From positions 67,998 to 131,997 of the forward strand of contig SHNE01000044.1 in assembly GCA_004295015.1 (NCBI GenBank): a stretch of 64,000 nt of DNA, written 5' to 3'. Shown in pieces: positions 1 through 64,000 of the stretch. Below the pieces are notes generated by a model. That model searched no databases and was not told the origin of the DNA. It was given only the letters and a program-made list of their open reading frames with translations. The stretch comes from Bacteroidota bacterium. Its GTDB lineage: Bacteria; Bacteroidota; Bacteroidia; AKYH767-A; 2013-40CM-41-45. A program made the position numbers and the translations under genes. The stretch's first letter is position 1; each line of letters opens with the position of its first letter.

Positions 1-19
1 TATGTACGACTGATTCCGC

Positions 20-1093
20 TTACAAAAACTTCGGCATTTTATTGAAGTTTTGCTCTTTCCTTCCTCTTAGAACAGGCGTAATAAAACTGAGGTTGAATTC
101 CCAGGCGCTGGCGGAGCCGGTTAGCTTGCGCAATCCTGAAGTATTGATGTCGTAACTTATTCCTAAACCAAATTTGTAATAGTCAAAGCGGGTGGCGAGG
201 ATGAGAGCATCTTGTACACGATATAATGCGCCTAGAGAAAAGAAGGCTTCTTTTTTATATTTAGTGTATTCAGATTTGATCTGAATTTTATTTTTTACCA
301 ATGCCCCAACTATAATTTCTTTCTGCTTTCCCTGGAGTGATACTAGGAAACGAGGATTTATCCAGGTGATGTTTTCGCTTGTTAAAGAAATTTCACTGCT
401 GCCGTGAACACTTATTTTACTTCTGAGTGGAGTCTCCTGACGAGCGTAAAAACTTACGTTCGGGCTGCCAATATGAGCAATACTTGCACCCAGCGAGATG
501 GAATTAATTCCATCAGGTACATAATAGTATAAAACACCGCCATTGAAATCCAGGTAAGTGAATTGTTCGAGCTGCACTAAATCCTGAGAGGGAAGCGTAG
601 GATCAAATGCATCACCATTCCATTGAGAATCCCATGTAGTTTTTGAAAGATCAAGACCCATCTGGTTTAGTCCTGCTTGAAATCCTATGGCGAAATAATG
701 ATTGGCATCATTATCCATCGCAGCAACATAAGATGCAGAAGCTTCAATAACGGTATTGGAAAAACCTGCACTTCCTGCCTTATCCTGATAGATCAGCAGA
801 CCTACACCAAAAAAGTTGGTGCCCAGTTTTCCTTTTCCGAGAGGTGCATCAGCCGCAACATGTATAGTTGAATATCCTTTTCCTAAGCCCGACCATTGTG
901 TTCTGTAATTATTAGACAAGCGGAAGGTTCCGTCAAACACTCCAGTTTGTGCCGGATTTATCTGTAAAGGTGTTGTGTTGAATTGTGAAAAGTGAGCATC
1001 CTGTGCCGACAGATTCCCGGAAACCATGAAGAGGCAAAGAATACAAACCGCAGCTAAAATATTTTTCATCGATGTGTTTTTATTAGAATTCAT
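20..1093 (-). CDS. PorP/SprF family type IX secretion-linked outer membrane protein
   Basis: The 357-residue product has an N-terminal signal peptide ending at about residue 31 (a second possible start, residue 9, lies just before the hydrophobic core). It then shows the typical PorP/SprF opening: a DAHFSQF motif followed by NPAQTG and later NYRTQWSGLG. Alternating aromatic and glycine-rich strands fit a small outer membrane beta-barrel. Family members sit beside large gliding-type adhesins and help export or anchor them through the type IX secretion system. Here the start codon overlaps the stop of the upstream PKD adhesin gene by one base (TAATG), so the two are very likely co-translated and functionally paired. 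Family assignment is secure; the direct link to this one adhesin is inference from the overlap. Confidence 0.9.
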   Translation of the reverse strand: MNSNKNTSMKNILAAVCILCLFMVSGNLSAQDAHFSQFNTTPLQINPAQTGVFDGTFRLSNNYRTQWSGLGKGYSTIHVAADAPLGKGKLGTNFFGVGLLIYQDKAGSAGFSNTVIEASASYVAAMDNDANHYFAIGFQAGLNQMGLDLSKTTWDSQWNGDAFDPTLPSQDLVQLEQFTYLDFNGGVLYYYVPDGINSISLGASIAHIGSPNVSFYARQETPLRSKISVHGSSEISLTSENITWINPRFLVSLQGKQKEIIVGALVKNKIQIKSEYTKYKKEAFFSLGALYRVQDALILATRFDYYKFGLGISYDINTSGLRKLTGSASAWEFNLSFITPVLRGRKEQNFNKMPKFL

Positions 1094-3150
1094 TACCGTA
1101 CCAGAGTAACATTTCCGGATTCTGTTATTGTCTTCTTGTCATTGTAATTAACTGTGATGACATACATAAATACCGCCGGATCTAAATCCTTTCCTTTATA
1201 ACGACCGTCCCAGCCAATAGATGCATCTGTTGTTTCAAAAACCTTTTCGCCCCAACGATCAAAAATGCTAAAACGGATTCCATACAAATTATTTCCTCTG
1301 AGATATAAGACATCGTTATAGCCATCATCATTCGGAGAGAAGGTGTTCGGAACAAAGAACTTATTGTTATGTAAAATGGTAATGCCAACCTGTCTTATGG
1401 CTATGCAACCGGTGCTGCTGTCGACAATTGCCACAGTATAAATAGTTGAAGTGCTTGGTGTAGCAATCGGGCTAAATCCTCCGGTTGTATCAAGACCCGC
1501 GGAAGGAGCCCAGGAATAGGACGAACCACCACCTGCATTTAGCTGATAGGAACTTCCAAAAAACATGGAGGTGTCAGGACTTACATAAGCACCCGGAACA
1601 CTTTCAACATTGATGTAGGAGTACTTAATGATTGTATCAGATCCATTTTGATTCGTTGCTATCAGGCGAACGTCATAAAAACCATCCACTGCATAGCAAA
1701 TGTTTGTTGGGTTTTGAAGAGAAGATGTGTCAGGACTGGCGCCCGGAAAATACCATGACCATGCGATTGGATTTTCTGTTGAAAGATCAAAGAAGTTCAC
1801 GCAACGGTTTGAGCAAATATTTTGAGTGAAGGTGTTGAAGTCGGCAACAGGCAATGGGCAGGTATCAATGGTGAGGTAATTCGGAATTGTTAAAGTATCA
1901 TAGCCGAATGAATTTCCGGCGATGAGCGTTACATCGTAAGATCCCGGCGTAAAATAGCATATACCCAATGGGTTAGGATTCGTACTGCTGGAAGGAGTTC
2001 CACCGGGGAAAATCCATTCCCATGATGTTGCACCACCTGTACTCAAATCTGTAAAGTTCATACAGGTTCTTTCGCAGAATACCGTGGTATCCGCAATGAA
2101 TGCCGCCGTAGGAGGGTTGCAGGGGTTGACGGTAATATAGTCGACTTTTGTTAGTGTGTCAGAACCATTAATGTTCGAAACGATCAGCTGAACAGAATAG
2201 GTTCCTGCAGCAGGAAAGCAGATGTTTGATGGATTTTGGTCTGTCGAGGTAGAAGGATTGGCTCCAATAAAACTCCAGCTAAAAGAACTTGGGTTACTCG
2301 TGCTTTGATCAGTAAAACTTATGCAGTCATCAACACATAATACCGTATCGCTTGCACTGAATGAGGCAGTAGGAGGCAGAGCTCCTGATAATCTGACGTT
2401 GTCAACGGCAAAAGAAGGACTTGTTCCTGTTCCTCCATTGTCGTTTCTCCATCGGAATCCAATTTTTACATTCGGATTATTATCTGCAGCACTTGGCAAT
2501 GCAACAGTGAATGTCGTCCACACGCCAAATCCAGCACCGCAGGCCTGACTTGTTCTTGGAGGATCAGCAATAAGTATCCAGCTTACTCCGTCCCAAAACT
2601 CAATGGATGTATTATCTATGTTTATAAAATCGTCACCATATTCAAAATAATCAAAAGTCAGAAATATACCTGATTGTCCGCTGCAATCAATGACAGGTGA
2701 TTCAGCTCTTTTATCTGTCAAAACTTCTATTTGAAATCCACCCGGATCATACACAGCCCCGCAGTCTCCTGTGCTGCAAAGTGTGGTTGCATTCGGAGAT
2801 CCGGGAACATTGCCGACATGAAGTGTTCGGTTTGTACTACCGGCATTCGTCTGGCATCCCGGAGCGGAGCAATCTCCCGGATTTAAACCGGGCTCGGTGG
2901 CGCTGATATACCATTCATTTGCAAAAATATCCTGCGCCCCTTGCGGAGTAACGATCCATACTCCATTTGAAGTAACCGTGCTATTTGCGGGATTTCCCTG
3001 GTCACAGGTTCCCCCTGTGCTACCGAAATCTTCAGACCAAAAGCCTTGCGCATTTATTTCTGTTGACGGGCCGCCGAAAATCAGAAGCCCTGCAAGAAGC
3101 AGGGTTTTTATCGGAGACATATTTTTTTTAATTTCTTTTTTCTTGCTCAT
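1093..3150 (-). CDS. PKD-repeat surface protein with gliding motility-associated C-terminal domain
   Basis: The product has about 685 residues from an ATG at 3150. A TTG further upstream would overlap meaB and add no signal peptide, so it was not used; the ATG at 3120 is also possible. A lysine-rich N terminus and hydrophobic stretch ending in INAQ form a signal peptide. A roughly 220-residue beta-rich lectin-like or galactose-binding-like region follows, then three consecutive PKD domains of about 85 residues, each with a paired-cysteine opening and an Asn-Pro-x-x-x-I-C-F/Y signature. An Ig-like segment and a CHU_C/gliding-type C-terminal domain (starts FFVPNTFSPNDDGYND) come last. Such proteins are exported by T9SS and displayed on the surface. 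The PorP/SprF gene directly downstream overlaps it by one base, the classic partner arrangement. The ligand is unknown. Confidence 0.9.
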   Translation of the reverse strand: MSKKKEIKKNMSPIKTLLLAGLLIFGGPSTEINAQGFWSEDFGSTGGTCDQGNPANSTVTSNGVWIVTPQGAQDIFANEWYISATEPGLNPGDCSAPGCQTNAGSTNRTLHVGNVPGSPNATTLCSTGDCGAVYDPGGFQIEVLTDKRAESPVIDCSGQSGIFLTFDYFEYGDDFINIDNTSIEFWDGVSWILIADPPRTSQACGAGFGVWTTFTVALPSAADNNPNVKIGFRWRNDNGGTGTSPSFAVDNVRLSGALPPTASFSASDTVLCVDDCISFTDQSTSNPSSFSWSFIGANPSTSTDQNPSNICFPAAGTYSVQLIVSNINGSDTLTKVDYITVNPCNPPTAAFIADTTVFCERTCMNFTDLSTGGATSWEWIFPGGTPSSSTNPNPLGICYFTPGSYDVTLIAGNSFGYDTLTIPNYLTIDTCPLPVADFNTFTQNICSNRCVNFFDLSTENPIAWSWYFPGASPDTSSLQNPTNICYAVDGFYDVRLIATNQNGSDTIIKYSYINVESVPGAYVSPDTSMFFGSSYQLNAGGGSSYSWAPSAGLDTTGGFSPIATPSTSTIYTVAIVDSSTGCIAIRQVGITILHNNKFFVPNTFSPNDDGYNDVLYLRGNNLYGIRFSIFDRWGEKVFETTDASIGWDGRYKGKDLDPAVFMYVITVNYNDKKTITESGNVTLVR

Positions 3151-3181
3151 GCTTATAAAATCGAAACAATTTACAACTATT

Positions 3182-4114
3182 TTAGGAATCCCCAATCTTT
3201 CTCGTTACATACTGATCTACAAATAGATACAAATTAAAATTTGCTTTTGAAACAGCCAGCTTAATGGCTTCAAGCAATTCCCTTTTTCCTACATCCTTCA
3301 TCCGGGCTTGTTGTATTAAATGATAGGCCTTTTCACAGAGAAGCAAGATCTTCTTTTCTTTCAAATTGTCTGATTGAGTGTGTTCTTCAATTTTATTCAA
3401 CAGTTCGCCAATGCCTGATTTCTGAGTTGCAGAGACTTTTATTACCGGAATGGTCCAGCTTGTTTTACGAAAATCATGTAACATCTTTTCCAGACTATTC
3501 GCCAGGGCATCAGCGCCTTCTCGGTCACATTTATTCACGACGAAGATATCGGCAATTTCCATTATTCCGGATTTGAGCGTTTGGATTTCATCGCCGGATT
3601 CAGGAACGACAACAACGACAGTAGTATCTGCAAGACCGGCGATTTCTACTTCCGACTGCCCTACACCAACGGTTTCTACTATAATCAAATCAAAATCAGA
3701 AGACCTCAACACATCTATCAATTCTATAATTTTCTCTGATAGTCCTCCCAAGGAACCCCTTGTTGCTACTGAACGGATAAATATGTTCGGATCAGTAAAA
3801 TGTTCAGACATACGTAATCTGTCACCCAGCAATGAACCATAGTTGAATGGAGAAGTAGGATCAACAGCGACAATCGCGATTTTTTTGTTTCTTGCTGATA
3901 ACTCGGCAAGCATCCCATTGATTAGGGTGCTCTTTCCTGCACCGGGAGGACCTGTTACACCTATTACCGGAATTGATGTGTTAATTTTAAGTTTGGATAG
4001 GAGCTCTCTACTGCCCTGAAGATCATTTTCAACAATGGTGATAGCACGCGCCAATGCTTTACGGTCACCTTGCGCAATGAGCTTTAATGTTGAATCTGAT
4101 GTCAGAAGGTCCAT
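3182..4114 (-). CDS. meaB: Methylmalonyl-CoA mutase-associated GTPase MeaB (ArgK family)
   Basis: This 310-residue P-loop GTPase carries a Walker A segment GPPGAGKST, the family signature DPTSPFNYGSLLGDR, a Walker B-like ETVGVGQSE and the guanine-specificity motif NKCD. MeaB/ArgK proteins protect and reload adenosylcobalamin on methylmalonyl-CoA mutase in the cytoplasm. Length and motifs are canonical. The mutase genes are not in the window. The gene is divergent from the GT2 gene, with an 84-base gap holding a promoter-like element on the minus strand. Its stop lies 32 bases upstream of the adhesin start, so read-through into the adhesin genes is possible. Confidence 0.93.
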   Translation of the reverse strand: MDLLTSDSTLKLIAQGDRKALARAITIVENDLQGSRELLSKLKINTSIPVIGVTGPPGAGKSTLINGMLAELSARNKKIAIVAVDPTSPFNYGSLLGDRLRMSEHFTDPNIFIRSVATRGSLGGLSEKIIELIDVLRSSDFDLIIVETVGVGQSEVEIAGLADTTVVVVVPESGDEIQTLKSGIMEIADIFVVNKCDREGADALANSLEKMLHDFRKTSWTIPVIKVSATQKSGIGELLNKIEEHTQSDNLKEKKILLLCEKAYHLIQQARMKDVGKRELLEAIKLAVSKANFNLYLFVDQYVTRKIGDS

Positions 4115-4131
4115 TTGTGTCTTGAATCAGA

Positions 4132-4162
4132 CAAAGAAACAAGAAAGGAACCGACCATCAAA
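4132..4162 (-). promoter_or_regulatory. Predicted Bacteroidota-type promoter for meaB
   Basis: On the minus strand TTTG (4159-4162) is followed after 19 bases by TTTCTTTG (4132-4139), one mismatch from TANNTTTG. It lies 18 bases upstream of the meaB start. The spacing fits the -33/-7 promoter known in this phylum. Confidence 0.5.
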
Positions 4163-4198
4163 ACAGAATGAGGAAATATATTAAATTGCAGGCCTGAG

Positions 4199-4960
4199 AT
4201 GTCGAAGATAAAACTTTCAATAACTATTATAACCTTCAATGAGGAGCGAAATATCGCCCGTTGTTTGGACTCAGTAAAGGATATCGCCGATGAAATTGTT
4301 GTCGTTGATTCTTTCTCATCTGACCGTACCGAGGAGATTTGCAAGCGGTATAATGTGCGATTCATTAGAAATGCTTTTGTCGGTCATATTGAACAGAAGA
4401 ATTTCGCTTTGGATCAGGTTTCCTTTAAACATGTGCTTTCATTGGATGCAGATGAGGCTTTATCGCCTGAACTTTTACGTAGCATTGAAGTTCTCAAGGA
4501 AAACTGGAATGATGAAGCCTATAGCATCAGCCGTTTAACGAATTACTGCGGAAAATGGGTCCGCCATGGTAGCTGGTACCCGGACAGGAAAGTCCGGCTT
4601 TTCATTAAAGGAAAAGGGAAGTGGGCAGGAGAGAACCCACACGATGCATATATTCCGGATGAGAACAGCATTATTCGTAAACTGAAGGGAGATTTATTGC
4701 ACTACTCTTATTATAGTACGGAAGGACATATCGCACAGGTTAACAAATTCACTTCTGTAGGGGCGCAGAGTGCATTTAAGGCCGGACAAAAGGCAAACAG
4801 CTTTATGCTTTTATACAAACCGTTCTATAAATTCATCAGGGATTATTTTTTCAAGTTAGGATTCATGGATGGCTATGCAGGTTTTGTGATAGCAAGAATA
4901 TCTGCACATGCCACTTTTTTAAAGTATGTGAAGTTGATCGAACTTCAAAAGAAAAAATAA
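4199..4960 (+). CDS. Family 2 glycosyltransferase, LPS core (WaaE/KdtX-like)
   Basis: The 253-residue protein begins with the GT-A signature SITIITFNEERNIARCLDSV, followed by DEIVVVDSFSSDRT and a metal-binding SLDADEAL motif. The middle region (KWVRHGSWYPDRKVRLF) matches the WaaE/KdtX-type LPS core glucosyltransferases. No N-terminal membrane anchor is apparent; a C-terminal amphipathic segment may bind the inner membrane. The stop is one base from the start of the GT9 gene, so the two form an operon for lipopolysaccharide core assembly. Donor and acceptor sugars cannot be read from sequence. Confidence 0.88.
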   Translation: MSKIKLSITIITFNEERNIARCLDSVKDIADEIVVVDSFSSDRTEEICKRYNVRFIRNAFVGHIEQKNFALDQVSFKHVLSLDADEALSPELLRSIEVLKENWNDEAYSISRLTNYCGKWVRHGSWYPDRKVRLFIKGKGKWAGENPHDAYIPDENSIIRKLKGDLLHYSYYSTEGHIAQVNKFTSVGAQSAFKAGQKANSFMLLYKPFYKFIRDYFFKLGFMDGYAGFVIARISAHATFLKYVKLIELQKKK

Positions 4961-4961
4961 G

Positions 4962-5996
4962 ATGGCTAAAATCTCAGGCATAAAGAAAATACTCATCAGT
5001 CGCACCGACGCAATTGGCGACGTGATGCTTTCTCTGCCATTAGCAGGCTTATTAAAGGAAATGATCGGCAAAGATTTGAAAATCGCCTTTTTTGGAAAAA
5101 CATATACATATGACGTTGTTAATTCCTGTGAATATGTTGATGAATTTTATAATTACGATACGTTTAGCAACTTTGATCAGGCAGGGAAGGTTGCATTTTT
5201 GAAGGAGATAGGTGCCGATGTTATTCTGCACGTATTTCCTCGTGAAGCGATTGCTTCTGCAGCCAGACAGGCCGGGATTCCGCACCGCATTGGAACGACG
5301 CATCGATTATACCATATTTGGAATTGTAATCATCTTGTTTCTTTCAGCAGAAAAAATTCCACATTACACGAAGCCCAACTAAATACATTTCTTTTAAAAG
5401 ATCTTGGTCTAATAGAAATTCCAACGATCGAGAAGCTGGCTTCGCTCTATGGTTTCACGAAAATATCTCCGCTACCGGTAAAATTTTCAGACCGACTGAA
5501 GGACACAAAATTTAAATTGATTTTACATCCCGGCTCCAATGAAAGTGCACGGGAATGGAATAAAGTTCACTACCGGGATCTTATTCGATATCTTCCGCCT
5601 GAAAAGGTGCAGATCATTATAACAGGTACCGGGAATGAACTCTCCGGACTGAACGAATGGCTTTCTTCCCTTCCGGAAAATGTGATTAATTTCGTAGGTC
5701 GATTAGAGCTTGAAGAACTAATCTCCCTGATAAACACTTGTGACGGATTAATCGCAGCAAGTACCGGTCCCTTACATATTGCTGCTGCTTTGGGTAAACA
5801 TGCGCTGGGAATTTTTCCTCCGATTCGCCCGATGCACCCCGGACGGTGGGCTCCTATTGGAGAAAGGGCTGAAGTGGCAGTTGTAAAAAAAGCATGTTCG
5901 GATTGCCGAACCGAACCCCGGAAATGTCATTGTATTAATGAAATAAGTGCAACTGAAATTGCTGACAGAGTTACAGCCTGGTTAAATATTAAGTGA
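4962..5996 (+). CDS. Family 9 glycosyltransferase (ADP-heptose:LPS heptosyltransferase type)
   Basis: The 344-residue protein starts with KKILISRTDAIGDVMLSLPLAG, the GT9 N-terminal signature, and has the C-domain motif LHPGSNESAREW and a donor-site segment STGPLHIAAALG. A cysteine-rich patch near the C terminus (CSDC...CHC) is common in this family. GT-B heptosyltransferases add heptose or a related sugar to the LPS inner core. The gene is coupled to the upstream GT2 gene and converges on the O-antigen ligase gene with a nine-base gap, which places it in an LPS locus. Confidence 0.9.
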   Translation: MAKISGIKKILISRTDAIGDVMLSLPLAGLLKEMIGKDLKIAFFGKTYTYDVVNSCEYVDEFYNYDTFSNFDQAGKVAFLKEIGADVILHVFPREAIASAARQAGIPHRIGTTHRLYHIWNCNHLVSFSRKNSTLHEAQLNTFLLKDLGLIEIPTIEKLASLYGFTKISPLPVKFSDRLKDTKFKLILHPGSNESAREWNKVHYRDLIRYLPPEKVQIIITGTGNELSGLNEWLSSLPENVINFVGRLELEELISLINTCDGLIAASTGPLHIAAALGKHALGIFPPIRPMHPGRWAPIGERAEVAVVKKACSDCRTEPRKCHCINEISATEIADRVTAWLNIK

Positions 5997-6005
5997 TTCG
6001 TCATT

Positions 6006-7589
6006 TTAAATTTCGGATTTCTCCTCACGCTTTTGTGAAAATAAAAACAAGGAAAGGAATAACACGACAAAAGTTACTCCGGATTGAGTCTCCAGCGTAT
6101 CTTCAGTGAGCATAGACAGCGTTGCGATCAACCAAAAGCTGAGAAAGAGATAGTCTTTCCACATACCTGATTTAAAAAAGCAGTAAAATAAAACAAAAAT
6201 AAAATAGATGAGTATCGGTATCCCAAGGCCAACACCGATGGCAAGATACTGGTTGTGCGCCCGTAGACGATATTTTTCATCTAATTGGCTGTTAGTTTTT
6301 ACGTACTCATTTTGATATGCAGCAGGCATATCTCCTGTTCCAACTCCAATCAAAGGATTACTTGAAATAATTCCGATTGCCGCCTTCCAAAATTCAAACC
6401 GTTGAGTAACGGAATGCCCACCGGGATTTTCACCCCGACGGTATTGGTCGAACTCCCAAATTATCTGGATGAGGCGGATTCGTGCATCTGATAAATTTTG
6501 GTATTTCACATTTGCAATTCCTTTCTCCACAGATTTTATTTCTTCCTCGCTGAGTGTGGCCAATCCTTCTGAGTCCTTTCTCAAGCCTTTCGAACTTAAA
6601 AAACGAATCAAGGTAAATCTCAATGGTTGCCCACGTTCATCCAGTGAATCATAAGGAATGCTGCTTAGCTTGTTCCAGTCGGCACGTAATTCTTCATCAC
6701 ACACATATACCCAAATCGGATAGCCGTTTTCGTATAGCTTCTGGTTTTTCTGGAATATATAGGTGTTCCCTTTTTTGGTTTTTTCTGTAATGTCTATTTC
6801 ATATTCATGTTTAACATTGTATTCCTCTATGATATTTCTGATTTCAAAAACCAACAATGAGGTTATGAGAACCACCGAGAGAATGACCAGAACTCTTGTC
6901 CATAGTCGCGAAGCACGGTATCCGGCTATAGCCAGGTGAACAAGTCCGGTGATTAATACCAGCACCAACCCGGTCATTGATTCGATGAAGACTAGAAAAG
7001 CAGCGAACCAAATTATTAATATGGAAATGAAGAAGAACGAAGAAAATTCTTTTGCTTTCCATGAAGAGTTCGCTTTTTGTATTAGTATAAATATGGATAG
7101 ACAAACAAATAGAGCGAATCGGATGTGTGAAATATTAAAAATAAAAATGTCGCGTATGTCATGAATTTCACGCTGAATAATTCCCGAGTAAACAGCCATA
7201 CTTACCAAAGAGCCTGCGAAAACAGCAGCGATAAAAACGGATAGTAAACATTGGAATTGTTTTTTAGACAAAGGCTCTGAGCCTGAAAGTACCAGCGGTA
7301 AAATTAATAGAGGCAGTTTAATTCGCAAATCCTTAAATCCTTCTTGCAGATCGTCTGTCCAGGCCAGACCGAGCAGATGCAGTAACCACAGCGAGGTGAT
7401 TAAAACTGCGCTTGGGTTTGAAAGGAATTTTTTAAATTTTTTAGCAATGGAACCTTCAATAAAAAAGGATCCGATTATAAAAAACTGCGATAAGCTTGTC
7501 AGGAATAATGACAATGGCAAGCCTGCAACAAGCATCATCAAGCCGGTATATAGCAGAAAATTTGATTGCTGTAGCCTGTTAAAGTTCAT
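6006..7589 (-). CDS. O-antigen ligase / Wzy-type polymerase family membrane protein
   Basis: The 527-residue protein has about ten to twelve hydrophobic segments. A large hydrophilic loop at about residues 230-385 precedes the signature NPLIGVGTGDMPAAY and RAHNQYLAIGVGLGI, the Wzy_C motif region of WaaL/Wzy proteins with its conserved His and Arg. These integral inner membrane enzymes join undecaprenyl-linked glycans to lipid A core or polymerise O units. The loop is long for the family and is probably periplasmic. The neighbours GT2 and GT9 support an LPS role. Ligase and polymerase cannot be separated by sequence alone. Confidence 0.85.
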   Translation of the reverse strand: MNFNRLQQSNFLLYTGLMMLVAGLPLSLFLTSLSQFFIIGSFFIEGSIAKKFKKFLSNPSAVLITSLWLLHLLGLAWTDDLQEGFKDLRIKLPLLILPLVLSGSEPLSKKQFQCLLSVFIAAVFAGSLVSMAVYSGIIQREIHDIRDIFIFNISHIRFALFVCLSIFILIQKANSSWKAKEFSSFFFISILIIWFAAFLVFIESMTGLVLVLITGLVHLAIAGYRASRLWTRVLVILSVVLITSLLVFEIRNIIEEYNVKHEYEIDITEKTKKGNTYIFQKNQKLYENGYPIWVYVCDEELRADWNKLSSIPYDSLDERGQPLRFTLIRFLSSKGLRKDSEGLATLSEEEIKSVEKGIANVKYQNLSDARIRLIQIIWEFDQYRRGENPGGHSVTQRFEFWKAAIGIISSNPLIGVGTGDMPAAYQNEYVKTNSQLDEKYRLRAHNQYLAIGVGLGIPILIYFIFVLFYCFFKSGMWKDYLFLSFWLIATLSMLTEDTLETQSGVTFVVLFLSLFLFSQKREEKSEI

Positions 7590-7634
7590 ACGGAATAAAA
7601 AATGCCGGATTAATAGTATAAATTTCCGAATGAA

Positions 7635-9326
7635 TTATTTCCCTGTTGCCTTGGCATTGGCATTCAGACTGCCATTTAAAATGCCGGTATATTGAGCCTG
7701 GTCACGTAAAATGTCAATCGCTTTTTTTAATTCAGAGTCATTGTTCAATGAAGCTTGTATCCTTCCGGTTTGAAAGTAGTATCGTGAAATAATTTCTTCT
7801 TCCAGAAGCTGTACAATTTCATCCTTGTATTTTTTTACATCCTGCTGTTTACTATGTGAAAGTTTGGATTTTAATGCTTCAAACTCCGTAGCGATTTCCG
7901 TAAAAGATTTTTCGTCTTCAGCCTTTTGTTTTAATTCCTGCAATTCCTTTTCGCTTCCTGTAACGTAGTCATACTCTTTATCAGAGATATAGGCAGTGAA
8001 TTCCTGAAAGTCTTTTTCACTCAGTTTAAAAATGTTGGCCGGGTCAATCGAGGGATGTGTTCTTAAATATAACGAAGCAAAATCGAAAATAATATTTTTG
8101 TTCACTAAACTCGTGGTGATCTCGGAACGTTTTGGGATTTCTGTAATGACATCAGGTAAAACACCGCCGCCATCGTATACAGTTCTTCCTGCGAGAGTTT
8201 TGTATGGACGCATAAGTGAGTCGGAAACCTTTCCTACGCTTCCATCTGCGTTTCGATTGATGTAAACAAGAGCCTGAATGCACCTTCCACTGGGAATATA
8301 ATATTTGGCTGTAGTTATTTTTAGTTGTGAATTGTAACTAAGAGGTCGCGTTGTTTGAACAAGCCCTTTACCATAGCTACGTTGCCCTACAATAATTCCC
8401 CTGTCGAGATCCTGTATCGCACCCGATACGATTTCGGATGCGGAGGCTGAACCACTATTAACCAATACGGCAACCGGTGTTCCGGTATCTATTGCTGAGT
8501 TTATCGCTTTGTAGCTTCGGTCAAGATCCTTGATCTTTCCACGAGTGCTCACGATTTCTTGTCCGCGTTCAACGAAAGTGTTGGATACATTTACTGCTTC
8601 ATGCAATAATCCTCCCGGATTTCCGCGAAGATCCAGCACAATGCCATTGACTGTATTTTTCTCTTTTAATTCCTTAAGTGCTTTTGAAACTTCATTTCCG
8701 GCATTCTCTGTGAAGTGACTCAGTTTAATGTAGGCTATCCCATTGTCGGCCATTCCGTAGTAAGGAACATTTTTAACTTTTATTTCTTCGCGTGTAATCA
8801 AAAACTCAAGTTTTTTTTCTTCGCCTTCTCTTTTAATCAGCACTTTGACTTGTGTTTTTGGAGAACCTTTCAGTGCGCGGCTCACATCATCAGTCTTTTT
8901 TCCGCCTGTGGATTTTCCATCGATTTCAAGTATAACATCGCCGGCACGAAGTCCTGCTTTCTGTGCAGGGTAGCCTTCATATGGATCACTTATTATAATT
9001 GAATTATCTCTGGTGCGAATCAAAGCTCCAATCCCTCCGTATTGCCCGGTTGTCATGAATCGGTAGTCTTCAATTTCGGATTCAGGTATATAGCTTGTAT
9101 AAGGATCCAGAGATTCCAGCATTGCATCCATACCGGTTTTCATCAGCTTTCCCGGATCTGTTGAATCTACATAATACATATTCACTTCACGATAAAGCGA
9201 ACTGAAAATGTCCAGGTTTTTTGATATTTCAAAATATTGATCTACAAAGCTGTAGCTGCCTATCGATACGATGCAGGTAAGCACTACAACTAGCCAGATC
9301 CTGATTTTTCTTTGAACTATTTTCAT
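7635..9326 (-). CDS. S41 family C-terminal processing peptidase
   Basis: The 563-residue protein has one N-terminal membrane or signal segment (about residues 9-28), a PDZ domain (about 85-175, with GLRAGDVILEIDG) and an S41 protease core. The nucleophile serine lies in NSGSASASE and the paired lysine in RSYGKGLVQ. A C-terminal helical extension of about 150 residues is typical of the Bacteroidota forms. Tail-specific proteases cut C termini of periplasmic or envelope proteins. The gene lies 19 bases downstream of yidD in what looks like one transcript from DUF4271 through hemD, rnpA and yidD. Confidence 0.93.
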   Translation of the reverse strand: MKIVQRKIRIWLVVVLTCIVSIGSYSFVDQYFEISKNLDIFSSLYREVNMYYVDSTDPGKLMKTGMDAMLESLDPYTSYIPESEIEDYRFMTTGQYGGIGALIRTRDNSIIISDPYEGYPAQKAGLRAGDVILEIDGKSTGGKKTDDVSRALKGSPKTQVKVLIKREGEEKKLEFLITREEIKVKNVPYYGMADNGIAYIKLSHFTENAGNEVSKALKELKEKNTVNGIVLDLRGNPGGLLHEAVNVSNTFVERGQEIVSTRGKIKDLDRSYKAINSAIDTGTPVAVLVNSGSASASEIVSGAIQDLDRGIIVGQRSYGKGLVQTTRPLSYNSQLKITTAKYYIPSGRCIQALVYINRNADGSVGKVSDSLMRPYKTLAGRTVYDGGGVLPDVITEIPKRSEITTSLVNKNIIFDFASLYLRTHPSIDPANIFKLSEKDFQEFTAYISDKEYDYVTGSEKELQELKQKAEDEKSFTEIATEFEALKSKLSHSKQQDVKKYKDEIVQLLEEEIISRYYFQTGRIQASLNNDSELKKAIDILRDQAQYTGILNGSLNANAKATGK

Positions 9327-9345
9327 AATGATTTAGATTATTGTA

Positions 9346-9579
9346 CTAGGGCAATGGGTCATAGCCATGTCCTCCCCATGGATGACAGCGGGATAATCTT
9401 TTTATGGTGAGATAGGTTCCTTTAAGTGGACCATATTTTTTTATCGCCTCAATTCCATATTGAGAGCAGCTGGGAGTAAAGCGACAAGAGGCTCGAAAGA
9501 AAGGAGATATGGCGCCTTGATACAAGCGGATGATTCCTATCAGAATTCGTACGAGTATTTTTTTAAAAAATTTCAGCAA
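9346..9579 (-). CDS. yidD: Membrane protein insertion efficiency factor YidD
   Basis: The 77-residue product contains the family core CRFTPSCSQYGIEA and ends in WGGHGYDPLP. YidD is a small membrane-associated helper of YidC-mediated insertion. The only start that keeps the whole conserved N terminus is a TTG at 9579, which overlaps the end of rnpA by 17 bases; no in-frame ATG is available. The rnpA-yidD order is widely conserved, but here rpmH is not adjacent, as is common in Bacteroidota. Confidence 0.93.
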   Translation of the reverse strand: MLKFFKKILVRILIGIIRLYQGAISPFFRASCRFTPSCSQYGIEAIKKYGPLKGTYLTIKRLSRCHPWGGHGYDPLP

Positions 9580-9964
9580 GATGCTGTAAAATTAAAGTTA
9601 TTTTTTGTTCAACTTCCGCATAATCCGGAACAGTTTTGCCTGTGTATACGAGAAGTAGTGCAAGCTGTTGCTCTTTCTGTACCAACAACGGATAAAAAGC
9701 AACTTTATTTTTACGATAGACTTCTCGCATCATCCTCTTGATTCTATTCCTTTTCACGGCTGATTTGAAATTTTTCTTTGGAACTGCAAAGGCAACCTGG
9801 GCAGGAAAAGGACTGTCAATGACAGTTTTTAACCAAATAAGTCTGAACGGCGATTCATTTACTGACCGCCCCTTTGTTACAAGAAGATCAAAGATTTTTC
9901 TACTCGTCAGGCGCTCCGCTTTTCGGAATGTCTGCGTGAATTTTGGTGTAGCAATTGCACACAT
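9563..9964 (-). CDS. rnpA: Ribonuclease P protein component
   Basis: The 133-residue basic protein has the RnpA signature FAVPKKNFKSAVKRNRIKRM with the RNxxKRxxRE helix that contacts RNase P RNA. It matures tRNA 5' ends with the catalytic RNA, which is not in this window. The start lies nine bases downstream of the hemD stop and the gene overlaps yidD, so it is embedded in a polycistronic run. Confidence 0.95.
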   Translation of the reverse strand: MCAIATPKFTQTFRKAERLTSRKIFDLLVTKGRSVNESPFRLIWLKTVIDSPFPAQVAFAVPKKNFKSAVKRNRIKRMMREVYRKNKVAFYPLLVQKEQQLALLLVYTGKTVPDYAEVEQKITLILQHLAEIF

Positions 9965-9973
9965 GAAATTCCT

Positions 9974-10723
9974 TTACTTGTTCGCTTTTTTGATGTACTG
10001 CTCCAAGGCCATAGTCATGGATGGAGCAGCGGGCACCGGTGCCTGAATATCCAACCTCAAGCCGGCGTCAAGCACAGATTGAGCAGTGGTTGGACCAAAG
10101 GCTGCAATACGTGTATTGTTCTGTTTGAATTTTGGAAAATTTTTAAAAAGAGAAGTTATTCCGGAAGGACTGAAAAATACCAGTACATCATAATTCACCT
10201 CGGCAAGATCGGATAGATCGCTTGCGACTGTCTTATATATAACGGCCTTTGAATAATCAATACTGTGTTCATCCAGCGTGTCAAAAATTTCTTGCTTGTG
10301 AATATCGGTACAAGGGACGAGGAACTTTTCTTTCTTATGTTTTTTAATGAGATCCATCAAATCATTGATGGTTTGCTTACCGAAGAAGATTTTTCTCTTA
10401 CGGTAGACTACAAATTTTTGAAGGTAATAGGCTGTCGACTCTGAAATGCAAAAGTATTTCATGCTTTCAGGAACAGTCACTCTCATCTCAGCGCAAATCC
10501 TGAAAAAATGATCTGCGGCGTTACGACTCGTTAAAATAACTGCAGTAAATTCTGCGATGTTAACACGGTCTTTACGAAAATCATTTGCAACAATTGGCTC
10601 AACCTGAATAAAAGGACGGAAGTCGATCTTAACACCAAATTTCTTGGCAAGATCAAAATAAGGAGACTTGTCAGTTTCAGGTTTAGGCTGAGTTACAAGG
10701 ATACTTTTAACTTTCAAACTCAT
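9974..10723 (-). CDS. hemD: Uroporphyrinogen-III synthase
   Basis: The 249-residue protein begins with KSILVTQPKPE and contains AVILTSRNAADHFF and VLVFFSPSGITSLF, the two half-domain signatures of HemD. It closes the tetrapyrrole ring asymmetrically during heme and cobalamin synthesis. Sequence conservation in HemD is low overall, but these motifs, the length and the common Bacteroidota neighbourhood DUF4271-hemD-rnpA make the call firm. No other heme gene is nearby. Confidence 0.9.
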   Translation of the reverse strand: MSLKVKSILVTQPKPETDKSPYFDLAKKFGVKIDFRPFIQVEPIVANDFRKDRVNIAEFTAVILTSRNAADHFFRICAEMRVTVPESMKYFCISESTAYYLQKFVVYRKRKIFFGKQTINDLMDLIKKHKKEKFLVPCTDIHKQEIFDTLDEHSIDYSKAVIYKTVASDLSDLAEVNYDVLVFFSPSGITSLFKNFPKFKQNNTRIAAFGPTTAQSVLDAGLRLDIQAPVPAAPSMTMALEQYIKKANK

Positions 10724-10767
10724 ACCAGGATTACTCTTTCTTGGACAAAAACATCATTTAACCCCCG

Positions 10768-11646
10768 TCATGGATTGACAATTCTGATCAAAACCAGTAA
10801 AGGCGCAATTTCAAGGGTGCAAAGATACAAAAATAAATAGAGCGGAGAGAAACCTGAAACTGCTAATCCCGAGACCAGTCCCCTGAACAGACGGTAACAA
10901 AAAGCGATGCCAATTAGCCATAGGCTTAGAATTGCTAAAAAATGAGGCTCAATAAGGGGGCTATAAGCCATCAAGGCCACAATTGGCACAAGAATTAGCC
11001 CAAGCACATTATTAATCAGGAAAATATTGAAAATATAGGTTGCCATTTCACGGTCAAGGTCAAACAGCCAACCGATTATTTTGAGAATCAAAAATTTGAA
11101 GGTGTAGGAAGCAGACACGACAGTTATAAAAAAGGCAAACCTGTTAAACCCATTACCAATCCCGCCCAGATTCCATCCAATTTCAATACTCAACAAATAA
11201 AGAAACAGAGCGGCAATAATGTTAAAAGTTAGGGCCAAAAGAATGGAGGCTCTTTGAACCAAAATGTTTTCGTCCCGAACCATTTGATTGGTCAGATTTG
11301 TATTCAAAAAAGCCTGAATGAGCTGGTTGAAATATTTGTTGTAAAATATCCTTAACCAGGTATAGATTACCAAAACAAAAAGCAACACAGGAAAAAACCA
11401 TCCTTGATAACCATTATCTATGGTTTGAGGAGATTGATGAAGAGGGTGTAATTCATGCCCGGCAAATAAATTGATATAGCCATTTGTCAAGGAAGGATTC
11501 AGCATGGAATCCGTGGATGGCAATGTATAGCCTATGGAATATTCTGGTAAATCATATTTAGCAGACTGATAGGGCACAGAAATAGATTTCACTGCCTCTT
11601 TTAGCACTGTCGGTGAGTTTGCAATAAAGAGTGTGCTATCCTGCAT
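10768..11646 (-). CDS. DUF4271 integral membrane protein
   Basis: The 292-residue protein has a roughly 80-residue hydrophilic N terminus and then about six to seven transmembrane helices ending with the characteristic LEIAPLLVLIRIV. DUF4271 proteins are restricted to Bacteroidota and usually sit directly upstream of hemD, as here (44-base gap). The function is not established. The conserved link might reflect a role in tetrapyrrole handling or simply operon history. The basic charge between helices around FYNKYFNQ suggests a cytoplasmic loop. Confidence 0.85.
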   Translation of the reverse strand: MQDSTLFIANSPTVLKEAVKSISVPYQSAKYDLPEYSIGYTLPSTDSMLNPSLTNGYINLFAGHELHPLHQSPQTIDNGYQGWFFPVLLFVLVIYTWLRIFYNKYFNQLIQAFLNTNLTNQMVRDENILVQRASILLALTFNIIAALFLYLLSIEIGWNLGGIGNGFNRFAFFITVVSASYTFKFLILKIIGWLFDLDREMATYIFNIFLINNVLGLILVPIVALMAYSPLIEPHFLAILSLWLIGIAFCYRLFRGLVSGLAVSGFSPLYLFLYLCTLEIAPLLVLIRIVNP

Positions 11647-11689
11647 ATGAGTTATTTCCGCAATGATCGATCGAAAATTTCAGGTTGGA

Positions 11690-12589
11690 TTAGGATTTTC
11701 CAAACTTGAACATTCTGGAAACAATGAAGCTGAATTTTATACCTCCTTTAGCCCAATCGTCTTCAGTGTTCACGAGATAATCGTTTTCCAGAATACCTGA
11801 TGCATTCGTAAACATTATACTGAAAACGTGTCCACCGGTTTCAATTTCAACCCCTAATCCTATCGGATCAAAAAATTCTCTGCCCGGAATGTCGGATCTG
11901 AACGAATGAAAATAGTCGGCTATAATGGAAGTGCTTTTGGTGAATTTCCATCTAAAACCTCCTCCGATGCTAATGATATCATTTTCATCTTCTGCTTCGA
12001 CAAAATTTCTGTGCAGGTATGATGGTATCAAGACTAAAGAAAATTTTGAAGAAAATTTTCGGGCAAGGATTACTTGTGTATTGTAGGTGAGCCTATGTAC
12101 ATCCTTATCCACCAGTGAAGCAGCTTTTGCCGAAAAAGTAGCATTGCCAAATAAGGTAATACTCAAAGGTGTTTTTTTATCAGTTGTTTGTTGTAATAGT
12201 TTAAATTTTAAAAGCCCTTCGAAATTTTCATTTCTCTTTGATCGGCTAAGACCGGCCATCAGTCTGTCGCTAAGGCCATAATGAAAACCAATCCGAATAT
12301 CCTGACTCTGATCGAATCCATATAAATTATGAAAACCGCCACCGCTTTCCTTGCCTATGTTTCCAAAGAGGTGATGAATTCGTACGTCGAGGTTCTGCTT
12401 TTTAACCGTTTCTGTGGTATTGACATTAATGATCTTGTCCCCCTTAAAACTGGCTAGCACGTATTCAGATTTGCCATCCTCTGACACTGATTCAAGTTTG
12501 CTCAGCAAATCATCTTGCGCAAAAAGAGATCCGGCACTGAAAAGGATAAAGACTGTTAGTAAGACATGCCTGCTTATTGATAGGTTCAT
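11690..12589 (-). CDS. DUF5777 family outer membrane beta-barrel protein
   Basis: The 299-residue protein has a clear signal peptide ending at LFAQD. It then shows a family-type opening (SFKGDKIINVNTTETVKK) and a series of amphipathic beta strands with aromatic girdles, for example IRIGFHYGLSDRLMAGLSRS. It ends in a terminal strand FIVSRMFKFGKS. The predicted location is the outer membrane. It lies 44 bases downstream of the YceI gene and appears to share a transcript with it and the heme-type lipoprotein. This trio recurs in Bacteroidota, but its role is unknown to me. Confidence 0.8.
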   Translation of the reverse strand: MNLSISRHVLLTVFILFSAGSLFAQDDLLSKLESVSEDGKSEYVLASFKGDKIINVNTTETVKKQNLDVRIHHLFGNIGKESGGGFHNLYGFDQSQDIRIGFHYGLSDRLMAGLSRSKRNENFEGLLKFKLLQQTTDKKTPLSITLFGNATFSAKAASLVDKDVHRLTYNTQVILARKFSSKFSLVLIPSYLHRNFVEAEDENDIISIGGGFRWKFTKSTSIIADYFHSFRSDIPGREFFDPIGLGVEIETGGHVFSIMFTNASGILENDYLVNTEDDWAKGGIKFSFIVSRMFKFGKS

Positions 12590-12633
12590 CTGTTCAATTT
12601 TATGCGTTTAACATATTTATCGTGTCCAATAAC

Positions 12634-13179
12634 TTATTTCTTAAATGGTTCAAAATTGCATTCCAGTTTTACTAAAACCGTATCAGCAATATTTTGAAAC
12701 AAGAGTTTTGGAATACTGATATTATAATCTGCAATGGCAATTTTAAATTCGCTTTTCAAATTAATTTTATTGCCAGCTATGGTGAATGTACCTTTCTCAG
12801 AAATTTCTTTATCCACACCATGCAAACTGAAAGTTCCGGTTGAGCCAACTTCATAAGTGCCCGGAACATCCCATTTAATTGAATCAACTATGTTGCACTT
12901 GTAGGTAGCTTTAGGATATTTATCACTCTCAAGATATTTTTCATTGAAATGTTCTTGCATGAGTTCCTTTTCAAATTTAAAGCCTCGAATAGTTACAATG
13001 AAAGCCAGCTCATTCGTTTGCGTATTTAATATAGCATTTACACCGGAATGTACAGCTTCAATATTTTCAAGCGGAGCTTCAGAATAAAAGGAAACTGTTC
13101 CGCTTTTCTCAATAAAAACTGATTGAGCCTGGCCAAATTGCCAGTAAATTAGTGTCAAAAGAAAAAGAAGTTTTTTCAT
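12634..13179 (-). CDS. YceI family periplasmic lipid-binding-like protein
   Basis: The 181-residue protein has a signal peptide (residues 1-18) and a YceI lipocalin-like core: GTVSFYSEAPLENIEAVH, a central MQEHFNEKYLESDKYPKATY segment and the C-terminal FKIAIADYNI. YceI proteins form an eight-stranded barrel that can bind polyisoprenoids, and some are linked to respiration or stress. The start is five bases after the stop of the lipoprotein gene, implying translational coupling. The ligand is not predictable. Confidence 0.9.
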   Translation of the reverse strand: MKKLLFLLTLIYWQFGQAQSVFIEKSGTVSFYSEAPLENIEAVHSGVNAILNTQTNELAFIVTIRGFKFEKELMQEHFNEKYLESDKYPKATYKCNIVDSIKWDVPGTYEVGSTGTFSLHGVDKEISEKGTFTIAGNKINLKSEFKIAIADYNISIPKLLFQNIADTVLVKLECNFEPFKK

Positions 13180-13184
13180 AGGGA

Positions 13185-13550
13185 TTAATTTTGAGGATAT
13201 CCTTGTTTAATCCAGGTGAGCAGGCTGTAAAGTTCACAGGGATTCATCCGAATATCTTTAGGCATGTGTAGCGGATCTTCAATTGGCAGGTGTAAACGTT
13301 GTTCGAAGCTGCCATTTCTTATGCGTGCTGCAATTACTGCATAATTAGTATAATCATAACTTCCTTCGCCACCTGTTGCATGACACGCAGGGAAATTGCA
13401 ATTGGCCTGAATGATTGGTTTTATATGGCTATCATAAGTAAAAGCCATGCTGTCACAACCTAATGGCTTTGCAAGGATGATGCTTTCTGAGTCTTTTGTG
13501 CAACTCGAAATCAGAATGACTTGAAAAATGAGGAGTAAATATAATTTCAT
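13185..13550 (-). CDS. Small lipoprotein with an atypical CX4CH heme-type motif
   Basis: The 121-residue product has a lipobox LISSC with the lipidated cysteine at residue 17. The mature part contains CNFPACH (Cys51, Cys56, His57), a CX4CH variant of the cytochrome c CXXCH site, and a later HMPK whose Met96 could be the distal ligand. The final segment CELYSLLTWIKQGYPQN resembles the end of cytochrome c-type domains found in Bacteroidota lipoproteins. I infer an envelope-anchored heme protein; covalent heme attachment to a four-residue spacer is not proven. It heads the likely operon with YceI and DUF5777. Confidence 0.75.
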   Translation of the reverse strand: MKLYLLLIFQVILISSCTKDSESIILAKPLGCDSMAFTYDSHIKPIIQANCNFPACHATGGEGSYDYTNYAVIAARIRNGSFEQRLHLPIEDPLHMPKDIRMNPCELYSLLTWIKQGYPQN

Positions 13551-13557
13551 GATCAGA

Positions 13558-13565
13558 CAAATATA
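13558..13565 (-). promoter_or_regulatory. -7 promoter element for the lipoprotein-YceI-DUF5777 operon
   Basis: The minus strand reads TATATTTG, a perfect TANNTTTG match, eight bases upstream of the lipoprotein start. A clear -33 TTTG is not seen, so only the downstream half is supported. Confidence 0.5.
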
Positions 13566-13729
13566 ACAAGACTATTTATTGAATTACGAAAACCGGACGG
13601 ATTGTCTGTAATCGAATGAAAATATGAATTCCACGGAATAAATCAAAGTTTTAAGAAAGAAAATCACGAATTATCCGTGTAAATTATTTCTGTTTCTTGA
13701 TCTACTGCTCAACTTATATGACTACAAAT

Positions 13730-14548
13730 TTATTTTTCACCCTCCCAGTTGCTTGATACCAAAACCAAATTGTCAAAAGTAGGTGAGTCTTTCCCTCCCT
13801 TAGGCTCCATCGTTACCAGAAAGGAATCTGCCTGATTTATTTCAAGCATTCTTTGCATACCTGAAAATTCATGAGCGTCGAAAAGGCCACCACTGACTAT
13901 GTGAGTGTCTGATTTAGCCCAAAGTTGATATTGATAATCCAGCTCGGGCTCCGGTAGCTTCAGTACATCAATGAATATCTCATGTGAATGTTTATTCCAG
14001 TAAAGTCTTGCCTTATAATTAAGGCCTGTGTCCAATGAATGTAAATTTATCACATACGAATTCTCATCCCGCATGATGAGGATGTCGTATACCGTCTTGT
14101 CAAATCCGTCTTTTACCAGATTGTAATTTTGTGCCAGCTGATTTTTTTCGGTTAGAAGCTGGCTAAATCGTTCTTCAGAATCTTCCCATCGGCTGTAAAA
14201 AAACCAGGAAGCAAAGGTACTTATCGCCAGAGCAGCAAGACTGGCAGCAATTAGGTACTTATAGGTAAGTGAATGATTTTTTTCAGAATACTTCCCTTTA
14301 TTATTCTCTGAAGTTTTTCCTGCCGGGTGCAGTATTTCTGCTAATATCTCAGATCTGAGTTCAGGATTTGGATTAATTGCATAGGATTTGGCATAGGATA
14401 CAAGGGCAATTTGAACTTGTTTTAATTCATTCGCCAGCTCAGGATACATTAAAATCCTTTGCTCAAATTCAGTTCTCTCCGAATCCTGTAAGGCTCCCAG
14501 GGTATACATTTCGACAACACCTGAAGCGATATATTCTTTAATATCCAT
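13730..14548 (-). CDS. Anti-sigma factor, membrane-anchored (RskA-type C-terminal domain)
   Basis: The 272-residue protein starts MDIKEYIASGVVEMYTLGAL, the usual opening of Bacteroidota anti-sigma factors that hold an ECF sigma factor. A single transmembrane segment (about residues 97-118) separates this cytoplasmic part from a periplasmic coiled-coil stretch and a beta-rich RskA-like domain (LPEPELDYQYQLWAKSD, SFLVTMEPKGGKDSP). There is no zinc-binding HxxxCxxC motif. The start lies two bases after the stop of the sigma gene, so they form a co-translated regulatory pair. The signal sensed is unknown. Confidence 0.88.
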   Translation of the reverse strand: MDIKEYIASGVVEMYTLGALQDSERTEFEQRILMYPELANELKQVQIALVSYAKSYAINPNPELRSEILAEILHPAGKTSENNKGKYSEKNHSLTYKYLIAASLAALAISTFASWFFYSRWEDSEERFSQLLTEKNQLAQNYNLVKDGFDKTVYDILIMRDENSYVINLHSLDTGLNYKARLYWNKHSHEIFIDVLKLPEPELDYQYQLWAKSDTHIVSGGLFDAHEFSGMQRMLEINQADSFLVTMEPKGGKDSPTFDNLVLVSSNWEGEK

Positions 14549-14550
14549 TT

Positions 14551-15108
14551 TCAGTCAGGAATTTGTCCTAAATACGTTCTCAATTTTAGAATAGCAGTCC
14601 TTGCTCTGCTTTTCACCGTGCCAAGGGGTATGTTTAATTTTAAAGCTACTTCAGACTGACTAAAGCCGGCATAAAAAAGTAAATATAGAATCTGACTGTA
14701 TTCACTATCCATTTCCAGGATGAGCTTTTTTAAACCTGAAATTTCCTTGCTGCTGCCTCCGGCTTGCACAGGACTTGCCTCTGCCAGAATTTTTTCTATC
14801 GATTTATACTGGCCTTTATTCTGCTGCTCAATTGAATATCGTTTGTCCATTGCCGTATTGCGCGCGATCGTTATCATCCAGGCTGCTAAACGGTCTTTGG
14901 ACGGGTTGTATTGTGAAAAATTGTTCCAGATTTTTATAAAAGTTATTTTGAGTAGAAGTTCAGCTACTTCATCATTCTGAACAATCCTTTGAATAACTCC
15001 ATATAAACTCGCTGAATAGTTGTCATAAAGGGTTTCCAGTCCGTATGAATTTTTTTTCAGGAGCAAAGGAATAAGCTCTTCTTCGGATATTTGCTTTGGT
15101 GTGCTCAA
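14551..15108 (-). CDS. ECF RNA polymerase sigma factor
   Basis: The 185-residue protein has region 2 (LYDNYSASLYGVIQRI through NPSKDRLAAWMITIARNTAMDKRY) and region 4 (YAGFSQSEVALKLNIPLGTVKSRARTAILKLR). It directs transcription of a small regulon when released by the anti-sigma factor encoded two bases downstream. The only plausible start that keeps region 2 intact is TTG at 15108. A -7-like element lies about 40 bases upstream. Target promoters cannot be deduced here, although the lipoprotein-YceI-DUF5777 operon is the next gene group. Confidence 0.92.
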   Translation of the reverse strand: MSTPKQISEEELIPLLLKKNSYGLETLYDNYSASLYGVIQRIVQNDEVAELLLKITFIKIWNNFSQYNPSKDRLAAWMITIARNTAMDKRYSIEQQNKGQYKSIEKILAEASPVQAGGSSKEISGLKKLILEMDSEYSQILYLLFYAGFSQSEVALKLNIPLGTVKSRARTAILKLRTYLGQIPD

Positions 15109-15145
15109 AAGAATAAAAAATTGCTTTATAGATGCTGCAAAGAAA

Positions 15146-15153
15146 CAAAAATA
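15146..15153 (-). promoter_or_regulatory. -7 promoter element for the sigma/anti-sigma operon
   Basis: The minus strand reads TATTTTTG (TANNTTTG match) 37 bases upstream of the TTG start of the sigma gene. No good -33 box is seen at the expected spacing. Confidence 0.4.
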
Positions 15154-15173
15154 TAAGCAATACTTCCTTATCC

Positions 15174-16616
15174 TCAGATCCTGCTTAAAAGCATTGCTGC
15201 TTTAGCTGCTATGCTTTTTAATTTATAGGTGCCGGATTGTAACAAGTTGCCATCCCTGCGGGTCCTGCATTTGGCATATGCTACTTCATTATAAATACGA
15301 CGAATCGCAAAGTCGTAATATCGCCTCGGGTAGGTTCGCTTAAAGTCGATATCCCTGTCAGTTGATGAAGACCAGTCAGGCTTTAAGGTGAAGAGGCTTT
15401 CAGTTTCTTCAAATAATTCTGTTCCGGTAATAGGGTAGGCCAGGGTTAAGGTATAATAGTCGGGATCGGCCGACTTCAAATGCAAAATTGTTTGCTCAAG
15501 ATCGGCTTCTGTTTCACCCGGATAACCAACCATGATAAATGTGCCGGTCTCTAATCCGGCATGTTTGGCCAGTTGTATCATTTCACTAACCTGACTTGCC
15601 CGGACTCTTCTGTCCATTGCATCAAGTATCTTCTGTGATCCGCTCTCAGCCCCTATCCAGACACGAAAACAACCGCTTTCTTTCAAGTCATTTATGACTT
15701 GGGCGTTCATTCTGTCGGCTCTCGTGATACATTCAAAGGCCACCTTCAGATTTTTGGCCTTTATTTCTTGCTTAAATTCTGATAGCCACTTGTGGCTAAT
15801 GGTAAATACGTCATCAACAAACCAAATGGTGTCAAACGTATATTCCTTTTGAAGCGTTTCGAGTTCATTGACTACCGATGCCGCACTTCTTCTTCTGTAA
15901 CTTTGTCCGTACACTGCTCTGCTGCACCATTTGCAAGTATATGGACACCCGCGCATTGTTGAAACGGAGATCGTAGAAGTTCCGTGTTTCTTTTTCCATG
16001 CATCCAGATATAATCCCAGATTAATTCTTTTTCGGTTCGGTAATGGAAGGCTGTCCATATCCTTTCTTAAAGTCCGCTCTGCGGTTTTAATAACCTTACC
16101 GTCATTTGATAAATAGGCCAGCCCTTGTATTTTAAAAAGTTCAGATCCTCTATTCTCACTTTCTCCTTGTCTGACATCCCTTAGAATATATTGACTCAAC
16201 TCAAGCATGCTTTCTTCACCTTCACCCACAACAAGAAAGTCAGCACCATTGCGAAGAAAATTCTCTATATGATACCTGACTTCCGGCCCGCCTAAAACAA
16301 TCTTCGTTTGCTGAAGTTTTTCTGTTGATTTTATGAATTTGATAATCCGAAGGACATTTAACTTCGTCATTAAATTGGTATAGATCCCTATAATTTTTGG
16401 TTGATTTTTAATTAGGCTTGCACATAAAGTCTCAAAATCGGAAAATGTGGAGTCGAAAACTTCATTCGCAATTCCTTCCTGCTCGAGAAATGCTGAAACA
16501 TACAAAATGCCAAGAGGAGGGTAGGGCTTCATGATGAGCTGCTCTTTAGCGTCCTCATGAATAAAATATCCGTGAGTGAGAAACACTTTATTATCCTCTT
16601 TGAATTTCTCTGTCAT
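15174..16616 (-). CDS. B12-binding domain radical SAM protein (rSAM1)
   Basis: The 480-residue protein has an N-terminal Rossmann-like cobalamin-binding domain (about residues 10-145, with KPYPPLGILYVSAFLEQEG and VVGEGEESMLEL). A radical SAM barrel with the cluster motif CPYTCKWC follows (Cys224, Cys228, Cys231). Later motifs IGAESGSQKILDAM and GTFIMVGYPGETEADL are typical of the BchE/class B methylase superfamily. Such enzymes methylate or rearrange unactivated carbons. It is the last gene of a minus-strand cluster, 63 bases after methyltransferase MT1, and is a clear paralogue of rSAM2. Substrate unknown. Confidence 0.9.
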   Translation of the reverse strand: MTEKFKEDNKVFLTHGYFIHEDAKEQLIMKPYPPLGILYVSAFLEQEGIANEVFDSTFSDFETLCASLIKNQPKIIGIYTNLMTKLNVLRIIKFIKSTEKLQQTKIVLGGPEVRYHIENFLRNGADFLVVGEGEESMLELSQYILRDVRQGESENRGSELFKIQGLAYLSNDGKVIKTAERTLRKDMDSLPLPNRKRINLGLYLDAWKKKHGTSTISVSTMRGCPYTCKWCSRAVYGQSYRRRSAASVVNELETLQKEYTFDTIWFVDDVFTISHKWLSEFKQEIKAKNLKVAFECITRADRMNAQVINDLKESGCFRVWIGAESGSQKILDAMDRRVRASQVSEMIQLAKHAGLETGTFIMVGYPGETEADLEQTILHLKSADPDYYTLTLAYPITGTELFEETESLFTLKPDWSSSTDRDIDFKRTYPRRYYDFAIRRIYNEVAYAKCRTRRDGNLLQSGTYKLKSIAAKAAMLLSRI

Positions 16617-16679
16617 ATGGAATAGAAATTATACGAAGATACGAAAGCATCCCGGCCTAATTCTTATAATAGCCTGCGT

Positions 16680-17489
16680 TTATTCTTTTTTTCTGAATTC
16701 AATGAGGAAATGATCAGCATAATTTGCAAAGAGTGAAAATCGACTAAACATGCGGTCCAATGTTAATAGACTGCTTTTTAAGAAATTTATTCTTTTTAGT
16801 CCAGACTCCAGATACGAAGGAGGTATGAACAGGCCTATTGGCCGCAGCTGTATTTTAGTAAAACGATCCTTAAGAAGTTCTGTCATTTCTTCCGGACTAT
16901 AGTACCATGTTTTCTGTACTGAATCTCCCAGATTTACTTCTACAGGACCGGGACCCGATCGCCTGCCTGCCTGAGTCCTCATTCCTTTGAACAAGAAATA
17001 AATTTTTTCCCAAATGCATTTTCTTCCCATCACAACCAGGATCAACTTCCCATCCTTATTCAGGCAATCAGACAAACTAGCTGATAGCAACTTAATATCA
17101 TCAGGAGAACTACAATTTAATCCGCCAAAGTTTGAAAAAACCATGTCGAATCTTCTTCCTTCAGGAATTGGCGAAGGAGAATTTATATCTAGTAATTTCA
17201 GTTCCAGATTTTCAATAGATCTTTCGCGTTGTTTCAGGCGTGTTTGTTCCAGCATTCTTTCAGAGACATCAGTGGCCAGAACAGAATGACCTTTTTCCGC
17301 CAGCATGCAGGCATCTTCTCCTGTGCCACAGTTTAATTCGAGAATTGTTTTTTCTCTACTGACATGAATATTGTTTTCCAAAAATTTCCAAACTGCGTCA
17401 CGTTGCCGGCGACCAATCCATGATCGGGTGAAACTATTGTCATACTCAGCTGCGAGGGAATCAAAAGCAGGATCGTAGTGCTCTGTCAA
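16680..17489 (-). CDS. Class I SAM-dependent methyltransferase (MT1)
   Basis: The 269-residue protein has motif I ILELNCGTGEDACMLA at residues 49-64, acidic motif II (LATDVSERML) and a motif IV-like FDMVFSNFGGLN. The C-terminal half (about 160-269) is basic and hydrophobic, with no transmembrane segment. The start is TTG at 17489, 11 bases from the rSAM2 stop; no ATG keeps motif I and the preceding helix. Its position between two B12 radical SAM genes suggests a small-molecule or lipid substrate within the same pathway, which is inference from context only. Confidence 0.85.
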   Translation of the reverse strand: MTEHYDPAFDSLAAEYDNSFTRSWIGRRQRDAVWKFLENNIHVSREKTILELNCGTGEDACMLAEKGHSVLATDVSERMLEQTRLKQRERSIENLELKLLDINSPSPIPEGRRFDMVFSNFGGLNCSSPDDIKLLSASLSDCLNKDGKLILVVMGRKCIWEKIYFLFKGMRTQAGRRSGPGPVEVNLGDSVQKTWYYSPEEMTELLKDRFTKIQLRPIGLFIPPSYLESGLKRINFLKSSLLTLDRMFSRFSLFANYADHFLIEFRKKE

Positions 17490-17500
17490 TGTTGTACGAA

Positions 17501-18964
17501 TTAATCAGGAATGGCTTGAAGCATTTTATCCATTTTGCTTTTATAGTAAATGGAGCCGCTATAATGAAATGGAACACTAACAATTCGTTTTAAGCTGCTA
17601 AAATTTAACTTCGCAGGTCTTTTCATTATAGTCACAAGCTCTTCCATACCTTGTTTGGTTCTGTATTTACGATGTACAAATCGTTGAAGCAGCTTATAAT
17701 ATGCAGCTGGATAGGTGTTCTTGAACATCATCGCCAAGTCATCGCTGTCAGTCCAGTTTGATTTTTTTACCAGCTCATTTTTCACTTTTTCATAAAACTT
17801 AGTTCCGGGCAAAGGATATGAAACGGAAATGCCAATATCATCAGGCAAGAGGGTCATTACCATATCAAGAGTCTTTTCAATATCTTCTTTTGTTTCTCCC
17901 GGATAACCGAACTGAAGAAAAAATGCCGGCTTTATTCCTTTTTTCTTTAAAAGATTGCTTGCCTCATGAATTTGGGATACCGTGGTTCCTTTTTCCATGG
18001 CATCAAGAATTTTTTGTGAACCACTTTCAGCACCCATCCACACTGTTTCACATCCACTTTCTGCTAATGCCTCGATGGTGTTTTCCTGTAAGAGAAGATC
18101 AACTCTCGATTGTATTTTATACCTGAACTTATTTATCTTGGTCGCTTTTGCAAATTCTGCAATCCATCCCGGTTTTAATCCGAAGATATCATCGGTGATC
18201 CAAAAGTGATTGACAGAAAAATTCTTTTGAAGATACTGCATCTCTTTGGCAATACGATCAGGGCTGTGCACTGAATAGCGGTTTCCATAAATCGGCTTTG
18301 CGCACCAATTGCAGTGAAACGGACATCCTCTTGTGGTGCTTATGTTGAGTGAAAAATACCCGTGACTAGCCATCCAGCGATTTTTATAATCGTCCATTCT
18401 AATAAGATCCCATGCAGGACCCGGCAGTTGGTCCATATCTTTCATCACATCACGTTTCGCAGTTTTGTAAGGTTTGTTATTGTCGCGAAAAATCAATCCA
18501 TTTATCTCTTTGAAATTTTGATTGCCTTTTTGCAGCGCCTCAAGTAATTCTTCAAGAGTTTTTTCTCCCTCTCCATAGATAATAAAATCTGCTCCGGCAT
18601 CGAGATACAGATCAGGATGATCGGTTGAGTCGCTGCTGGAAACAATGGCTGTAATTCCTTTTTCTTTCGCTAAGTGAACCATTCGAAATGCTGCTTCACG
18701 CATGTTCGTGAGACACATTTTGGTGAGATAATTGAAGCCGTCATCATAAACCACAAAAAAATCAGGTTTCATCTTTTCCAACAATGGTATAATCTCATCC
18801 GGACTTTCTGAGAACATAGGATCAAACAGTTCAACCTGATAGTTTAAGCGCTTCAATGCGGCTGCAGCATAAAGAGTTGCCAGTGGGGGATAGGCCTGCT
18901 GGATCTTCCATTGTTTTGGATCAAACCGTAAAAAATAGCTATGACTGAAAAGTACTTTTTTCAT
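17501..18964 (-). CDS. B12-binding domain radical SAM protein (rSAM2)
   Basis: The 487-residue protein shares the architecture of rSAM1: a cobalamin-type domain (QQAYPPLATLYAAAAL, IIYGEGEKTLEELLEAL) and the cluster site CPFHCNWC (Cys214, Cys218, Cys221). It continues with WITDDIFGLKPGW, MGAESGSQKILDAME and FGYPGETKEDIEKTL. Shared unusual segments, such as Y-G-x-x-Y after the cysteines and TYP-x-x-YY near the end, mark it as a diverged duplicate of rSAM1. Its start overlaps the stop of the nucleotidyltransferase gene by four bases (ATGA). The reaction cannot be named. Confidence 0.9.
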   Translation of the reverse strand: MKKVLFSHSYFLRFDPKQWKIQQAYPPLATLYAAAALKRLNYQVELFDPMFSESPDEIIPLLEKMKPDFFVVYDDGFNYLTKMCLTNMREAAFRMVHLAKEKGITAIVSSSDSTDHPDLYLDAGADFIIYGEGEKTLEELLEALQKGNQNFKEINGLIFRDNNKPYKTAKRDVMKDMDQLPGPAWDLIRMDDYKNRWMASHGYFSLNISTTRGCPFHCNWCAKPIYGNRYSVHSPDRIAKEMQYLQKNFSVNHFWITDDIFGLKPGWIAEFAKATKINKFRYKIQSRVDLLLQENTIEALAESGCETVWMGAESGSQKILDAMEKGTTVSQIHEASNLLKKKGIKPAFFLQFGYPGETKEDIEKTLDMVMTLLPDDIGISVSYPLPGTKFYEKVKNELVKKSNWTDSDDLAMMFKNTYPAAYYKLLQRFVHRKYRTKQGMEELVTIMKRPAKLNFSSLKRIVSVPFHYSGSIYYKSKMDKMLQAIPD

Positions 18965-19923
18965 TGGCCCAATTTTACAGAATGCTTGCTTTCGAAATTG
19001 TAAAGGTTTTCCTTGTAACGAGATAGAATTTTTTCCTGGTAACCTAATGGATGATGCTTAGATTCGTTCTTTCGGCTTCGCAAACGTAAATCAAAAGTTT
19101 CTTCATCAAAGTAATTAAACTTTTTTTTCCAATGGTTTAAAGTAAGTCGAAAGAAATAGGAGTCTATTCTATCCCCAAAACTGCCTGATAAAATCTTCTC
19201 AAATAACTTTTTGAAAAAATATCTTTTCTTATTGATCAGCCAGGTATCATCACGTAAGCTGAGTTTCGGATAATAGGCTCTGTACCAGTTATTCGAGGAC
19301 ATTAAATTGTAATAGTGATCCTGACCGTATGTTGGGATCAGGAAGGCAAGTTCAGTTGCGGTAAAAATATTTTTATTTGGTATGCTTAGGCTTTCTTCTG
19401 TCACAAAATAATTTACGCAAAAATATTTCTTTGAATTTAAAAGAAATATTTTTTTGAAAAGGACTAGCATAGTTCTTGATAGCCACATTCGTCCCGGCGA
19501 TGTGATCACAAAATAATCTATGTCAGCATTGGCATCCATGTAATTTTTTGAAATAGAACCGGAAAGACAAATTCCCCTCACAAAAGGAAATCCGGCAATG
19601 ATACCACTGAACCATCTGGCTTTCTTTAAAGCTCGTTGTGCATTTTTTTCTCCTTCAAGCCTGCGCGATATCCATGATTCGTTACCATTAATAAAATAGT
19701 GGCCATTAGAATAATTAATTAACCCGTTCGCACGTAGTTGATCCAGCGTATGCTGAATGCTAGAAATACCTTCAGAACCATATATTGAATATGCTGCAAT
19801 CTCATCAGCCCTTAATGGGTGCTGAAAATTGTCAAAATAAATAAGGATTTTTAAGACAGAAGCATCTGTTCCTGACAATGAAGTATTTGGTTCAAGCAAT
19901 TCGTCGGTTGCGAATTCTTTCAT
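18961..19923 (-). CDS. Winged-helix plus nucleotidyltransferase-fold protein
   Basis: The 320-residue protein begins with a winged-helix-like region (about residues 20-80: LKILIYFDNFQHPLRADEIA, then LDQLRANGLINYSNGHYFIN). A polymerase-beta-type nucleotidyltransferase core follows, with GS at 122-123 and the metal-binding pair Asp134/Asp136 in ADIDYFVI. The rest is helical and aromatic-rich. This resembles minimal nucleotidyltransferases that modify small molecules, RNA or proteins, but I see no antitoxin partner. It is translationally coupled to rSAM2 and four bases downstream of MT2, so it belongs to the cluster. Substrate unknown; the fold call is moderately sure. Confidence 0.75.
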   Translation of the reverse strand: MKEFATDELLEPNTSLSGTDASVLKILIYFDNFQHPLRADEIAAYSIYGSEGISSIQHTLDQLRANGLINYSNGHYFINGNESWISRRLEGEKNAQRALKKARWFSGIIAGFPFVRGICLSGSISKNYMDANADIDYFVITSPGRMWLSRTMLVLFKKIFLLNSKKYFCVNYFVTEESLSIPNKNIFTATELAFLIPTYGQDHYYNLMSSNNWYRAYYPKLSLRDDTWLINKKRYFFKKLFEKILSGSFGDRIDSYFFRLTLNHWKKKFNYFDEETFDLRLRSRKNESKHHPLGYQEKILSRYKENLYNFESKHSVKLGQ

Positions 19924-19927
19924 TTTC

Positions 19928-20674
19928 TTACTTGCTTATTAAAATAGATTGGTTTCTGGATTGAATTCTGAAAATAAAATTTGTTTCCAATATATTTTTG
20001 TGGGTGTGAATGCAGTTCATGTCAAAATGAGATGCGTCTGCTAATTTACGTATTTCCTGCAACTCTGCATCTTCTGATATAATCATCAGAATCAATGTCT
20101 CGTCATGAATATAGTTTTCAAGATTCTTAAACAAGGAGGAGAAAAAATTAAGCTCAAGTCCGCAGTACCATGCGTAGTCTGAATTTTTTTTAATCTCGCC
20201 TCTGTAAAATGGCGGATTCAAAAGGATATAATCAAATTTGTTTTTTTCAATATGGCTGAATAGATCTGACTCAACAACAGCTATAAATCCGGTATTTTCC
20301 CTGATCAATGAGGTATTAAGCAGAATGTTTTCTTTGATGTTTTCAATTGCCTCAGGGTTTATGTCTGTTGATAACACATTGGCACCCTTTGAAGCTGCGT
20401 AAATTGAAACTATCCCTGAACCGGCTCCGAGTTCAAGTGTTTTGTATCCTTTGAAATCTATTCCTTTCAAATAATTCAATAGAATTTTTGTGCTGAAGAA
20501 TAGTCCGGGATGAAATACACCTGGATTCACCTGTAACCTTATTTGGTTCCACTTATAGGATCTTTTTCGGGAAGTGTACCATCGAACATAGGGGCGCATT
20601 AGCTTCTCCAATAGCTTCTTCTCAAACTTTTGAAAGGGTGACTTATGAAGAGGTTTGTAGTCCGGAGTACTCAA
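19928..20674 (-). CDS. Class I methyltransferase with NPPF motif (MT2)
   Basis: The 248-residue protein has motif I TLELGAGSGIVSIYAASKGA, motif II (LSTDINPEAI) and the NPPF motif at 153-156, found in methyltransferases acting on planar nitrogen such as adenine N6 or glutamine N5. The N terminus is basic (LMRPYVRWYTSRKRSYKW), which could bind nucleic acid or phosphate. The longest start is TTG at 20674; ATG at 20599 would remove 25 residues. It sits four bases upstream of the nucleotidyltransferase gene. An RNA-modifying role and a cluster-specific role are both open. Confidence 0.8.
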   Translation of the reverse strand: MSTPDYKPLHKSPFQKFEKKLLEKLMRPYVRWYTSRKRSYKWNQIRLQVNPGVFHPGLFFSTKILLNYLKGIDFKGYKTLELGAGSGIVSIYAASKGANVLSTDINPEAIENIKENILLNTSLIRENTGFIAVVESDLFSHIEKNKFDYILLNPPFYRGEIKKNSDYAWYCGLELNFFSSLFKNLENYIHDETLILMIISEDAELQEIRKLADASHFDMNCIHTHKNILETNFIFRIQSRNQSILISK

Positions 20675-20725
20675 TTTATTTATTTTTACTCAGCCTTAAT
20701 GCGACCGATTCGGAATCTGCGAATT

Positions 20726-22252
20726 TTAAAAACCTTCGATTTCCGGTTGGCGGTATTTCCAAAACTTTTGCAGGGATTTTATTTCGTAAGGGAAATTGTA
20801 TATTTTTTTTGTGTATCTGAATGAAGACATAAATCGTAAGAGCTTTGCCTTGCGGGGCGATAACCTGATGTCAGATACTGTTGGATAATATCCGTTCAGT
20901 ACGGTCTCAAAATTTTTAATGTAGTCAACCATTTCTTTTGTTAACCATGGCGTGAGTGGATTTTTCCTCAAGTCAAATTTTTCCCAACCCGGAGCAATCC
21001 AATCTTCCAGCTTTTCAGGAAACCTAAATCCTGAACGAAGTACTGCATCATATAATTCGCTCCCCTCCGCAGGTACAGGGCTATACACATAAATAATAAT
21101 TTCGGTTTCCGGATTTATTTCTTTAATCTGACGGATAAATTCAATGTCGGAATGAATTTGCTTCCATACCTGGGATTCTGTATCAGCAGGTGTGCCTAAC
21201 ACAAAGGAATATTCCGGGACTATGTCAAACTTTTTCATTCTGGCAGCGAAGGCTTTTATCTGGGCGGAGGATTGGGTTCCTCCCTTATCCATCTTCTTAA
21301 GGATTTCATCGTTGCCCGTTTCTGCTCCGAAGAAAATCATGCGACAACCGGAGTCTCTCATTAGTTTTAATGTCTCATCCGAATATTTATCGATGGTATC
21401 AATACGACCTTCTCCCCACCAATTCATGTTTTCATGCAGCATCAGTTGAGAAAATTCAGTTGTTCTCTTTTCAGATACAAAGAAATTATTGTCATGAAAT
21501 TCAATGGCATTGCCGCCAAATTTATTTTTGATGAACTGTATGTCTTTGAAAATGTTTTCTGCAGATTTCCCTCTCCAACGTGCCTTGGAAATTGTAACAA
21601 CTGCGCAGAATGAACATGTGAAAGGGCAACCAAAACTGGAATGGTAGGCAATCGTTTTGCTCCCCAAATAGGTTTTACCCAGGTAACGTGATATAGGATA
21701 AATACTGTTTAATTTTTCATATGGTAGGGCAGGTAATTCATCCTGATCATAAAGTTCATCCTTAGCTGTGGTGATTACCTGTTCCTGAATTTGTTCGCCG
21801 GATTTATTCTTCTTTATATAGATTAGGTTGGAGATGCCATTTAAATCCTCAAGGCCATTTTCAAGTGCATAAAGAAGATTTGGAAATGCTTTGTCACCGG
21901 GTCCATTAATTACGTAGTCGACAAATCCGGAAGTCAAAACAGTTTTGCTTTGGTTTGAAGGAAAATATCCTCCCCAAATTATAACGACATCAGGATAATG
22001 CAACCTGACTTTTTTTGAAAAAGGAATTGCTTGTTTTAATTGCGGGCCGGGCATGACTGTGAGGGCGAAGTAATTAATATCCCCTTTCGAAAGTTGTAAT
22101 TCTATCTGTGTCCAGGGATCTGTTTCAAGATTACCATCCACAAAGGTCCAGCGATGACTTTGTTCTATGGAAGATGCAACCTGCAGTATACTATTAGGTA
22201 TACGCGGCTTACTGTTGGCTGCTCTTGGATTAAAAAATAAAATCTTTTTCAT
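20726..22252 (-). CDS. B12-binding domain radical SAM protein (rSAM3)
   Basis: About 508 residues from ATG at 22252. A TTG twelve bases upstream lies inside a -7 promoter element and is rejected as start. The N-terminal domain is cobalamin-type (ILFFNPRAANSKPRIPNS, VIIWGGYFPSN, INGPGDKAFPNLLYAL). The cluster motif is CPFTCSFC, followed by EFHDNNFFVSEKR and FFGAETGNDEILKKMDKGG. It is more distant from rSAM1 and rSAM2 than they are from each other. It appears to open the transcript that runs through MT2, the nucleotidyltransferase, rSAM2, MT1 and rSAM1. Substrate unknown. Confidence 0.88.
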   Translation of the reverse strand: MKKILFFNPRAANSKPRIPNSILQVASSIEQSHRWTFVDGNLETDPWTQIELQLSKGDINYFALTVMPGPQLKQAIPFSKKVRLHYPDVVIIWGGYFPSNQSKTVLTSGFVDYVINGPGDKAFPNLLYALENGLEDLNGISNLIYIKKNKSGEQIQEQVITTAKDELYDQDELPALPYEKLNSIYPISRYLGKTYLGSKTIAYHSSFGCPFTCSFCAVVTISKARWRGKSAENIFKDIQFIKNKFGGNAIEFHDNNFFVSEKRTTEFSQLMLHENMNWWGEGRIDTIDKYSDETLKLMRDSGCRMIFFGAETGNDEILKKMDKGGTQSSAQIKAFAARMKKFDIVPEYSFVLGTPADTESQVWKQIHSDIEFIRQIKEINPETEIIIYVYSPVPAEGSELYDAVLRSGFRFPEKLEDWIAPGWEKFDLRKNPLTPWLTKEMVDYIKNFETVLNGYYPTVSDIRLSPRKAKLLRFMSSFRYTKKIYNFPYEIKSLQKFWKYRQPEIEGF

Positions 22253-22261
22253 CACTTTCCT

Positions 22262-22269
22262 CAAATATA
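22262..22269 (-). promoter_or_regulatory. -7 promoter element upstream of rSAM3
   Basis: The minus strand reads TATATTTG, a perfect TANNTTTG match ten bases upstream of the ATG at 22252. It implies a very short leader and supports that start. No TTTG is seen at the -33 position. Confidence 0.5.
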
Positions 22270-22369
22270 AGGTTGATTTTCGGGATATCCTTGATCCAAT
22301 TCTCCAACAATCGGATTAATTCAAATCAGTATAATATCTGATTTAGGTTTTTATGTCTTGCTTGCGTAT

Positions 22370-23626
22370 TTACGACGACTGATTTTCTGATTTAATTAGC
22401 CAATAACATGTAGTCGTGAAAATAATTGCCATAAGCCAAAGTCTGTAAAATGCTATAATCAGCAAGGAATTAAAAAAGGGAAGTTTACTTTGTAAAAGCG
22501 GACCTATGCCGCATAGAACCAAACTCGTTATGAGTACGAGCCATATTTTTTTAAACTGTGTAGTCATGGAAGCTACTGTTTTTGCCAGGAGTGCAAATGG
22601 CAACAGTAAAAGGAGCGAATGATACGTGGCACCCGCAGGCGTAAGAAAAAGTACAGTTACTGACCCAAGAATTATTGCTGATTCAAAAAAGTTTGATTTG
22701 TTTTTCTGCTGATACAATACCCATAGCATAATAGAAAGAATACTCACTTGAATTCCATACTTAAACAGATTAAACAGCGTTTCAGATGCAATCAATGGAT
22801 CAGGGTTTTCTGTCATATCATATCTAAAAAGATTGTGAGCCAAAGCATTCCACGACTGAAAAGCATAGGACCATGGCGATTGTCCTTCCAGTGAGCCGGT
22901 AAGATGTTGAAAGAAAACAGTTTCAAAAAAATCCCTGTAGGTATTTAGCCCCAAGATTAAAGCCGCTGCCAGATTTAATAATGATACCGTAAGAAATATA
23001 CTTGCCAATGACTTCCATCTCCTTTCATAAATGAGAGAAGGAACAAATACTAGTGGAAAATATTTAACGGCAATTCCGACACCTAAAACTATTCCTGCCT
23101 CGTAGTTTTTTTTTGAACTTAATAATTGATAGGAATAAAGCATGCTCAGCAACAGTAATAAATATACTTGTCCAAGCATTAAAGTATTGGCACAAGCCAA
23201 ACCTGAACACAGGACCAGTAATAGCGCATCCCGGTATTGCAACCTGCCAATATGTTTAATCTGCTGTGAAATCAAAAAGATAAATCCAAGGTTTAGAATC
23301 AACCAGATTCTTTTAGCAAGCATGGGCTCAAAGACGGTCAATGGTGCCATAAGAAAAGCTGTTGGAGGAGGAAAGGGGGAAAACTTCCCTGCTGCTTCTA
23401 TGTTTTGCGCATAAATTTTTTGTTGAAACCAGTCATTATCATACATGCGAAGACTATCAGAGCCTTCGAATAACAATGTTCCTGATACATAATAATTTGG
23501 AAAGTCACTTCTTATTTCAGTCCAGCCCGGCAGAATTCCCAAAAAGAACTGGAAACAAGCGAATAAAATAAGGGCAATACCGGACCAACGGGCATAGCGT
23601 AAATAAATCGATTCCACCAAAGTCAT
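22370..23626 (-). CDS. GT87 family (DUF2029) membrane glycosyltransferase
   Basis: The 418-residue protein has about ten transmembrane segments. After the first it shows a GT87-type loop SDFPNYYVSGTLLFEGSDSLRMYD and PFPPPTAFLMAPLTVFEP, the likely catalytic loop of polyprenyl-phosphate-mannose-dependent transferases. AGIVLGVGIAVKYFPLVF is another family hallmark. These integral enzymes add mannose or related sugars on the outer face of the inner membrane. It lies upstream of the radical SAM cluster on the same strand with a 117-base gap, so it may or may not share its function. Confidence 0.83.
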   Translation of the reverse strand: MTLVESIYLRYARWSGIALILFACFQFFLGILPGWTEIRSDFPNYYVSGTLLFEGSDSLRMYDNDWFQQKIYAQNIEAAGKFSPFPPPTAFLMAPLTVFEPMLAKRIWLILNLGFIFLISQQIKHIGRLQYRDALLLVLCSGLACANTLMLGQVYLLLLLSMLYSYQLLSSKKNYEAGIVLGVGIAVKYFPLVFVPSLIYERRWKSLASIFLTVSLLNLAAALILGLNTYRDFFETVFFQHLTGSLEGQSPWSYAFQSWNALAHNLFRYDMTENPDPLIASETLFNLFKYGIQVSILSIMLWVLYQQKNKSNFFESAIILGSVTVLFLTPAGATYHSLLLLLPFALLAKTVASMTTQFKKIWLVLITSLVLCGIGPLLQSKLPFFNSLLIIAFYRLWLMAIIFTTTCYWLIKSENQSS

Positions 23627-23806
23627 GCAAACAAAGGAATGATAATTTGTTAAATTTGCAGCCGCAGCTAAAAGTTTGTTTGATATTCAAATCAAAATGA
23701 CCGAATTGATTGATTTCTGAAGCAAGACAAAGAAATTTTTCAAATTGCAATCGGTGACCGGCTGTTTCAGTGCATTGAGTTTTTAAATATTATAATTCTA
23801 ATTCAT

Positions 23807-24985
23807 ATGAGTAAAGACCGCTTCCAATTTCATGATTACTATTTGGCCGACGAACTTTTAACGGAAGAGCATATACTGGTTCGGAATTCTGTTCGGGAAT
23901 GGGTAAAAAAAGAGGTGTCTCCGATAGTTGAAGACGCTTGTCAGAAAGCCGAATTTCCAAAACAATGGATTCGTGGTTTGGCAGACATCGGGGCATTTGG
24001 GCCATATATTCCGGTCGAGTATGGTGGAGGAGGCTTAGATCAAATTGCCTATGGCTTAATCATGATGGAGCTTGAAAGAGGTGATTCCGGATTAAGGTCC
24101 ACCGCTTCTGTCCAGAGTTCTTTAGTGATGTATCCGATTTATACCTATGGAAGTGAGGAGCAACGAAAAAAATACCTTCCTAAATTGGCCAATGGTGAGT
24201 GGATGGGATGTTTTGGTCTCACAGAACCAGATCATGGATCCAACCCTTCCGGTATGTTATCAAATATCAAAGACAAGGGTGATCATTATCTTTTGAATGG
24301 TTCTAAAATGTGGATCAGCAATGCTCCTTTTGCACACGTTGCCGTTGTTTGGGCAAAAGATGAGCAGGGTGTTATTCGAGGAATGATTCTGGAGCGTGGC
24401 ATGGAGGGATTCACTACACCTGAAACCCATGGCAAGTGGTCATTACGTGCAAGTGCTACAGGGGAATTGGTTTTCGATAATGTGAAAGTTCCTAAGGAGA
24501 ATATACTTCCAAATGTCAAAGGACTCAAAGGACCATTAGGTTGCCTCAATTCCGCTCGGTATGGAATCAGCTGGGGTGCTATTGGAGCTGCCTTGGATTG
24601 CTATGATTCTGCATTGCGTTATTCGAAAGAAAGAATCCAGTTTGGAAAACCTATTGCCGGATTCCAACTCACTCAAAAGAAACTCGCTGAGATGATTACC
24701 GAAATTACTAAGGCTCAATTGCTGACATGGCGTCTTGGAGTATTGAAAAATGAAAACCGCGCTACACCGGCTCAAATTTCAATGGCTAAGCGTAATAATG
24801 TAAACATGGCTCTTCAAATCGCAAGAGAAGCTCGTCAGATTCATGGCGGAATGGGAATCACAGGAGAATACCCCATCATGCGTCATATGATGAACCTCGA
24901 GTCGGTAATCACATACGAAGGAACGCACGATATACACCTTCTGATCACAGGCATGGATGTAACTGGTCTGAATGCTTTCGAATAA
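23807..24985 (+). CDS. Acyl-CoA dehydrogenase family, glutaryl-CoA dehydrogenase type
   Basis: The 392-residue flavoenzyme shows the family blocks FGLTEPDHGSNPSGM, KMWISNAPFAHVAVVWAKD, a flavin-binding RIQFGKPIAGFQLTQKKLAEM and IHGGMGITGEYPIMRHMMNLE. The catalytic glutamate lies in VITYEGTHDIHLLITGMDVTG, the form characteristic of glutaryl-CoA dehydrogenases (lysine/tryptophan breakdown to crotonyl-CoA). Tryptophan 2,3-dioxygenase occurs 13 kb away, consistent with but not proof of a tryptophan catabolic route. It is monocistronic, divergent from the GT87 gene. Confidence 0.88.
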   Translation: MSKDRFQFHDYYLADELLTEEHILVRNSVREWVKKEVSPIVEDACQKAEFPKQWIRGLADIGAFGPYIPVEYGGGGLDQIAYGLIMMELERGDSGLRSTASVQSSLVMYPIYTYGSEEQRKKYLPKLANGEWMGCFGLTEPDHGSNPSGMLSNIKDKGDHYLLNGSKMWISNAPFAHVAVVWAKDEQGVIRGMILERGMEGFTTPETHGKWSLRASATGELVFDNVKVPKENILPNVKGLKGPLGCLNSARYGISWGAIGAALDCYDSALRYSKERIQFGKPIAGFQLTQKKLAEMITEITKAQLLTWRLGVLKNENRATPAQISMAKRNNVNMALQIAREARQIHGGMGITGEYPIMRHMMNLESVITYEGTHDIHLLITGMDVTGLNAFE

Positions 24986-25190
24986 ACCTGATCCTTCTAA
25001 ATAACATTGGCTTAATCAAATTCACATTTGAGTGTCTGTGCTGATTTTATTATGAAGATATGCTGAGTTTTTTATAGATCTGCTCTGATTTTGTCGAAAC
25101 ACAGCTTTTATTATCCTTTACTATTGAAGAATTCCTAAAACCTGATTTAAGGTCCGGCCAATTTTCATACCTTGCAACATATTTTCTAAT

Positions 25191-26915
25191 ATGTTAGACG
25201 TTGATGTAAGAGAGAAGCGGTGGGCTTTAAAGCCCCGTGGTGATGAAAAAATTATCCTTGAACTCTCAGAAGCTTTAAATATAAGTCCAACGCTGTCCAA
25301 TCTATTGGTTCAGCGAGGCATTAATACATTTGCCGAAGCAAAGAAGTATTTTCGACCTTCTATCGAAGACTTGCACGATCCTTTTCTCATGCAGGATATG
25401 GACAAAGCCATTCTTCGTATCGAACAGGCTTTTCGTGATGGAGAAAAAATAATTATTTATGGTGATTATGATGTGGACGGTACAACAGCTGTTGCACTCG
25501 TTTACTCATTTATCAAGTCAATTTACGATCAGGTCGATTATTATCTTCCGGACCGCTACAAAGAAGGCTATGGAATTTCTTTCTTAGGAATTGATCATGC
25601 AGAAGCCAACGGAGTTACGCTGATGATTGCTTTGGATTGCGGCATCAAAGCAAATGACAAAATCGATTACGCAAAAAATAAAGGCATTGATTTTATTATC
25701 TGCGATCATCACCGTCCTGGTGAACAGCTTCCAAATGCTGTTGCTGTATTGGATCCTAAAAGGGATGATTGCAATTATCCTTTCGATGAACTTTCAGGCT
25801 GCGGAATTGGCTTCAAATTGGTGCAGGGCTACGCCCAAAAACATAAAATTCCATTTACGGAATTAGAACAATATCTTGACCTGGTTGCCGTAAGCACAGC
25901 TGCAGATATAGTTCCTATTATTGGTGAAAACAGAATTCTTGTATACCATGGCTTGAAATGGCTTAATACCCATCCAAGACCGGGTATTCAAGCAATATTG
26001 GATATGGTGAAAGTGAAGAGGGAGCTGACTGTCAATGATATTGTGTTTATTATCGGTCCCCGAATCAACGCTGCCGGAAGAATTCAGGATGCAAGACAAG
26101 CTGTTGACCTGCTGATTGCTGAAAATAGCAAGGTTGCTTTTTCTGAAGGTCAAATCATCGATGAGAAAAATACGGAGAGACGTACTTTAGATCTCACCAT
26201 CACGGAGCATGCACTGCAGATTGTACAAGAGGACGCTCGTTTTAGTCAAAAAAAATCCACCGTTTTATTTCATCCCGACTGGCACAAAGGGGTGATCGGA
26301 ATCGTGGCTTCCAGACTTACAGAGAAGTATTACAGACCCACCATTATTTTAACTGAATCCAACGGAATGGCTACAGGTTCTGCACGATCCGTAAAAGATT
26401 TTGATATTTATAATGCTATCGAATCCTGTAGTGATTTGCTTGAGCAGTTTGGTGGTCATATGTACGCAGCCGGACTTACACTGAAAATTGAAAACCTCGA
26501 AAAGTTTTCTCTTCGCTTCGAAGAAATCGTTGCAGCTACCATCGACGAAAAATCTTTGGTTCAGGAAGTTGAAATTGATTCAAATTTAAAATTGAGTGAG
26601 ATAACAGGATCATTTTTCAATGTTCTCAAACAATTTGCTCCCTTTGGTCCGGGCAATATGAGCCCGGTCTTTAGAACCGAAAATGTACGTGATACCGGAC
26701 TTTCCAGAATCGTTGGAAACAATCACCTGAAACTGAATCTGGCTGAAGATCAGACAACCAGATTTGGTGTGGATGGGATCGCTTTCCAAATGGGTCAGTT
26801 TTACCCCTTTATTTCACGCCGTATTCCTTTTGATGTTTGTTATAATCTTGAAGAAAATTCCTACAATGGCAAGACTAATATTCAGTTGAATGTCAAGGAT
26901 ATTCAGATGAAATAG
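25191..26915 (+). CDS. recJ: Single-stranded-DNA-specific exonuclease RecJ
   Basis: The 574-residue protein has the DHH phosphoesterase motifs: IIYGDYDVDGTTAVAL, ALDCGIK, FIICDHHRPGEQLP and the DHHA1 segment GGHMYAAGLTLK. The C-terminal OB-like domain ends near FDVCYNLEENSYNGKTNIQL. RecJ degrades single-stranded DNA 5' to 3' in recombination and repair. Length is close to the usual 560-580 residues. It is flanked by about 200 empty bases upstream and 90 downstream. Confidence 0.95.
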   Translation: MLDVDVREKRWALKPRGDEKIILELSEALNISPTLSNLLVQRGINTFAEAKKYFRPSIEDLHDPFLMQDMDKAILRIEQAFRDGEKIIIYGDYDVDGTTAVALVYSFIKSIYDQVDYYLPDRYKEGYGISFLGIDHAEANGVTLMIALDCGIKANDKIDYAKNKGIDFIICDHHRPGEQLPNAVAVLDPKRDDCNYPFDELSGCGIGFKLVQGYAQKHKIPFTELEQYLDLVAVSTAADIVPIIGENRILVYHGLKWLNTHPRPGIQAILDMVKVKRELTVNDIVFIIGPRINAAGRIQDARQAVDLLIAENSKVAFSEGQIIDEKNTERRTLDLTITEHALQIVQEDARFSQKKSTVLFHPDWHKGVIGIVASRLTEKYYRPTIILTESNGMATGSARSVKDFDIYNAIESCSDLLEQFGGHMYAAGLTLKIENLEKFSLRFEEIVAATIDEKSLVQEVEIDSNLKLSEITGSFFNVLKQFAPFGPGNMSPVFRTENVRDTGLSRIVGNNHLKLNLAEDQTTRFGVDGIAFQMGQFYPFISRRIPFDVCYNLEENSYNGKTNIQLNVKDIQMK

Positions 26916-27004
26916 TGACAACGGGAAAATTCAGGTTACACTCGTTTGTCTGCATCTTTTTCTTTCCGGATGTTTCTTCCTAGCCTTCTGAATTGTTACT
27001 AGAG

Positions 27005-27352
27005 TTACTCCCTCGGACTCCTGTTCAGGCCATGCAAGATTGAGCTTACCAAAGACAAAATAATACTGAAGGCCAGAGCGGTCCAAAATCCGGAAACAGA
27101 AAAGCCATCCACAATTTTAGCACTCAGCTGAATCAGTAAAGCATTAATAACCAATAGGAATAAGCCTAAAGTCAGGATCGTAACCGGAATAGTCAGAATG
27201 ACCAAAACAGGTTTTACAATGGCATTCAGGAAAGCTATGACTATAGCGACTAAGATCGCCGTAAGTACACTGTCCACATGAACTCCCGGTAATAACCATG
27301 CTGTTATCAGAACAGCTAAAACTCCAACGATCAGACGACTGAGTAAATCCAT
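27005..27352 (-). CDS. Phage holin family 4-like (YvlD/DUF360) small membrane protein
   Basis: The 115-residue protein has four hydrophobic segments and the family core AFLNAIVKPVLVILTIPVTILTLGLFLLVINALLI, described here only by its pattern of NAIVKP followed by ILTLGLF. Despite the name, chromosomal members are not lytic holins; their role is unclear. It converges with recJ and is divergent from glutamate dehydrogenase. Confidence 0.88.
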   Translation of the reverse strand: MDLLSRLIVGVLAVLITAWLLPGVHVDSVLTAILVAIVIAFLNAIVKPVLVILTIPVTILTLGLFLLVINALLIQLSAKIVDGFSVSGFWTALAFSIILSLVSSILHGLNRSPRE

Positions 27353-27463
27353 AGAAAATTTAATGAAATGTCTAAATTTTAAGAGAAAATAAAAGTACTT
27401 TTTTTAGGTGTAAATGAGTAAAAAACTTGACTAAATTTACCCCACAGTTTTAAAACTCTATAT

Positions 27464-28888
27464 ATGCAAAACGATCTAGATAACGGAAAGAAATTCTACG
27501 ATGGTGTTATGGCCGCATTCGACAATGCAGCTGCCTTCACAGATTTTGAGCCCGGACTGTTAAACCAGATTAAAATCTGTAACAGTATTTACAAATTTTA
27601 TTTCCCAATCGAAGTTGATGGGAAGTTGGAAGTAATCGAAGGGATTCGCGTTCAACACAGTCATCATAAAACGCCTACTAAAGGTGGTATTCGTTACAGC
27701 GAATTTGTGAATGAAGATGAAGTCAAAGCTTTGGCTACATTAATGACTTTCAAATGTGCAGTTGTGGATGTACCTTTTGGTGGTGCAAAAGGTGGAATAA
27801 AAATCAGCCCTCGCAAATACACAGAAAAGCAATTAGAACGCATCACTCGTCGATACACCACTGAGTTAATCAAGAAGAGTATGATCGGTGCCGGCATTGA
27901 TGTTCCTGCTCCGGATTACGGAAGCGGTTCGCGGGAAATGGCATGGATTGCTGATACCTATGCAACATTCAAATATGATGATTTGAATTCCTTAGCCTGC
28001 GTTACCGGAAAACCTCTTGGCCAAGGTGGTATACAAGGACGTACTGAAGCTACCGGTCTCGGACTGTTCTTTGGATTACGTGAAGCACTCAGCTATGAGG
28101 AAGACATGAAAAAGATTGGCCTGACCAAAGGCATGAAGGATAAAAGAATTATCGTGCAAGGTCTGGGTAATGTTGGTTATTATTCGGCGAAATTTTGCGT
28201 GGAAGGCGGTGCCGTATTGATAGGTATTGCTGAGCGTGAAGGTGGAATTTATAATCCCAAAGGACTCGACGTTGATGCCGTTTTTCGTCACAGAAACGAA
28301 ACCGGTTCCATTCTGAATTTTCCCGGTGCAACTGATTTCCCGGTTTCCCTGATGCTTCTCGAACAAGATTGCGATATATTAATTCCGGCTGCTTTGGAAA
28401 ATCAGATTACTCAGGATAATGCTCCAAGGATAAAAGCAAAGTTAATCGCAGAGGGTGCGAATGGTCCGGTGACAATTAATGCTCAGGCCATTTTGCATAA
28501 AATGAATGTTATGATGATACCGGACATGTACCTTAATGCGGGTGGTGTCACAGTTTCATATTTTGAATGGCTTAAAAATCTTTCCCACGTCCGCTTTGGA
28601 AGAATGGAAAAACGTTTTCATGAAATGGCAAATACTGAGCTTGTTTCAGCGGTAGAAAGTGTTACAGGCAAACAGCTCGATCCTGTACACCGGAAAATTC
28701 TGGTACATGGACCTGATGAAATTGATTTGGTTCGTTCAGGTTTGGAAGAGACAATGCTTTTTGCTTACAATGAAATCCGTGATATTAAAATGAGAAACCC
28801 AAAGATCAACGATCTCCGTACTGCGGCCTTTGTAAGCGGTATCCGTAAACTGGGAGTGAGTTATCAGGCCCTTGGAATTTTCCCTTGA
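27464..28888 (+). CDS. Glu/Leu/Phe/Val dehydrogenase (glutamate dehydrogenase)
   Basis: The 474-residue protein has the substrate-binding segment HHKTPTKGGIRYS, the catalytic-lysine region CAVVDVPFGGAKGGIKI and a nucleotide-binding IVQGLGNVGYYSAKF. Oxidative deamination of glutamate to 2-oxoglutarate in the cytoplasm is the most likely reaction. The C-terminal extension past residue 430 is slightly longer than in short bacterial forms. The gene is followed by a strong bidirectional terminator. Confidence 0.92.
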   Translation: MQNDLDNGKKFYDGVMAAFDNAAAFTDFEPGLLNQIKICNSIYKFYFPIEVDGKLEVIEGIRVQHSHHKTPTKGGIRYSEFVNEDEVKALATLMTFKCAVVDVPFGGAKGGIKISPRKYTEKQLERITRRYTTELIKKSMIGAGIDVPAPDYGSGSREMAWIADTYATFKYDDLNSLACVTGKPLGQGGIQGRTEATGLGLFFGLREALSYEEDMKKIGLTKGMKDKRIIVQGLGNVGYYSAKFCVEGGAVLIGIAEREGGIYNPKGLDVDAVFRHRNETGSILNFPGATDFPVSLMLLEQDCDILIPAALENQITQDNAPRIKAKLIAEGANGPVTINAQAILHKMNVMMIPDMYLNAGGVTVSYFEWLKNLSHVRFGRMEKRFHEMANTELVSAVESVTGKQLDPVHRKILVHGPDEIDLVRSGLEETMLFAYNEIRDIKMRNPKINDLRTAAFVSGIRKLGVSYQALGIFP

Positions 28889-28904
28889 TCATTTAAAATT
28901 TACT

Positions 28905-28947
28905 TTATAAAAAAACCGGCTTTGAAACAAAGCCGGTTTTTTTATAA
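28905..28947. terminator. Bidirectional intrinsic terminator between glutamate dehydrogenase and queA
   Basis: A perfect 20-base inverted repeat (arms 28905-28924 and 28928-28947, loop AAA) has a CCGGC core and seven A on the left and seven T on the right. It can end both the plus-strand gdh transcript and the converging minus-strand queA transcript. Confidence 0.92.
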
Positions 28948-28960
28948 AAGAATTAGTCGA

Positions 28961-30010
28961 TCAAATAATTAACATCGCATCACCATAGCTGTAGAAATGA
29001 TATTTTTCTTTAACAGCTACTTTGTATGCATGCATGACATTTTCATATCCACCAAAAGCTGCAACCATCATTAATAATGTTGACTCAGGCATATGGAAAT
29101 TTGTAATCATGGCATTGGCAACACTGAAATCATAAGGTGGAAAAATAAATTTGTTCGTCCATCCATCAAATGGTTTAAGTTCACCTTGGGTTGAAACAGA
29201 TGACTCGATTCCGCGCATTACCGTTGTTCCAATGGCACAGATTCTTTTCTTCCCTGCTTTTGCCTTGTTGACTACATCGCAGCAATCTTTCGTAATAATT
29301 ACTTGCTCAGAATCCATTTTATGTTTCGTCAAATCTTCTACCTCAACCGGACGAAAAGTTCCAAGACCAACATGTAATGTAAGTTCAGCGAACTTTATAC
29401 CTTTTAACTCAAGCCTTTTTACCAATGGCATACTGAAGTGTAATCCTGCCGTTGGTGCGGCTACTGCTCCTTCGTGTCTGGCAAAGACCGTCTGATAGCG
29501 CTCTACATCCTCTGGCTCTGCTTTTCGCTTGATGTATTTTGGCAGAGGGGTGTTCCCTAATGCCGTGATGGTTTTTTTAAATTCTTCATAAGGGCCATCG
29601 AAAAGAAAGCGAAGTGTGCGGCCTCTGGAGGTCGTATTGTCGATTACTTCGGCAACGAGTAAATCATCTTCACCAAAATAAAGTTTGTTACCAATACGAA
29701 TCTTTCTGGCCGGGTCAACCAACACATCCCAAAGACGACTTTCACGATTAAGCTCACGTAATAAGAAAACCTCAATCTTCGCTCCGGTCTTTTCTTTGTT
29801 TCCATACAAACGTGCAGGGAATACACGTGTGTTATTTACAGCCATGACATCATCCTCATTGAAATATCCGAGAATGTCTTTGAAATGTTTGTGTTCGATT
29901 TTTCCTGTCTTGCGATCCATCACCATTAGCCTTGCATCTTCTCTGTTTTTTGCAGGATGAGTTGCAATAAGGTTATCAGGTACGCTGATTTTAAACTGTG
30001 ATAATTTCAT
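28961..30010 (-). CDS. queA: tRNA preQ1(34) S-adenosylmethionine ribosyltransferase-isomerase QueA
   Basis: The 349-residue protein has family motifs [37 protein letters not shown] and [16 protein letters not shown], and ends with [19 protein letters not shown]. QueA transfers the ribosyl part of SAM to preQ1 at position 34 of tRNA, giving epoxyqueuosine. Length is canonical. It follows truB on the same strand with a 114-base gap that contains its own promoter-like element. Confidence 0.96.
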
Positions 30011-30053
30011 AATTTTTGGTCTGATTCAATCCTTCAGAAGAATTGAAGGGCGG

Positions 30054-30085
30054 CAAAGATAACACCCCACACCCCCCCTTGTAAA
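30054..30085 (-). promoter_or_regulatory. Predicted promoter of queA
   Basis: On the minus strand TATCTTTG (30054-30061) matches TANNTTTG perfectly and is preceded, after about 20 bases, by TTTA (one mismatch from TTTG). It lies 44 bases upstream of the queA start. Confidence 0.55.
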
Positions 30086-30124
30086 GTGTTTTTGAATATA
30101 AATTGTAAGAAAATGAAATAAATT

Positions 30125-30838
30125 TTAATTGGCTTGTTTATCAGCTAGTTGCATGGAGAATTCCATGGGGTCAATAGCATCAGCGAGTTTGTATGATCCA
30201 ATTCTGGTTCGGCAAAGTGAGGATAAGTAGGCACCGGTCCCAAGTTTTTCGCCAAATTCATGAGCTAATACCCTGATATACGTGCCTTTACTGCATACCA
30301 CCCTGAAATGAAGTTCAGGAAGTTGTATCTTGCTTATTTCAAATTCCTTGATTTCTATCACTTTAGCCTTGATTTCCGGTTTTTGTCCTTTTCGTGCAAG
30401 CGTATAGGCTCTTTTCCCTTCGACTTTAACTGCCGAAAAGGCGGGCGGAGTTTGCTCATGTTTTCCAAGAAAACTCAGGATAGTCTTTTGGAGCAGTTTT
30501 TCATCCAGACTATCCACATCTTTCAGTTTAATCACTTCAGATTCGAGATCATGACTGATAGTTGTCGCTCCGAGATAAAAAGTACCGGTATATTCTTTCT
30601 CAGCATCTTGTATCTCTTGAATTTTCTTTGTGTTGGATCCGGTACAAACAACTAATAATCCTGTTGCCAATGGATCAAGCGTTCCGGCATGCCCTACTTT
30701 CAGATTGATACGCTGACTTGGGTCAATGGCTGCTTTTTTCAAACTGCCAATAATGGAGCCTTTCACCTTGCGCACAACATCGAAGGAGGTCCATCGATAA
30801 GGCTTATTGAAAAGAAAAATATGTTGAGATAAATTCAT
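30125..30838 (-). CDS. truB: tRNA pseudouridine(55) synthase TruB
   Basis: The 237-residue protein contains the catalytic motif KVGHAGTLDPLATGLLVVC with the nucleophile aspartate, plus TPPAFSAVKVEGKRAY and CSKGTYIRVLAHEFGE. It makes pseudouridine 55 in the T arm of tRNAs. The C-terminal PUA domain is absent, as in many short bacterial forms. It is 24 bases downstream of uppP in the conserved ftsX-DUF3098-uppP-truB-queA order. Confidence 0.96.
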   Translation of the reverse strand: MNLSQHIFLFNKPYRWTSFDVVRKVKGSIIGSLKKAAIDPSQRINLKVGHAGTLDPLATGLLVVCTGSNTKKIQEIQDAEKEYTGTFYLGATTISHDLESEVIKLKDVDSLDEKLLQKTILSFLGKHEQTPPAFSAVKVEGKRAYTLARKGQKPEIKAKVIEIKEFEISKIQLPELHFRVVCSKGTYIRVLAHEFGEKLGTGAYLSSLCRTRIGSYKLADAIDPMEFSMQLADKQAN

Positions 30839-30862
30839 TTGACTGGAAAAGAATTTTTCGAA

Positions 30863-31681
30863 TTAGAACATCGATAATTCTACTCCCATTAAGTGTAAAA
30901 TGAGTATCAAACTACCAACCAGAATTCTGTAATAGCCAAATACCTTAAAGCCATGCTTTGTAAGAAAGTTAATGAAAGTTTTGATAGCAAGCATGGCAAC
31001 AATAAAGGCAACTATGTTTCCAAAGATCAATAACTGGATTTGTCCTTCTTGAAATCCGTTTCCTTTTTGATAGAAGTCCCAAAGATCCTTAACCGTTGCG
31101 CCAAACATAGTAGGTACAGCGAGAAAAAATGAAAACTCAGCAGCACCTTTTTTATTTAGACCTTGTGTCAATCCTCCGATGATGGTTGCAGCAGAGCGTG
31201 AAACTCCGGGAACCATTGCCAATACCTGGAACATTCCAATCTTGAATGCCTTCTTATCGGATTTTAATTCTTCATTCCCCCTTTCCTCAGCATGCGCAAA
31301 CCATTTGTCAAGCATAAGGAATATTATTCCTCCAATTAACAATGCCACAGCCACAACAATAACATTTTCCAATAACATGTCGATGTAGCTTTTGAAAAGT
31401 ACACCAAAAATGACCGCCGGAATAAATGCAATCAACAACTTCTTATAAAAATCAATGCTGCCTGCCAGGTTACCCTTTGCAGGAAGAAATTTTTTCCAGT
31501 AAAGTACAATCACCGATAGGATTGCTCCAAGTTGAATAACTACAGTAAAGGTTTTAGTGAAATCATCGCTTGCTATCCCCATGATAGAAGATCCAATGAT
31601 CATATGTCCGGTGGAGGAAACGGGTAGAAATTCTGTGATACCTTCAATGATACCCAGAACCAACGCTTGCCATATATTCAT
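30863..31681 (-). CDS. uppP: Undecaprenyl-diphosphate phosphatase UppP (BacA)
   Basis: The 272-residue polytopic protein has the two signatures [16 protein letters not shown] and [14 protein letters not shown]. It dephosphorylates undecaprenyl diphosphate to recycle the lipid carrier for peptidoglycan and LPS glycans, and family members give bacitracin tolerance. It is 60 bases from the DUF3098 gene and 24 from truB, and its product serves the same carrier used by the O-antigen ligase encoded near 7 kb. Confidence 0.96.
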
Positions 31682-31741
31682 GATGAAAAAATCCGAAGGG
31701 TTAAATTCTGCCGGCCATTATTCACAAGCAGAATAAGTTTG

Positions 31742-31987
31742 CTACTCTTTAGATTTCTTTAGAACAGCATAGACCTCAATCACAAAACCGGAGATAACGA
31801 GAATAGGGGCTAATGTAATTCTACGGAAGCTGAAAATGGAAGGATCCCAAACTTTTGGATCTTCAGAACCACCACCACTCATTAAAAGGAAGCCCACAAA
31901 AATTACTGCAAGACCAATAAGCATAATGATATAATTTTCTTTTCCGAATGGAAAATCTTCTACTGCTTTATCGACTTTTTTTGCCAT
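31742..31987 (-). CDS. DUF3098 two-helix membrane protein
   Basis: The 81-residue protein has an N-terminal FPFGKENYIIMLIGLAVIFVGF segment (pattern: FGKxNY then a transmembrane helix), a short SGGGSEDPKVWDPSIFSFRRI linker and a second helix. DUF3098 proteins are Bacteroidota-specific and lie between ftsX and uppP, as here. Function unknown; an accessory role at the division or envelope machinery is a guess from context. Confidence 0.9.
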   Translation of the reverse strand: MAKKVDKAVEDFPFGKENYIIMLIGLAVIFVGFLLMSGGGSEDPKVWDPSIFSFRRITLAPILVISGFVIEVYAVLKKSKE

Positions 31988-32063
31988 GACTGTGAGCTTG
32001 GTTTTTCTGGTTTCAACGATTAGGACCTATCTTTAAATTATAGATCCTCAAAACTTCTGTGCG

Positions 32064-32071
32064 CAAATATA
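32064..32071 (-). promoter_or_regulatory. -7 promoter element upstream of DUF3098
   Basis: TATATTTG on the minus strand (perfect TANNTTTG), 77 bases upstream of the DUF3098 start. No convincing -33 box. It would let DUF3098-uppP-truB be expressed apart from ftsX. Confidence 0.4.
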
Positions 32072-32147
32072 GTTTATTTAATCAGAAATTTTCTGAATGA
32101 AATTGGTTTCAATATAGCAAAATTGCATTTTTTAGGCTCAATTCTAA

Positions 32148-33023
32148 TTAATAGAGCTCATCCGTATTTAATCGTAAATAGCGGTTGACGGCGAAAAATG
32201 TAGAAATAAAGGAAAGTAAAAGTCCCAAAACCACAACGCCGCCTACCAAAATTCCTAGCATCCGCATATCTGAAAGTTGTCCAAGCTCCGGGAAGCGGGT
32301 ATCAATAACATAAATTATTCCGGCTAACAGAATTCCGGCAATTACGCCGGCAATTATCCCATGAATAATACCTTTCTTTAAAAATGGCCATCTGATGAAG
32401 GCTTTTGTAGCGCCAACAAGTTGCATACTCTTGATCAGGAAACGTCGACTGTACATAGATAATCGAATGGTGTTATTAATAAGTGCGACGGCAATAAAAA
32501 ACAAGAGCCCGCAGAACACCAGGATGACCATTGCAATGGCTCTGAAATTTTCATTCATCTTATCTACTTCCGTTTGCTGATAAGTGACCTCTCTGGTCAG
32601 TTTATTAGCAGAAAGTTCTTCGTGAATTTTTCTGAGACTATCTTGATTTGAATAAGCTGCATTAACCCGTACGTCCAGGGTTGCAGGAAGAGGGTTTGCT
32701 TCTAGCATACCCATAGCATCTTCCCCTAATTCTTTTATCAGGCTGTCGAGTGCCTGTTGTTTTGAAATATATAATACGGATTTCGCATATGGTTGCTTTT
32801 CTATCTTTTCCTGAAAGCGCTTTATCTCTGAATTGGAAATACCATCTACGAGATAAACATTTACTTCCACATGTTCCTTTACATAGTCAGATATCTTTTT
32901 TGCATCCAGCAGCAACAGTCCTAAAAGGCCGAGCATGAGCAATACAAGAGAAATACTCAGTATGGCAGAGATATACGAGGAACGTAATCTCCTATTGCTG
33001 TTTTTTGGTGCTTCTGTTTGCAT
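32148..33023 (-). CDS. ftsX: Cell division ABC transporter permease FtsX
   Basis: About 291 residues from ATG at 33023. The open frame extends another 70 codons, but that extension overlaps leuS and lacks family similarity. FtsX features are visible: basic N terminus with RLRSSYISAILSISLVLLMLG (helix 1), an extracytoplasmic domain (VEVNVYLVDGISNSEIKRFQ, AMGMLEANPLPATLDVRV) and three C-terminal helices. With FtsE, FtsX activates peptidoglycan hydrolysis at division. ftsE is not in the window, which is usual for Bacteroidota. It is divergent from leuS. Confidence 0.92.
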   Translation of the reverse strand: MQTEAPKNSNRRLRSSYISAILSISLVLLMLGLLGLLLLDAKKISDYVKEHVEVNVYLVDGISNSEIKRFQEKIEKQPYAKSVLYISKQQALDSLIKELGEDAMGMLEANPLPATLDVRVNAAYSNQDSLRKIHEELSANKLTREVTYQQTEVDKMNENFRAIAMVILVFCGLLFFIAVALINNTIRLSMYSRRFLIKSMQLVGATKAFIRWPFLKKGIIHGIIAGVIAGILLAGIIYVIDTRFPELGQLSDMRMLGILVGGVVVLGLLLSFISTFFAVNRYLRLNTDELY

Positions 33024-33222
33024 AAATTCTGATACGAAAGTAGAAAAAGAAAAACGGATAAGGCTCTGAATCAAGCTTATTTTGTTGTTTTTTTCTACAT
33101 TCGCATGTTCAGAAAGTTTGTTGCGTTTTGGTTCTTCATTGTATGGAATTTTGCCCAATTGAGACTCTAAAACACCTTTCCGCGAATTTAATTTTACCCT
33201 ATAGCTGAGGAGCCGAGTAAAC

Positions 33223-36042
33223 ATGGAATACAATTTCAGAGAAGTAGAGAAGAAGTGGCAGAAGTACTGGAAAGAGAATCAAACTTTCAAAACAGACTCG
33301 GATCAATCACGACCAAAGTTTTATGTTCTTGATATGTTTCCCTACCCTTCAGGTTCCGGCTTACACGTTGGTCATCCCTTGGGTTATATCGCCTCTGATA
33401 TTTACGCCAGATACAAGAGACTGAAAGGATTCAATGTGCTGCACCCTATGGGTTACGATGCCTTTGGTTTACCTGCCGAACAATACGCAATTCAAACCGG
33501 ACAAGCCCCTGCCATTACCACCGAGCAGAATATTGCCAGATACCGTGAACAATTAGACACGATTGGTCTTTCTTTCGATTGGAGTCGTGAAGTTCGAACA
33601 TCAGATCCCGATTACTACAAGTGGACTCAATGGATTTTTCTAAAACTGTTCGGTTCATGGTATAACAACCAATCAAAGCGAGCGGAAGCAATCGAAACGC
33701 TCACAGCAGAATTTTCCAAAAATGGAAATCAAATGCTTGATGCCTGCACTACGCAGGAAATCAAATTCACAGCGAGCCAGTGGAATGCTTTTTCGGAAAA
33801 TGAGAAAAGTGAAATTTTACTGAATTATCGTCTTGCTTTTATTTCCGAAGCAACAGTCAACTGGTGCCCGGCTTTGGGTACTGTATTGGCAAACGAAGAG
33901 GTAAAAGAAGGACTAAGTGAACGGGGAGGCCATCCGGTAGAAAGGAAGCTGATGAAGCAATGGAGCTTGCGCATCACGGCTTATGCTGATCGATTGTTGA
34001 ATGATCTCGATGGAATTGATTGGCCTGAATCGCTTAAAGAACAACAGAGAAATTGGATTGGTAAAAGTGAAGGAGCACAGCTGAAGTTTAAATTGCAAAA
34101 TTCTGATCTCGCAATTGAAGTATTTACTACCAGGCCGGATACTATTTTCGGAGCTACCTTTATGACATTGGCTCCTGAGCACGAGCTGGTGAGCAAAATC
34201 ACTAGCAATGATCAGAAAGCAGCCGTCGAAAAATATATTGAAGAAGTAAAGAAGCGTTCCGAACGCGAAAGAATGACAGAAGTAAAACGGATTACAGGTG
34301 TGTTTACCGGAGCTTTTGCAGTTCATCCATTTACTGCTAAGCCCATTCCTGTCTGGATTGGAGACTACGTGTTGGCAGGTTATGGAACCGGTGCTGTTAT
34401 GTCTGTACCGGCTCATGATGAACGTGATCATGCTTTCGCCCGTCATTTTTCATTGCCAATTGTTGAGGTCATTCAAGGTTCAGAAGAAAGAAATATTCAG
34501 GAGCAATCATATGATGCAAAAGACGGAAAATGTATTAATTCTGATTTTCTGAATGGACTGAAAGTGAAAGATGCTATGCGAAGAATCATCGATGAAATTT
34601 CTTCCCGGGGCTTAGGACAAGGGAAAGTGAACTTTCGTTTGCGTGATGCAATTTTCGGTCGCCAGCGTTATTGGGGAGAACCTATTCCAATATATTATAA
34701 GGATGCTATTCCGCATGCTATGCCGGAATCTGAATTGCCTTTGATTTTACCTGAAGTTGATAAATACCTCCCAACTGAAGACGGTGAACCACCGCTTGCC
34801 AGGGCTAAGGACTGGAAGTATAAAGGTGTTTATGAATATGAAACCACCACAATGCCCGGTTGGGCCGGCTCTTCATGGTATTTTTTGCGTTACATGGATG
34901 CAGGTAATAAAGATGCTTTTGCTTCTAAGGATGCATTAAATTACTGGCAGGATGTAGATTTGTACATCGGAGGTGCTGAACATGCTACCGGACATTTATT
35001 ATATGTCAGGTTCTGGACAAAATTTTTATTCGATCTGAGATTAATTCCGGTAAATGAGCCCGCCAGGAAATTGATCAACCAGGGAATGATTCAAGGCAGG
35101 TCTAATTTTGTGTATCGTATTAAAGATTCTAACCAATTCGTCTCATTCAATCTTAAGGATAAGTATGAAACAATCGCTTTACATGTTGATGTAAATATTG
35201 TTGAGAACGATGTGCTGGATTTAAATGCCTTTAAAAATTGGCGTGCTGAATACGCAGACGCCGGTTTTATTCTTGAAGATAAAGTCACGAAAGCTGAAAC
35301 GACAGGCGACTCAGGAATATATATATGTGGAGCAGAGGTGGAGAAAATGTCCAAATCAAAATGGAATGTCGTAAGCCCTGATGCGATGATTGAAAAGTAC
35401 GGAGCCGATTGTCTTCGATTGTATGAAATGTTTCTTGGACCATTAGAGCTCTCTAAACCATGGAATACTAATGGTATAAGCGGTACTTCGAATTTCATTC
35501 GTAAACTATGGAAGTTGTACCATAGTCCGGTAAATGGGAATAAAGATTTTGTATGGTCTGTTTCCGAGGAACAGCCCTTAAAAACAGAATTAAAAGTATT
35601 GCATAAGACCATCAGGAAAATTACTGAGGATATCGAACGTTATTCGTTTAATACCTCTGTCAGCAATTTCATGATTTGTGTCAATGAGCTAACTGATTTG
35701 AAATGCAACAAACGTTCTATCCTTGAACCACTGGCTATTCTCGTGGCAGCTTATGCTCCGCATATTGCAGAAGAGCTTTGGGAAAAATTAGGACATAATA
35801 AAAGTATTAGTACGGCTCCATTCCCCGAGTTCAATGAAGAGTATCTGGTCGAAGATCAATTTGCTTATCCAATTTCTATAAACGGAAAGACGAAGTTCAA
35901 TTTGGAAATTTCGTTGGCCTTGAATAAGGAAGAGATCGAAAAGGAGGTTTTAAGTGCTGAAGAAGTTCAAAAGTTTCTGGCAGGCCAAAGTCCCAAAAAA
36001 GTGATCATTGTTCCGGGTCGAATTGTCAATATTGTGATTTGA
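33223..36042 (+). CDS. leuS: Leucyl-tRNA synthetase
   Basis: The 939-residue class I synthetase has the HIGH-type motif [16 protein letters not shown], the editing domain segment [19 protein letters not shown] and the KMSKS motif [13 protein letters not shown]. Two insertions relative to the compact form are visible: one after residue 140 ([16 protein letters not shown] to [16 protein letters not shown]) and one of about 70 residues before KMSKS ([16 protein letters not shown] to [16 protein letters not shown]). Both are usual in Bacteroidota LeuRS, so the extra length is not an anomaly. Confidence 0.97.
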
Positions 36043-36211
36043 AGCATTGATCAGGATGTGTAGAGCTTTGCTTTTGTCGAATCTTTAAAAATTGTATAAT
36101 TTATTCTCTTTGTAAACAGGTCTTTAGTTGAAAATTATCACACTTTCTTGGTATAGTTGTCGGAAATAGTCTAATTTGCCTGCTCAAACCAAAAACTACC
36201 AGTCCCTGAAA

Positions 36212-37105
36212 ATGAATCAGTTAAATCAACATATAGAAGCCCTGATATTTTGCTCAGAGCAAAGCATTTCAATTGATGAGATTGCCGGATCACTCAAATT
36301 ATCTTTCGAATGGGAATTATCAGAAGAGACAATTCTTAAAGCACTTGAAGAGATCAAATTGAAATACGCCTCCGAAGATTATCCTTTTTGTTTGGAAGAA
36401 ATTTCTGAAGGCTATCAGTTCCTTTCCAAAAAAGAATTTCATGCTACTATTTCGGCATTGATTCAACATAAGTCAAAGAAGAAATTATCTGTTTCTCAGA
36501 TGGAGACTCTTGCCATCATCGCTTATAAGCAGCCAATCACTAAAAGTGAAGTGGAGCATATCCGCGGAGTAAATTGTGATTATGCTATTCATAAATTACT
36601 TGAAAAAGAAATGGTGAGCATTTCAGGCAAGAGTGAAGGACCGGGTCGCCCTGTCTTATACTCTACCAGTAAAAACTTCATGGATTATTTTGGCATTCAA
36701 AATCCCAAAGACCTCCCGCAGTTGAAAGACTTGCATATGGAGCAGAATGAAATCGGCGTGGCCGGCGAATTTAATTCTGAAGAAAATGCGGAAGCTGTTT
36801 CTGTTTCTGAAGAAATGACAGAGGAATTTGTAACAGTAGATGAGCTAAATCCGGTGACTTCTGTTACTGATGAAAGAGAAATACTGCAAGCGGAGCTTGA
36901 AACTGATGTTGTAATGATCGAGGATGATCTTCAAGCTGAAAACATCGATGAGATGCCTCCGGTTATGGGTGAAGAAGAAGACATGATCCTTCCGGACCGG
37001 AAAGCAATATTTATCGAAAGCCAGGTTGAAACTACTAATAGTGAATTTGAAGAGAAGTCATCCGACGATATTGTAGCAGAGGATGACACCGACATCAACT
37101 CTTAA
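36212..37105 (+). CDS. scpB: Segregation and condensation protein ScpB with acidic C-terminal extension
   Basis: About 297 residues from ATG at 36212; an in-frame TTG at 36176 adds 12 residues of no family similarity. Residues 1-180 form the two winged-helix domains of ScpB (NQLNQHIEALIFCSEQSISI, SQMETLAIIAYKQPITKSEV, GRPVLYSTSKNFMDYFGI). ScpB is the kleisin-associated subunit of the Smc-ScpAB condensin. Residues from about 185 to the end form a strongly acidic, low-complexity tail with many Glu and Asp, absent from the roughly 190-residue canonical proteins. A weak TTG...TAATTTG promoter-like pair lies at 36148-36178. Confidence 0.92.
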   Translation: MNQLNQHIEALIFCSEQSISIDEIAGSLKLSFEWELSEETILKALEEIKLKYASEDYPFCLEEISEGYQFLSKKEFHATISALIQHKSKKKLSVSQMETLAIIAYKQPITKSEVEHIRGVNCDYAIHKLLEKEMVSISGKSEGPGRPVLYSTSKNFMDYFGIQNPKDLPQLKDLHMEQNEIGVAGEFNSEENAEAVSVSEEMTEEFVTVDELNPVTSVTDEREILQAELETDVVMIEDDLQAENIDEMPPVMGEEEDMILPDRKAIFIESQVETTNSEFEEKSSDDIVAEDDTDINS

Positions 37106-37142
37106 GTTCATTATCTTTTAATGCCTTTTAAGGTTGATTTAG

Positions 37143-37183
37143 TGAATGCTACTTGAATTCTTCTTTTGAAGGGCATTCATTTT
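37143..37183 (+). terminator. Possible terminator after scpB
   Basis: TGAATGC (37143-37149) pairs with GCATTCA (37173-37179) around an inner CTTC-TTTT-GAAG hairpin, followed by TTTT. The stem is interrupted, so this is a weak call. It lies 37 bases past the scpB stop. Confidence 0.35.
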
Positions 37184-37213
37184 AATTCTAAATCGCTGAC
37201 CATCAGCTGATCA

Positions 37214-37245
37214 TTGAGGCTTGTCGGCAATTGGAACAATCTTTG
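37214..37245 (+). promoter_or_regulatory. Possible promoter of the DUF3108 gene
   Basis: TTG (37214-37216) and AATCTTTG (37238-37245, one mismatch to TANNTTTG) are 21 bases apart and end 13 bases before the ATG at 37259. The upstream in-frame TTG is therefore more likely a -33 box than a start codon. Confidence 0.35.
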
Positions 37246-37258
37246 CAAATCCTTTTGC

Positions 37259-38047
37259 ATGAACATTAGAATTCTTCTTCTTGGATTGTTTATTTCTGTA
37301 AGCACAAGCCATGTTGTTGCAGGACAAAAAACTTTACGCACGGTAAAAAACGAAGCTTTTCAGCGTGGAGAGGTCTTGAAATTCAGAATTCATTATGGAT
37401 TTCTGGATGCCGGTGAGGCCATACTTGAAGTAAAAAAGGATACCAGGACTTTTGCAGGAAGGAATTGTTATCATGTTGTCGGAACCGGACGAACGCTTGG
37501 TGCATTCGACTGGTTTTTTAAAGTTCGCGACAGGTATGAAAGTGTAATTGATGAGCAAAGCATGATTCCATGGCTATTTATCAGACGAGTCGATGAGGGT
37601 GGCTATAAGATTAATCAGAACGTTAGTTTTAATCACTATAAAGATTCCGCAACAAGCGAGAAGGCAACAATTTCCATTCCTGAAAACACTCAAGATCTTG
37701 TTTCTGCATTTTACTATGCCCGCACAATTGATTTCACTCATGCGAAGGAAGGAGATCAGTTTGAAATCGTTGGTTACCTTGATGATGCGACAATGCCATT
37801 AAATTTAAAATTCCTCGGCAGAGAAGAGGTGAAGACAAAGAAGGGAACTTTTCGTTGCATAAAGTTACGCCCAATGCTTCAGGAAGGAAGAGTTTTCAAA
37901 GAGCAGGAAGATATGACGGTTTGGGTAAGTGATGATAAAAACCGAATTCCTATTCGGGTACAGACAAATATCCTCATCGGTTCCATAAAGATGGATTTAA
38001 CTGACTATGAGAACCTATTGAATCCTCCTGCCATAGTCAAGAAATAA
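37259..38047 (+). CDS. DUF3108 domain exported protein
   Basis: About 262 residues from ATG at 37259, beginning with a signal peptide that ends at VVAGQ. The DUF3108 core is clear: GEVLKFRIHYGFLDAGEAIL, NCYHVVGTGRTLGAFDWFFKVRDRYES, then DLVSAFYYAR and VWVSDDKNRIPIRVQTNI. The predicted form is a periplasmic beta-rich, lipocalin-like protein. Function of the family is not established. It is 83 bases upstream of tryptophan 2,3-dioxygenase on the same strand, though a functional tie is doubtful. Confidence 0.88.
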   Translation: MNIRILLLGLFISVSTSHVVAGQKTLRTVKNEAFQRGEVLKFRIHYGFLDAGEAILEVKKDTRTFAGRNCYHVVGTGRTLGAFDWFFKVRDRYESVIDEQSMIPWLFIRRVDEGGYKINQNVSFNHYKDSATSEKATISIPENTQDLVSAFYYARTIDFTHAKEGDQFEIVGYLDDATMPLNLKFLGREEVKTKKGTFRCIKLRPMLQEGRVFKEQEDMTVWVSDDKNRIPIRVQTNILIGSIKMDLTDYENLLNPPAIVKK

Positions 38048-38130
38048 TAGTACAGGCATTTTCCGGGCAGCTTGAGACTGATATTTCCATCCTGCTTTGT
38101 AGTCTTGAAGAACTTTCCGAAATTACCCTC

Positions 38131-39102
38131 ATGGAATTGAAACCTGAAATTATTGAGAGAATTGCGGCTCTTGAAAAGAAATACCTGGCGATGGGGCAGG
38201 ATCTTACATCGTACCTTGATGGACTCCTGCATGCAGACTTCCTGACCTACTGGGATTATGTTCATCTTGATACTTTACTTTCCCTGCAAACCCCGAAGAC
38301 AAGTTTTCCTGATGAGGAAATATTTATTATGTATCATCAGATTACTGAACTCTATTTCAAATTGTGTTTACACGAATACAAACAAATTGCTGCTCGTCAG
38401 AATATCGATGCTAAATTTTTTCTGGCTCGGATAAATCGTATCAATTGCTATTTCGACAACCTTATTCGATCCTTTGAAGTAATGGTCGCAGGGATGGAGC
38501 CTGAGCAGTTTTTAAAATTCAGAATGAGCCTCCTGCCGGCAAGTGGATTTCAGAGTGCTCAGTACAGGATGATTGAAATATGCTCTGCAGATTTTATTCG
38601 ATTAGTTGATAAAGACGTAAGAGAAAGCATGGAGAAGAAGAATGCTTCTATTGCTGAAATGTTCCAACATATCTACTGGAAAGCCGGTGCAACAGAATTG
38701 GCAACCGGAAAAAAGACTTTAACCTTAAACCAGTTCGAAGAAAAATATTCTGTGGAACTGATCAGGCTGGCGACCGAATACACCGACAAGAATCTTTGGA
38801 AGATTTATACAAGCCTCCCTCAGCAAGATCAAAAAGACAATAAAATTGTACAGGCTTTACGATTGCTTGATGTGAGTATAAATATTAATTGGCCTTTGAG
38901 CCATTATAAATCTGCAGTAAGGTATCTGCAAAAAGATCCGGAAGATATTAAAGCTACAGGCGGTACAAACTGGCAAAAATACCTGCCTCCACGATTTCAG
39001 CGGAGAATTTTTTATCCTGCTCTACACTCAGAGCAGGAAATGAATGAATGGGGAAAGGGATGGGTGGCGAAGGAGGTATTTGGAATGGATAAATCTATTT
39101 AA
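38131..39102 (+). CDS. kynA: Tryptophan 2,3-dioxygenase
   Basis: The 323-residue protein carries family segments SYLDGLLHADFLTYWDYVHLDTLLSLQ (described by LHxDxLLxLQ), EEIFIMYHQITELYFKLCLHE with the active-site His in YHQ, MEPEQFLKFRMSLLPASGFQS and a C-terminal KATGGTNWQKYLPPRFQRR. The heme-dependent enzyme opens the indole ring of tryptophan to N-formylkynurenine. It is longer than the roughly 280-residue bacterial average because of an insertion around residues 170-230. Other kynurenine genes are not in the window. Confidence 0.93.
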   Translation: MELKPEIIERIAALEKKYLAMGQDLTSYLDGLLHADFLTYWDYVHLDTLLSLQTPKTSFPDEEIFIMYHQITELYFKLCLHEYKQIAARQNIDAKFFLARINRINCYFDNLIRSFEVMVAGMEPEQFLKFRMSLLPASGFQSAQYRMIEICSADFIRLVDKDVRESMEKKNASIAEMFQHIYWKAGATELATGKKTLTLNQFEEKYSVELIRLATEYTDKNLWKIYTSLPQQDQKDNKIVQALRLLDVSININWPLSHYKSAVRYLQKDPEDIKATGGTNWQKYLPPRFQRRIFYPALHSEQEMNEWGKGWVAKEVFGMDKSI

Positions 39103-39126
39103 TCCCCCCCCCAAAAAATCCGGTAC

Positions 39127-39146
39127 GGACAGGGCATGCCCTGTCC
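39127..39146. repeat. Perfect 20-bp palindrome (REP-like) flush with the transposase stop codon
   Basis: GGACAGGGCATGCCCTGTCC is its own reverse complement and ends exactly where the TAG stop codon of the minus-strand transposase gene begins (39147-39149). Read on the minus strand the junction is TAG-GGACAGGGC..., resembling the tetranucleotide-plus-hairpin layout of REP sequences handled by REP-associated transposases. A run of nine C (39104-39112) lies just beyond. No second copy was found in this window. Confidence 0.7.
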
Positions 39147-39716
39147 CTAGATCAAATCCGGATCCGAATCAATCGGCGCTATCGGATTCCAATTCGCCGG
39201 ATTATTCTTTATATACTTTGATATTCTATCCAACGCCTCCGGCGTACGAATAACGTGATCGTGAAATCGTACTTGCCAACCAAATTCTTTATTGAATGGA
39301 CGCGCTAATCGTGTGACTGCCGATTTAAATGACCCAACCATTGCTGAGACCGTATTTTTGCCTTGATTGCGAATTCGTTTCTGTCCCGGAGATAATTCAG
39401 TGTACGACGTCTCAGGTCTTACATTGAAAACTATCACATCCTCCTTTTTAATAAATATTATTCCATGGAAATGATCCGGCATAACCTGAAACTCCCCCAG
39501 CTCAACATTGTAAAAATGATCAGGTAGTTCCTTCCAGCAATTGTAGGCGATCAAACCTGTTTTGTTGAGTATCATTTCCCCTAATTCAATCCGACCAAAT
39601 AGGTGTTTTCTATCTTTCGTGACTATAGTAATAAAATATGCCCCGGGTTTTGCATAATCCCAAGCCTGCCACCGGGGCGATTTTCTTTGTGGCATTTTGT
39701 GCATTTGTGATCTCAT
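39147..39716 (-). CDS. REP-associated tyrosine transposase (RAYT, IS200/Y1 family)
   Basis: The 189-residue protein is a single-domain Y1 HUH nuclease. GAYFITIVTKDRKHLFG forms the first strand, the metal-binding HxH is His82-Phe-His84 in MPDHFHGIIFI, and the catalytic tyrosine is most likely Tyr168 in ISKYIKNNPANW. RAYT enzymes cut and join single-stranded DNA at REP hairpins and are usually domesticated single-copy genes. The perfect palindrome at its 3' end is the natural candidate substrate. All catalytic residues are intact, so this does not look like a pseudogene. Confidence 0.9.
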   Translation of the reverse strand: MRSQMHKMPQRKSPRWQAWDYAKPGAYFITIVTKDRKHLFGRIELGEMILNKTGLIAYNCWKELPDHFYNVELGEFQVMPDHFHGIIFIKKEDVIVFNVRPETSYTELSPGQKRIRNQGKNTVSAMVGSFKSAVTRLARPFNKEFGWQVRFHDHVIRTPEALDRISKYIKNNPANWNPIAPIDSDPDLI

Positions 39717-39883
39717 TTTACATTACAAAAATTCAATTCTGGCTGATGGATCACAAGCCTGTATATGGGAGATCTTATATTAGGAAAATAAAGATGGTCA
39801 GTCTCTATTTAACCCGGAAGAACTTTTTAAATAAAGCTAAGTGATTGAAATATAGACAATTATTGATATTTGTAAATATTTTA

Positions 39884-39915
39884 TTTGGTTTATGTTGCAA
39901 ACTACTTTATATTTG
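39884..39915 (+). promoter_or_regulatory. Strong Bacteroidota-type promoter
   Basis: TTTG (39884-39887), 20-base spacer, TATATTTG (39908-39915): full matches to the -33 TTTG and -7 TANNTTTG elements, 25 bases upstream of the ATG at 39941. It is the best promoter in the window and drives the membrane protein/regulator pair. Confidence 0.8.
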
Positions 39916-39940
39916 TATCCATAATTTAAAAGCTATTCAA

Positions 39941-40543
39941 ATGAACTATTCAGAACAAGCACCACGCGAACATGAAAGTCTGGAGCTCATTCACAAAATG
40001 ATCAGCTCTGCAAAAAGAGATTTCGAAGACGACAGTTTTCATTATTTAATTTGGGGATGGTTGGTTTTTCTTGCCTGTGCCACCCAATTCATTTTAATGC
40101 AAATGAATATTTCCTACAACTATATCGGTTGGATGATATTTATGCCGACAGGAGCAATCGCTTCTATGATTTATGGTTACCGGCAAGACAAAAAGCAAAG
40201 AGTAAAAAGTTATACTGATGAAGTGATGAAGTATGTATTAATTTCATTTCTTGTTGCACTTGGAACTGTTTTGATCTTCATGCCAAAACTGGGTCTCATG
40301 ACTTACCCGCTTGTAATGCTAACCTATGGTACCTGGCTTTTTACATCCGGTGGAATGATTAAATTTCGTCCTTTGATTATTGGTGGTATATTAAACTGGG
40401 CGCTTGGTATCTTGTCGGCTTTCGTGACTTTTGAATATCAGCTCATGATTCTTGCCTTGGCTGTGCTTCTTGGATATATTATTCCCGGATACATGCTAAA
40501 AAACAAATTTAAATTGATGCAACAGAATAATTCGCTAAGCTGA
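39941..40543 (+). CDS. Six-helix membrane protein of unknown function paired with a regulator
   Basis: About 200 residues from ATG at 39941; the upstream in-frame TTG lies before the promoter and is rejected. After a hydrophilic head (SLELIHKMISSAKRDFEDDSFHYLIWGW) come about six transmembrane helices. I recognise the type, a Bacteroidota membrane protein encoded just upstream of a small winged-helix regulator, but know of no assigned function. The arrangement suggests that the membrane protein is regulated by, or signals to, the DNA-binding partner. Confidence 0.75.
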   Translation: MNYSEQAPREHESLELIHKMISSAKRDFEDDSFHYLIWGWLVFLACATQFILMQMNISYNYIGWMIFMPTGAIASMIYGYRQDKKQRVKSYTDEVMKYVLISFLVALGTVLIFMPKLGLMTYPLVMLTYGTWLFTSGGMIKFRPLIIGGILNWALGILSAFVTFEYQLMILALAVLLGYIIPGYMLKNKFKLMQQNNSLS

Positions 40544-40586
40544 TTTATTGAAGTTCAATCACCTAAAAATTATCTTAGCCCATAAA

Positions 40587-40874
40587 ATGTTTAAAGACTT
40601 AGATCCTATATTGCATAGTCAGCTCAGACTGGCAGTGATGTCATTGCTTGTTGCATTGAAGGAAGCGGAATTCTCTTATCTTAAAGAAAAAACCGGCGCA
40701 ACATCGGGTAACTTAAGTGTGCAGATCACCAAATTATCGGAAGCCGGATACATTGATGTAAAAAAAAGTTTCCGCGATAATTATCCTTTGACTACCTGTT
40801 CAATCACAAAGTCTGGAGTGAAGGCTTTTGAAAAGTATGTTTCTGATATAAGCAGCTATCTTCCGTCTAAATAA
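40587..40874 (+). CDS. Small winged-helix transcriptional regulator
   Basis: About 95 residues from ATG at 40587. The sequence HSQLRLAVMSLLVALKEAEFSYLKEKTGATSGNLSVQITKLSEAGYIDVKKSF, described by its LRLAVMSLL helix, TSGNLSVQITKL recognition helix and a following wing, fits the HTH_34/MarR-like winged-helix family. There is no effector domain. It follows the membrane protein gene after 43 bases and shares its promoter, so it probably controls its own operon. Confidence 0.88.
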   Translation: MFKDLDPILHSQLRLAVMSLLVALKEAEFSYLKEKTGATSGNLSVQITKLSEAGYIDVKKSFRDNYPLTTCSITKSGVKAFEKYVSDISSYLPSK

Positions 40875-40927
40875 ATATTGAGTACTATAATCAAATTTAA
40901 CTAAAGTCAGTGCATAAAATTAATCAG

Positions 40928-41461
40928 ATGAAAAATAATCTCCTGCTAATCATATTGCTTTTCTCCGTTTCATTATCGGGTAAGGCACAACAATCCACAA
41001 TCACCGACTCACTTGCTATAAAAGCATTAGGAAAATTACAATGGCTTGAAGGAAATTGGTCAGGAGAAGGCTGGGTCGATTCAAGGGACGCCAGACACTT
41101 CTTTAACCAAACCGAAAGTATTCGTACAAAGGTGAAGGGAACAGTTATGCTTATCGAAGGCCTGGGTATTGATAAAGCGAATGCCGAAATAAAGCATGAA
41201 GCTTTTGCAGTAGTTTCCTACGACATATTTGCACGAAAGTATTTAATGAGGGCATTTAAATCAGACGGTAAATATGTTGATGCCAAGATAAATGTCGAAG
41301 ATGACGGTACCTTAGTATGGGGATTCAAAATCGACGATGCTCCGGAAGTTCGATACACCATTAAAAAGGTAAACGAAAAATGGGTTGAAATCGGCGAGTT
41401 TAATTTGGGTGCCGGTAAGTGGACAAAGTTTTATGAAATGACACTGAATAAGCAAGAGTAA
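40928..41461 (+). CDS. Exported DUF1579-like small protein
   Basis: About 177 residues from ATG at 40928, which starts a good signal peptide (MKNNLLLIILLFSVSLSGKAQ). The mature part opens ALGKLQWLEGNWSGEGW, a pattern shared with DUF1579-like and other lipocalin-type proteins, followed by regular beta-strand alternation. A periplasmic or secreted lipocalin-like barrel is likely. It could be regulated together with the preceding winged-helix gene (53-base gap). Function unknown. Confidence 0.75.
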   Translation: MKNNLLLIILLFSVSLSGKAQQSTITDSLAIKALGKLQWLEGNWSGEGWVDSRDARHFFNQTESIRTKVKGTVMLIEGLGIDKANAEIKHEAFAVVSYDIFARKYLMRAFKSDGKYVDAKINVEDDGTLVWGFKIDDAPEVRYTIKKVNEKWVEIGEFNLGAGKWTKFYEMTLNKQE

Positions 41462-41463
41462 GT

Positions 41464-43440
41464 CTAGTATTCCCGGACTTCCAATTCAACCCAATCTCCA
41501 TGCTGTCGAATTAAATCGATCAAGGCATCCACTGCTTTATCTTCAGAAATGTTTTTTTGTACAACTGTTTGTCCCTTGTAAAGCGTAATTTTTCCCGGGC
41601 CGGTTCCTACATAGCCATAATCAGCATCAGCCATTTCTCCCGGACCATTCACAATACAACCCATGATCCCGATTTTGATTCCTTTCAAATGATCAGTACG
41701 CGAACGGATTTTAGCCGTCGTTTCCTGTAAGTCAAAAAGAGTGCGCCCGCAACTTGGACAACTAATATATTCTGTTTTAGAAATACGTGTTCGGGTGGCT
41801 TGCAGAATTCCAAAACTTAATGCGTTTACAACTTTTTCTGAAACTGTTCCCCCGGTTGCGATCCAAATCCCATCACCGAATCCATCAAGGAAATGCGCAC
41901 CAATATCAGTACTGGCATGAAGCTGGAGTTCCTGTTCATTCAGTAAATCGTAGTTTCGTTTAATGATTACGGGAATGCGTTTGGCATTTTCATCCGAGAG
42001 AAGTTCAATAAACATTCTTCGAATTTCCGCCATTCCATGTGGATTGGAAGTTTCGAAAACGAAAACAATATTTTTCGTATTAGTCGTAGAAATGAAATCC
42101 TGATTTTTAAAGAGTGACTCAATATCTGAACGAATAAAATTCAGCTCCGCCTTTTGTGGCGAGTTTTTAAATTCTTCAATAGAATTAAAGATTGGATAAT
42201 GCCGGGCTTTCTCTGCATGATGCTTCCATACCACTGCATCTAAAATTATCCCTAATGTTCCCGGAATTTCAAAGTCTATAACTTTGTCTTTTGCATAAAT
42301 ATAATCACAAGCCAAATCACTTATATTCCATTTATCGAGCTGGACTGAATAATTATAACCAACAGGGAATAAAGAAGCCGGAGTAATTTTTTCTTTATGA
42401 CTCAGATCTGCTATAACGCAGGGAACCTGATGTTCACCTATATTAAGAACCAAATGAGTATCACGCTTTTTATATTCGAAAGGGGAGTAGGGAAGTTCTG
42501 ATAAAGATTTTACAGTCGGAATATCTTGTTGGTTTTTCTCTCGGTCTTTATAGCGATCAACCAGCATTTTCGCAACCGGAATTTCAAACTCGGGATCTTC
42601 TGTTAATGAAACACGAACTGTGTCACCAATCCCATCCTCCAACAATGTTCCAATGCCTGTAGCAGATTTTATCCTGCCGTCTTCTCCTTCACCTGCTTCG
42701 GTGACGCCAAGGTGTAGAGGGTAATTCATGTTAGCCTCACGCATTTTTTGAATGAGCAGGCGATAAGCCTGAACCATCACTTGCGTATTGCTTGCCTTCA
42801 TCGAAAGGACGATATTGTAATATGAATTGTCCTCACAGATTCTTAAAAACTCCAAAGCCGATTCAACCATGCCCAATGGAGTATCACCATAGCGACTCAA
42901 AATACGATCACTTAAGGAACCATGATTGGTACCAATACGCATCGCAGTTCCATACTCTTTGCAAATTTTTACGAGGGGAGTAAATCGATTTCGGATCCGA
43001 TCCAGTTCGGCATTGTATCCGGCATCTGAATAATCTATAGTTTCAAATTTTTTTTTGTCTGCATAATTGCCGGGATTAACCCGAACTTTCTCAACAACCC
43101 TGGCTGCCCATTCAGCAGCGTTCGGTGTAAAATGTATATCGGCGACAAGCGGTGTAAAATATCCCCGACTGCGTAACTCTTTACGGATAAGCTCAAGGTT
43201 CTTTGCTTCATGGATACTTGGAGCAGTAATTCTCACCAATTCACAACCTGCCTCAATCATCCGAATACTTTGCTCGACAGTAGCATTTGTATTCATGGTA
43301 TCGGTGGTAGTCATCGACTGCACACGAATGGGATTATTTGCACCAATACCCAAATCCCCACATTTTACTTCACGCGTTAAATAGCGGGAGTAATGAGTCA
43401 GGCTATTACAATAAAGCGAAAAATCAGTGTTTTTTGTCAT
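41464..43440 (-). CDS. ispG: 4-Hydroxy-3-methylbut-2-enyl diphosphate synthase IspG, long form
   Basis: The 658-residue protein has the TIM-barrel opening IRVQSMTTTDTMNTNATVEQ, VRVNPGN and MRIGTNHGSLSDRIL, and the C-terminal iron-sulfur domain with ISCPSCGRTLFDL and GIMGCIVNGPGEMADADYGY carrying the three cluster cysteines. Between them is the extra domain (about residues 300-530) that marks the three-domain type found in Bacteroidota, Chlamydiae and plants. It performs the penultimate step of the MEP isoprenoid pathway. It converges on the DUF1579-like gene with a two-base gap. Confidence 0.96.
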   Translation of the reverse strand: MTKNTDFSLYCNSLTHYSRYLTREVKCGDLGIGANNPIRVQSMTTTDTMNTNATVEQSIRMIEAGCELVRITAPSIHEAKNLELIRKELRSRGYFTPLVADIHFTPNAAEWAARVVEKVRVNPGNYADKKKFETIDYSDAGYNAELDRIRNRFTPLVKICKEYGTAMRIGTNHGSLSDRILSRYGDTPLGMVESALEFLRICEDNSYYNIVLSMKASNTQVMVQAYRLLIQKMREANMNYPLHLGVTEAGEGEDGRIKSATGIGTLLEDGIGDTVRVSLTEDPEFEIPVAKMLVDRYKDREKNQQDIPTVKSLSELPYSPFEYKKRDTHLVLNIGEHQVPCVIADLSHKEKITPASLFPVGYNYSVQLDKWNISDLACDYIYAKDKVIDFEIPGTLGIILDAVVWKHHAEKARHYPIFNSIEEFKNSPQKAELNFIRSDIESLFKNQDFISTTNTKNIVFVFETSNPHGMAEIRRMFIELLSDENAKRIPVIIKRNYDLLNEQELQLHASTDIGAHFLDGFGDGIWIATGGTVSEKVVNALSFGILQATRTRISKTEYISCPSCGRTLFDLQETTAKIRSRTDHLKGIKIGIMGCIVNGPGEMADADYGYVGTGPGKITLYKGQTVVQKNISEDKAVDALIDLIRQHGDWVELEVREY

Positions 43441-43455
43441 ACCATTTCAGTATGA

Positions 43456-43463
43456 CAAAGATA
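43456..43463 (-). promoter_or_regulatory. -7 promoter element of ispG
   Basis: The minus strand reads TATCTTTG (perfect TANNTTTG) 15 bases upstream of the ispG ATG. The -33 region lacks a clear TTTG at ideal spacing. Confidence 0.5.
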
Positions 43464-43834
43464 GTGAAACAAACAACTATAAGTATTTCCATGATTGTAA
43501 TTTATTTGCCTAAAGTGATTCTTCCAATTTCCCTTTTAAGATGCTTAAATCAATTTTCCCGTTGCGATATAAAACTTCTGCTTTTTAGATGCCTTGAATT
43601 TGTAAACCCAATCATGCGACCAAATTGTATTGGCATTTGAACAAGTATTAATTTCAAACGACTGTACATGATGTATTACGAATCTCTATGTAAGTTAAAC
43701 ATTGTAATTATAGTTTTTATTAAAAAACTGAAAAATATTTTTGATAAATTTTAGCGGATGTTTATCGTGTATTCACCCTCTTATTTCTGTTGTTTACCTC
43801 CTTATATTTTTGTGAGGATTTGAAAATAAACGTC

Positions 43835-43877
43835 AGTAAAACAAAATGCCGACTGTGAGTCGGCATTTTGTTTTACT
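43835..43877. terminator. Perfect 20-base hairpin, orphan terminator-like structure
   Basis: Arms 43835-43854 and 43858-43877 are exact reverse complements around a GTG loop, with a GCCGACT core flanked by A-rich and T-rich outer parts. The form equals the bidirectional terminator at 28905-28947, but no gene ends nearby: ispG starts 395 bases to the left and the MuiA-type gene ends 530 bases to the right. Confidence 0.65.
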
Positions 43878-44100
43878 AAGATTGCAAGTTTTAAATTTTA
43901 ACCACCTTTTATTTTACCTCGAATGCACGAATAAAATCGATCGAAATTATAGCTCCCTATTATTAAAAATTTATAGGATTAATCACTTTTTCGTAAATCA
44001 GCCAACATCCAAGGATTGATAATCTTATTTAGCTTCTGTAGAACAATATTTAATTTGAATTTTTTATTGGAAAACCACATTTCGATGGGCGCGTTGGCCC

Positions 44101-44213
44101 GACCAATTGCCGGGAAGCGTCAGCATGTGCGGCTGGCAGGGTTTTTATCCGCCTCCGGAGGGCAATTGGTCTTGATTTTTTTGCTTACTTTTTTCATCAA
44201 GGAAAAAAGTGAG
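44101..44213. repeat. Compound inverted-repeat element
   Basis: GACCAATTGCC (44101-44111) is repeated in exact inverse orientation at 44161-44171; the enclosed segment is more GC-rich than its surroundings and contains a 10-base palindrome CCTCCGGAGG (44152-44161). A second hairpin follows at 44184-44213 (CTTACTTTTTTC / GAAAAAAGTGAG, one G-T mismatch, six-base loop). The composition contrast and nested symmetry suggest a mobile or REP/MITE-like intergenic repeat. Confidence 0.55.
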
Positions 44214-44405
44214 AAGGGGTTTGTGATCTGTAGAGGCATGTGTGATATGGTAATCTGGAATTAGATGACTAAACCTAAAAATTTATTAGCCATTAGTGAT
44301 TTGCATGAATGATTTGTAGCGAGAAAATTCGCATTCGTGGCAAAACAGAAGAAACTATTTAACTGCTTTCATATTCGTTTCTAGGAATAAATTTTGAAGT
44401 ACTTC

Positions 44406-46070
44406 TTACAATCCCGCCAGACTCTTGGATTTTGGAAGTTTAACTTCATAGCTGAATCGAATCGTTTTACTCTCCATAGATTTAAGGTTTAGCTTCCAGC
44501 TTAGTAAACCTGTTTCATCGTTGAGCTCAGAACCATCTCCATCAATCAATGCGATTTTAATATTCGGGTCCTGACTCACAGGAATCTGGTCTGTGAGATC
44601 TATATTAACTGTTCCTGCTTTGTTATTTTTTATCGTAATCTCATACGTGGTCGAGATTGTTTTCTCGTCAACTAATATTCTCTCTTTGGTTTTATCTTTC
44701 AAGCGCTTTCTATTAACTACTATGCTACGATCTTTTCCGAAGCTTAGGTTTATTGTGTCCTTAAATGCATCCGGATTCAGCACACCTCTTCCGACAAAGC
44801 TTCCGTCCATGTAAATCCTCGAATTGCCTGGTATCAGATTGAGTTCAGTAAGGTCAACTAACTCTGCAATAAGGAAGGCGTTCATGTCAAGCTTTGGTAC
44901 AGCTGAGTACTGGTATTTTCCTTTGAGTGATTTTTGCTGAATAGAAACTACATGCATGTCATCATCATGAGGAATGTTGTACTTTAATTTGATATTGTAT
45001 TCTGTTTGAATCATTCCTTCTCTTTGATCCGTGTATGCAGCAAGAGTAGGAGCATCTAACATGATTTCATCTTTTTGTTCTTCGGTAGCAGAGCTGGCAC
45101 CTAGCAGTGATGGTATCTTACTGAGTAATTCCCGGCTTTCGTTTTGAATCCTCTTATTATAGCTATTGGCAAAGCTGAGGTAAAATGGATTTAAAATTGG
45201 TTTTTGAGTACTTAAAGCGGGATTGCCGGTACTCAGAGTCAATGTAACATTTTTCCAATCCATACCGGTTTGTTGTCGTAATTCGGCCTTATAATTCAGG
45301 TCAATGCTGCCATCCGAATTTGCACGGAGATCATAGGTAGGCAACCAGGCAGCACGGTCAACAAAAAAGCTAACTGAAATTTTTGTGTTGCTTTGAAGTT
45401 CTGCATAAACCATTACTACAATTGTCGGAACAGACTCCTTCACCGGAGCTCTACCTGCCTGATTAATTTTGTTCAGGTCCTGTATTCTTTTTTCTAAGGC
45501 CTGTTTGGAATTGTTTTTAAAATAAAGTCTCTTTTTAAGGAGCATGCTTTCATTGCTAATATCAGCCAGTCTCATGCGGAGAAATGCAATTCCTTCTTTG
45601 AACATGTCAAGCGTATCTCTTAATGACTCTCCTTTCATCAAACGGTTGTTAAGTAAAATGTTTTTCTCCGTAGTAAAGGATTGAAGCTGTTCATTCATTT
45701 CTTCGATTTCAAAGTTTAGCATGACCAATGAGTCGTTGACCATTTTTAGCGTCCTATCAATCTGATTTGGATTTTCTTTGGGAGGAATCTCATTATAACG
45801 GATTTGATATTTCACGTCCATGATCGTGACGTTTCCTTTTGCCGATGCCTGAAGGGAGTTTGGGTCAAGATTTGGAGATACGCCTTCGAAAATAAATTGA
45901 TTGATACCGGGGAGGGCAACAAAATCAGAGTTGCACGTGAGTTGAGCACCTCTTAGAAATACAGTAGCATTTGATACTTTAGCTTCTTCTGTTTTTACAT
46001 TTTCACTGAATGCGGACTGAGCCGAGAGGATACCTGCAAACAGTAGCAGGTGAATGAATTTATTTTTCAT
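44406..46070 (-). CDS. MuiA-type mucoidy inhibitor family protein (DUF4140/DUF4139)
   Basis: The 554-residue protein has a signal peptide (residues 1-22) and an N-terminal DUF4140 region (KVSNATVFLRGAQLTCNSDFVALPG). A helical coiled-coil segment spans about residues 95-200. The DUF4139 beta-rich part follows, with VVMVYAELQSNTKISVSFFVDRAAWLPTYDL and the typical VNRKRLKDKTKERILVDEKTISTTYEITIKNNK region. Exported proteins of this type are widespread; their activity is not known despite the mucoidy name. It stands alone as a transcription unit. Confidence 0.85.
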   Translation of the reverse strand: MKNKFIHLLLFAGILSAQSAFSENVKTEEAKVSNATVFLRGAQLTCNSDFVALPGINQFIFEGVSPNLDPNSLQASAKGNVTIMDVKYQIRYNEIPPKENPNQIDRTLKMVNDSLVMLNFEIEEMNEQLQSFTTEKNILLNNRLMKGESLRDTLDMFKEGIAFLRMRLADISNESMLLKKRLYFKNNSKQALEKRIQDLNKINQAGRAPVKESVPTIVVMVYAELQSNTKISVSFFVDRAAWLPTYDLRANSDGSIDLNYKAELRQQTGMDWKNVTLTLSTGNPALSTQKPILNPFYLSFANSYNKRIQNESRELLSKIPSLLGASSATEEQKDEIMLDAPTLAAYTDQREGMIQTEYNIKLKYNIPHDDDMHVVSIQQKSLKGKYQYSAVPKLDMNAFLIAELVDLTELNLIPGNSRIYMDGSFVGRGVLNPDAFKDTINLSFGKDRSIVVNRKRLKDKTKERILVDEKTISTTYEITIKNNKAGTVNIDLTDQIPVSQDPNIKIALIDGDGSELNDETGLLSWKLNLKSMESKTIRFSYEVKLPKSKSLAGL

Positions 46071-46286
46071 GTTTGTGGAATTTATCTTCTGGATGCTGAT
46101 CCGAAGCTTTTTCCATAATTGATGAAATATAAAAGTAATTCAGGTTTGTCTACGGATTCAATTCAATTAAACAGAGAAGTTAATCCTTGCAGATGAATAG
46201 CTTGGGGCTCTATTAGAAATAGTTAATTTCAGGAAATTAGGATGCCCAATTTTCTCTAGCTGTTGTAAAAAATATTTTGATACCTA

Positions 46287-46964
46287 TTATTGTATAAGTA
46301 ATCTTCCTTTATAAATACCACTTTTACTTTGTAGTTCAATAAAGTAGATTCCCGGAGTCCAGGTTCTGACTTGAATAGCCTCATTAGCATCTTTTGAAGA
46401 ATAAACTATACCCCCGGAAAGGTTAAATATTCTTACGTATTCAATTTGATTAATTTCAGAAATTCCAAGCCTTATAAAGTCTGTTCCGGGATTGGGACTG
46501 ATAATCAGTTCTCTTCCTTTTAGCTCAGCTATGGACTGAATGGTAATAAAATACACATGTAAATAAGTAGAGTCAGATGTAGCAGCTCCAAACCTTGCCT
46601 GAGGCCAAACGACTACAATGTTATCCCCATCCAGGTAATAGTTTGAACTGAACAGGTAAGAGGGAGGGAACTTAGTGGTGGAATCGTTCGGTGCCAGTTG
46701 TGTTCCGTTTACGCTGTCTGTAAAAAGCGTGTCAGTTATCCCTCGTCCACCTCTGATAAGGATATCTGCCTCGCCGGAAAAACCGGTGTTCCCTGTGTTT
46801 TTAATGGTGACTACAATGCTGTCATAGGGTATATTATTGTAGACCGTATCCTGACCTGTAATTGGGAATCCTGTCATTGACGTGATCGCCAGTCTTGATT
46901 GTGCGAATAGGCCCTGACTAAGTAACAGGATCAGACAAAGCAGGTGGTATCGGGTAGCTTTCAT
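46287..46964 (-). CDS. Small T9SS cargo protein with type A sorting tail
   Basis: About 225 residues from ATG at 46964; a longer in-frame start would lie within the -7 element. A signal peptide ends at GLFAQS. The mature portion is a single beta-sandwich-like domain (VVTIKNTGNTGFSGEADILIRGGRG), and the last 75 residues are a type A sorting domain: ISPNPGTDFIRL, VRIFNLSGGIVYSS, WTPGIYFIELQSKSG, KGRLLIQ. It is predicted to be secreted and surface-attached by T9SS. Function unknown. Confidence 0.85.
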   Translation of the reverse strand: MKATRYHLLCLILLLSQGLFAQSRLAITSMTGFPITGQDTVYNNIPYDSIVVTIKNTGNTGFSGEADILIRGGRGITDTLFTDSVNGTQLAPNDSTTKFPPSYLFSSNYYLDGDNIVVVWPQARFGAATSDSTYLHVYFITIQSIAELKGRELIISPNPGTDFIRLGISEINQIEYVRIFNLSGGIVYSSKDANEAIQVRTWTPGIYFIELQSKSGIYKGRLLIQ

Positions 46965-46985
46965 CGGTAGTTGAATTGTAGAATT

Positions 46986-47033
46986 CAAATATATGAAAAT
47001 GCTTGCGAAATGCTAATAAATTATATAAATTTC
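46986..47033. promoter_or_regulatory. Overlapping divergent promoters
   Basis: Minus strand: TATATTTG (46986-46993) with TTAG 19 bases upstream (47013-47016). Plus strand: TTG (47003-47005), 20-base spacer, TAAATTTC (47026-47033, one mismatch). The two promoters interlock in the 87 bases between the T9SS cargo gene and the 486-residue helical protein gene. Confidence 0.5.
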
Positions 47034-47051
47034 TTACCTATTCAAGAAGCT

Positions 47052-48512
47052 ATGAATCCCTTAAATTCAATTGTGAACGGACTGTCAAAAGAAGAGGTGC
47101 GTTTTTTTAAACTTTGGTTGGAGCGTGGTTATGATCATGACGACAGGTTGGATAAATCATTATTTGATTATATGCGCAAGTCAGGCGATCGATACGATGA
47201 AGAAAAGATTTTTCGGAAACTATATCTTAAAGGTTCCAAGAACTCTTTTTATCGCTTAAGAAACCGACTTCTTTCGGAGTTGAATAAAAGCCTGCTTATA
47301 CAACATTTTGATGATGATGAAAGCAATTTAACACTCCACTTTCTTTCTCTGGCGAAGTTTTTCTTAAGGAAGAATCATGATGCCTCACATTATTATTTAA
47401 AAAAGTCAGAGGCTTTAGCTATACGAACTGAAAATTTCGAATTGCTGGATATAATTTACAGCGATTTCATACGACTCTCGCATGAACTTATTTCGATTGA
47501 TCCTGAAGTTTATGTACTCAAGCGACGATCGAATCAGCAAAACATCAATCAGATTCGTGCAATCGATGATATTCTTGCGGTACTGACATATAAAATGAAA
47601 ATCACTCAAAATTATTCATCAACCAAGAACCCAATCCTTTCATTATTACAGGAGATTGTAAATTCTTATTCCCATGACAATGAATTGAGCAGAAGTCCTA
47701 AGTTGCGTTTTCAGATTTATCACGCAGTAACTCAGATTCTCCTGCAAAAAAGGGACTATCAGGCATTGGAAGAATACCTGCTTGTAACGTATAAAGATTT
47801 TGTAAATGAAAAATTGTTCAGCAAGAGCAATCATGATATGAAATTGCAGATGCTTGTGTATTTGATAAATTCCCTGTTTAAAAATAAAAAGTTGAAGGAG
47901 TCTTTATTGTATGCAGAAATTCTCAAGCAGGCCATGACTGAACACCAGTCATTGTTGTATGATAAGTATCTGTTTTTCTATTATAATTCCTTAGTTATTA
48001 ATTATTCAAGGTTGAATCGTGATAAAGCGATTGAAATATTATTAGAAATGAAATCAAATAAAAAAATTCGGGCGGATTTATTTCACGAGATGTTTGTCTA
48101 TCTGAATTTGGCAGTTTCATATTTTGACAATAAAGAATTTCATTTATCGATACGTCATCTGAATGGATTGTATTTATCAGAGGGCTATCGAAAAGCAGAT
48201 GCTTCACTCCGTTTCAAAATTTCAGTTGCAGAATTAATGATTCGTTTTGAATTAAATGATTTTGATGTTTTGGAAGCGAAGGTGAGGCAGTTGCAAAAAG
48301 AGTATGCTTCATTTATTTCTGATGCAATTAATATCCGGGAATCTCTCATTATTCAGGCTATTAAAAGTTTGATGCAAACAACTCCGCTTAAGAAAGACGG
48401 GCAACTTGTTTCAAAGATTAGAAAAGTCTTGCTTAATGACGAAGGAACTGAAAGTGGAGATGCTGAAATATTAAATTACAGAACCTGGTTATTAGGAAAG
48501 GGAATCCGGTAA
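47052..48512 (+). CDS. Helical repeat (TPR-like) cytoplasmic protein of unknown function
   Basis: About 486 residues from ATG at 47052; the longer frame would start before the predicted promoter. There is no signal peptide. It starts MNPLNSIVNGLSKEEVRFFKLWLE, then FDYMRKSGDRYDEEKIFRKLY, and continues as regularly spaced alpha-helical hairpins (LSLAKFFLRKNHDASHYYLKKSEAL, YAEILKQAMTEHQSLLYDKY). This fits a TPR/SEL-like solenoid, a scaffold for protein contacts. I recognise the general Bacteroidota type with the LSKEEVRFFK start but know no function. Confidence 0.75.
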   Translation: MNPLNSIVNGLSKEEVRFFKLWLERGYDHDDRLDKSLFDYMRKSGDRYDEEKIFRKLYLKGSKNSFYRLRNRLLSELNKSLLIQHFDDDESNLTLHFLSLAKFFLRKNHDASHYYLKKSEALAIRTENFELLDIIYSDFIRLSHELISIDPEVYVLKRRSNQQNINQIRAIDDILAVLTYKMKITQNYSSTKNPILSLLQEIVNSYSHDNELSRSPKLRFQIYHAVTQILLQKRDYQALEEYLLVTYKDFVNEKLFSKSNHDMKLQMLVYLINSLFKNKKLKESLLYAEILKQAMTEHQSLLYDKYLFFYYNSLVINYSRLNRDKAIEILLEMKSNKKIRADLFHEMFVYLNLAVSYFDNKEFHLSIRHLNGLYLSEGYRKADASLRFKISVAELMIRFELNDFDVLEAKVRQLQKEYASFISDAINIRESLIIQAIKSLMQTTPLKKDGQLVSKIRKVLLNDEGTESGDAEILNYRTWLLGKGIR

Positions 48513-48570
48513 ATAATTTGTGAAGGCCAGGATGTGAAACCACCTTTTCCGGCTAAAGATTTTTCTAATC

Positions 48571-49452
48571 TCATTTCAGACCCTTACAGGAATTATTCCT
48601 GAAATTGCTTTTCAGTTTGTAGGGCTTAAACAAGGAAGTTGTAAAATAATACGTCAGATGTATGTTAGTGTAAACATACCAGTCTTTGAAATTGGAATTT
48701 CCTCTTTTGCTAAAATCAGGCTTCCCTTGTGGTTCGTTAGGATTAACGGAAGGATCCGAGAGATAGGCTGCTATATACCCTTGGGCATCTGTAAGCTGTT
48801 GTTTGTCCGGATAAAGTGTACTCACGTCATCAAGGTAATCCGTGAATGTTTTTCTCAAGCCTAATTCAGCTCCTATATCAAAGTTTTTACTTAGTTTCAA
48901 TGTGAAACCTGCACCGAATGGAATAGAAAACTGATGAAGAGAGTAGGGTGCCGGGTAATTTCCAGTCAAGAATTGTCCTTCTGTTCCGATCTTTTGTAAT
49001 TCATATACCTCACCATTTACCATTCTTTTTGGATTGAACTGAAAGTATGCAAATCCTGCGAAAACATATGGAGCAATAAAATTTCTCCGGGAGAATCCTC
49101 GTTTTCTGCTTTGCAATGAGTAGATGACATGAACTCCACCTTCATTAATATCAGAATAGAAGCTGAGGTTTCGGTATTGATTTCCGCTGAGGTTTACGCC
49201 ACTGGCATCGCTGGCAGTAATTCGTCCGTGGAAAATTGCAAGACGTAGATGTATTCTCGGCCTGAATAGAAAGATTGCATGTGCACCAAAGCCGGGTCTG
49301 GTAAAAGGCAGGGTGAAATTGTCATCGAGATCTCCGGCATAATTACTTGCACCTGCACTCAAACCAAATCCAAGTACACCACGTTGCTCTTGTCCGGAAG
49401 CGGAAAGTTGTGAAGTGAGCACAATAAGTATGAACAGATATCTTTTAAGCAT
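48571..49452 (-). CDS. DUF6089-type outer membrane beta-barrel protein
   Basis: The 293-residue protein has a signal peptide ending at LSASGQEQ. The family pattern LSAGASNYAGDLDDNF follows, then repeated amphipathic strands (HAIFLFRPRIHLRLAIFHGRI, YVFAGFAYFQFNPKR, NFDIGAELGLRKTFTDYLDDVS) and the aromatic end strand IHLTYYFTTSLF. An outer membrane barrel is likely; no function is established. It starts five bases after the stop of the polysaccharide deacetylase gene and is probably translated from the same message. Confidence 0.82.
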   Translation of the reverse strand: MLKRYLFILIVLTSQLSASGQEQRGVLGFGLSAGASNYAGDLDDNFTLPFTRPGFGAHAIFLFRPRIHLRLAIFHGRITASDASGVNLSGNQYRNLSFYSDINEGGVHVIYSLQSRKRGFSRRNFIAPYVFAGFAYFQFNPKRMVNGEVYELQKIGTEGQFLTGNYPAPYSLHQFSIPFGAGFTLKLSKNFDIGAELGLRKTFTDYLDDVSTLYPDKQQLTDAQGYIAAYLSDPSVNPNEPQGKPDFSKRGNSNFKDWYVYTNIHLTYYFTTSLFKPYKLKSNFRNNSCKGLK

Positions 49453-49457
49453 ACTAA

Positions 49458-50081
49458 TTATCTGGTGTGTAACCTGCTAGACTCAAGTCGAGTGAATTCG
49501 AAACCTTTTTTAATAAAATGTTCCAATACTGTTGGCAATGATCCTCGTAACCTGCTTTCAGCTTTTATACTATCATGAAACACAATGATTGAACCCGGCT
49601 TTGATTCACGGATCACCGATGCACTGCATTGTCCGGCAGTTCTTTTTTCATCATAATCCTGACTGAGCACATCCCACATTACCAGTTGATAGTTTTTTTT
49701 AAGCTCTCTGATTTGAGAAGGTTTAATCTTTCCATAAGGTGGTCGAAAGAGGGTTGAATGTACATAGTTGGAACACTCACTAACATCGGCAAAATAATTC
49801 TTGTTCTTCACATTCCAACCATTCAAATGTCTGTGTGTATGGTTCCCCGTTTGATGTCCCCGGGAAATTATTTCCCGGTATATTTCAGGATACCTTTTTA
49901 CATTCTGACCTATACAGAAAAAAGTTGCCTTCGCATTATATTTATCCAGCGTTTCTAAAACCCAAGGAGTAACTACCGGTATCGGTCCATCATCGAAGGT
50001 CAGGTAAAGGCTATTTTTCGAATCAGGAATTCTCCAGGTGATAGAAGGAAATAATTTCTGCAGAAGAAGCGGAGCTTGCAA
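49458..50081 (-). CDS. Polysaccharide deacetylase (NodB homology, carbohydrate esterase 4)
   Basis: The 207-residue protein has CE4 motif 1 (LYLTFDDGPIP with the metal and catalytic aspartates), motif 2 (GHQTGNHTHRHL, two metal-binding His), motif 3 (FRPPYGK), and later VMWDVLSQDYD and IIVFHDSIKAE. It removes N-acetyl groups from peptidoglycan or another glycan. No ATG is available: the start is TTG at 50081, following a TATCTTTG element at 50116-50123. It is coupled to the DUF6089 gene. Confidence 0.92.
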   Translation of the reverse strand: MQAPLLLQKLFPSITWRIPDSKNSLYLTFDDGPIPVVTPWVLETLDKYNAKATFFCIGQNVKRYPEIYREIISRGHQTGNHTHRHLNGWNVKNKNYFADVSECSNYVHSTLFRPPYGKIKPSQIRELKKNYQLVMWDVLSQDYDEKRTAGQCSASVIRESKPGSIIVFHDSIKAESRLRGSLPTVLEHFIKKGFEFTRLESSRLHTR

Positions 50082-50115
50082 ATGTTTGAAGATTATTATT
50101 TGGTATTCAGTTTAT

Positions 50116-50123
50116 CAAAGATA
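50116..50123 (-). promoter_or_regulatory. -7 promoter element of the deacetylase-DUF6089 operon
   Basis: The minus strand reads TATCTTTG (perfect TANNTTTG), 34 bases upstream of the TTG start at 50081. The -33 box is not evident. Confidence 0.5.
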
Positions 50124-50190
50124 CGAAGCGCCATCGATATAGGGGAGTTTCGCTGTTTTGTTATGTTGAATTGTTCTTTCGGAATGATCA

Positions 50191-50226
50191 AAAAAAAATC
50201 ATGCCTGAAAAGGCATGATTTTTTTT
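50191..50226. terminator. Bidirectional intrinsic terminator
   Basis: A perfect 16-base inverted repeat (50191-50206 and 50211-50226) with a GAAA loop, ATGCCT core, A8 on one side and T8 on the other. It follows the DUF2723 gene on the minus strand, 15 bases past its stop, and separates it from the deacetylase operon. Confidence 0.9.
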
Positions 50227-50240
50227 ATAATTGGATTTTA

Positions 50241-53200
50241 TCAGATGCCGGCTTTTTGAGCCGCTTCCATAAACTGCTTTTCTATCTTGTTGGACAATTC
50301 AACCTGACGTGTTTGTTTCAATGTATTGGACATTGCCTGAAGAATATACAAGCCCTGGCTCATGTCCTGTTCCACGTATTTGAAATATTTTGTTCCTTTA
50401 AGTGAAATGTAATAACGGAGGTTGTCCTGATAAATATCTGCAATGCGGGCTGAAATAGCATTTGCTTTTTCAATCAATTCCTTATTATTAGCTTTTTCTA
50501 TGTCCGAGAAACTTACAGAATCCTGTTGATTGAAATCACCTGCCGCACGATAATACAGCTCGGCAATTTTTGTCATAAAGTAATTATATGGAACGGTTGA
50601 GTCCGGCATCACCTCCACACACTTATTGAGAACTGCCACTGCAGAATCTTTTTTTCCTTCACGCAGGAGTTCTTCAGCAAGTCTTGAGAAATTGATACGG
50701 AAATTAGTAGTCATACGAAGATTGTTTTCGTTGAGATACACAGAACCAAGATTCATGTTTCCGAAAACAAATTTATTCATGACGTTGTCATACATTACAG
50801 AAGTTTCTACTCTACCCGGCACAATTTCATTTCCGGTGTTGCTGCGGATAGGGACGATACGGTAAGTTAATCCTTCCAATTGAAAATAAGGTTCCAGGTT
50901 TAAGTAGTTGTCGGAACCGACTGTCGTGGCAAAATAGACAGGACGTTTCCAGTTATTATTTGCGAGAATGTTGAGGATCATCAAATCATTTTTCATGAGG
51001 TAACTTCCATCAATTGTCCATTCCATTGTCTTTACGATTTGAGACGCATTCTCAGGACTCACAACTCCATTTGCCATTACAGCTGCAGAATCTACCGTAT
51101 AACGAATATTTCGTGTAGGGAAATAATTTACCTCTTCACCAGAATTTGTACGTGCTTTGGCTTGCGGATCATCACTTCCCATGAAATCCACGAGTTCTTT
51201 TAACTCGACAGGTTCTTTTAGACCACGATCATAGAATGGAATATAATCACGTTTTCCTAATTGGTATTTATCAGGAGTCCAGGAAATATCAATAGGATCA
51301 GAGTCGTAGTATTTTCTGTTAAGCTGATTGATATACCAGTCAGTATTCAATAGGCTCAAATTCACCACCCGCACATCCGTACGAACCCCTTCAACTTCCT
51401 GTGCATACCAAAGAGGGAAAGTGTCATTATCTCCATTGGTAAAGAGAATGGCATTGCGGGCACATGAGTTAAGGTAATCGGTTGCGAAATCTCTCGAAGT
51501 AAAAGTGTTGGAACGATCATGATCATCCCAACCATCTTTAGCTAAAACTGCAGGGACGGCGGCTGTACAAAGAACGATGGATAAAACTGCAGCAGCGGTT
51601 CCGGGAAGTTTTTTTCGGAATAGTTCAAAGATTCCAAGAACCCCTATTCCTATCCAAATAGCAAAGGCATAATATGAACCTGCATAGGCATAATCACGTT
51701 CACGAGGTTGTAGTGGAGTTCCGTTGAGATAAATTACAATTGCAATTCCTGTGAAAAAGAACAAGAGCATTACCACCCATGCATCTTTTTTATCTTTAGA
51801 ATAATGGTAGAACATACCAATGAGTCCAAGGATAAAAGGAAGCATAAAAAACAAGTTTCGTCCTTTATTTTGTAACATGCTTTGCGGGAGATTGTCCTGA
51901 GGACCAAGGCGCATTTCATCAATGAATTTAATTCCGCTCAACCAGTTACCTTTTGTAATTCCACCCGGCCCCTGAATATCATTTTGTCGTCCTGCGAAGT
52001 TCCACATAAAATAACGCCAGTACATTTCTATAACCTGGTACTGAATAAAAAATCCGATATTATCTCCGAATGTTGGTGTGCGATCGCCTTTAATATCTGC
52101 CCACTTCTTGTATTCGGCAACATGATTTGCCTGACTGCTCCACATGCGTGGAAAGATAGTTGTCTTGCTGGGCTCGTATTCTGCCGTAATTTTTCTTCCG
52201 GCCTCAACATACCTGTCAACACCGTCAATCTTAGCATAATTCATTGAGCCTTCTTTCTGGGCGACTACCTTGGCATTGTAATACTGTCCGAAGAATAAAG
52301 GTCTTTCACCATATTGTTCACGCTTGAGGTATGAAATGAAACTGAACACACTCTCAGGATCATTTTCATCCAAAGGAGGATTAGCAGCAGAACGAATGAC
52401 GATTTGAGCAAATGAACTGTATCCAATTAAAATAAACGTGCAACAAAGTATCGCAGTATTTAAAATCGGGTACTTTTTTCGTTTAGTAAATTTAAGTCCC
52501 CATATAATTGCTGCGATAATTAAGGCTGCATAGAAAAGTATACCGGAACCGAAAGGAAGGCCGAAGGTATTAACGAATAATAAATCAAATGAACCGGCAA
52601 GAGAGATTACGCCGACAATGATTCCATACTGGATAAAGCCAAGGATAGCAACACTTAATGCTGCTGTATAAAACAAGCCCTTTTTGGTGATTGGATATTT
52701 TCTGAAATAATAAACAAATGCCAAGGCAGGGATCGTAAGTAAGTTCAATAAGTGAACACCAATACTTAATCCCATCAGGTATGCAATAAGAATCAGCCAA
52801 CGAAGGTTGTGCGGTTGGTCGGCAACATTTTCCCACTTGAAAATAGCCCAGAAAACGATGGCGGTAAAGAAAGAAGAGCTGGCGTAAACTTCGCCTTCAA
52901 CTGCGGAGAACCAGAATGAATCTGTAAATGTAAATGCAACAGCACCAACAAATCCGGCACCCATAATTGCAAGAATTTTATCCATGCTTGCTTCGCCTTT
53001 TCCAATGATCATTTTTTTAGAAAGGGCTGTAATAGTCCAAAATAAAAAGAGAACGGTGAAGGCGCTCATCAAGGCGGACATCGAATTCACCATGATAGGA
53101 TACTGCGCTACATTATCTCCGGCGAAGAGGATAAAAATCCGAGCCAGCATTAGAAACAGAGGAGCACCCGGCGGGTGACCCACTTCAAGTTTGTGAGCTG

Positions 53201-53321
53201 TCGCGATAAACTCACCACAATCCCAAAAGCTACCGGTAGGTTCTATCGTACTGAGAAATACAAATGCTGCGATGAAGAAGGTGATCCAACCGATGAGGTT
53301 GTTAATACGTTGATAATTCAT
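50241..53321 (-). CDS. DUF2723 (TMEM260-like) integral membrane glycosyltransferase
   Basis: The 1026-residue protein has about a dozen transmembrane segments in its first 600 residues, beginning with the DUF2723 signature FWDCGEFIATAHKLEVGHPPGAPLFLML. It ends with a 400-residue soluble part that includes TPR-like helices near the C terminus. DUF2723 proteins belong to the GT-C superfamily and are related to protein O-mannosyltransferases; the Asp in the first loop (WDCGE) is the candidate catalytic base. Protein O-glycosylation is known in Bacteroidota, but the acceptor here is unknown. It is monocistronic. Confidence 0.88.
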   Translation of the reverse strand: MNYQRINNLIGWITFFIAAFVFLSTIEPTGSFWDCGEFIATAHKLEVGHPPGAPLFLMLARIFILFAGDNVAQYPIMVNSMSALMSAFTVLFLFWTITALSKKMIIGKGEASMDKILAIMGAGFVGAVAFTFTDSFWFSAVEGEVYASSSFFTAIVFWAIFKWENVADQPHNLRWLILIAYLMGLSIGVHLLNLLTIPALAFVYYFRKYPITKKGLFYTAALSVAILGFIQYGIIVGVISLAGSFDLLFVNTFGLPFGSGILFYAALIIAAIIWGLKFTKRKKYPILNTAILCCTFILIGYSSFAQIVIRSAANPPLDENDPESVFSFISYLKREQYGERPLFFGQYYNAKVVAQKEGSMNYAKIDGVDRYVEAGRKITAEYEPSKTTIFPRMWSSQANHVAEYKKWADIKGDRTPTFGDNIGFFIQYQVIEMYWRYFMWNFAGRQNDIQGPGGITKGNWLSGIKFIDEMRLGPQDNLPQSMLQNKGRNLFFMLPFILGLIGMFYHYSKDKKDAWVVMLLFFFTGIAIVIYLNGTPLQPRERDYAYAGSYYAFAIWIGIGVLGIFELFRKKLPGTAAAVLSIVLCTAAVPAVLAKDGWDDHDRSNTFTSRDFATDYLNSCARNAILFTNGDNDTFPLWYAQEVEGVRTDVRVVNLSLLNTDWYINQLNRKYYDSDPIDISWTPDKYQLGKRDYIPFYDRGLKEPVELKELVDFMGSDDPQAKARTNSGEEVNYFPTRNIRYTVDSAAVMANGVVSPENASQIVKTMEWTIDGSYLMKNDLMILNILANNNWKRPVYFATTVGSDNYLNLEPYFQLEGLTYRIVPIRSNTGNEIVPGRVETSVMYDNVMNKFVFGNMNLGSVYLNENNLRMTTNFRINFSRLAEELLREGKKDSAVAVLNKCVEVMPDSTVPYNYFMTKIAELYYRAAGDFNQQDSVSFSDIEKANNKELIEKANAISARIADIYQDNLRYYISLKGTKYFKYVEQDMSQGLYILQAMSNTLKQTRQVELSNKIEKQFMEAAQKAGI

Positions 53322-53802
53322 ATTTATCTAAAAATTGGAATGCCTGCGAAGGTATAAAATAATTGAAATTGCGCCCCAAATCCCGTTTTTTCCTTTCCCA
53401 TGAAAATTATCTAAAACAGTACTATTTGTAATTATTTCGAGCAATAGGCCGCTTGAGGTCCTTTGGTTATTGGCATCTGATAATGGTCGCTACCGGGCTT
53501 TGGCTGTGAGTAAAATAATATCTTGACATAACTATAAAGGCTTGCCATTTAGAGCACTATTCTTCATCTGTTGATAAATAATTTTATAAAAGGGTCAATA
53601 ATTTAACGCGTTTTGGGCTTGTTTTTAGGCCATATGCTGTTTTTAACATGAATTCCTTGCTTTTTTCAAATCTGAATTGAATGTGAACATAACAAGTGTA
53701 AGAGAATCATGTGATTAGGATTATTATATATTTGCCACCGCGTTATTTTGCTGTTAAGAATCCTTCGAGGGGAAGGGTTATTAATTATCATTTAATTCAT
53801 CC
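53322..53802. other. 481-base intergenic region between divergent genes
   Basis: No gene is visible. It separates the minus-strand DUF2723 gene from a plus-strand T9SS cargo gene. A TATATTTG element (53727-53734) precedes the cargo gene, implying a leader of about 60 bases. A weak TACCTTCG element (53347-53354, minus strand) precedes DUF2723. Confidence 0.6.
53727..53734 (+). promoter_or_regulatory. -7 promoter element of the second T9SS cargo gene
   Basis: TATATTTG matches TANNTTTG perfectly, 68 bases upstream of the ATG at 53803. No TTTG at the -33 position. Confidence 0.45.
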
Positions 53803-54954
53803 ATGAAAAAAAACATTTACCCGGGCCATATCAAGGCTCTTTCAATTCTTTTCCTGTCTCTGTTCTCTTTCAATTCATTCGCTGTGACACCTTCGGTAAT
53901 GGGTACCTTACCGTCAGTTGTTGTGGAATCTTCCGGACTGGCATTTACAGGCGGTGCCAGTTTTTGGACCCACAATGATGGATATGGCGATGAGAACCTT
54001 TACAAAATCAGTAATACAGGTGCATTGACAAGAACGGTTGAAGTTCTTGGTGCAGTCAACCATGACTGGGAAGATATCGCTCAAGATGCGGCACATGTTA
54101 ATATGTATCTCGGAGATTTCGGTAACAATAATTGTGACAGGACAAATTTGAGAATTTATAAAATTCCTCATCCTTCAAGCGTTTCAGGGTCGACGGTTAC
54201 GGCAGAGTTAATCTCGTTTTCGTACCCTGATCAAAACAGTTTTCCTTCAGCCTGGATGAACTTTGACGTAGAAAGCTTTTTTCATTTCGAAGGAATGCTA
54301 TACCTTTTTACAAAACCTGATCTCGATGCTGTCGGTTATACTAAAATGTATAGGGTGCCGGACCAGGCAGGTACTTATGTAGCTACTTTAGTGGATAGTT
54401 TTTATACCAATGATCGCCCCACCTCAGCAGATATCAGTCCTGATGGAACCAGTATGATCGTAATGTCTAATTCACGATTACACTTATTCAGGAATTTCAC
54501 AGGAGATAATTTCTTTGGCGGACAATATACCAAGATCAGTATTAGTGGTTCATGGACACAGAAGGAAGCTCTTAGTTTTTATACCAACAATGTAATTTAT
54601 CTGACTGATGAGAACAATGGTGCAGGGTCAAAATTGTATTCGGTTGATTTGAGCCCTTGGATTCCAAGTCCTACTACTACAAGTATCAGCAAGTCCTTGA
54701 GGGAAGAAGAATATGTAATTTACCCAAATCCCGCCAATACTTTTTTTACAGCGCAATTTAATCCTTCCGGTATCACACAAAGTGAGTTGAGGTTGTTTGA
54801 TCTTACAGGAAAGGAAGTGAGAAAAGTATCAGGTGCTGCCGGTGTTTCTCTTCTGAAAATGGAGACTGCAAGTTTACCGGCAGGGATATATTTCTATAAA
54901 CTCTATACTGATAACATTGAAGTTCGAACTGCGCGGATGATCATTAGTCATTGA
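53803..54954 (+). CDS. T9SS cargo protein with beta-propeller-like domain
   Basis: The 383-residue protein has a signal peptide ending near NSFAVTP. The middle (about residues 30-290) shows repeated motifs such as ASFWTHNDGYGDENLYKI, DWEDIAQDAAHVNMYLGDFGNN and TSADISPDGTSMIVMSNSR, consistent with a beta-propeller fold. The last 80 residues are a type A sorting domain (YPNPANTFFTAQF, RLFDLTGKEVRKV, SLPAGIYFYKLYT). It should be exported and anchored by T9SS. Its substrate or ligand is unknown. A terminator follows. Confidence 0.85.
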   Translation: MKKNIYPGHIKALSILFLSLFSFNSFAVTPSVMGTLPSVVVESSGLAFTGGASFWTHNDGYGDENLYKISNTGALTRTVEVLGAVNHDWEDIAQDAAHVNMYLGDFGNNNCDRTNLRIYKIPHPSSVSGSTVTAELISFSYPDQNSFPSAWMNFDVESFFHFEGMLYLFTKPDLDAVGYTKMYRVPDQAGTYVATLVDSFYTNDRPTSADISPDGTSMIVMSNSRLHLFRNFTGDNFFGGQYTKISISGSWTQKEALSFYTNNVIYLTDENNGAGSKLYSVDLSPWIPSPTTTSISKSLREEEYVIYPNPANTFFTAQFNPSGITQSELRLFDLTGKEVRKVSGAAGVSLLKMETASLPAGIYFYKLYTDNIEVRTARMIISH

Positions 54955-55032
54955 ACATGAAAAAAATTTCAAAGCATTTGATAAGGCTTTGAATTTATTG
55001 GAGCTGAACTACTGTCATTAATTTTCTATTAT

Positions 55033-55065
55033 ACGCTTTCCCTATATTGGGAGAGCGTTTTTTTA
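55033..55065 (+). terminator. Intrinsic terminator after the T9SS cargo gene
   Basis: ACGCTTTCCC (55033-55042) pairs with GGGAGAGCGT (55049-55058) with one G-T wobble and a six-base loop, followed by a run of seven T. It lies 78 bases past the cargo stop. Confidence 0.8.
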
Positions 55066-55103
55066 TTGTAAGAAACGAAGGAAATCGTTTAAGCAATTTG
55101 CAG

Positions 55104-55111
55104 TACATTTG
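55104..55111 (+). promoter_or_regulatory. -7 promoter element of the methyltransferase gene
   Basis: TACATTTG, a perfect TANNTTTG match, is 29 bases upstream of the ATG at 55141. The expected -33 TTTG is not present. Confidence 0.45.
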
Positions 55112-55140
55112 AGGCCACAACATAATTTAAAACGATTTTT

Positions 55141-55914
55141 ATGAGTTCTCATGAGCGGGCGCATCACGACGAAGCTAATAATGTTACCTATCAGAGGTGT
55201 CAATATGCCTATGAATTTGCGGTGGCTTATATTGAAGGAAAAAAGGTTTTGGATGTAGGATGTGGGAATGGATACGGAACTGCACTTATGGCCAAATCAG
55301 CCAGGGAAATTGTAGGATTGGATTATGATGCAGAAACTGTTGAGCAGAACAAAAAGGCCTACAGTTCTCTTTCTAACATCACCTTTAAGCAGGCATTTAT
55401 TCCCCCGATTCCATTCGAAGAAGCAAGCTTTGATGTGATTACAGCTTTTCAGTTTATTGAACACATTGAATCTCGCAAGGAATTTTTGAAAGAATGCCTG
55501 CGGGTTTTACGACCGGGTGGCATATTACTCGTGACTACACCGAATGCACTAAAATCTCTTGCGAGAAACCCGTTTCACGTACACGAATACACTTTCTCGG
55601 AAATGGATGCAGAATTGAAATCATTAAGTACCAATTTCGAGCTTCAGGGATTGAATGGCAATGAGTCAGTGAATCAGTATTATGCTGAGAATGGCAAATT
55701 TGTAAGAATGATTTTGAAGTGGGACATATTCAAACTGCACCAACGATTGCCGGCTGGATTACTCACAAAACCATACAATCTGATTACCAACCTTATGCGA
55801 AAAAAGCTTAAGGAAAACCTTAGTCAGACTTCCGGCATAAGCACCAAAGATTTTTTTCTGCAGAAAGAAAACCTTGACAGCTGTTGGGACATATATCTTA
55901 TAGCGAGGAAATAA
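55141..55914 (+). CDS. Class I SAM-dependent methyltransferase (Methyltransf_11/UbiE type)
   Basis: The 257-residue protein has motif I VLDVGCGNGYGTALMAKSA, motif II (IVGLDYDAETVEQNKKAY), motif IV-like FDVITAFQFIEHI and LRVLRPGGILLVTTPNAL. These are the blocks of small-molecule or glycan methyltransferases. The C-terminal half is basic with no membrane segment. No neighbour indicates the substrate. Confidence 0.88.
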   Translation: MSSHERAHHDEANNVTYQRCQYAYEFAVAYIEGKKVLDVGCGNGYGTALMAKSAREIVGLDYDAETVEQNKKAYSSLSNITFKQAFIPPIPFEEASFDVITAFQFIEHIESRKEFLKECLRVLRPGGILLVTTPNALKSLARNPFHVHEYTFSEMDAELKSLSTNFELQGLNGNESVNQYYAENGKFVRMILKWDIFKLHQRLPAGLLTKPYNLITNLMRKKLKENLSQTSGISTKDFFLQKENLDSCWDIYLIARK

Positions 55915-56013
55915 ATTAGCTCATAATGAGGACATTATCGGCATCTTCAAGTTCGCCGAAGAAAAGCAGATAGATTGCATCAAGCGAAATATAAAGCATA
56001 TTTGAGTCCAACT

Positions 56014-56044
56014 ATTGTAAACCGGATTGAATTATTTACCTTTG
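56014..56044 (+). promoter_or_regulatory. Promoter of tRNA-Gln
   Basis: TTG (56015-56017), 19-base spacer and TACCTTTG (56037-56044, perfect TANNTTTG) end 12 bases before the tRNA 5' end. The spacing fits the -33/-7 promoter, giving a start about six bases ahead of the mature tRNA. Confidence 0.7.
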
Positions 56045-56056
56045 CCGTCCCAAAAA

Positions 56057-56129
56057 TGACCTATGGTGTAACTGGCAACACGTCTGATTTTGGTTCAGAA
56101 GAGTCTAGGTTCGAGCCCTAGTAGGTCAA
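56057..56129 (+). tRNA. tRNA-Gln (anticodon TTG)
   Basis: The 73-base sequence folds into a cloverleaf: acceptor arms TGACCTA (56057-56063) and TAGGTCA (56122-56128) with discriminator A; anticodon stem TCTGA/TCAGA around a loop TTTTGGT that presents TTG; T arm CTAGG-TTCGAGC-CCTAG. The D arm contains the conserved GG. The 3' CCA is not encoded (the sequence after the discriminator is CAG). A terminator follows 15 bases downstream. Confidence 0.95.
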
Positions 56130-56143
56130 CAGAAATAATAAGG

Positions 56144-56180
56144 AAATGCCTTGTAAATTTATTTACAAGGCATTTGATTT
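56144..56180 (+). terminator. Terminator after tRNA-Gln
   Basis: AAATGCCTTGTAAA (56144-56157) and its exact reverse complement (56162-56175) enclose the loop TTTA; a T-rich tail follows. The 14-base stem lies 15 bases downstream of the tRNA. Confidence 0.85.
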
Positions 56181-56240
56181 TTAAGGCAGGTGCGATAGGG
56201 GGCCATTTTCTATTAGTAAGAATAGTTAGCCCGGAAACAA

Positions 56241-56783
56241 TTACTCGCGCTGTTCAATAAATTTTATAAAGTCGCTGTGAATTATAATTTCTCTTGTTTC
56301 GATCTCAGAGGCATTGAGTTCAATTCTTAGCTTTCCATTTAATGTATAGAAATTCAGGCAAGAGCCTTCGGCGAGGGCATTAGGGCGTTCTGTGATAACT
56401 AAGGTTGAGCTGTTTTTTGCTTGTTGGTTTAGTATCTCAAAATTAGGCGTATTTGCATCGGGTAGGTACAACATATGACAGAGCTTCACATCTTCTATCC
56501 GCTCAATTTTTTTTATTTGAATTTGTTGTCTTTCTTTTCGCTTATCCGCAAGGACCCGACTCATTGATTCAAATGCCGGATCATTATTATAAACACCAAT
56601 GGTAAAGTCGCCTGTTTTGGTTTGAGGTGGCCATTCAAAACACCTGGTTAAAAAATAAATGAGCTGAGAATGATTATCAAAATTGTTTGGTTGCGAACTA
56701 AAAACATTCGGGAAAAAGCAAACCAAAAAGGTCAATATGCCGACTATGCATTTCCAGGATTTATTTTTTAATCGATCAAGCAT
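56241..56783 (-). CDS. YfiR family (DUF4154) exported protein
   Basis: The 180-residue protein has an N-terminal hydrophobic signal segment (about residues 10-30) and the YfiR pattern: LIYFLTRCFEWPPQTKTGDFTIGVYNND, then CHMLYLPDANTPN, STLVITERPNALAEGSCLNFYTLNGKLRIELN described by its NF-x-x-x-x-GKLRIELN ending. YfiR proteins are periplasmic regulators, best known for inhibiting a membrane diguanylate cyclase. No such cyclase is here; instead a cytoplasmic histidine kinase and response regulator follow on the same strand in the upstream direction of this gene. A sensing or inhibitory role is likely. Confidence 0.85.
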   Translation of the reverse strand: MLDRLKNKSWKCIVGILTFLVCFFPNVFSSQPNNFDNHSQLIYFLTRCFEWPPQTKTGDFTIGVYNNDPAFESMSRVLADKRKERQQIQIKKIERIEDVKLCHMLYLPDANTPNFEILNQQAKNSSTLVITERPNALAEGSCLNFYTLNGKLRIELNASEIETREIIIHSDFIKFIEQRE

Positions 56784-56976
56784 GCTAAAAAATTCGAATA
56801 CGCCTTTATATGTATACTAATAAAGGCTTAGTCAAGTTTGTAGCTGGTCACATACACTTGATGTAGTTCATATTCTACATTTATATATGATTCCGATAGA
56901 AGAAGGAGGAACGAGGAGCAGGGCTGGTGTCAAAATAATTCCACAAGAGACATTGAAAAGCAATGAGTTTTCTCAG

Positions 56977-57603
56977 CTAAAACATTTCATTTTGAAGGGA
57001 ATAGCGTATTAATTCAGAGTTTGTTTTCATTTCCATCTTCTTCAAGATCCGGTGTCTGTACGTTGAAATAGTTGAGACACTCAAACAAAGCTCTTTGGCA
57101 ATTTCGCCGACTTCCTTGCCTCTGACGATCAGGGAAAGGACCCTCATTTCACGGTCAGATAATTGTTCATGGAGCAAGAGTTCCGGACTTTTTTTCAGCC
57201 TGCCTGCAATTTTTTCGGCCAGTGTCCCGGAAATATATTTTTTACCTTCAAGAATTTGTTTCACTGCAGTAATTAATTGTTCAGGTGCGCTTCTCTTCGT
57301 AATATATCCATATGCTCCGAGTTTCATTGAGCGGATAGCGTAAATTTCTTCTGAGAACATACTTAACATCAAAACTTTTTTCTTGTCTGCAACTGAATTA
57401 ATTTCTCGTAAAACTTCGAGCCCGTCTTTTTTTTGCATTTGTATGTCGAGGATAATGAGATCCCAGTTCTCATCAGTGGCTAATTTAACAGCTGTATTGC
57501 CATCAAGGACTTCCCGGATTTCTGCCTGTGGAAATTCTTCCTGCAATAATCGCTTCAATCCGTGAACGACCACAGGGAAATCATCAACAATCATTATTTT
57601 CAT
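56977..57603 (-). CDS. NarL/FixJ-type response regulator
   Basis: The 208-residue protein has a receiver domain (MIVDDFPVVVHGLKRLL; phosphoacceptor Asp53 in LIILDIQMQKKDG; Lys in YGYITKRSAPEQL) and a LuxR-type HTH (LSDREMRVLSLIVRGKEVGEIAKELCLSVSTISTYRHRIL, pattern described by LSDREMRVL then VSTISTYRHRI). It is 19 bases downstream of the histidine kinase gene, so the two form one two-component unit. Target genes are not evident. Confidence 0.94.
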   Translation of the reverse strand: MKIMIVDDFPVVVHGLKRLLQEEFPQAEIREVLDGNTAVKLATDENWDLIILDIQMQKKDGLEVLREINSVADKKKVLMLSMFSEEIYAIRSMKLGAYGYITKRSAPEQLITAVKQILEGKKYISGTLAEKIAGRLKKSPELLLHEQLSDREMRVLSLIVRGKEVGEIAKELCLSVSTISTYRHRILKKMEMKTNSELIRYSLQNEMF

Positions 57604-57622
57604 GTCGCAGTATTTTTTCTTT

Positions 57623-59452
57623 TTAAGGTAAGGGAATTGTACTTAAGAGGTTTGTTCCTTTACCGGATAGTCCTGTAATTTTAAATGTTCCATTTAAGGA
57701 TTCAATTCTTTCCTGCATTCCGTGAATTCCCAATGAATTTACATCGTTGATTTCATCATGTGTAATTCCTTTGCCATCATCAGTCACAGATAAAGTCAGC
57801 TGATCGCCATTTTCAAAAACTTCCAATTCAACTTTGCTTGCATTCGAATGCCTGTTGATATTTGTCAGGGATTCCTGGAGTGTTCTAAAAACAGTGACCT
57901 TTAATGCCTCAGTTAAATTTATATTTCCAATTTGCATATGCACCTTACATTTTATTTTACTTCTTTTTTCGAATTCAGCAACCAGCCAGGTAACGGCATC
58001 TTGTAGATTGAATTTTTCCAAAATTTGAGGTCTTAAATTTTTTGAGATATCCTGAACGGTCTTCATAAGAGAGTCTACAAGGCTCATCATCTCATTCATT
58101 AAATCCTTCTCTTCTGTGAGTTCAGGTGCGATTCGTTTTTGTAACCAGGCTATGTCGAGATTTAAGGCGGTTAATTTTTGACCAAGTTCATCATGCAATT
58201 CTCTGGAAATTTCTTTTCTTTCCTTTTCAATTATTTCCTGTACTTTGGAAAAATTCTTTTTCAGACGGGAATTATATTTTTGAAGTGCTTCGCGATCTTT
58301 TACTCTGTCACTGATGTCCCTGCTAATCCAAAGACAGGATTCAATAATACCTTCGGTGTTTTTAAAAGGAACAATCTGCCCTTCCAGCCATTTGGTATTT
58401 CCTTTAAATGTAGTAATCTGGTATTCTATTTTACCCGGTTTCCCTTCAAAGGAATTTTTAACCAGATCTGCAACCGCTTTTTGAAATCCAGGATTCACAA
58501 CCTTTAATATATTTTGACCAATTACGTCAGATTCCCAGTCGGTTTCTAAAATCTCCAAACCCGCTTGATTCATTGTCAGGCAAATTCCTTCCGCATTGAC
58601 CATCTTGATACATTCCGGATCCGTGTTCAGTATGGTTCGAATATAGTTTTCCTTTTTTTTAATAAGTAATTCGTTTTGTTTTCGCTCCGTAATATCTCTG
58701 GAGATACCTTGAAAAAAACCATTTGGAAGTTTTTTTGAATTAATCTCCACATCCAGTGCACTTCCGTCTTTTCTTTTAAATCGTCGTTCATTGATAATAT
58801 TTTCTCCCCTGTTGAGCTCATTTATTTTAATTGGTTCCTTGGCCAAATCTGTTTCAAAAAACAAATCGTGAATCTGCATATTTTGCAACTCGCATTCAGT
58901 GTAGCCAAGTTGATTGCATGCTGCTACATTTATATTGATAATTTTAAAATTTTCATCTGCAATAAATATAGCGTCAGAAGCTTGTTCAAATAGGGATTGG
59001 AATTTCGTTTCGTTCTTTTTAAGCTCTTCTTTTGCCAGAATTTTTTCTGTCATGTCTCTGTGACTGATCACAGCACCTGAAATGAGATTACTCTGCAATG
59101 GCGTAATTACTGCTTTAAACCAAATTAACTCTGTGGAGCTGTGGCAAGGATATATCATTGAAAAATACTTCATGTTTCCTGAAAGTACTTCCTTAAGGGC
59201 TACACTAAATCTATTTCCGTGTTCAGCATATGGACCTGAAACCTGATTTGAAATGTCAAGATAGTTGATGCCAGTGCCGTAATTTTCAGGATTTACTCCA
59301 TTCGTCACAGAAAAAATTTTCCAAGCTTTATTGACTGCAGCAATGAAACCATTTTCGTCAATTATGGCAATATGTGATGAGAGAGAATTCAACACATCGC
59401 CAAGAATTTCGGATTCGTTAATTAGATCTGAAGTTGTAGAAGTTTTTTTCAT
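57623..59452 (-). CDS. Cytoplasmic PAS-domain sensor histidine kinase (HPK7/NarX-type)
   Basis: About 609 residues from ATG at 59452 (ATG at 59476 would add eight). Three PAS-like domains (about residues 20-130, 145-265, 270-390; with LFEQASDAIFIADENFKIIN and ITERKQNELL as markers) precede a HisKA_3 region with the phosphoacceptor His in EISRELHDELGQKLTALNLDI. A HATPase domain follows, with QESLTNINRHSNASKVELEV, DDGKGI and GIHGMQERIESLNG. No membrane segment or signal peptide is seen, so sensing is cytoplasmic. It is the partner of the response regulator 19 bases downstream. Confidence 0.92.
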   Translation of the reverse strand: MKKTSTTSDLINESEILGDVLNSLSSHIAIIDENGFIAAVNKAWKIFSVTNGVNPENYGTGINYLDISNQVSGPYAEHGNRFSVALKEVLSGNMKYFSMIYPCHSSTELIWFKAVITPLQSNLISGAVISHRDMTEKILAKEELKKNETKFQSLFEQASDAIFIADENFKIININVAACNQLGYTECELQNMQIHDLFFETDLAKEPIKINELNRGENIINERRFKRKDGSALDVEINSKKLPNGFFQGISRDITERKQNELLIKKKENYIRTILNTDPECIKMVNAEGICLTMNQAGLEILETDWESDVIGQNILKVVNPGFQKAVADLVKNSFEGKPGKIEYQITTFKGNTKWLEGQIVPFKNTEGIIESCLWISRDISDRVKDREALQKYNSRLKKNFSKVQEIIEKERKEISRELHDELGQKLTALNLDIAWLQKRIAPELTEEKDLMNEMMSLVDSLMKTVQDISKNLRPQILEKFNLQDAVTWLVAEFEKRSKIKCKVHMQIGNINLTEALKVTVFRTLQESLTNINRHSNASKVELEVFENGDQLTLSVTDDGKGITHDEINDVNSLGIHGMQERIESLNGTFKITGLSGKGTNLLSTIPLP

Positions 59453-59476
59453 GTTAAAATGCCGCAATGCAGTCAT

Positions 59477-59797
59477 AAAGTTAATGATAAAAACAGCTGC
59501 AGCGAGCCGGCATTTTCACACAGTTATTCAGTGGAAACCACAGGATTTGATTGCAGCTTTATTTGTTCATTTCTAATTGAACATTCAAATAGCCGGTATT
59601 TTAACCTAAAATTGAGTGATTTCGGTTTCCGAAATGAAGCATTTAGCCCGAATTTTCAATGCTTCAAGCCATTTTGTCTAAAAAAAATCGAGCATTTTAC
59701 CAAGGAATATGCAGCCTCCACGGAGATAATGGCGAGTTTCGTCAAGTTTGGTTGATTAGGCAGGCATGAATATGCATTTTGAGTTTTCTCCTTAATC
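59477..59797. other. 321-base divergent intergenic region with tandem hairpins
   Basis: Between the histidine kinase (minus) and the CotH protein (plus). It contains two adjacent inverted repeats, ATTTCGG-TTT-CCGAAAT (59619-59635) and TGAAGCATT/AATGCTTCA (59635-59643 and 59658-59666, 14-base loop). No clear TANNTTTG promoter was seen. Confidence 0.6.
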
Positions 59798-62700
59798 ATG
59801 GCATTCAATATGCAAGTCAATTTTTTAGCCAAGCACTCTTCTCTTTTTATCTGCCTTTTCATTTTCATTTTTAAATTGAATGAGGCTAAAGCCCAGGTTG
59901 TCATCAATGAAATTCAGGCATCAAACGTTAGAACAATCGCTGATCAATTTGGTGAGTTTGATGATTGGATTGAACTTTATAATTCAGGCAGCTCATCTGT
60001 TAGCTTAAATGGCTACGGCTTAACAGATGATCCAACAAAACCATATCTCTTTCGCTTTCCTGATATAAGTATTCCTGCTCAATCCCGAATACTTGTTTTT
60101 GCTGCGGACACAACTGTTACAGATGTCAATTCACATTGGGAAACGGCAATTAATTCAAACAGTACATGGAATTATCGTGCAAATACCACTGCTCCGCCTG
60201 ATACAAATTGGAGAAATTTATCCTTCAGTTCCACCTGGTCTTCCGGAACCGGGGGAATAGGCTTTGGTGATAATGATGATGGTACAACGGTTTCAACATG
60301 TGTTTCCATCTACAGCCGTAAAACTTTTTCAGTTCCTGATATTTCAAAGATTAAAGGAGCTGTTTTGAATATAGATTTTGATGATGGTTTTGTAGCTTAT
60401 ATTAATGGGGTAGAAATTGCCCGGATGAATATGGGAACAGCAGGTGTGAGACCGGCCTGGAATGCTTTGGCATTAGCCGCACATGAGGCAAAGATGTATT
60501 CAGGAGGTGTTCCGGATTCAATTTATCTTGATAAAGCTTTATTGATGTCGGTTCTGCAAAATGGAACAAACGTTCTCGCACTTGAAGTTCATAATCAAAC
60601 CGCCACAAACAGCGATTTAACTTGTCGTCCATGGTTGAGTTTTTTAGTTGCTGACGAAGTAAATTATTTTGGTCCCACACCTTCATTCTTCAAAAAGGCT
60701 GGTAAACTATATCTTCATGCACCATTTAAGTTGAGCAGAACCGGTGAAACGATTATTCTATCCAATGCTTCCGGTACTATCATCGACCAAAAAAATTACG
60801 GAGTTCTTGAATCGGATAACTCTTTAGGAAGAAACCCGGATGGAAGTTCTACCTGGTGTTTGTTTGCGAGCCCTACTCCTGACGCGACTAACAATTCGGG
60901 AACATGCGCCACAGGCTATGCATCTAGTCCGGTATTTTCTCTCAGCGGAGGATTTTATGGGACTCCACAGCTGTTGACTCTTACGAGCAGTTTCCCGGGA
61001 GCACAAATCCGATATACGATTGATGGAAGTGATGTGAAAAGTACATCTGCCTTATATTCAACAGCCATTAGACTGGATACAAGTGTTACCGTTCGTGCCG
61101 CAGTATTTGCTGCGAATAATTTAGCAAGCCCTATGGTAACAAATACCTATTTTATTAATGTCATTACACGGCTCCCTGTTTTTTCATTGACAACAGATCC
61201 GTCGAATTTGTGGGATTATAATACCGGAGTCTTTGTACTTGGTCCAAATGCAGGCTCTTCCAACCCATATTGGGGAGCAAATTTTTGGCAGGATTGGGAG
61301 AAACCTATCACCCTGGAGTATTATGACCGATCAAAAAACCGGGCATTCAAATTTAATTCAGGGATGAAAATTACCGGAGGATGGTCACGCAGTGCACCGC
61401 AAAAGAGCCTTGAGATTATGTTAGGGGATCGTTATGGGCAGTCAAAAATAAATTATGCTCTGGAAGAATCAGTAAAACCCTGGATTGATAAATGGGATGA
61501 TTTTATTTTGCATACTACCGGAAATGATCGCAACCTATGTAAAATGAGAGATCCCTTGATGAATCGCCTGTTAAAGGGAACACACAATGATTATCTCGCA
61601 TATGAGCCTTGTATGCTTTTTATCAACGGACAGAACTGGGGAGTATACTATATCCGCGAGAATGATGATCATCATTGGATAGAAGGTAACTATGGATATA
61701 AAAAGGATGAAGTTGATTTGTTGAAGGAAAGTTATTTTTATCCGGGTATAGAGGTAAAAAAGGGAAGCGACTCGGCATTCTTTGCGATGTACGCATATGC
61801 CATGAATACTTCGCCATCAAATCCGGCATTTTACAATACCATGTCAACTTTTATGGATCTTGAAAATATGGTTGACTATTTTATTGCTGAGACCTATTAT
61901 CCAAATGATGACTGGATGGGTGGAAGCAATAATAATCTTAAGTTGTGGAGACCAAGAATAGAAGGAGGAAAGTTTCGTTATCTGATTTATGATTTGGATT
62001 TTGGATTTGGTTACTCCGGAACAGTAAGTAATAATATGCTTGCAACAGCATTAAACGCTTCTCCTCATAATTACAATTCCGATTTGTTTAAGGTTTTGAC
62101 AAATAACAGTACCTATAAGCGTTATTTCATTAATCGCTATGCTGATCTTATCAACACTACTTTCCAGCCGTCAAATGTTGAGGCAATGATAAATCTGTTT
62201 CGCGATTCGATAAAGCATGATATGCACTTTCAATGGGAAGCCTGGGGTGGAGATTCAGCTAACTGGGTAAGTAAAATCAACAGTATGTTGACATTTACAA
62301 GTCAACGACCGGCGTACGCACGAAACTTTGTGCAAAGTTCATTTGGGCTGTCATCGCAAGTTACGCTTACAATCCAGGCCCAGCCTGCAGAAGCTGGGAG
62401 AATCCAGATCAGTACAATAACGCCGGGGACACTTCCATGGACAGGTGTGTATTTTAACGGAAATCCTGTTACAATTACGGCAATACCAAATCCGGGTTAT
62501 TCTTTTGATCACTGGAAATCCAATGTGGTAATTAATCAGAATAATTATAATCAAAGTACAACTATCAACTTTACTGCCAATGACGTTATTACTTGCTATT
62601 TCTCCGGTTCAGCAGCTGCTCTGGATATTGCAATCACTGAAATTAATTACAACAGTAAAAGCGATTCAGATGCGGGCGACTGGATTGAATTGAAGAATAG

Positions 62701-64000
62701 TGCTGCTTATACGCTTAATCTTTCCGGTTGGAAATTTAAGGACGAAGACGACAGGCATATATTTGAATTTCCTACCGGAACTGTACTAGCTCCCGGAGCG
62801 TACATTGTTCTTGCTTCTGATCTTGTTAAATTTGGTCAGAAATTTCCCGCTGTTCAAAATGTTGTCGGAAATTTCGGTTTTGATTTTAGTAATGGAGGCG
62901 AGGATTTGCGGTTGTTTAATCATGAGAATTCCTTAATAACTTCAGTCTATTATCAGGATCAATCTCCTTGGCCTTTACAAGCTGATGGGCAAGGCTATAC
63001 GCTGGAGAGAAAAGACTTCAATATGAGTGCAGGAATTGGGTCAAACTGGTTTGCAGGATGTTTGGGTGGTTCTCCCGGTGGCCCCTATATGGCTCCGGCT
63101 GTTTCAGTATCATCTGCCGGTTTAGTATCATTTTGTCAGGGAGATAGTCTTTCACTCATGGCTACTGCTGTGAGCAGTGCCACCTTTCAATGGAGAAAAA
63201 ATGGTCAGGATATTGCATCGGCAACGGAGGATGTGTACAAACTTTTTGATTCCGGTACCTATCAGGTTATGGTGAGTGCAAATGGTTGTTCTGCGCTTTC
63301 AGACACAGTCCGGGTAAATGTATTGGCCATTGAAGAGATTATTTCAACTTCGTCTGCCCAACGTTGCGATACAGGTAGCCTGCAACTCAGTGCGATTTCA
63401 ACTTCAGGATCAAGATGGTTTGATCGTGCAACAGGAGGAACAGAATTGTTTGTGGGATCCACATTTACCACGCCGACATTAAATCAGACTAGCACATATT
63501 TTGTACAGGCAAGCGGCGCTTGTTTTGGACCAAGGCTTGCAGTCGATGCGATTGTATTGCCGGTAAATTCAGTTCCGCAATCTCAGGATGTTGAACGATG
63601 CGGCCCCGGGTCAATCACATTGATAGCAAGTGACAGCTCCGGAATTCGATGGTATGATAGTGAGGTCGGAGGGAATTTGCTTTATTCAGGAAGTGATTAT
63701 TCCATTGCCTCTCTTCAGCAATCAGCGCAATTTTATGTGGAGGCCGGGGATGTTTGCCCATCGGCAAGACTTGCGGTTCAAGCCAATATACTTCCTGTAT
63801 CATTGGCACCCCAGGTGTCAAATGTAAGACATTGCGGATCCGGAGCCATTACACTTTTTGCGATTGACACCTCGTCGATTCGCTGGTATGATGTTATTTC
63901 CGGTGGAAATTTAATACAAAGCGGAAATACGTATACAACACCTGTTATAACTCAGTCAACAACTTATTATGTGGAGGCAGGTGATATTTGTCCGAGCAAC
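59798..64000 (+). CDS. CotH kinase family multidomain surface protein, partial (runs off the window)
   Basis: An open frame of exactly 1401 codons with no stop runs from ATG at 59798 (or 59810) to the window edge. A signal peptide ends at KAQ (residue 33). Domains in order: lamin-tail domain 34-370, interrupted by a galactose-binding-like jelly roll (about 120-290, DFDDGFVAYINGVEIARMN); chitobiase C-terminal-like strand domain 375-455 (IRYTIDGSDVKSTS); CotH kinase core about 460-830 (LMNRLLKG, YLIYDLDFGFG); InlB-repeat-like 855-935 (YSFDHWKSN); second lamin-tail 942-1090; Ig-like 1100-1175; then three 78-residue repeats from 1180. The C terminus, probably with a T9SS tail, lies beyond the window. 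CotH kinases phosphorylate proteins. Confidence 0.9.
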   Translation, partial: MAFNMQVNFLAKHSSLFICLFIFIFKLNEAKAQVVINEIQASNVRTIADQFGEFDDWIELYNSGSSSVSLNGYGLTDDPTKPYLFRFPDISIPAQSRILVFAADTTVTDVNSHWETAINSNSTWNYRANTTAPPDTNWRNLSFSSTWSSGTGGIGFGDNDDGTTVSTCVSIYSRKTFSVPDISKIKGAVLNIDFDDGFVAYINGVEIARMNMGTAGVRPAWNALALAAHEAKMYSGGVPDSIYLDKALLMSVLQNGTNVLALEVHNQTATNSDLTCRPWLSFLVADEVNYFGPTPSFFKKAGKLYLHAPFKLSRTGETIILSNASGTIIDQKNYGVLESDNSLGRNPDGSSTWCLFASPTPDATNNSGTCATGYASSPVFSLSGGFYGTPQLLTLTSSFPGAQIRYTIDGSDVKSTSALYSTAIRLDTSVTVRAAVFAANNLASPMVTNTYFINVITRLPVFSLTTDPSNLWDYNTGVFVLGPNAGSSNPYWGANFWQDWEKPITLEYYDRSKNRAFKFNSGMKITGGWSRSAPQKSLEIMLGDRYGQSKINYALEESVKPWIDKWDDFILHTTGNDRNLCKMRDPLMNRLLKGTHNDYLAYEPCMLFINGQNWGVYYIRENDDHHWIEGNYGYKKDEVDLLKESYFYPGIEVKKGSDSAFFAMYAYAMNTSPSNPAFYNTMSTFMDLENMVDYFIAETYYPNDDWMGGSNNNLKLWRPRIEGGKFRYLIYDLDFGFGYSGTVSNNMLATALNASPHNYNSDLFKVLTNNSTYKRYFINRYADLINTTFQPSNVEAMINLFRDSIKHDMHFQWEAWGGDSANWVSKINSMLTFTSQRPAYARNFVQSSFGLSSQVTLTIQAQPAEAGRIQISTITPGTLPWTGVYFNGNPVTITAIPNPGYSFDHWKSNVVINQNNYNQSTTINFTANDVITCYFSGSAAALDIAITEINYNSKSDSDAGDWIELKNSAAYTLNLSGWKFKDEDDRHIFEFPTGTVLAPGAYIVLASDLVKFGQKFPAVQNVVGNFGFDFSNGGEDLRLFNHENSLITSVYYQDQSPWPLQADGQGYTLERKDFNMSAGIGSNWFAGCLGGSPGGPYMAPAVSVSSAGLVSFCQGDSLSLMATAVSSATFQWRKNGQDIASATEDVYKLFDSGTYQVMVSANGCSALSDTVRVNVLAIEEIISTSSAQRCDTGSLQLSAISTSGSRWFDRATGGTELFVGSTFTTPTLNQTSTYFVQASGACFGPRLAVDAIVLPVNSVPQSQDVERCGPGSITLIASDSSGIRWYDSEVGGNLLYSGSDYSIASLQQSAQFYVEAGDVCPSARLAVQANILPVSLAPQVSNVRHCGSGAITLFAIDTSSIRWYDVISGGNLIQSGNTYTTPVITQSTTYYVEAGDICPSN

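Follow-up and report, generated by a model that had tools for sequence, protein, structure and literature searches.

A REP-transposase-like gene in a Bacteroidota bacterium with a REP-like palindrome adjoining its stop codon

The window, a stretch of 64 kb (64,000 nucleotides) of a Bacteroidota genome analysed as a whole, probably holds a small REPtron-like unit, with a gene for a TnpAREP-type single-strand HUH transposase resembling subclass 2.4 and one presumed cognate REP-like hairpin at its 3' end. The probability of this reading is put at about three in four. The features of the locus are collected in Table 1.

Table 1. Features of the transposase locus, in window coordinates.
Feature	Position	Strand	Evidence or remark
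REP-like palindrome GGACAGGGCATGCCCTGTCC, perfect, 20 bases	39127..39146	.	Window match count, folding, palindrome scan
TAG stop codon, coinciding with bases 2-4 of the coding-strand CTAG	39147..39149	-	
Coding-strand foot CTAG	39147..39150	-	GTAG in many relatives
Other foot GTAC	39123..39126	+	Same in all 3 listed copies of L006 and all 7 of L007
Direct repeat AAATCCGG, 8 bp, flanking the hairpin	39116..39123; second copy 39154-39161	+	Weak candidate for an insertion scar
REP-transposase-like (TnpAREP/RAYT) CDS, 189 aa, TAG stop included	39147..39716	-	
H82-F83-H84, HUH motif	39465..39473	-	48-row alignment; coordinates derived from the ORF
Y168, predicted catalytic tyrosine	39213..39215	-	Profile alignment, 48-row alignment
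W147-Q148 to R157, counterpart of the GTAG-contact region of E. coli TnpAREP	39246..39278	-	Alignment and residue list in passages of PMC6006769
Variable loop, approximately residues 92-120, disordered in the model	39357..39443	-	In-frame REPs lie between HUH and Y in relatives; none here

The palindrome and the stop codon

As the original prediction held, the palindrome is perfect and follows the TAG stop directly on the minus strand, with a spacer of 0 bases. It was also said to have no second copy in the window, and GGACAGGGCATGCCCTGTCC was indeed the sole match in the 64 kb at up to 3 mismatches, with 0 matches in 100 shuffles. No other loop-free perfect palindrome with arms of at least 10 bases was present in the 64 kb; mononucleotide-shuffled windows (n = 10) held a mean of 0.1. 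Folding of positions 39110-39165 as single-stranded DNA gave -13.5 kcal/mol (z -4.55) for the coding (minus) strand and -11.1 kcal/mol (z -3.20) for the plus strand. Read from the sequence, the foot tetranucleotide lies in the TAG phase, so that the repeat supplies the stop codon. The suggestion that the stop may form part of the foot of the repeat fits a recurrent TAG-hairpin pattern among relatives, although the foot itself is CTAG and not GTAG. The direct repeat AAATCCGG was considered as an insertion scar and left as a weak candidate, two other pairs of 8-11 bp occurring in the same 821 bases.

The transposase

The prediction of a REP transposase was supported, as a relative of these enzymes, by a profile match, by fold and by an NCBIfam match below cut-off. 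Scores were 52.6 bits against NCBIfam NF047646 (REP_Tyr_transpos; cut-off 80) and 19.9 bits against Pfam PF01797 (Y1_Tnp; cut-off 23); curated cut-offs serve annotation, and the gene is called a REP-transposase relative because of the fold and motif evidence. Comparison of a seven-row profile with PDB sequences yielded one match only, 4ER8 (E 3.1e-7). The same structure was the best Foldseek match (E 7.6e-7) to an AlphaFold model built from 48 rows (mean pLDDT 83.9, pTM 0.75; below 50 at residues 95-108 and 112-118), followed by the IS608 and ISDra2 transposases. PHROGs and PADLOC assigned no family to the gene.

The HUH and single-tyrosine core of the Y1 transposase fold, which characterises TnpAREP class 2, is present, and both the HFH motif (H82-F83-H84) and Tyr168 are intact as foreseen. 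In the 48-row alignment H82, W147, Q148, R157 and Y168 are invariant and H84 is conserved in at least 90% of rows. The residues that contact GTAG in the E. coli enzyme (W94, Q95, E100, H101 and R104) correspond to W147, Q148, D153, H154 and R157; passages of PMC6006769 also report the change of the contact residue from E to D in other TnpAREP subclasses.

The gene is present in one copy in the genome, and the best identity of its product among 42 genomes of the order is 43%. In a 127-row tree the enzyme formed a long branch inside no starred set. A 37-row tree, sampled as the seven rows of interest and every fourth other row, grouped it with L006-L008, L011 and L027 (support 53/78), and the addition of L018 to this group was not rejected (p-AU 0.217). 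Its placement in these trees is uncertain. A second, weak match to the REP-transposase model lies elsewhere in the same genome (L003, G000:C3:178615-178899, minus strand); by eye, its tyrosine motif YILNQEEHH resembles that of subclass 1.2 in passages of PMC6006769, a different subclass.

Copies of the repeat in the host genome

At up to 2 mismatches the 18-base core occurs once in the genome of 3.86 Mb. The relaxed pattern GGACANGNCATGNCNTGTCC matched at 7 places at up to 3 mismatches, of which 2 were free of mismatches (the window and C27:43670-43689) and the remaining 5 equalled the number given by the reversed control (5); the genome is in 56 contigs, and repeat copies at gaps could be missed. 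The many extragenic copies with the same flank that had been named as support for a REP family did not appear, the core having 1 copy and the relaxed pattern 2. A large proliferated REP family is excluded and a two-copy family remains. It had also been proposed that, lacking other copies, the palindrome would be only a local terminator-like hairpin; this is too blunt, since in G004 and G265 the single match to the palindrome class lies in the transposase ORF.

The second copy (L021, G000:C27:43670-43689) lies between convergent genes and has A/T tails. It is flanked by an OmpA-like reading frame, recognised by eye, and a gene for a SpoU-family methylase, which face each other, and the same junction in G010 and G005 holds terminator-like hairpins of other sequence (by eye). 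This copy resembles a bidirectional terminator, and a REP may have been recruited in that role.

Palindromes in and beside related genes

The palindrome class of the window recurs inside the transposase reading frame of L006, L007, L008, L011, L018 and L027, where the in-frame copies encode peptides such as VGTRHAVSLP, and in L006-L008 it also stands beside the gene. Among 11 genomes of the family the class was found only in the host (G000) and G004; homologues of the enzyme at E<=0.001 were found in four, G000, G002, G004 and G007. Since the strict pattern GGGACANGGCATGCCNTGTCC matched in 2 of 395 genomes scanned across the phylum, the survey was continued with the protein and with a less strict GTAG pattern. 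Of the 395 Bacteroidota genomes, 173 carried a homologue at E<=1e-10, and GTAGRGRC-N(10-15)-GYCYCTAC was matched in 165. The GTAG palindrome occurred in 122 of the 173 genomes with a homologue vs 43 of the 222 without (Fisher p 4e-25, phylogeny ignored); 51 of the 173 had a homologue and no GTAG match, and the pattern was not found in the host genome. In the Bacteroidota the gene and the repeat class are found together even in genomes where the repeat has scarcely multiplied. Three genomes (G290, G357 and G015) carried 26, 9 and 9 GTAG-tagged palindromes with no homologue at E<=1e-10; their enzyme may be another of the superfamily, lost, or below the cut-off.

The matches listed (30 as loci and 100 more regions, weaker matches missing) gave 148 distinct ORFs, the window included, and 129 after 19 that were not full length had been dropped. 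A perfect palindrome with arms of at least 8, 9 or 10 bases was found within 114, 102 and 85 of these 129 listed full-length ORFs respectively, against 15.4, 4.45 and 2.0 for their synonymous shuffles and 40, 18 and 9 of 237 neighbouring ORFs. The figure of 102 of 129 may overstate the phylum because the seed alignment that set the ranking has an in-ORF palindrome in 6 of its 7 rows. Where both motifs were recognised (118 ORFs, 11 of the 129 dropped), 96 of the 105 palindromes whose arms had 9 or more bases lay between HUH and tyrosine, and 89 of the 118 ORFs had at least one there. The other 9 lay before HUH; ORFs were read from stop to stop, and some of these may precede the true start. The NTAG feet of in-ORF palindromes were in codon phase 0 (40) or 1 (10), the remaining phase being that of a TAG stop.

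The window ORF has no perfect palindrome, and its best imperfect one was without significance. A remnant of an in-frame REP in the variable loop was accordingly rejected: that imperfect palindrome (10 of 13 pairs) was equalled within the loop by 14% of the synonymous shuffles of the CDS and by 6% of the plain ones, and alignment of the loop to REPs was no better than chance. Elsewhere in the phylum, L058 (G017:C2:2300411-2302053) comprises three tandem transposase homologues, at least two with different in-ORF palindromes, and L013 (G007) has a 60-base perfect palindrome (arms of 30) at in-ORF nucleotides 436-495 of a homologue reading frame of 349 aa.

Recurrence within transposase reading frames is not a property of terminators, and bears on the alternative of a mere transcription terminator or mRNA-end hairpin that does not serve the enzyme as a substrate. 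The palindrome does lie between convergent genes, as does the second genome copy with its A/T tails and the terminator-like hairpins at that junction in G010 and G005; the minus strand also has a predicted terminator-like site at 39130-39118, and the scanned 1.3 kb held 4 such sites vs a shuffle mean of 1.2. The called site, however, is a small 5-pair stem that overlaps one arm and is not the palindrome, and the plus strand yielded no such site at the palindrome. We consider this explanation unlikely; a palindrome standing alone at the stop of a transposase gene is not necessarily a fortuitous terminator.

Stop-adjacent hairpins in relatives

Among the 148 ORFs, window included, hairpins of at least 8 pairs with at most 1 mismatch began between positions -1 and +3 relative to the stop, a range set after the list was seen, in 10 of 40 ending in TAG, 1 of 71 ending in TAA and 0 of 37 ending in TGA. 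The difference between TAG (10/40) and the others (1/108) gave a Fisher p of 7e-6, phylogeny ignored. By eye, seven of the nine TAG cases other than the window have GTAG with a REP-like arm at the stop (L008, L032, L078, L088, L104, L114 and L144), and two (L084 and L136) are without it. In L197, of the same order, the GTAG arrangement at the stop is repeated and there is no in-ORF palindrome; in L007 a TGA stop lies inside the palindrome.

A hairpin touching the stop might instead act as a translational brake, hindering ribosomes there and lowering the dose of enzyme. The spacing of zero bases is compatible with such an effect, REPs less than 16 nt from a stop codon being cited in a passage of PMC12306157 as downregulating translation, and stop-adjacent hairpins do recur in relatives. 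Against this, 137 of the 148 ORFs are without a hairpin in the -1 to +3 range, and we judge a brake to be distinctly improbable as the explanation.

The genomic site

In G010, G002 and G007 the next gene after a tryptophan-2,3-dioxygenase-like gene is, by eye, orthologous to the one at 39941-40543 of the window, and between the two there is neither a transposase nor a palindrome, that is, the site is empty. The other seven genomes of the family, judged by eye, have different neighbours within 1.5 kb. Alignment of the spacer preceding the downstream gene scored 102 for G010 vs 60 for the maximum of 200 shuffles, 88 vs 36 for G007 and 78 vs 61 for G004; the margin for G002 was slight (90 vs 88). 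As the genes are adjacent in relatives, the unit would appear to have been gained between the dioxygenase-like gene and the downstream neighbour.

Variable presence of the gene between genomes, together with the fold similarity to the IS608 and ISDra2 transposases, could also suggest a decayed IS200-like insertion sequence with the palindrome as its right-end hairpin, but this is very improbable given the single gene copy, a best identity of only 43% among 42 genomes of the order, a REP transposase as best fold match and no hairpin of the palindrome class found upstream of the gene.

The feet of the repeat

By analogy with studied TnpAREP enzymes, the protein encoded here most likely binds the hairpin that the palindrome forms in single-stranded DNA and most likely cleaves and joins DNA near it; any effect of the overlap of stop and foot is likewise something we infer. 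The repeat has hardly spread, with two copies in the genome, perhaps because CTAG and GTAC feet would be poor guides.

Of 31 listed places of the palindrome class, duplicates by centre sequence left out and one probably spurious, 13 had GTAC on one strand: the window, L006 (3 of 3), L007 (7 of 7), L188 and L192. Among the other 18, without GTAC, GTAG was frequent. The GTAC foot is common to the window and the Marinifilaceae copies. Point mutants of other REP transposases' substrates have been studied in vitro in PMC8266576, passages of which cover enzymes of groups 2 and 3. There, the S. maltophilia enzyme kept binding and showed less cleavage with CTAG and none with GTAC, the Marinomonas enzyme cleaved at GA or GT with GTAC, and the E. 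coli enzyme tolerated no change of GTAG. Carried over to the window enzyme, these effects would apply to feet that are natural versions of the mutants. It is conceivable, if doubtful, that the foot drifts under two constraints, as guide of the enzyme and as stop of its own gene: CTAG would keep the stop and weaken cleavage, GTAC would be a natural guide variant retargeting it from CT to GT or GA, and repeat and enzyme dose would be coupled at one tetranucleotide. The window locus and its Marinifilaceae relatives offer ready substrates for probing guide recognition in subclass 2.4.

Comparison with known systems

In-gene REPs, TAG stops supplied by REPs and REPs overlapping the 3' ends of transposase genes are already in print. 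According to a passage of Di Nocera et al. 2013 (PMC3733652), the termini of GTAG REPs often give flanking ORFs their TAG stop, and flanking repeats overlapping the 3' end of a transposase gene are indicated in the legend to its Figure 8. Passages of PMC3390384 contain nothing on stop codons in RAYT genes, and a count of foot-stop overlaps among such genes was not found in titles and the beginnings of abstracts, a literature taken without supplements or non-open papers. The GTAG REPs and REPtrons of PMC3733652, in the passages concerned, are multi-copy and carry the GTAG tag, whereas the window repeat has two copies by the relaxed pattern and altered feet, CTAG (coding strand) and GTAC (opposite strand) in place of the GT[AG]G of a GTAG REP family. 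IS200/IS605 elements are near-identical and multi-copy; here the gene is single.

E. coli TnpAREP on its REP hairpin (4ER8), the best match by both profile and fold, shares W, Q, H and R of the GTAG-contact set with the window enzyme, in which the contact E is D; identity in the fold alignment is 18%, and the window enzyme has an extra disordered loop.

The closest likeness is to TnpAREP subclass 2.4 (Quentin et al. 2018), which a table of PMC6006769 equates with group 4 of Bertels. As described in passages of that paper, the subclass occurs in Cyanobacteria and Bacteroidetes and has double-foot REPs as well as in-frame REPs between HuH and Y. The locus agrees in belonging to the Bacteroidetes, in its WQ and YIxNNP motifs (YIKNNP), in length (189 against a median of 194), in a two-footed palindrome, in low gene copy number and in relatives with in-frame REPs between HuH and Y. 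It differs in an HuH motif of DHFH and not NH[IFV]H, in feet of CTAG and GTAC and not GT[AG]G, and in a gene copy without the in-gene REP that is common, not universal, in the subclass. The locus falls in a group that is known though little studied; its repeat has few copies and unusual feet.
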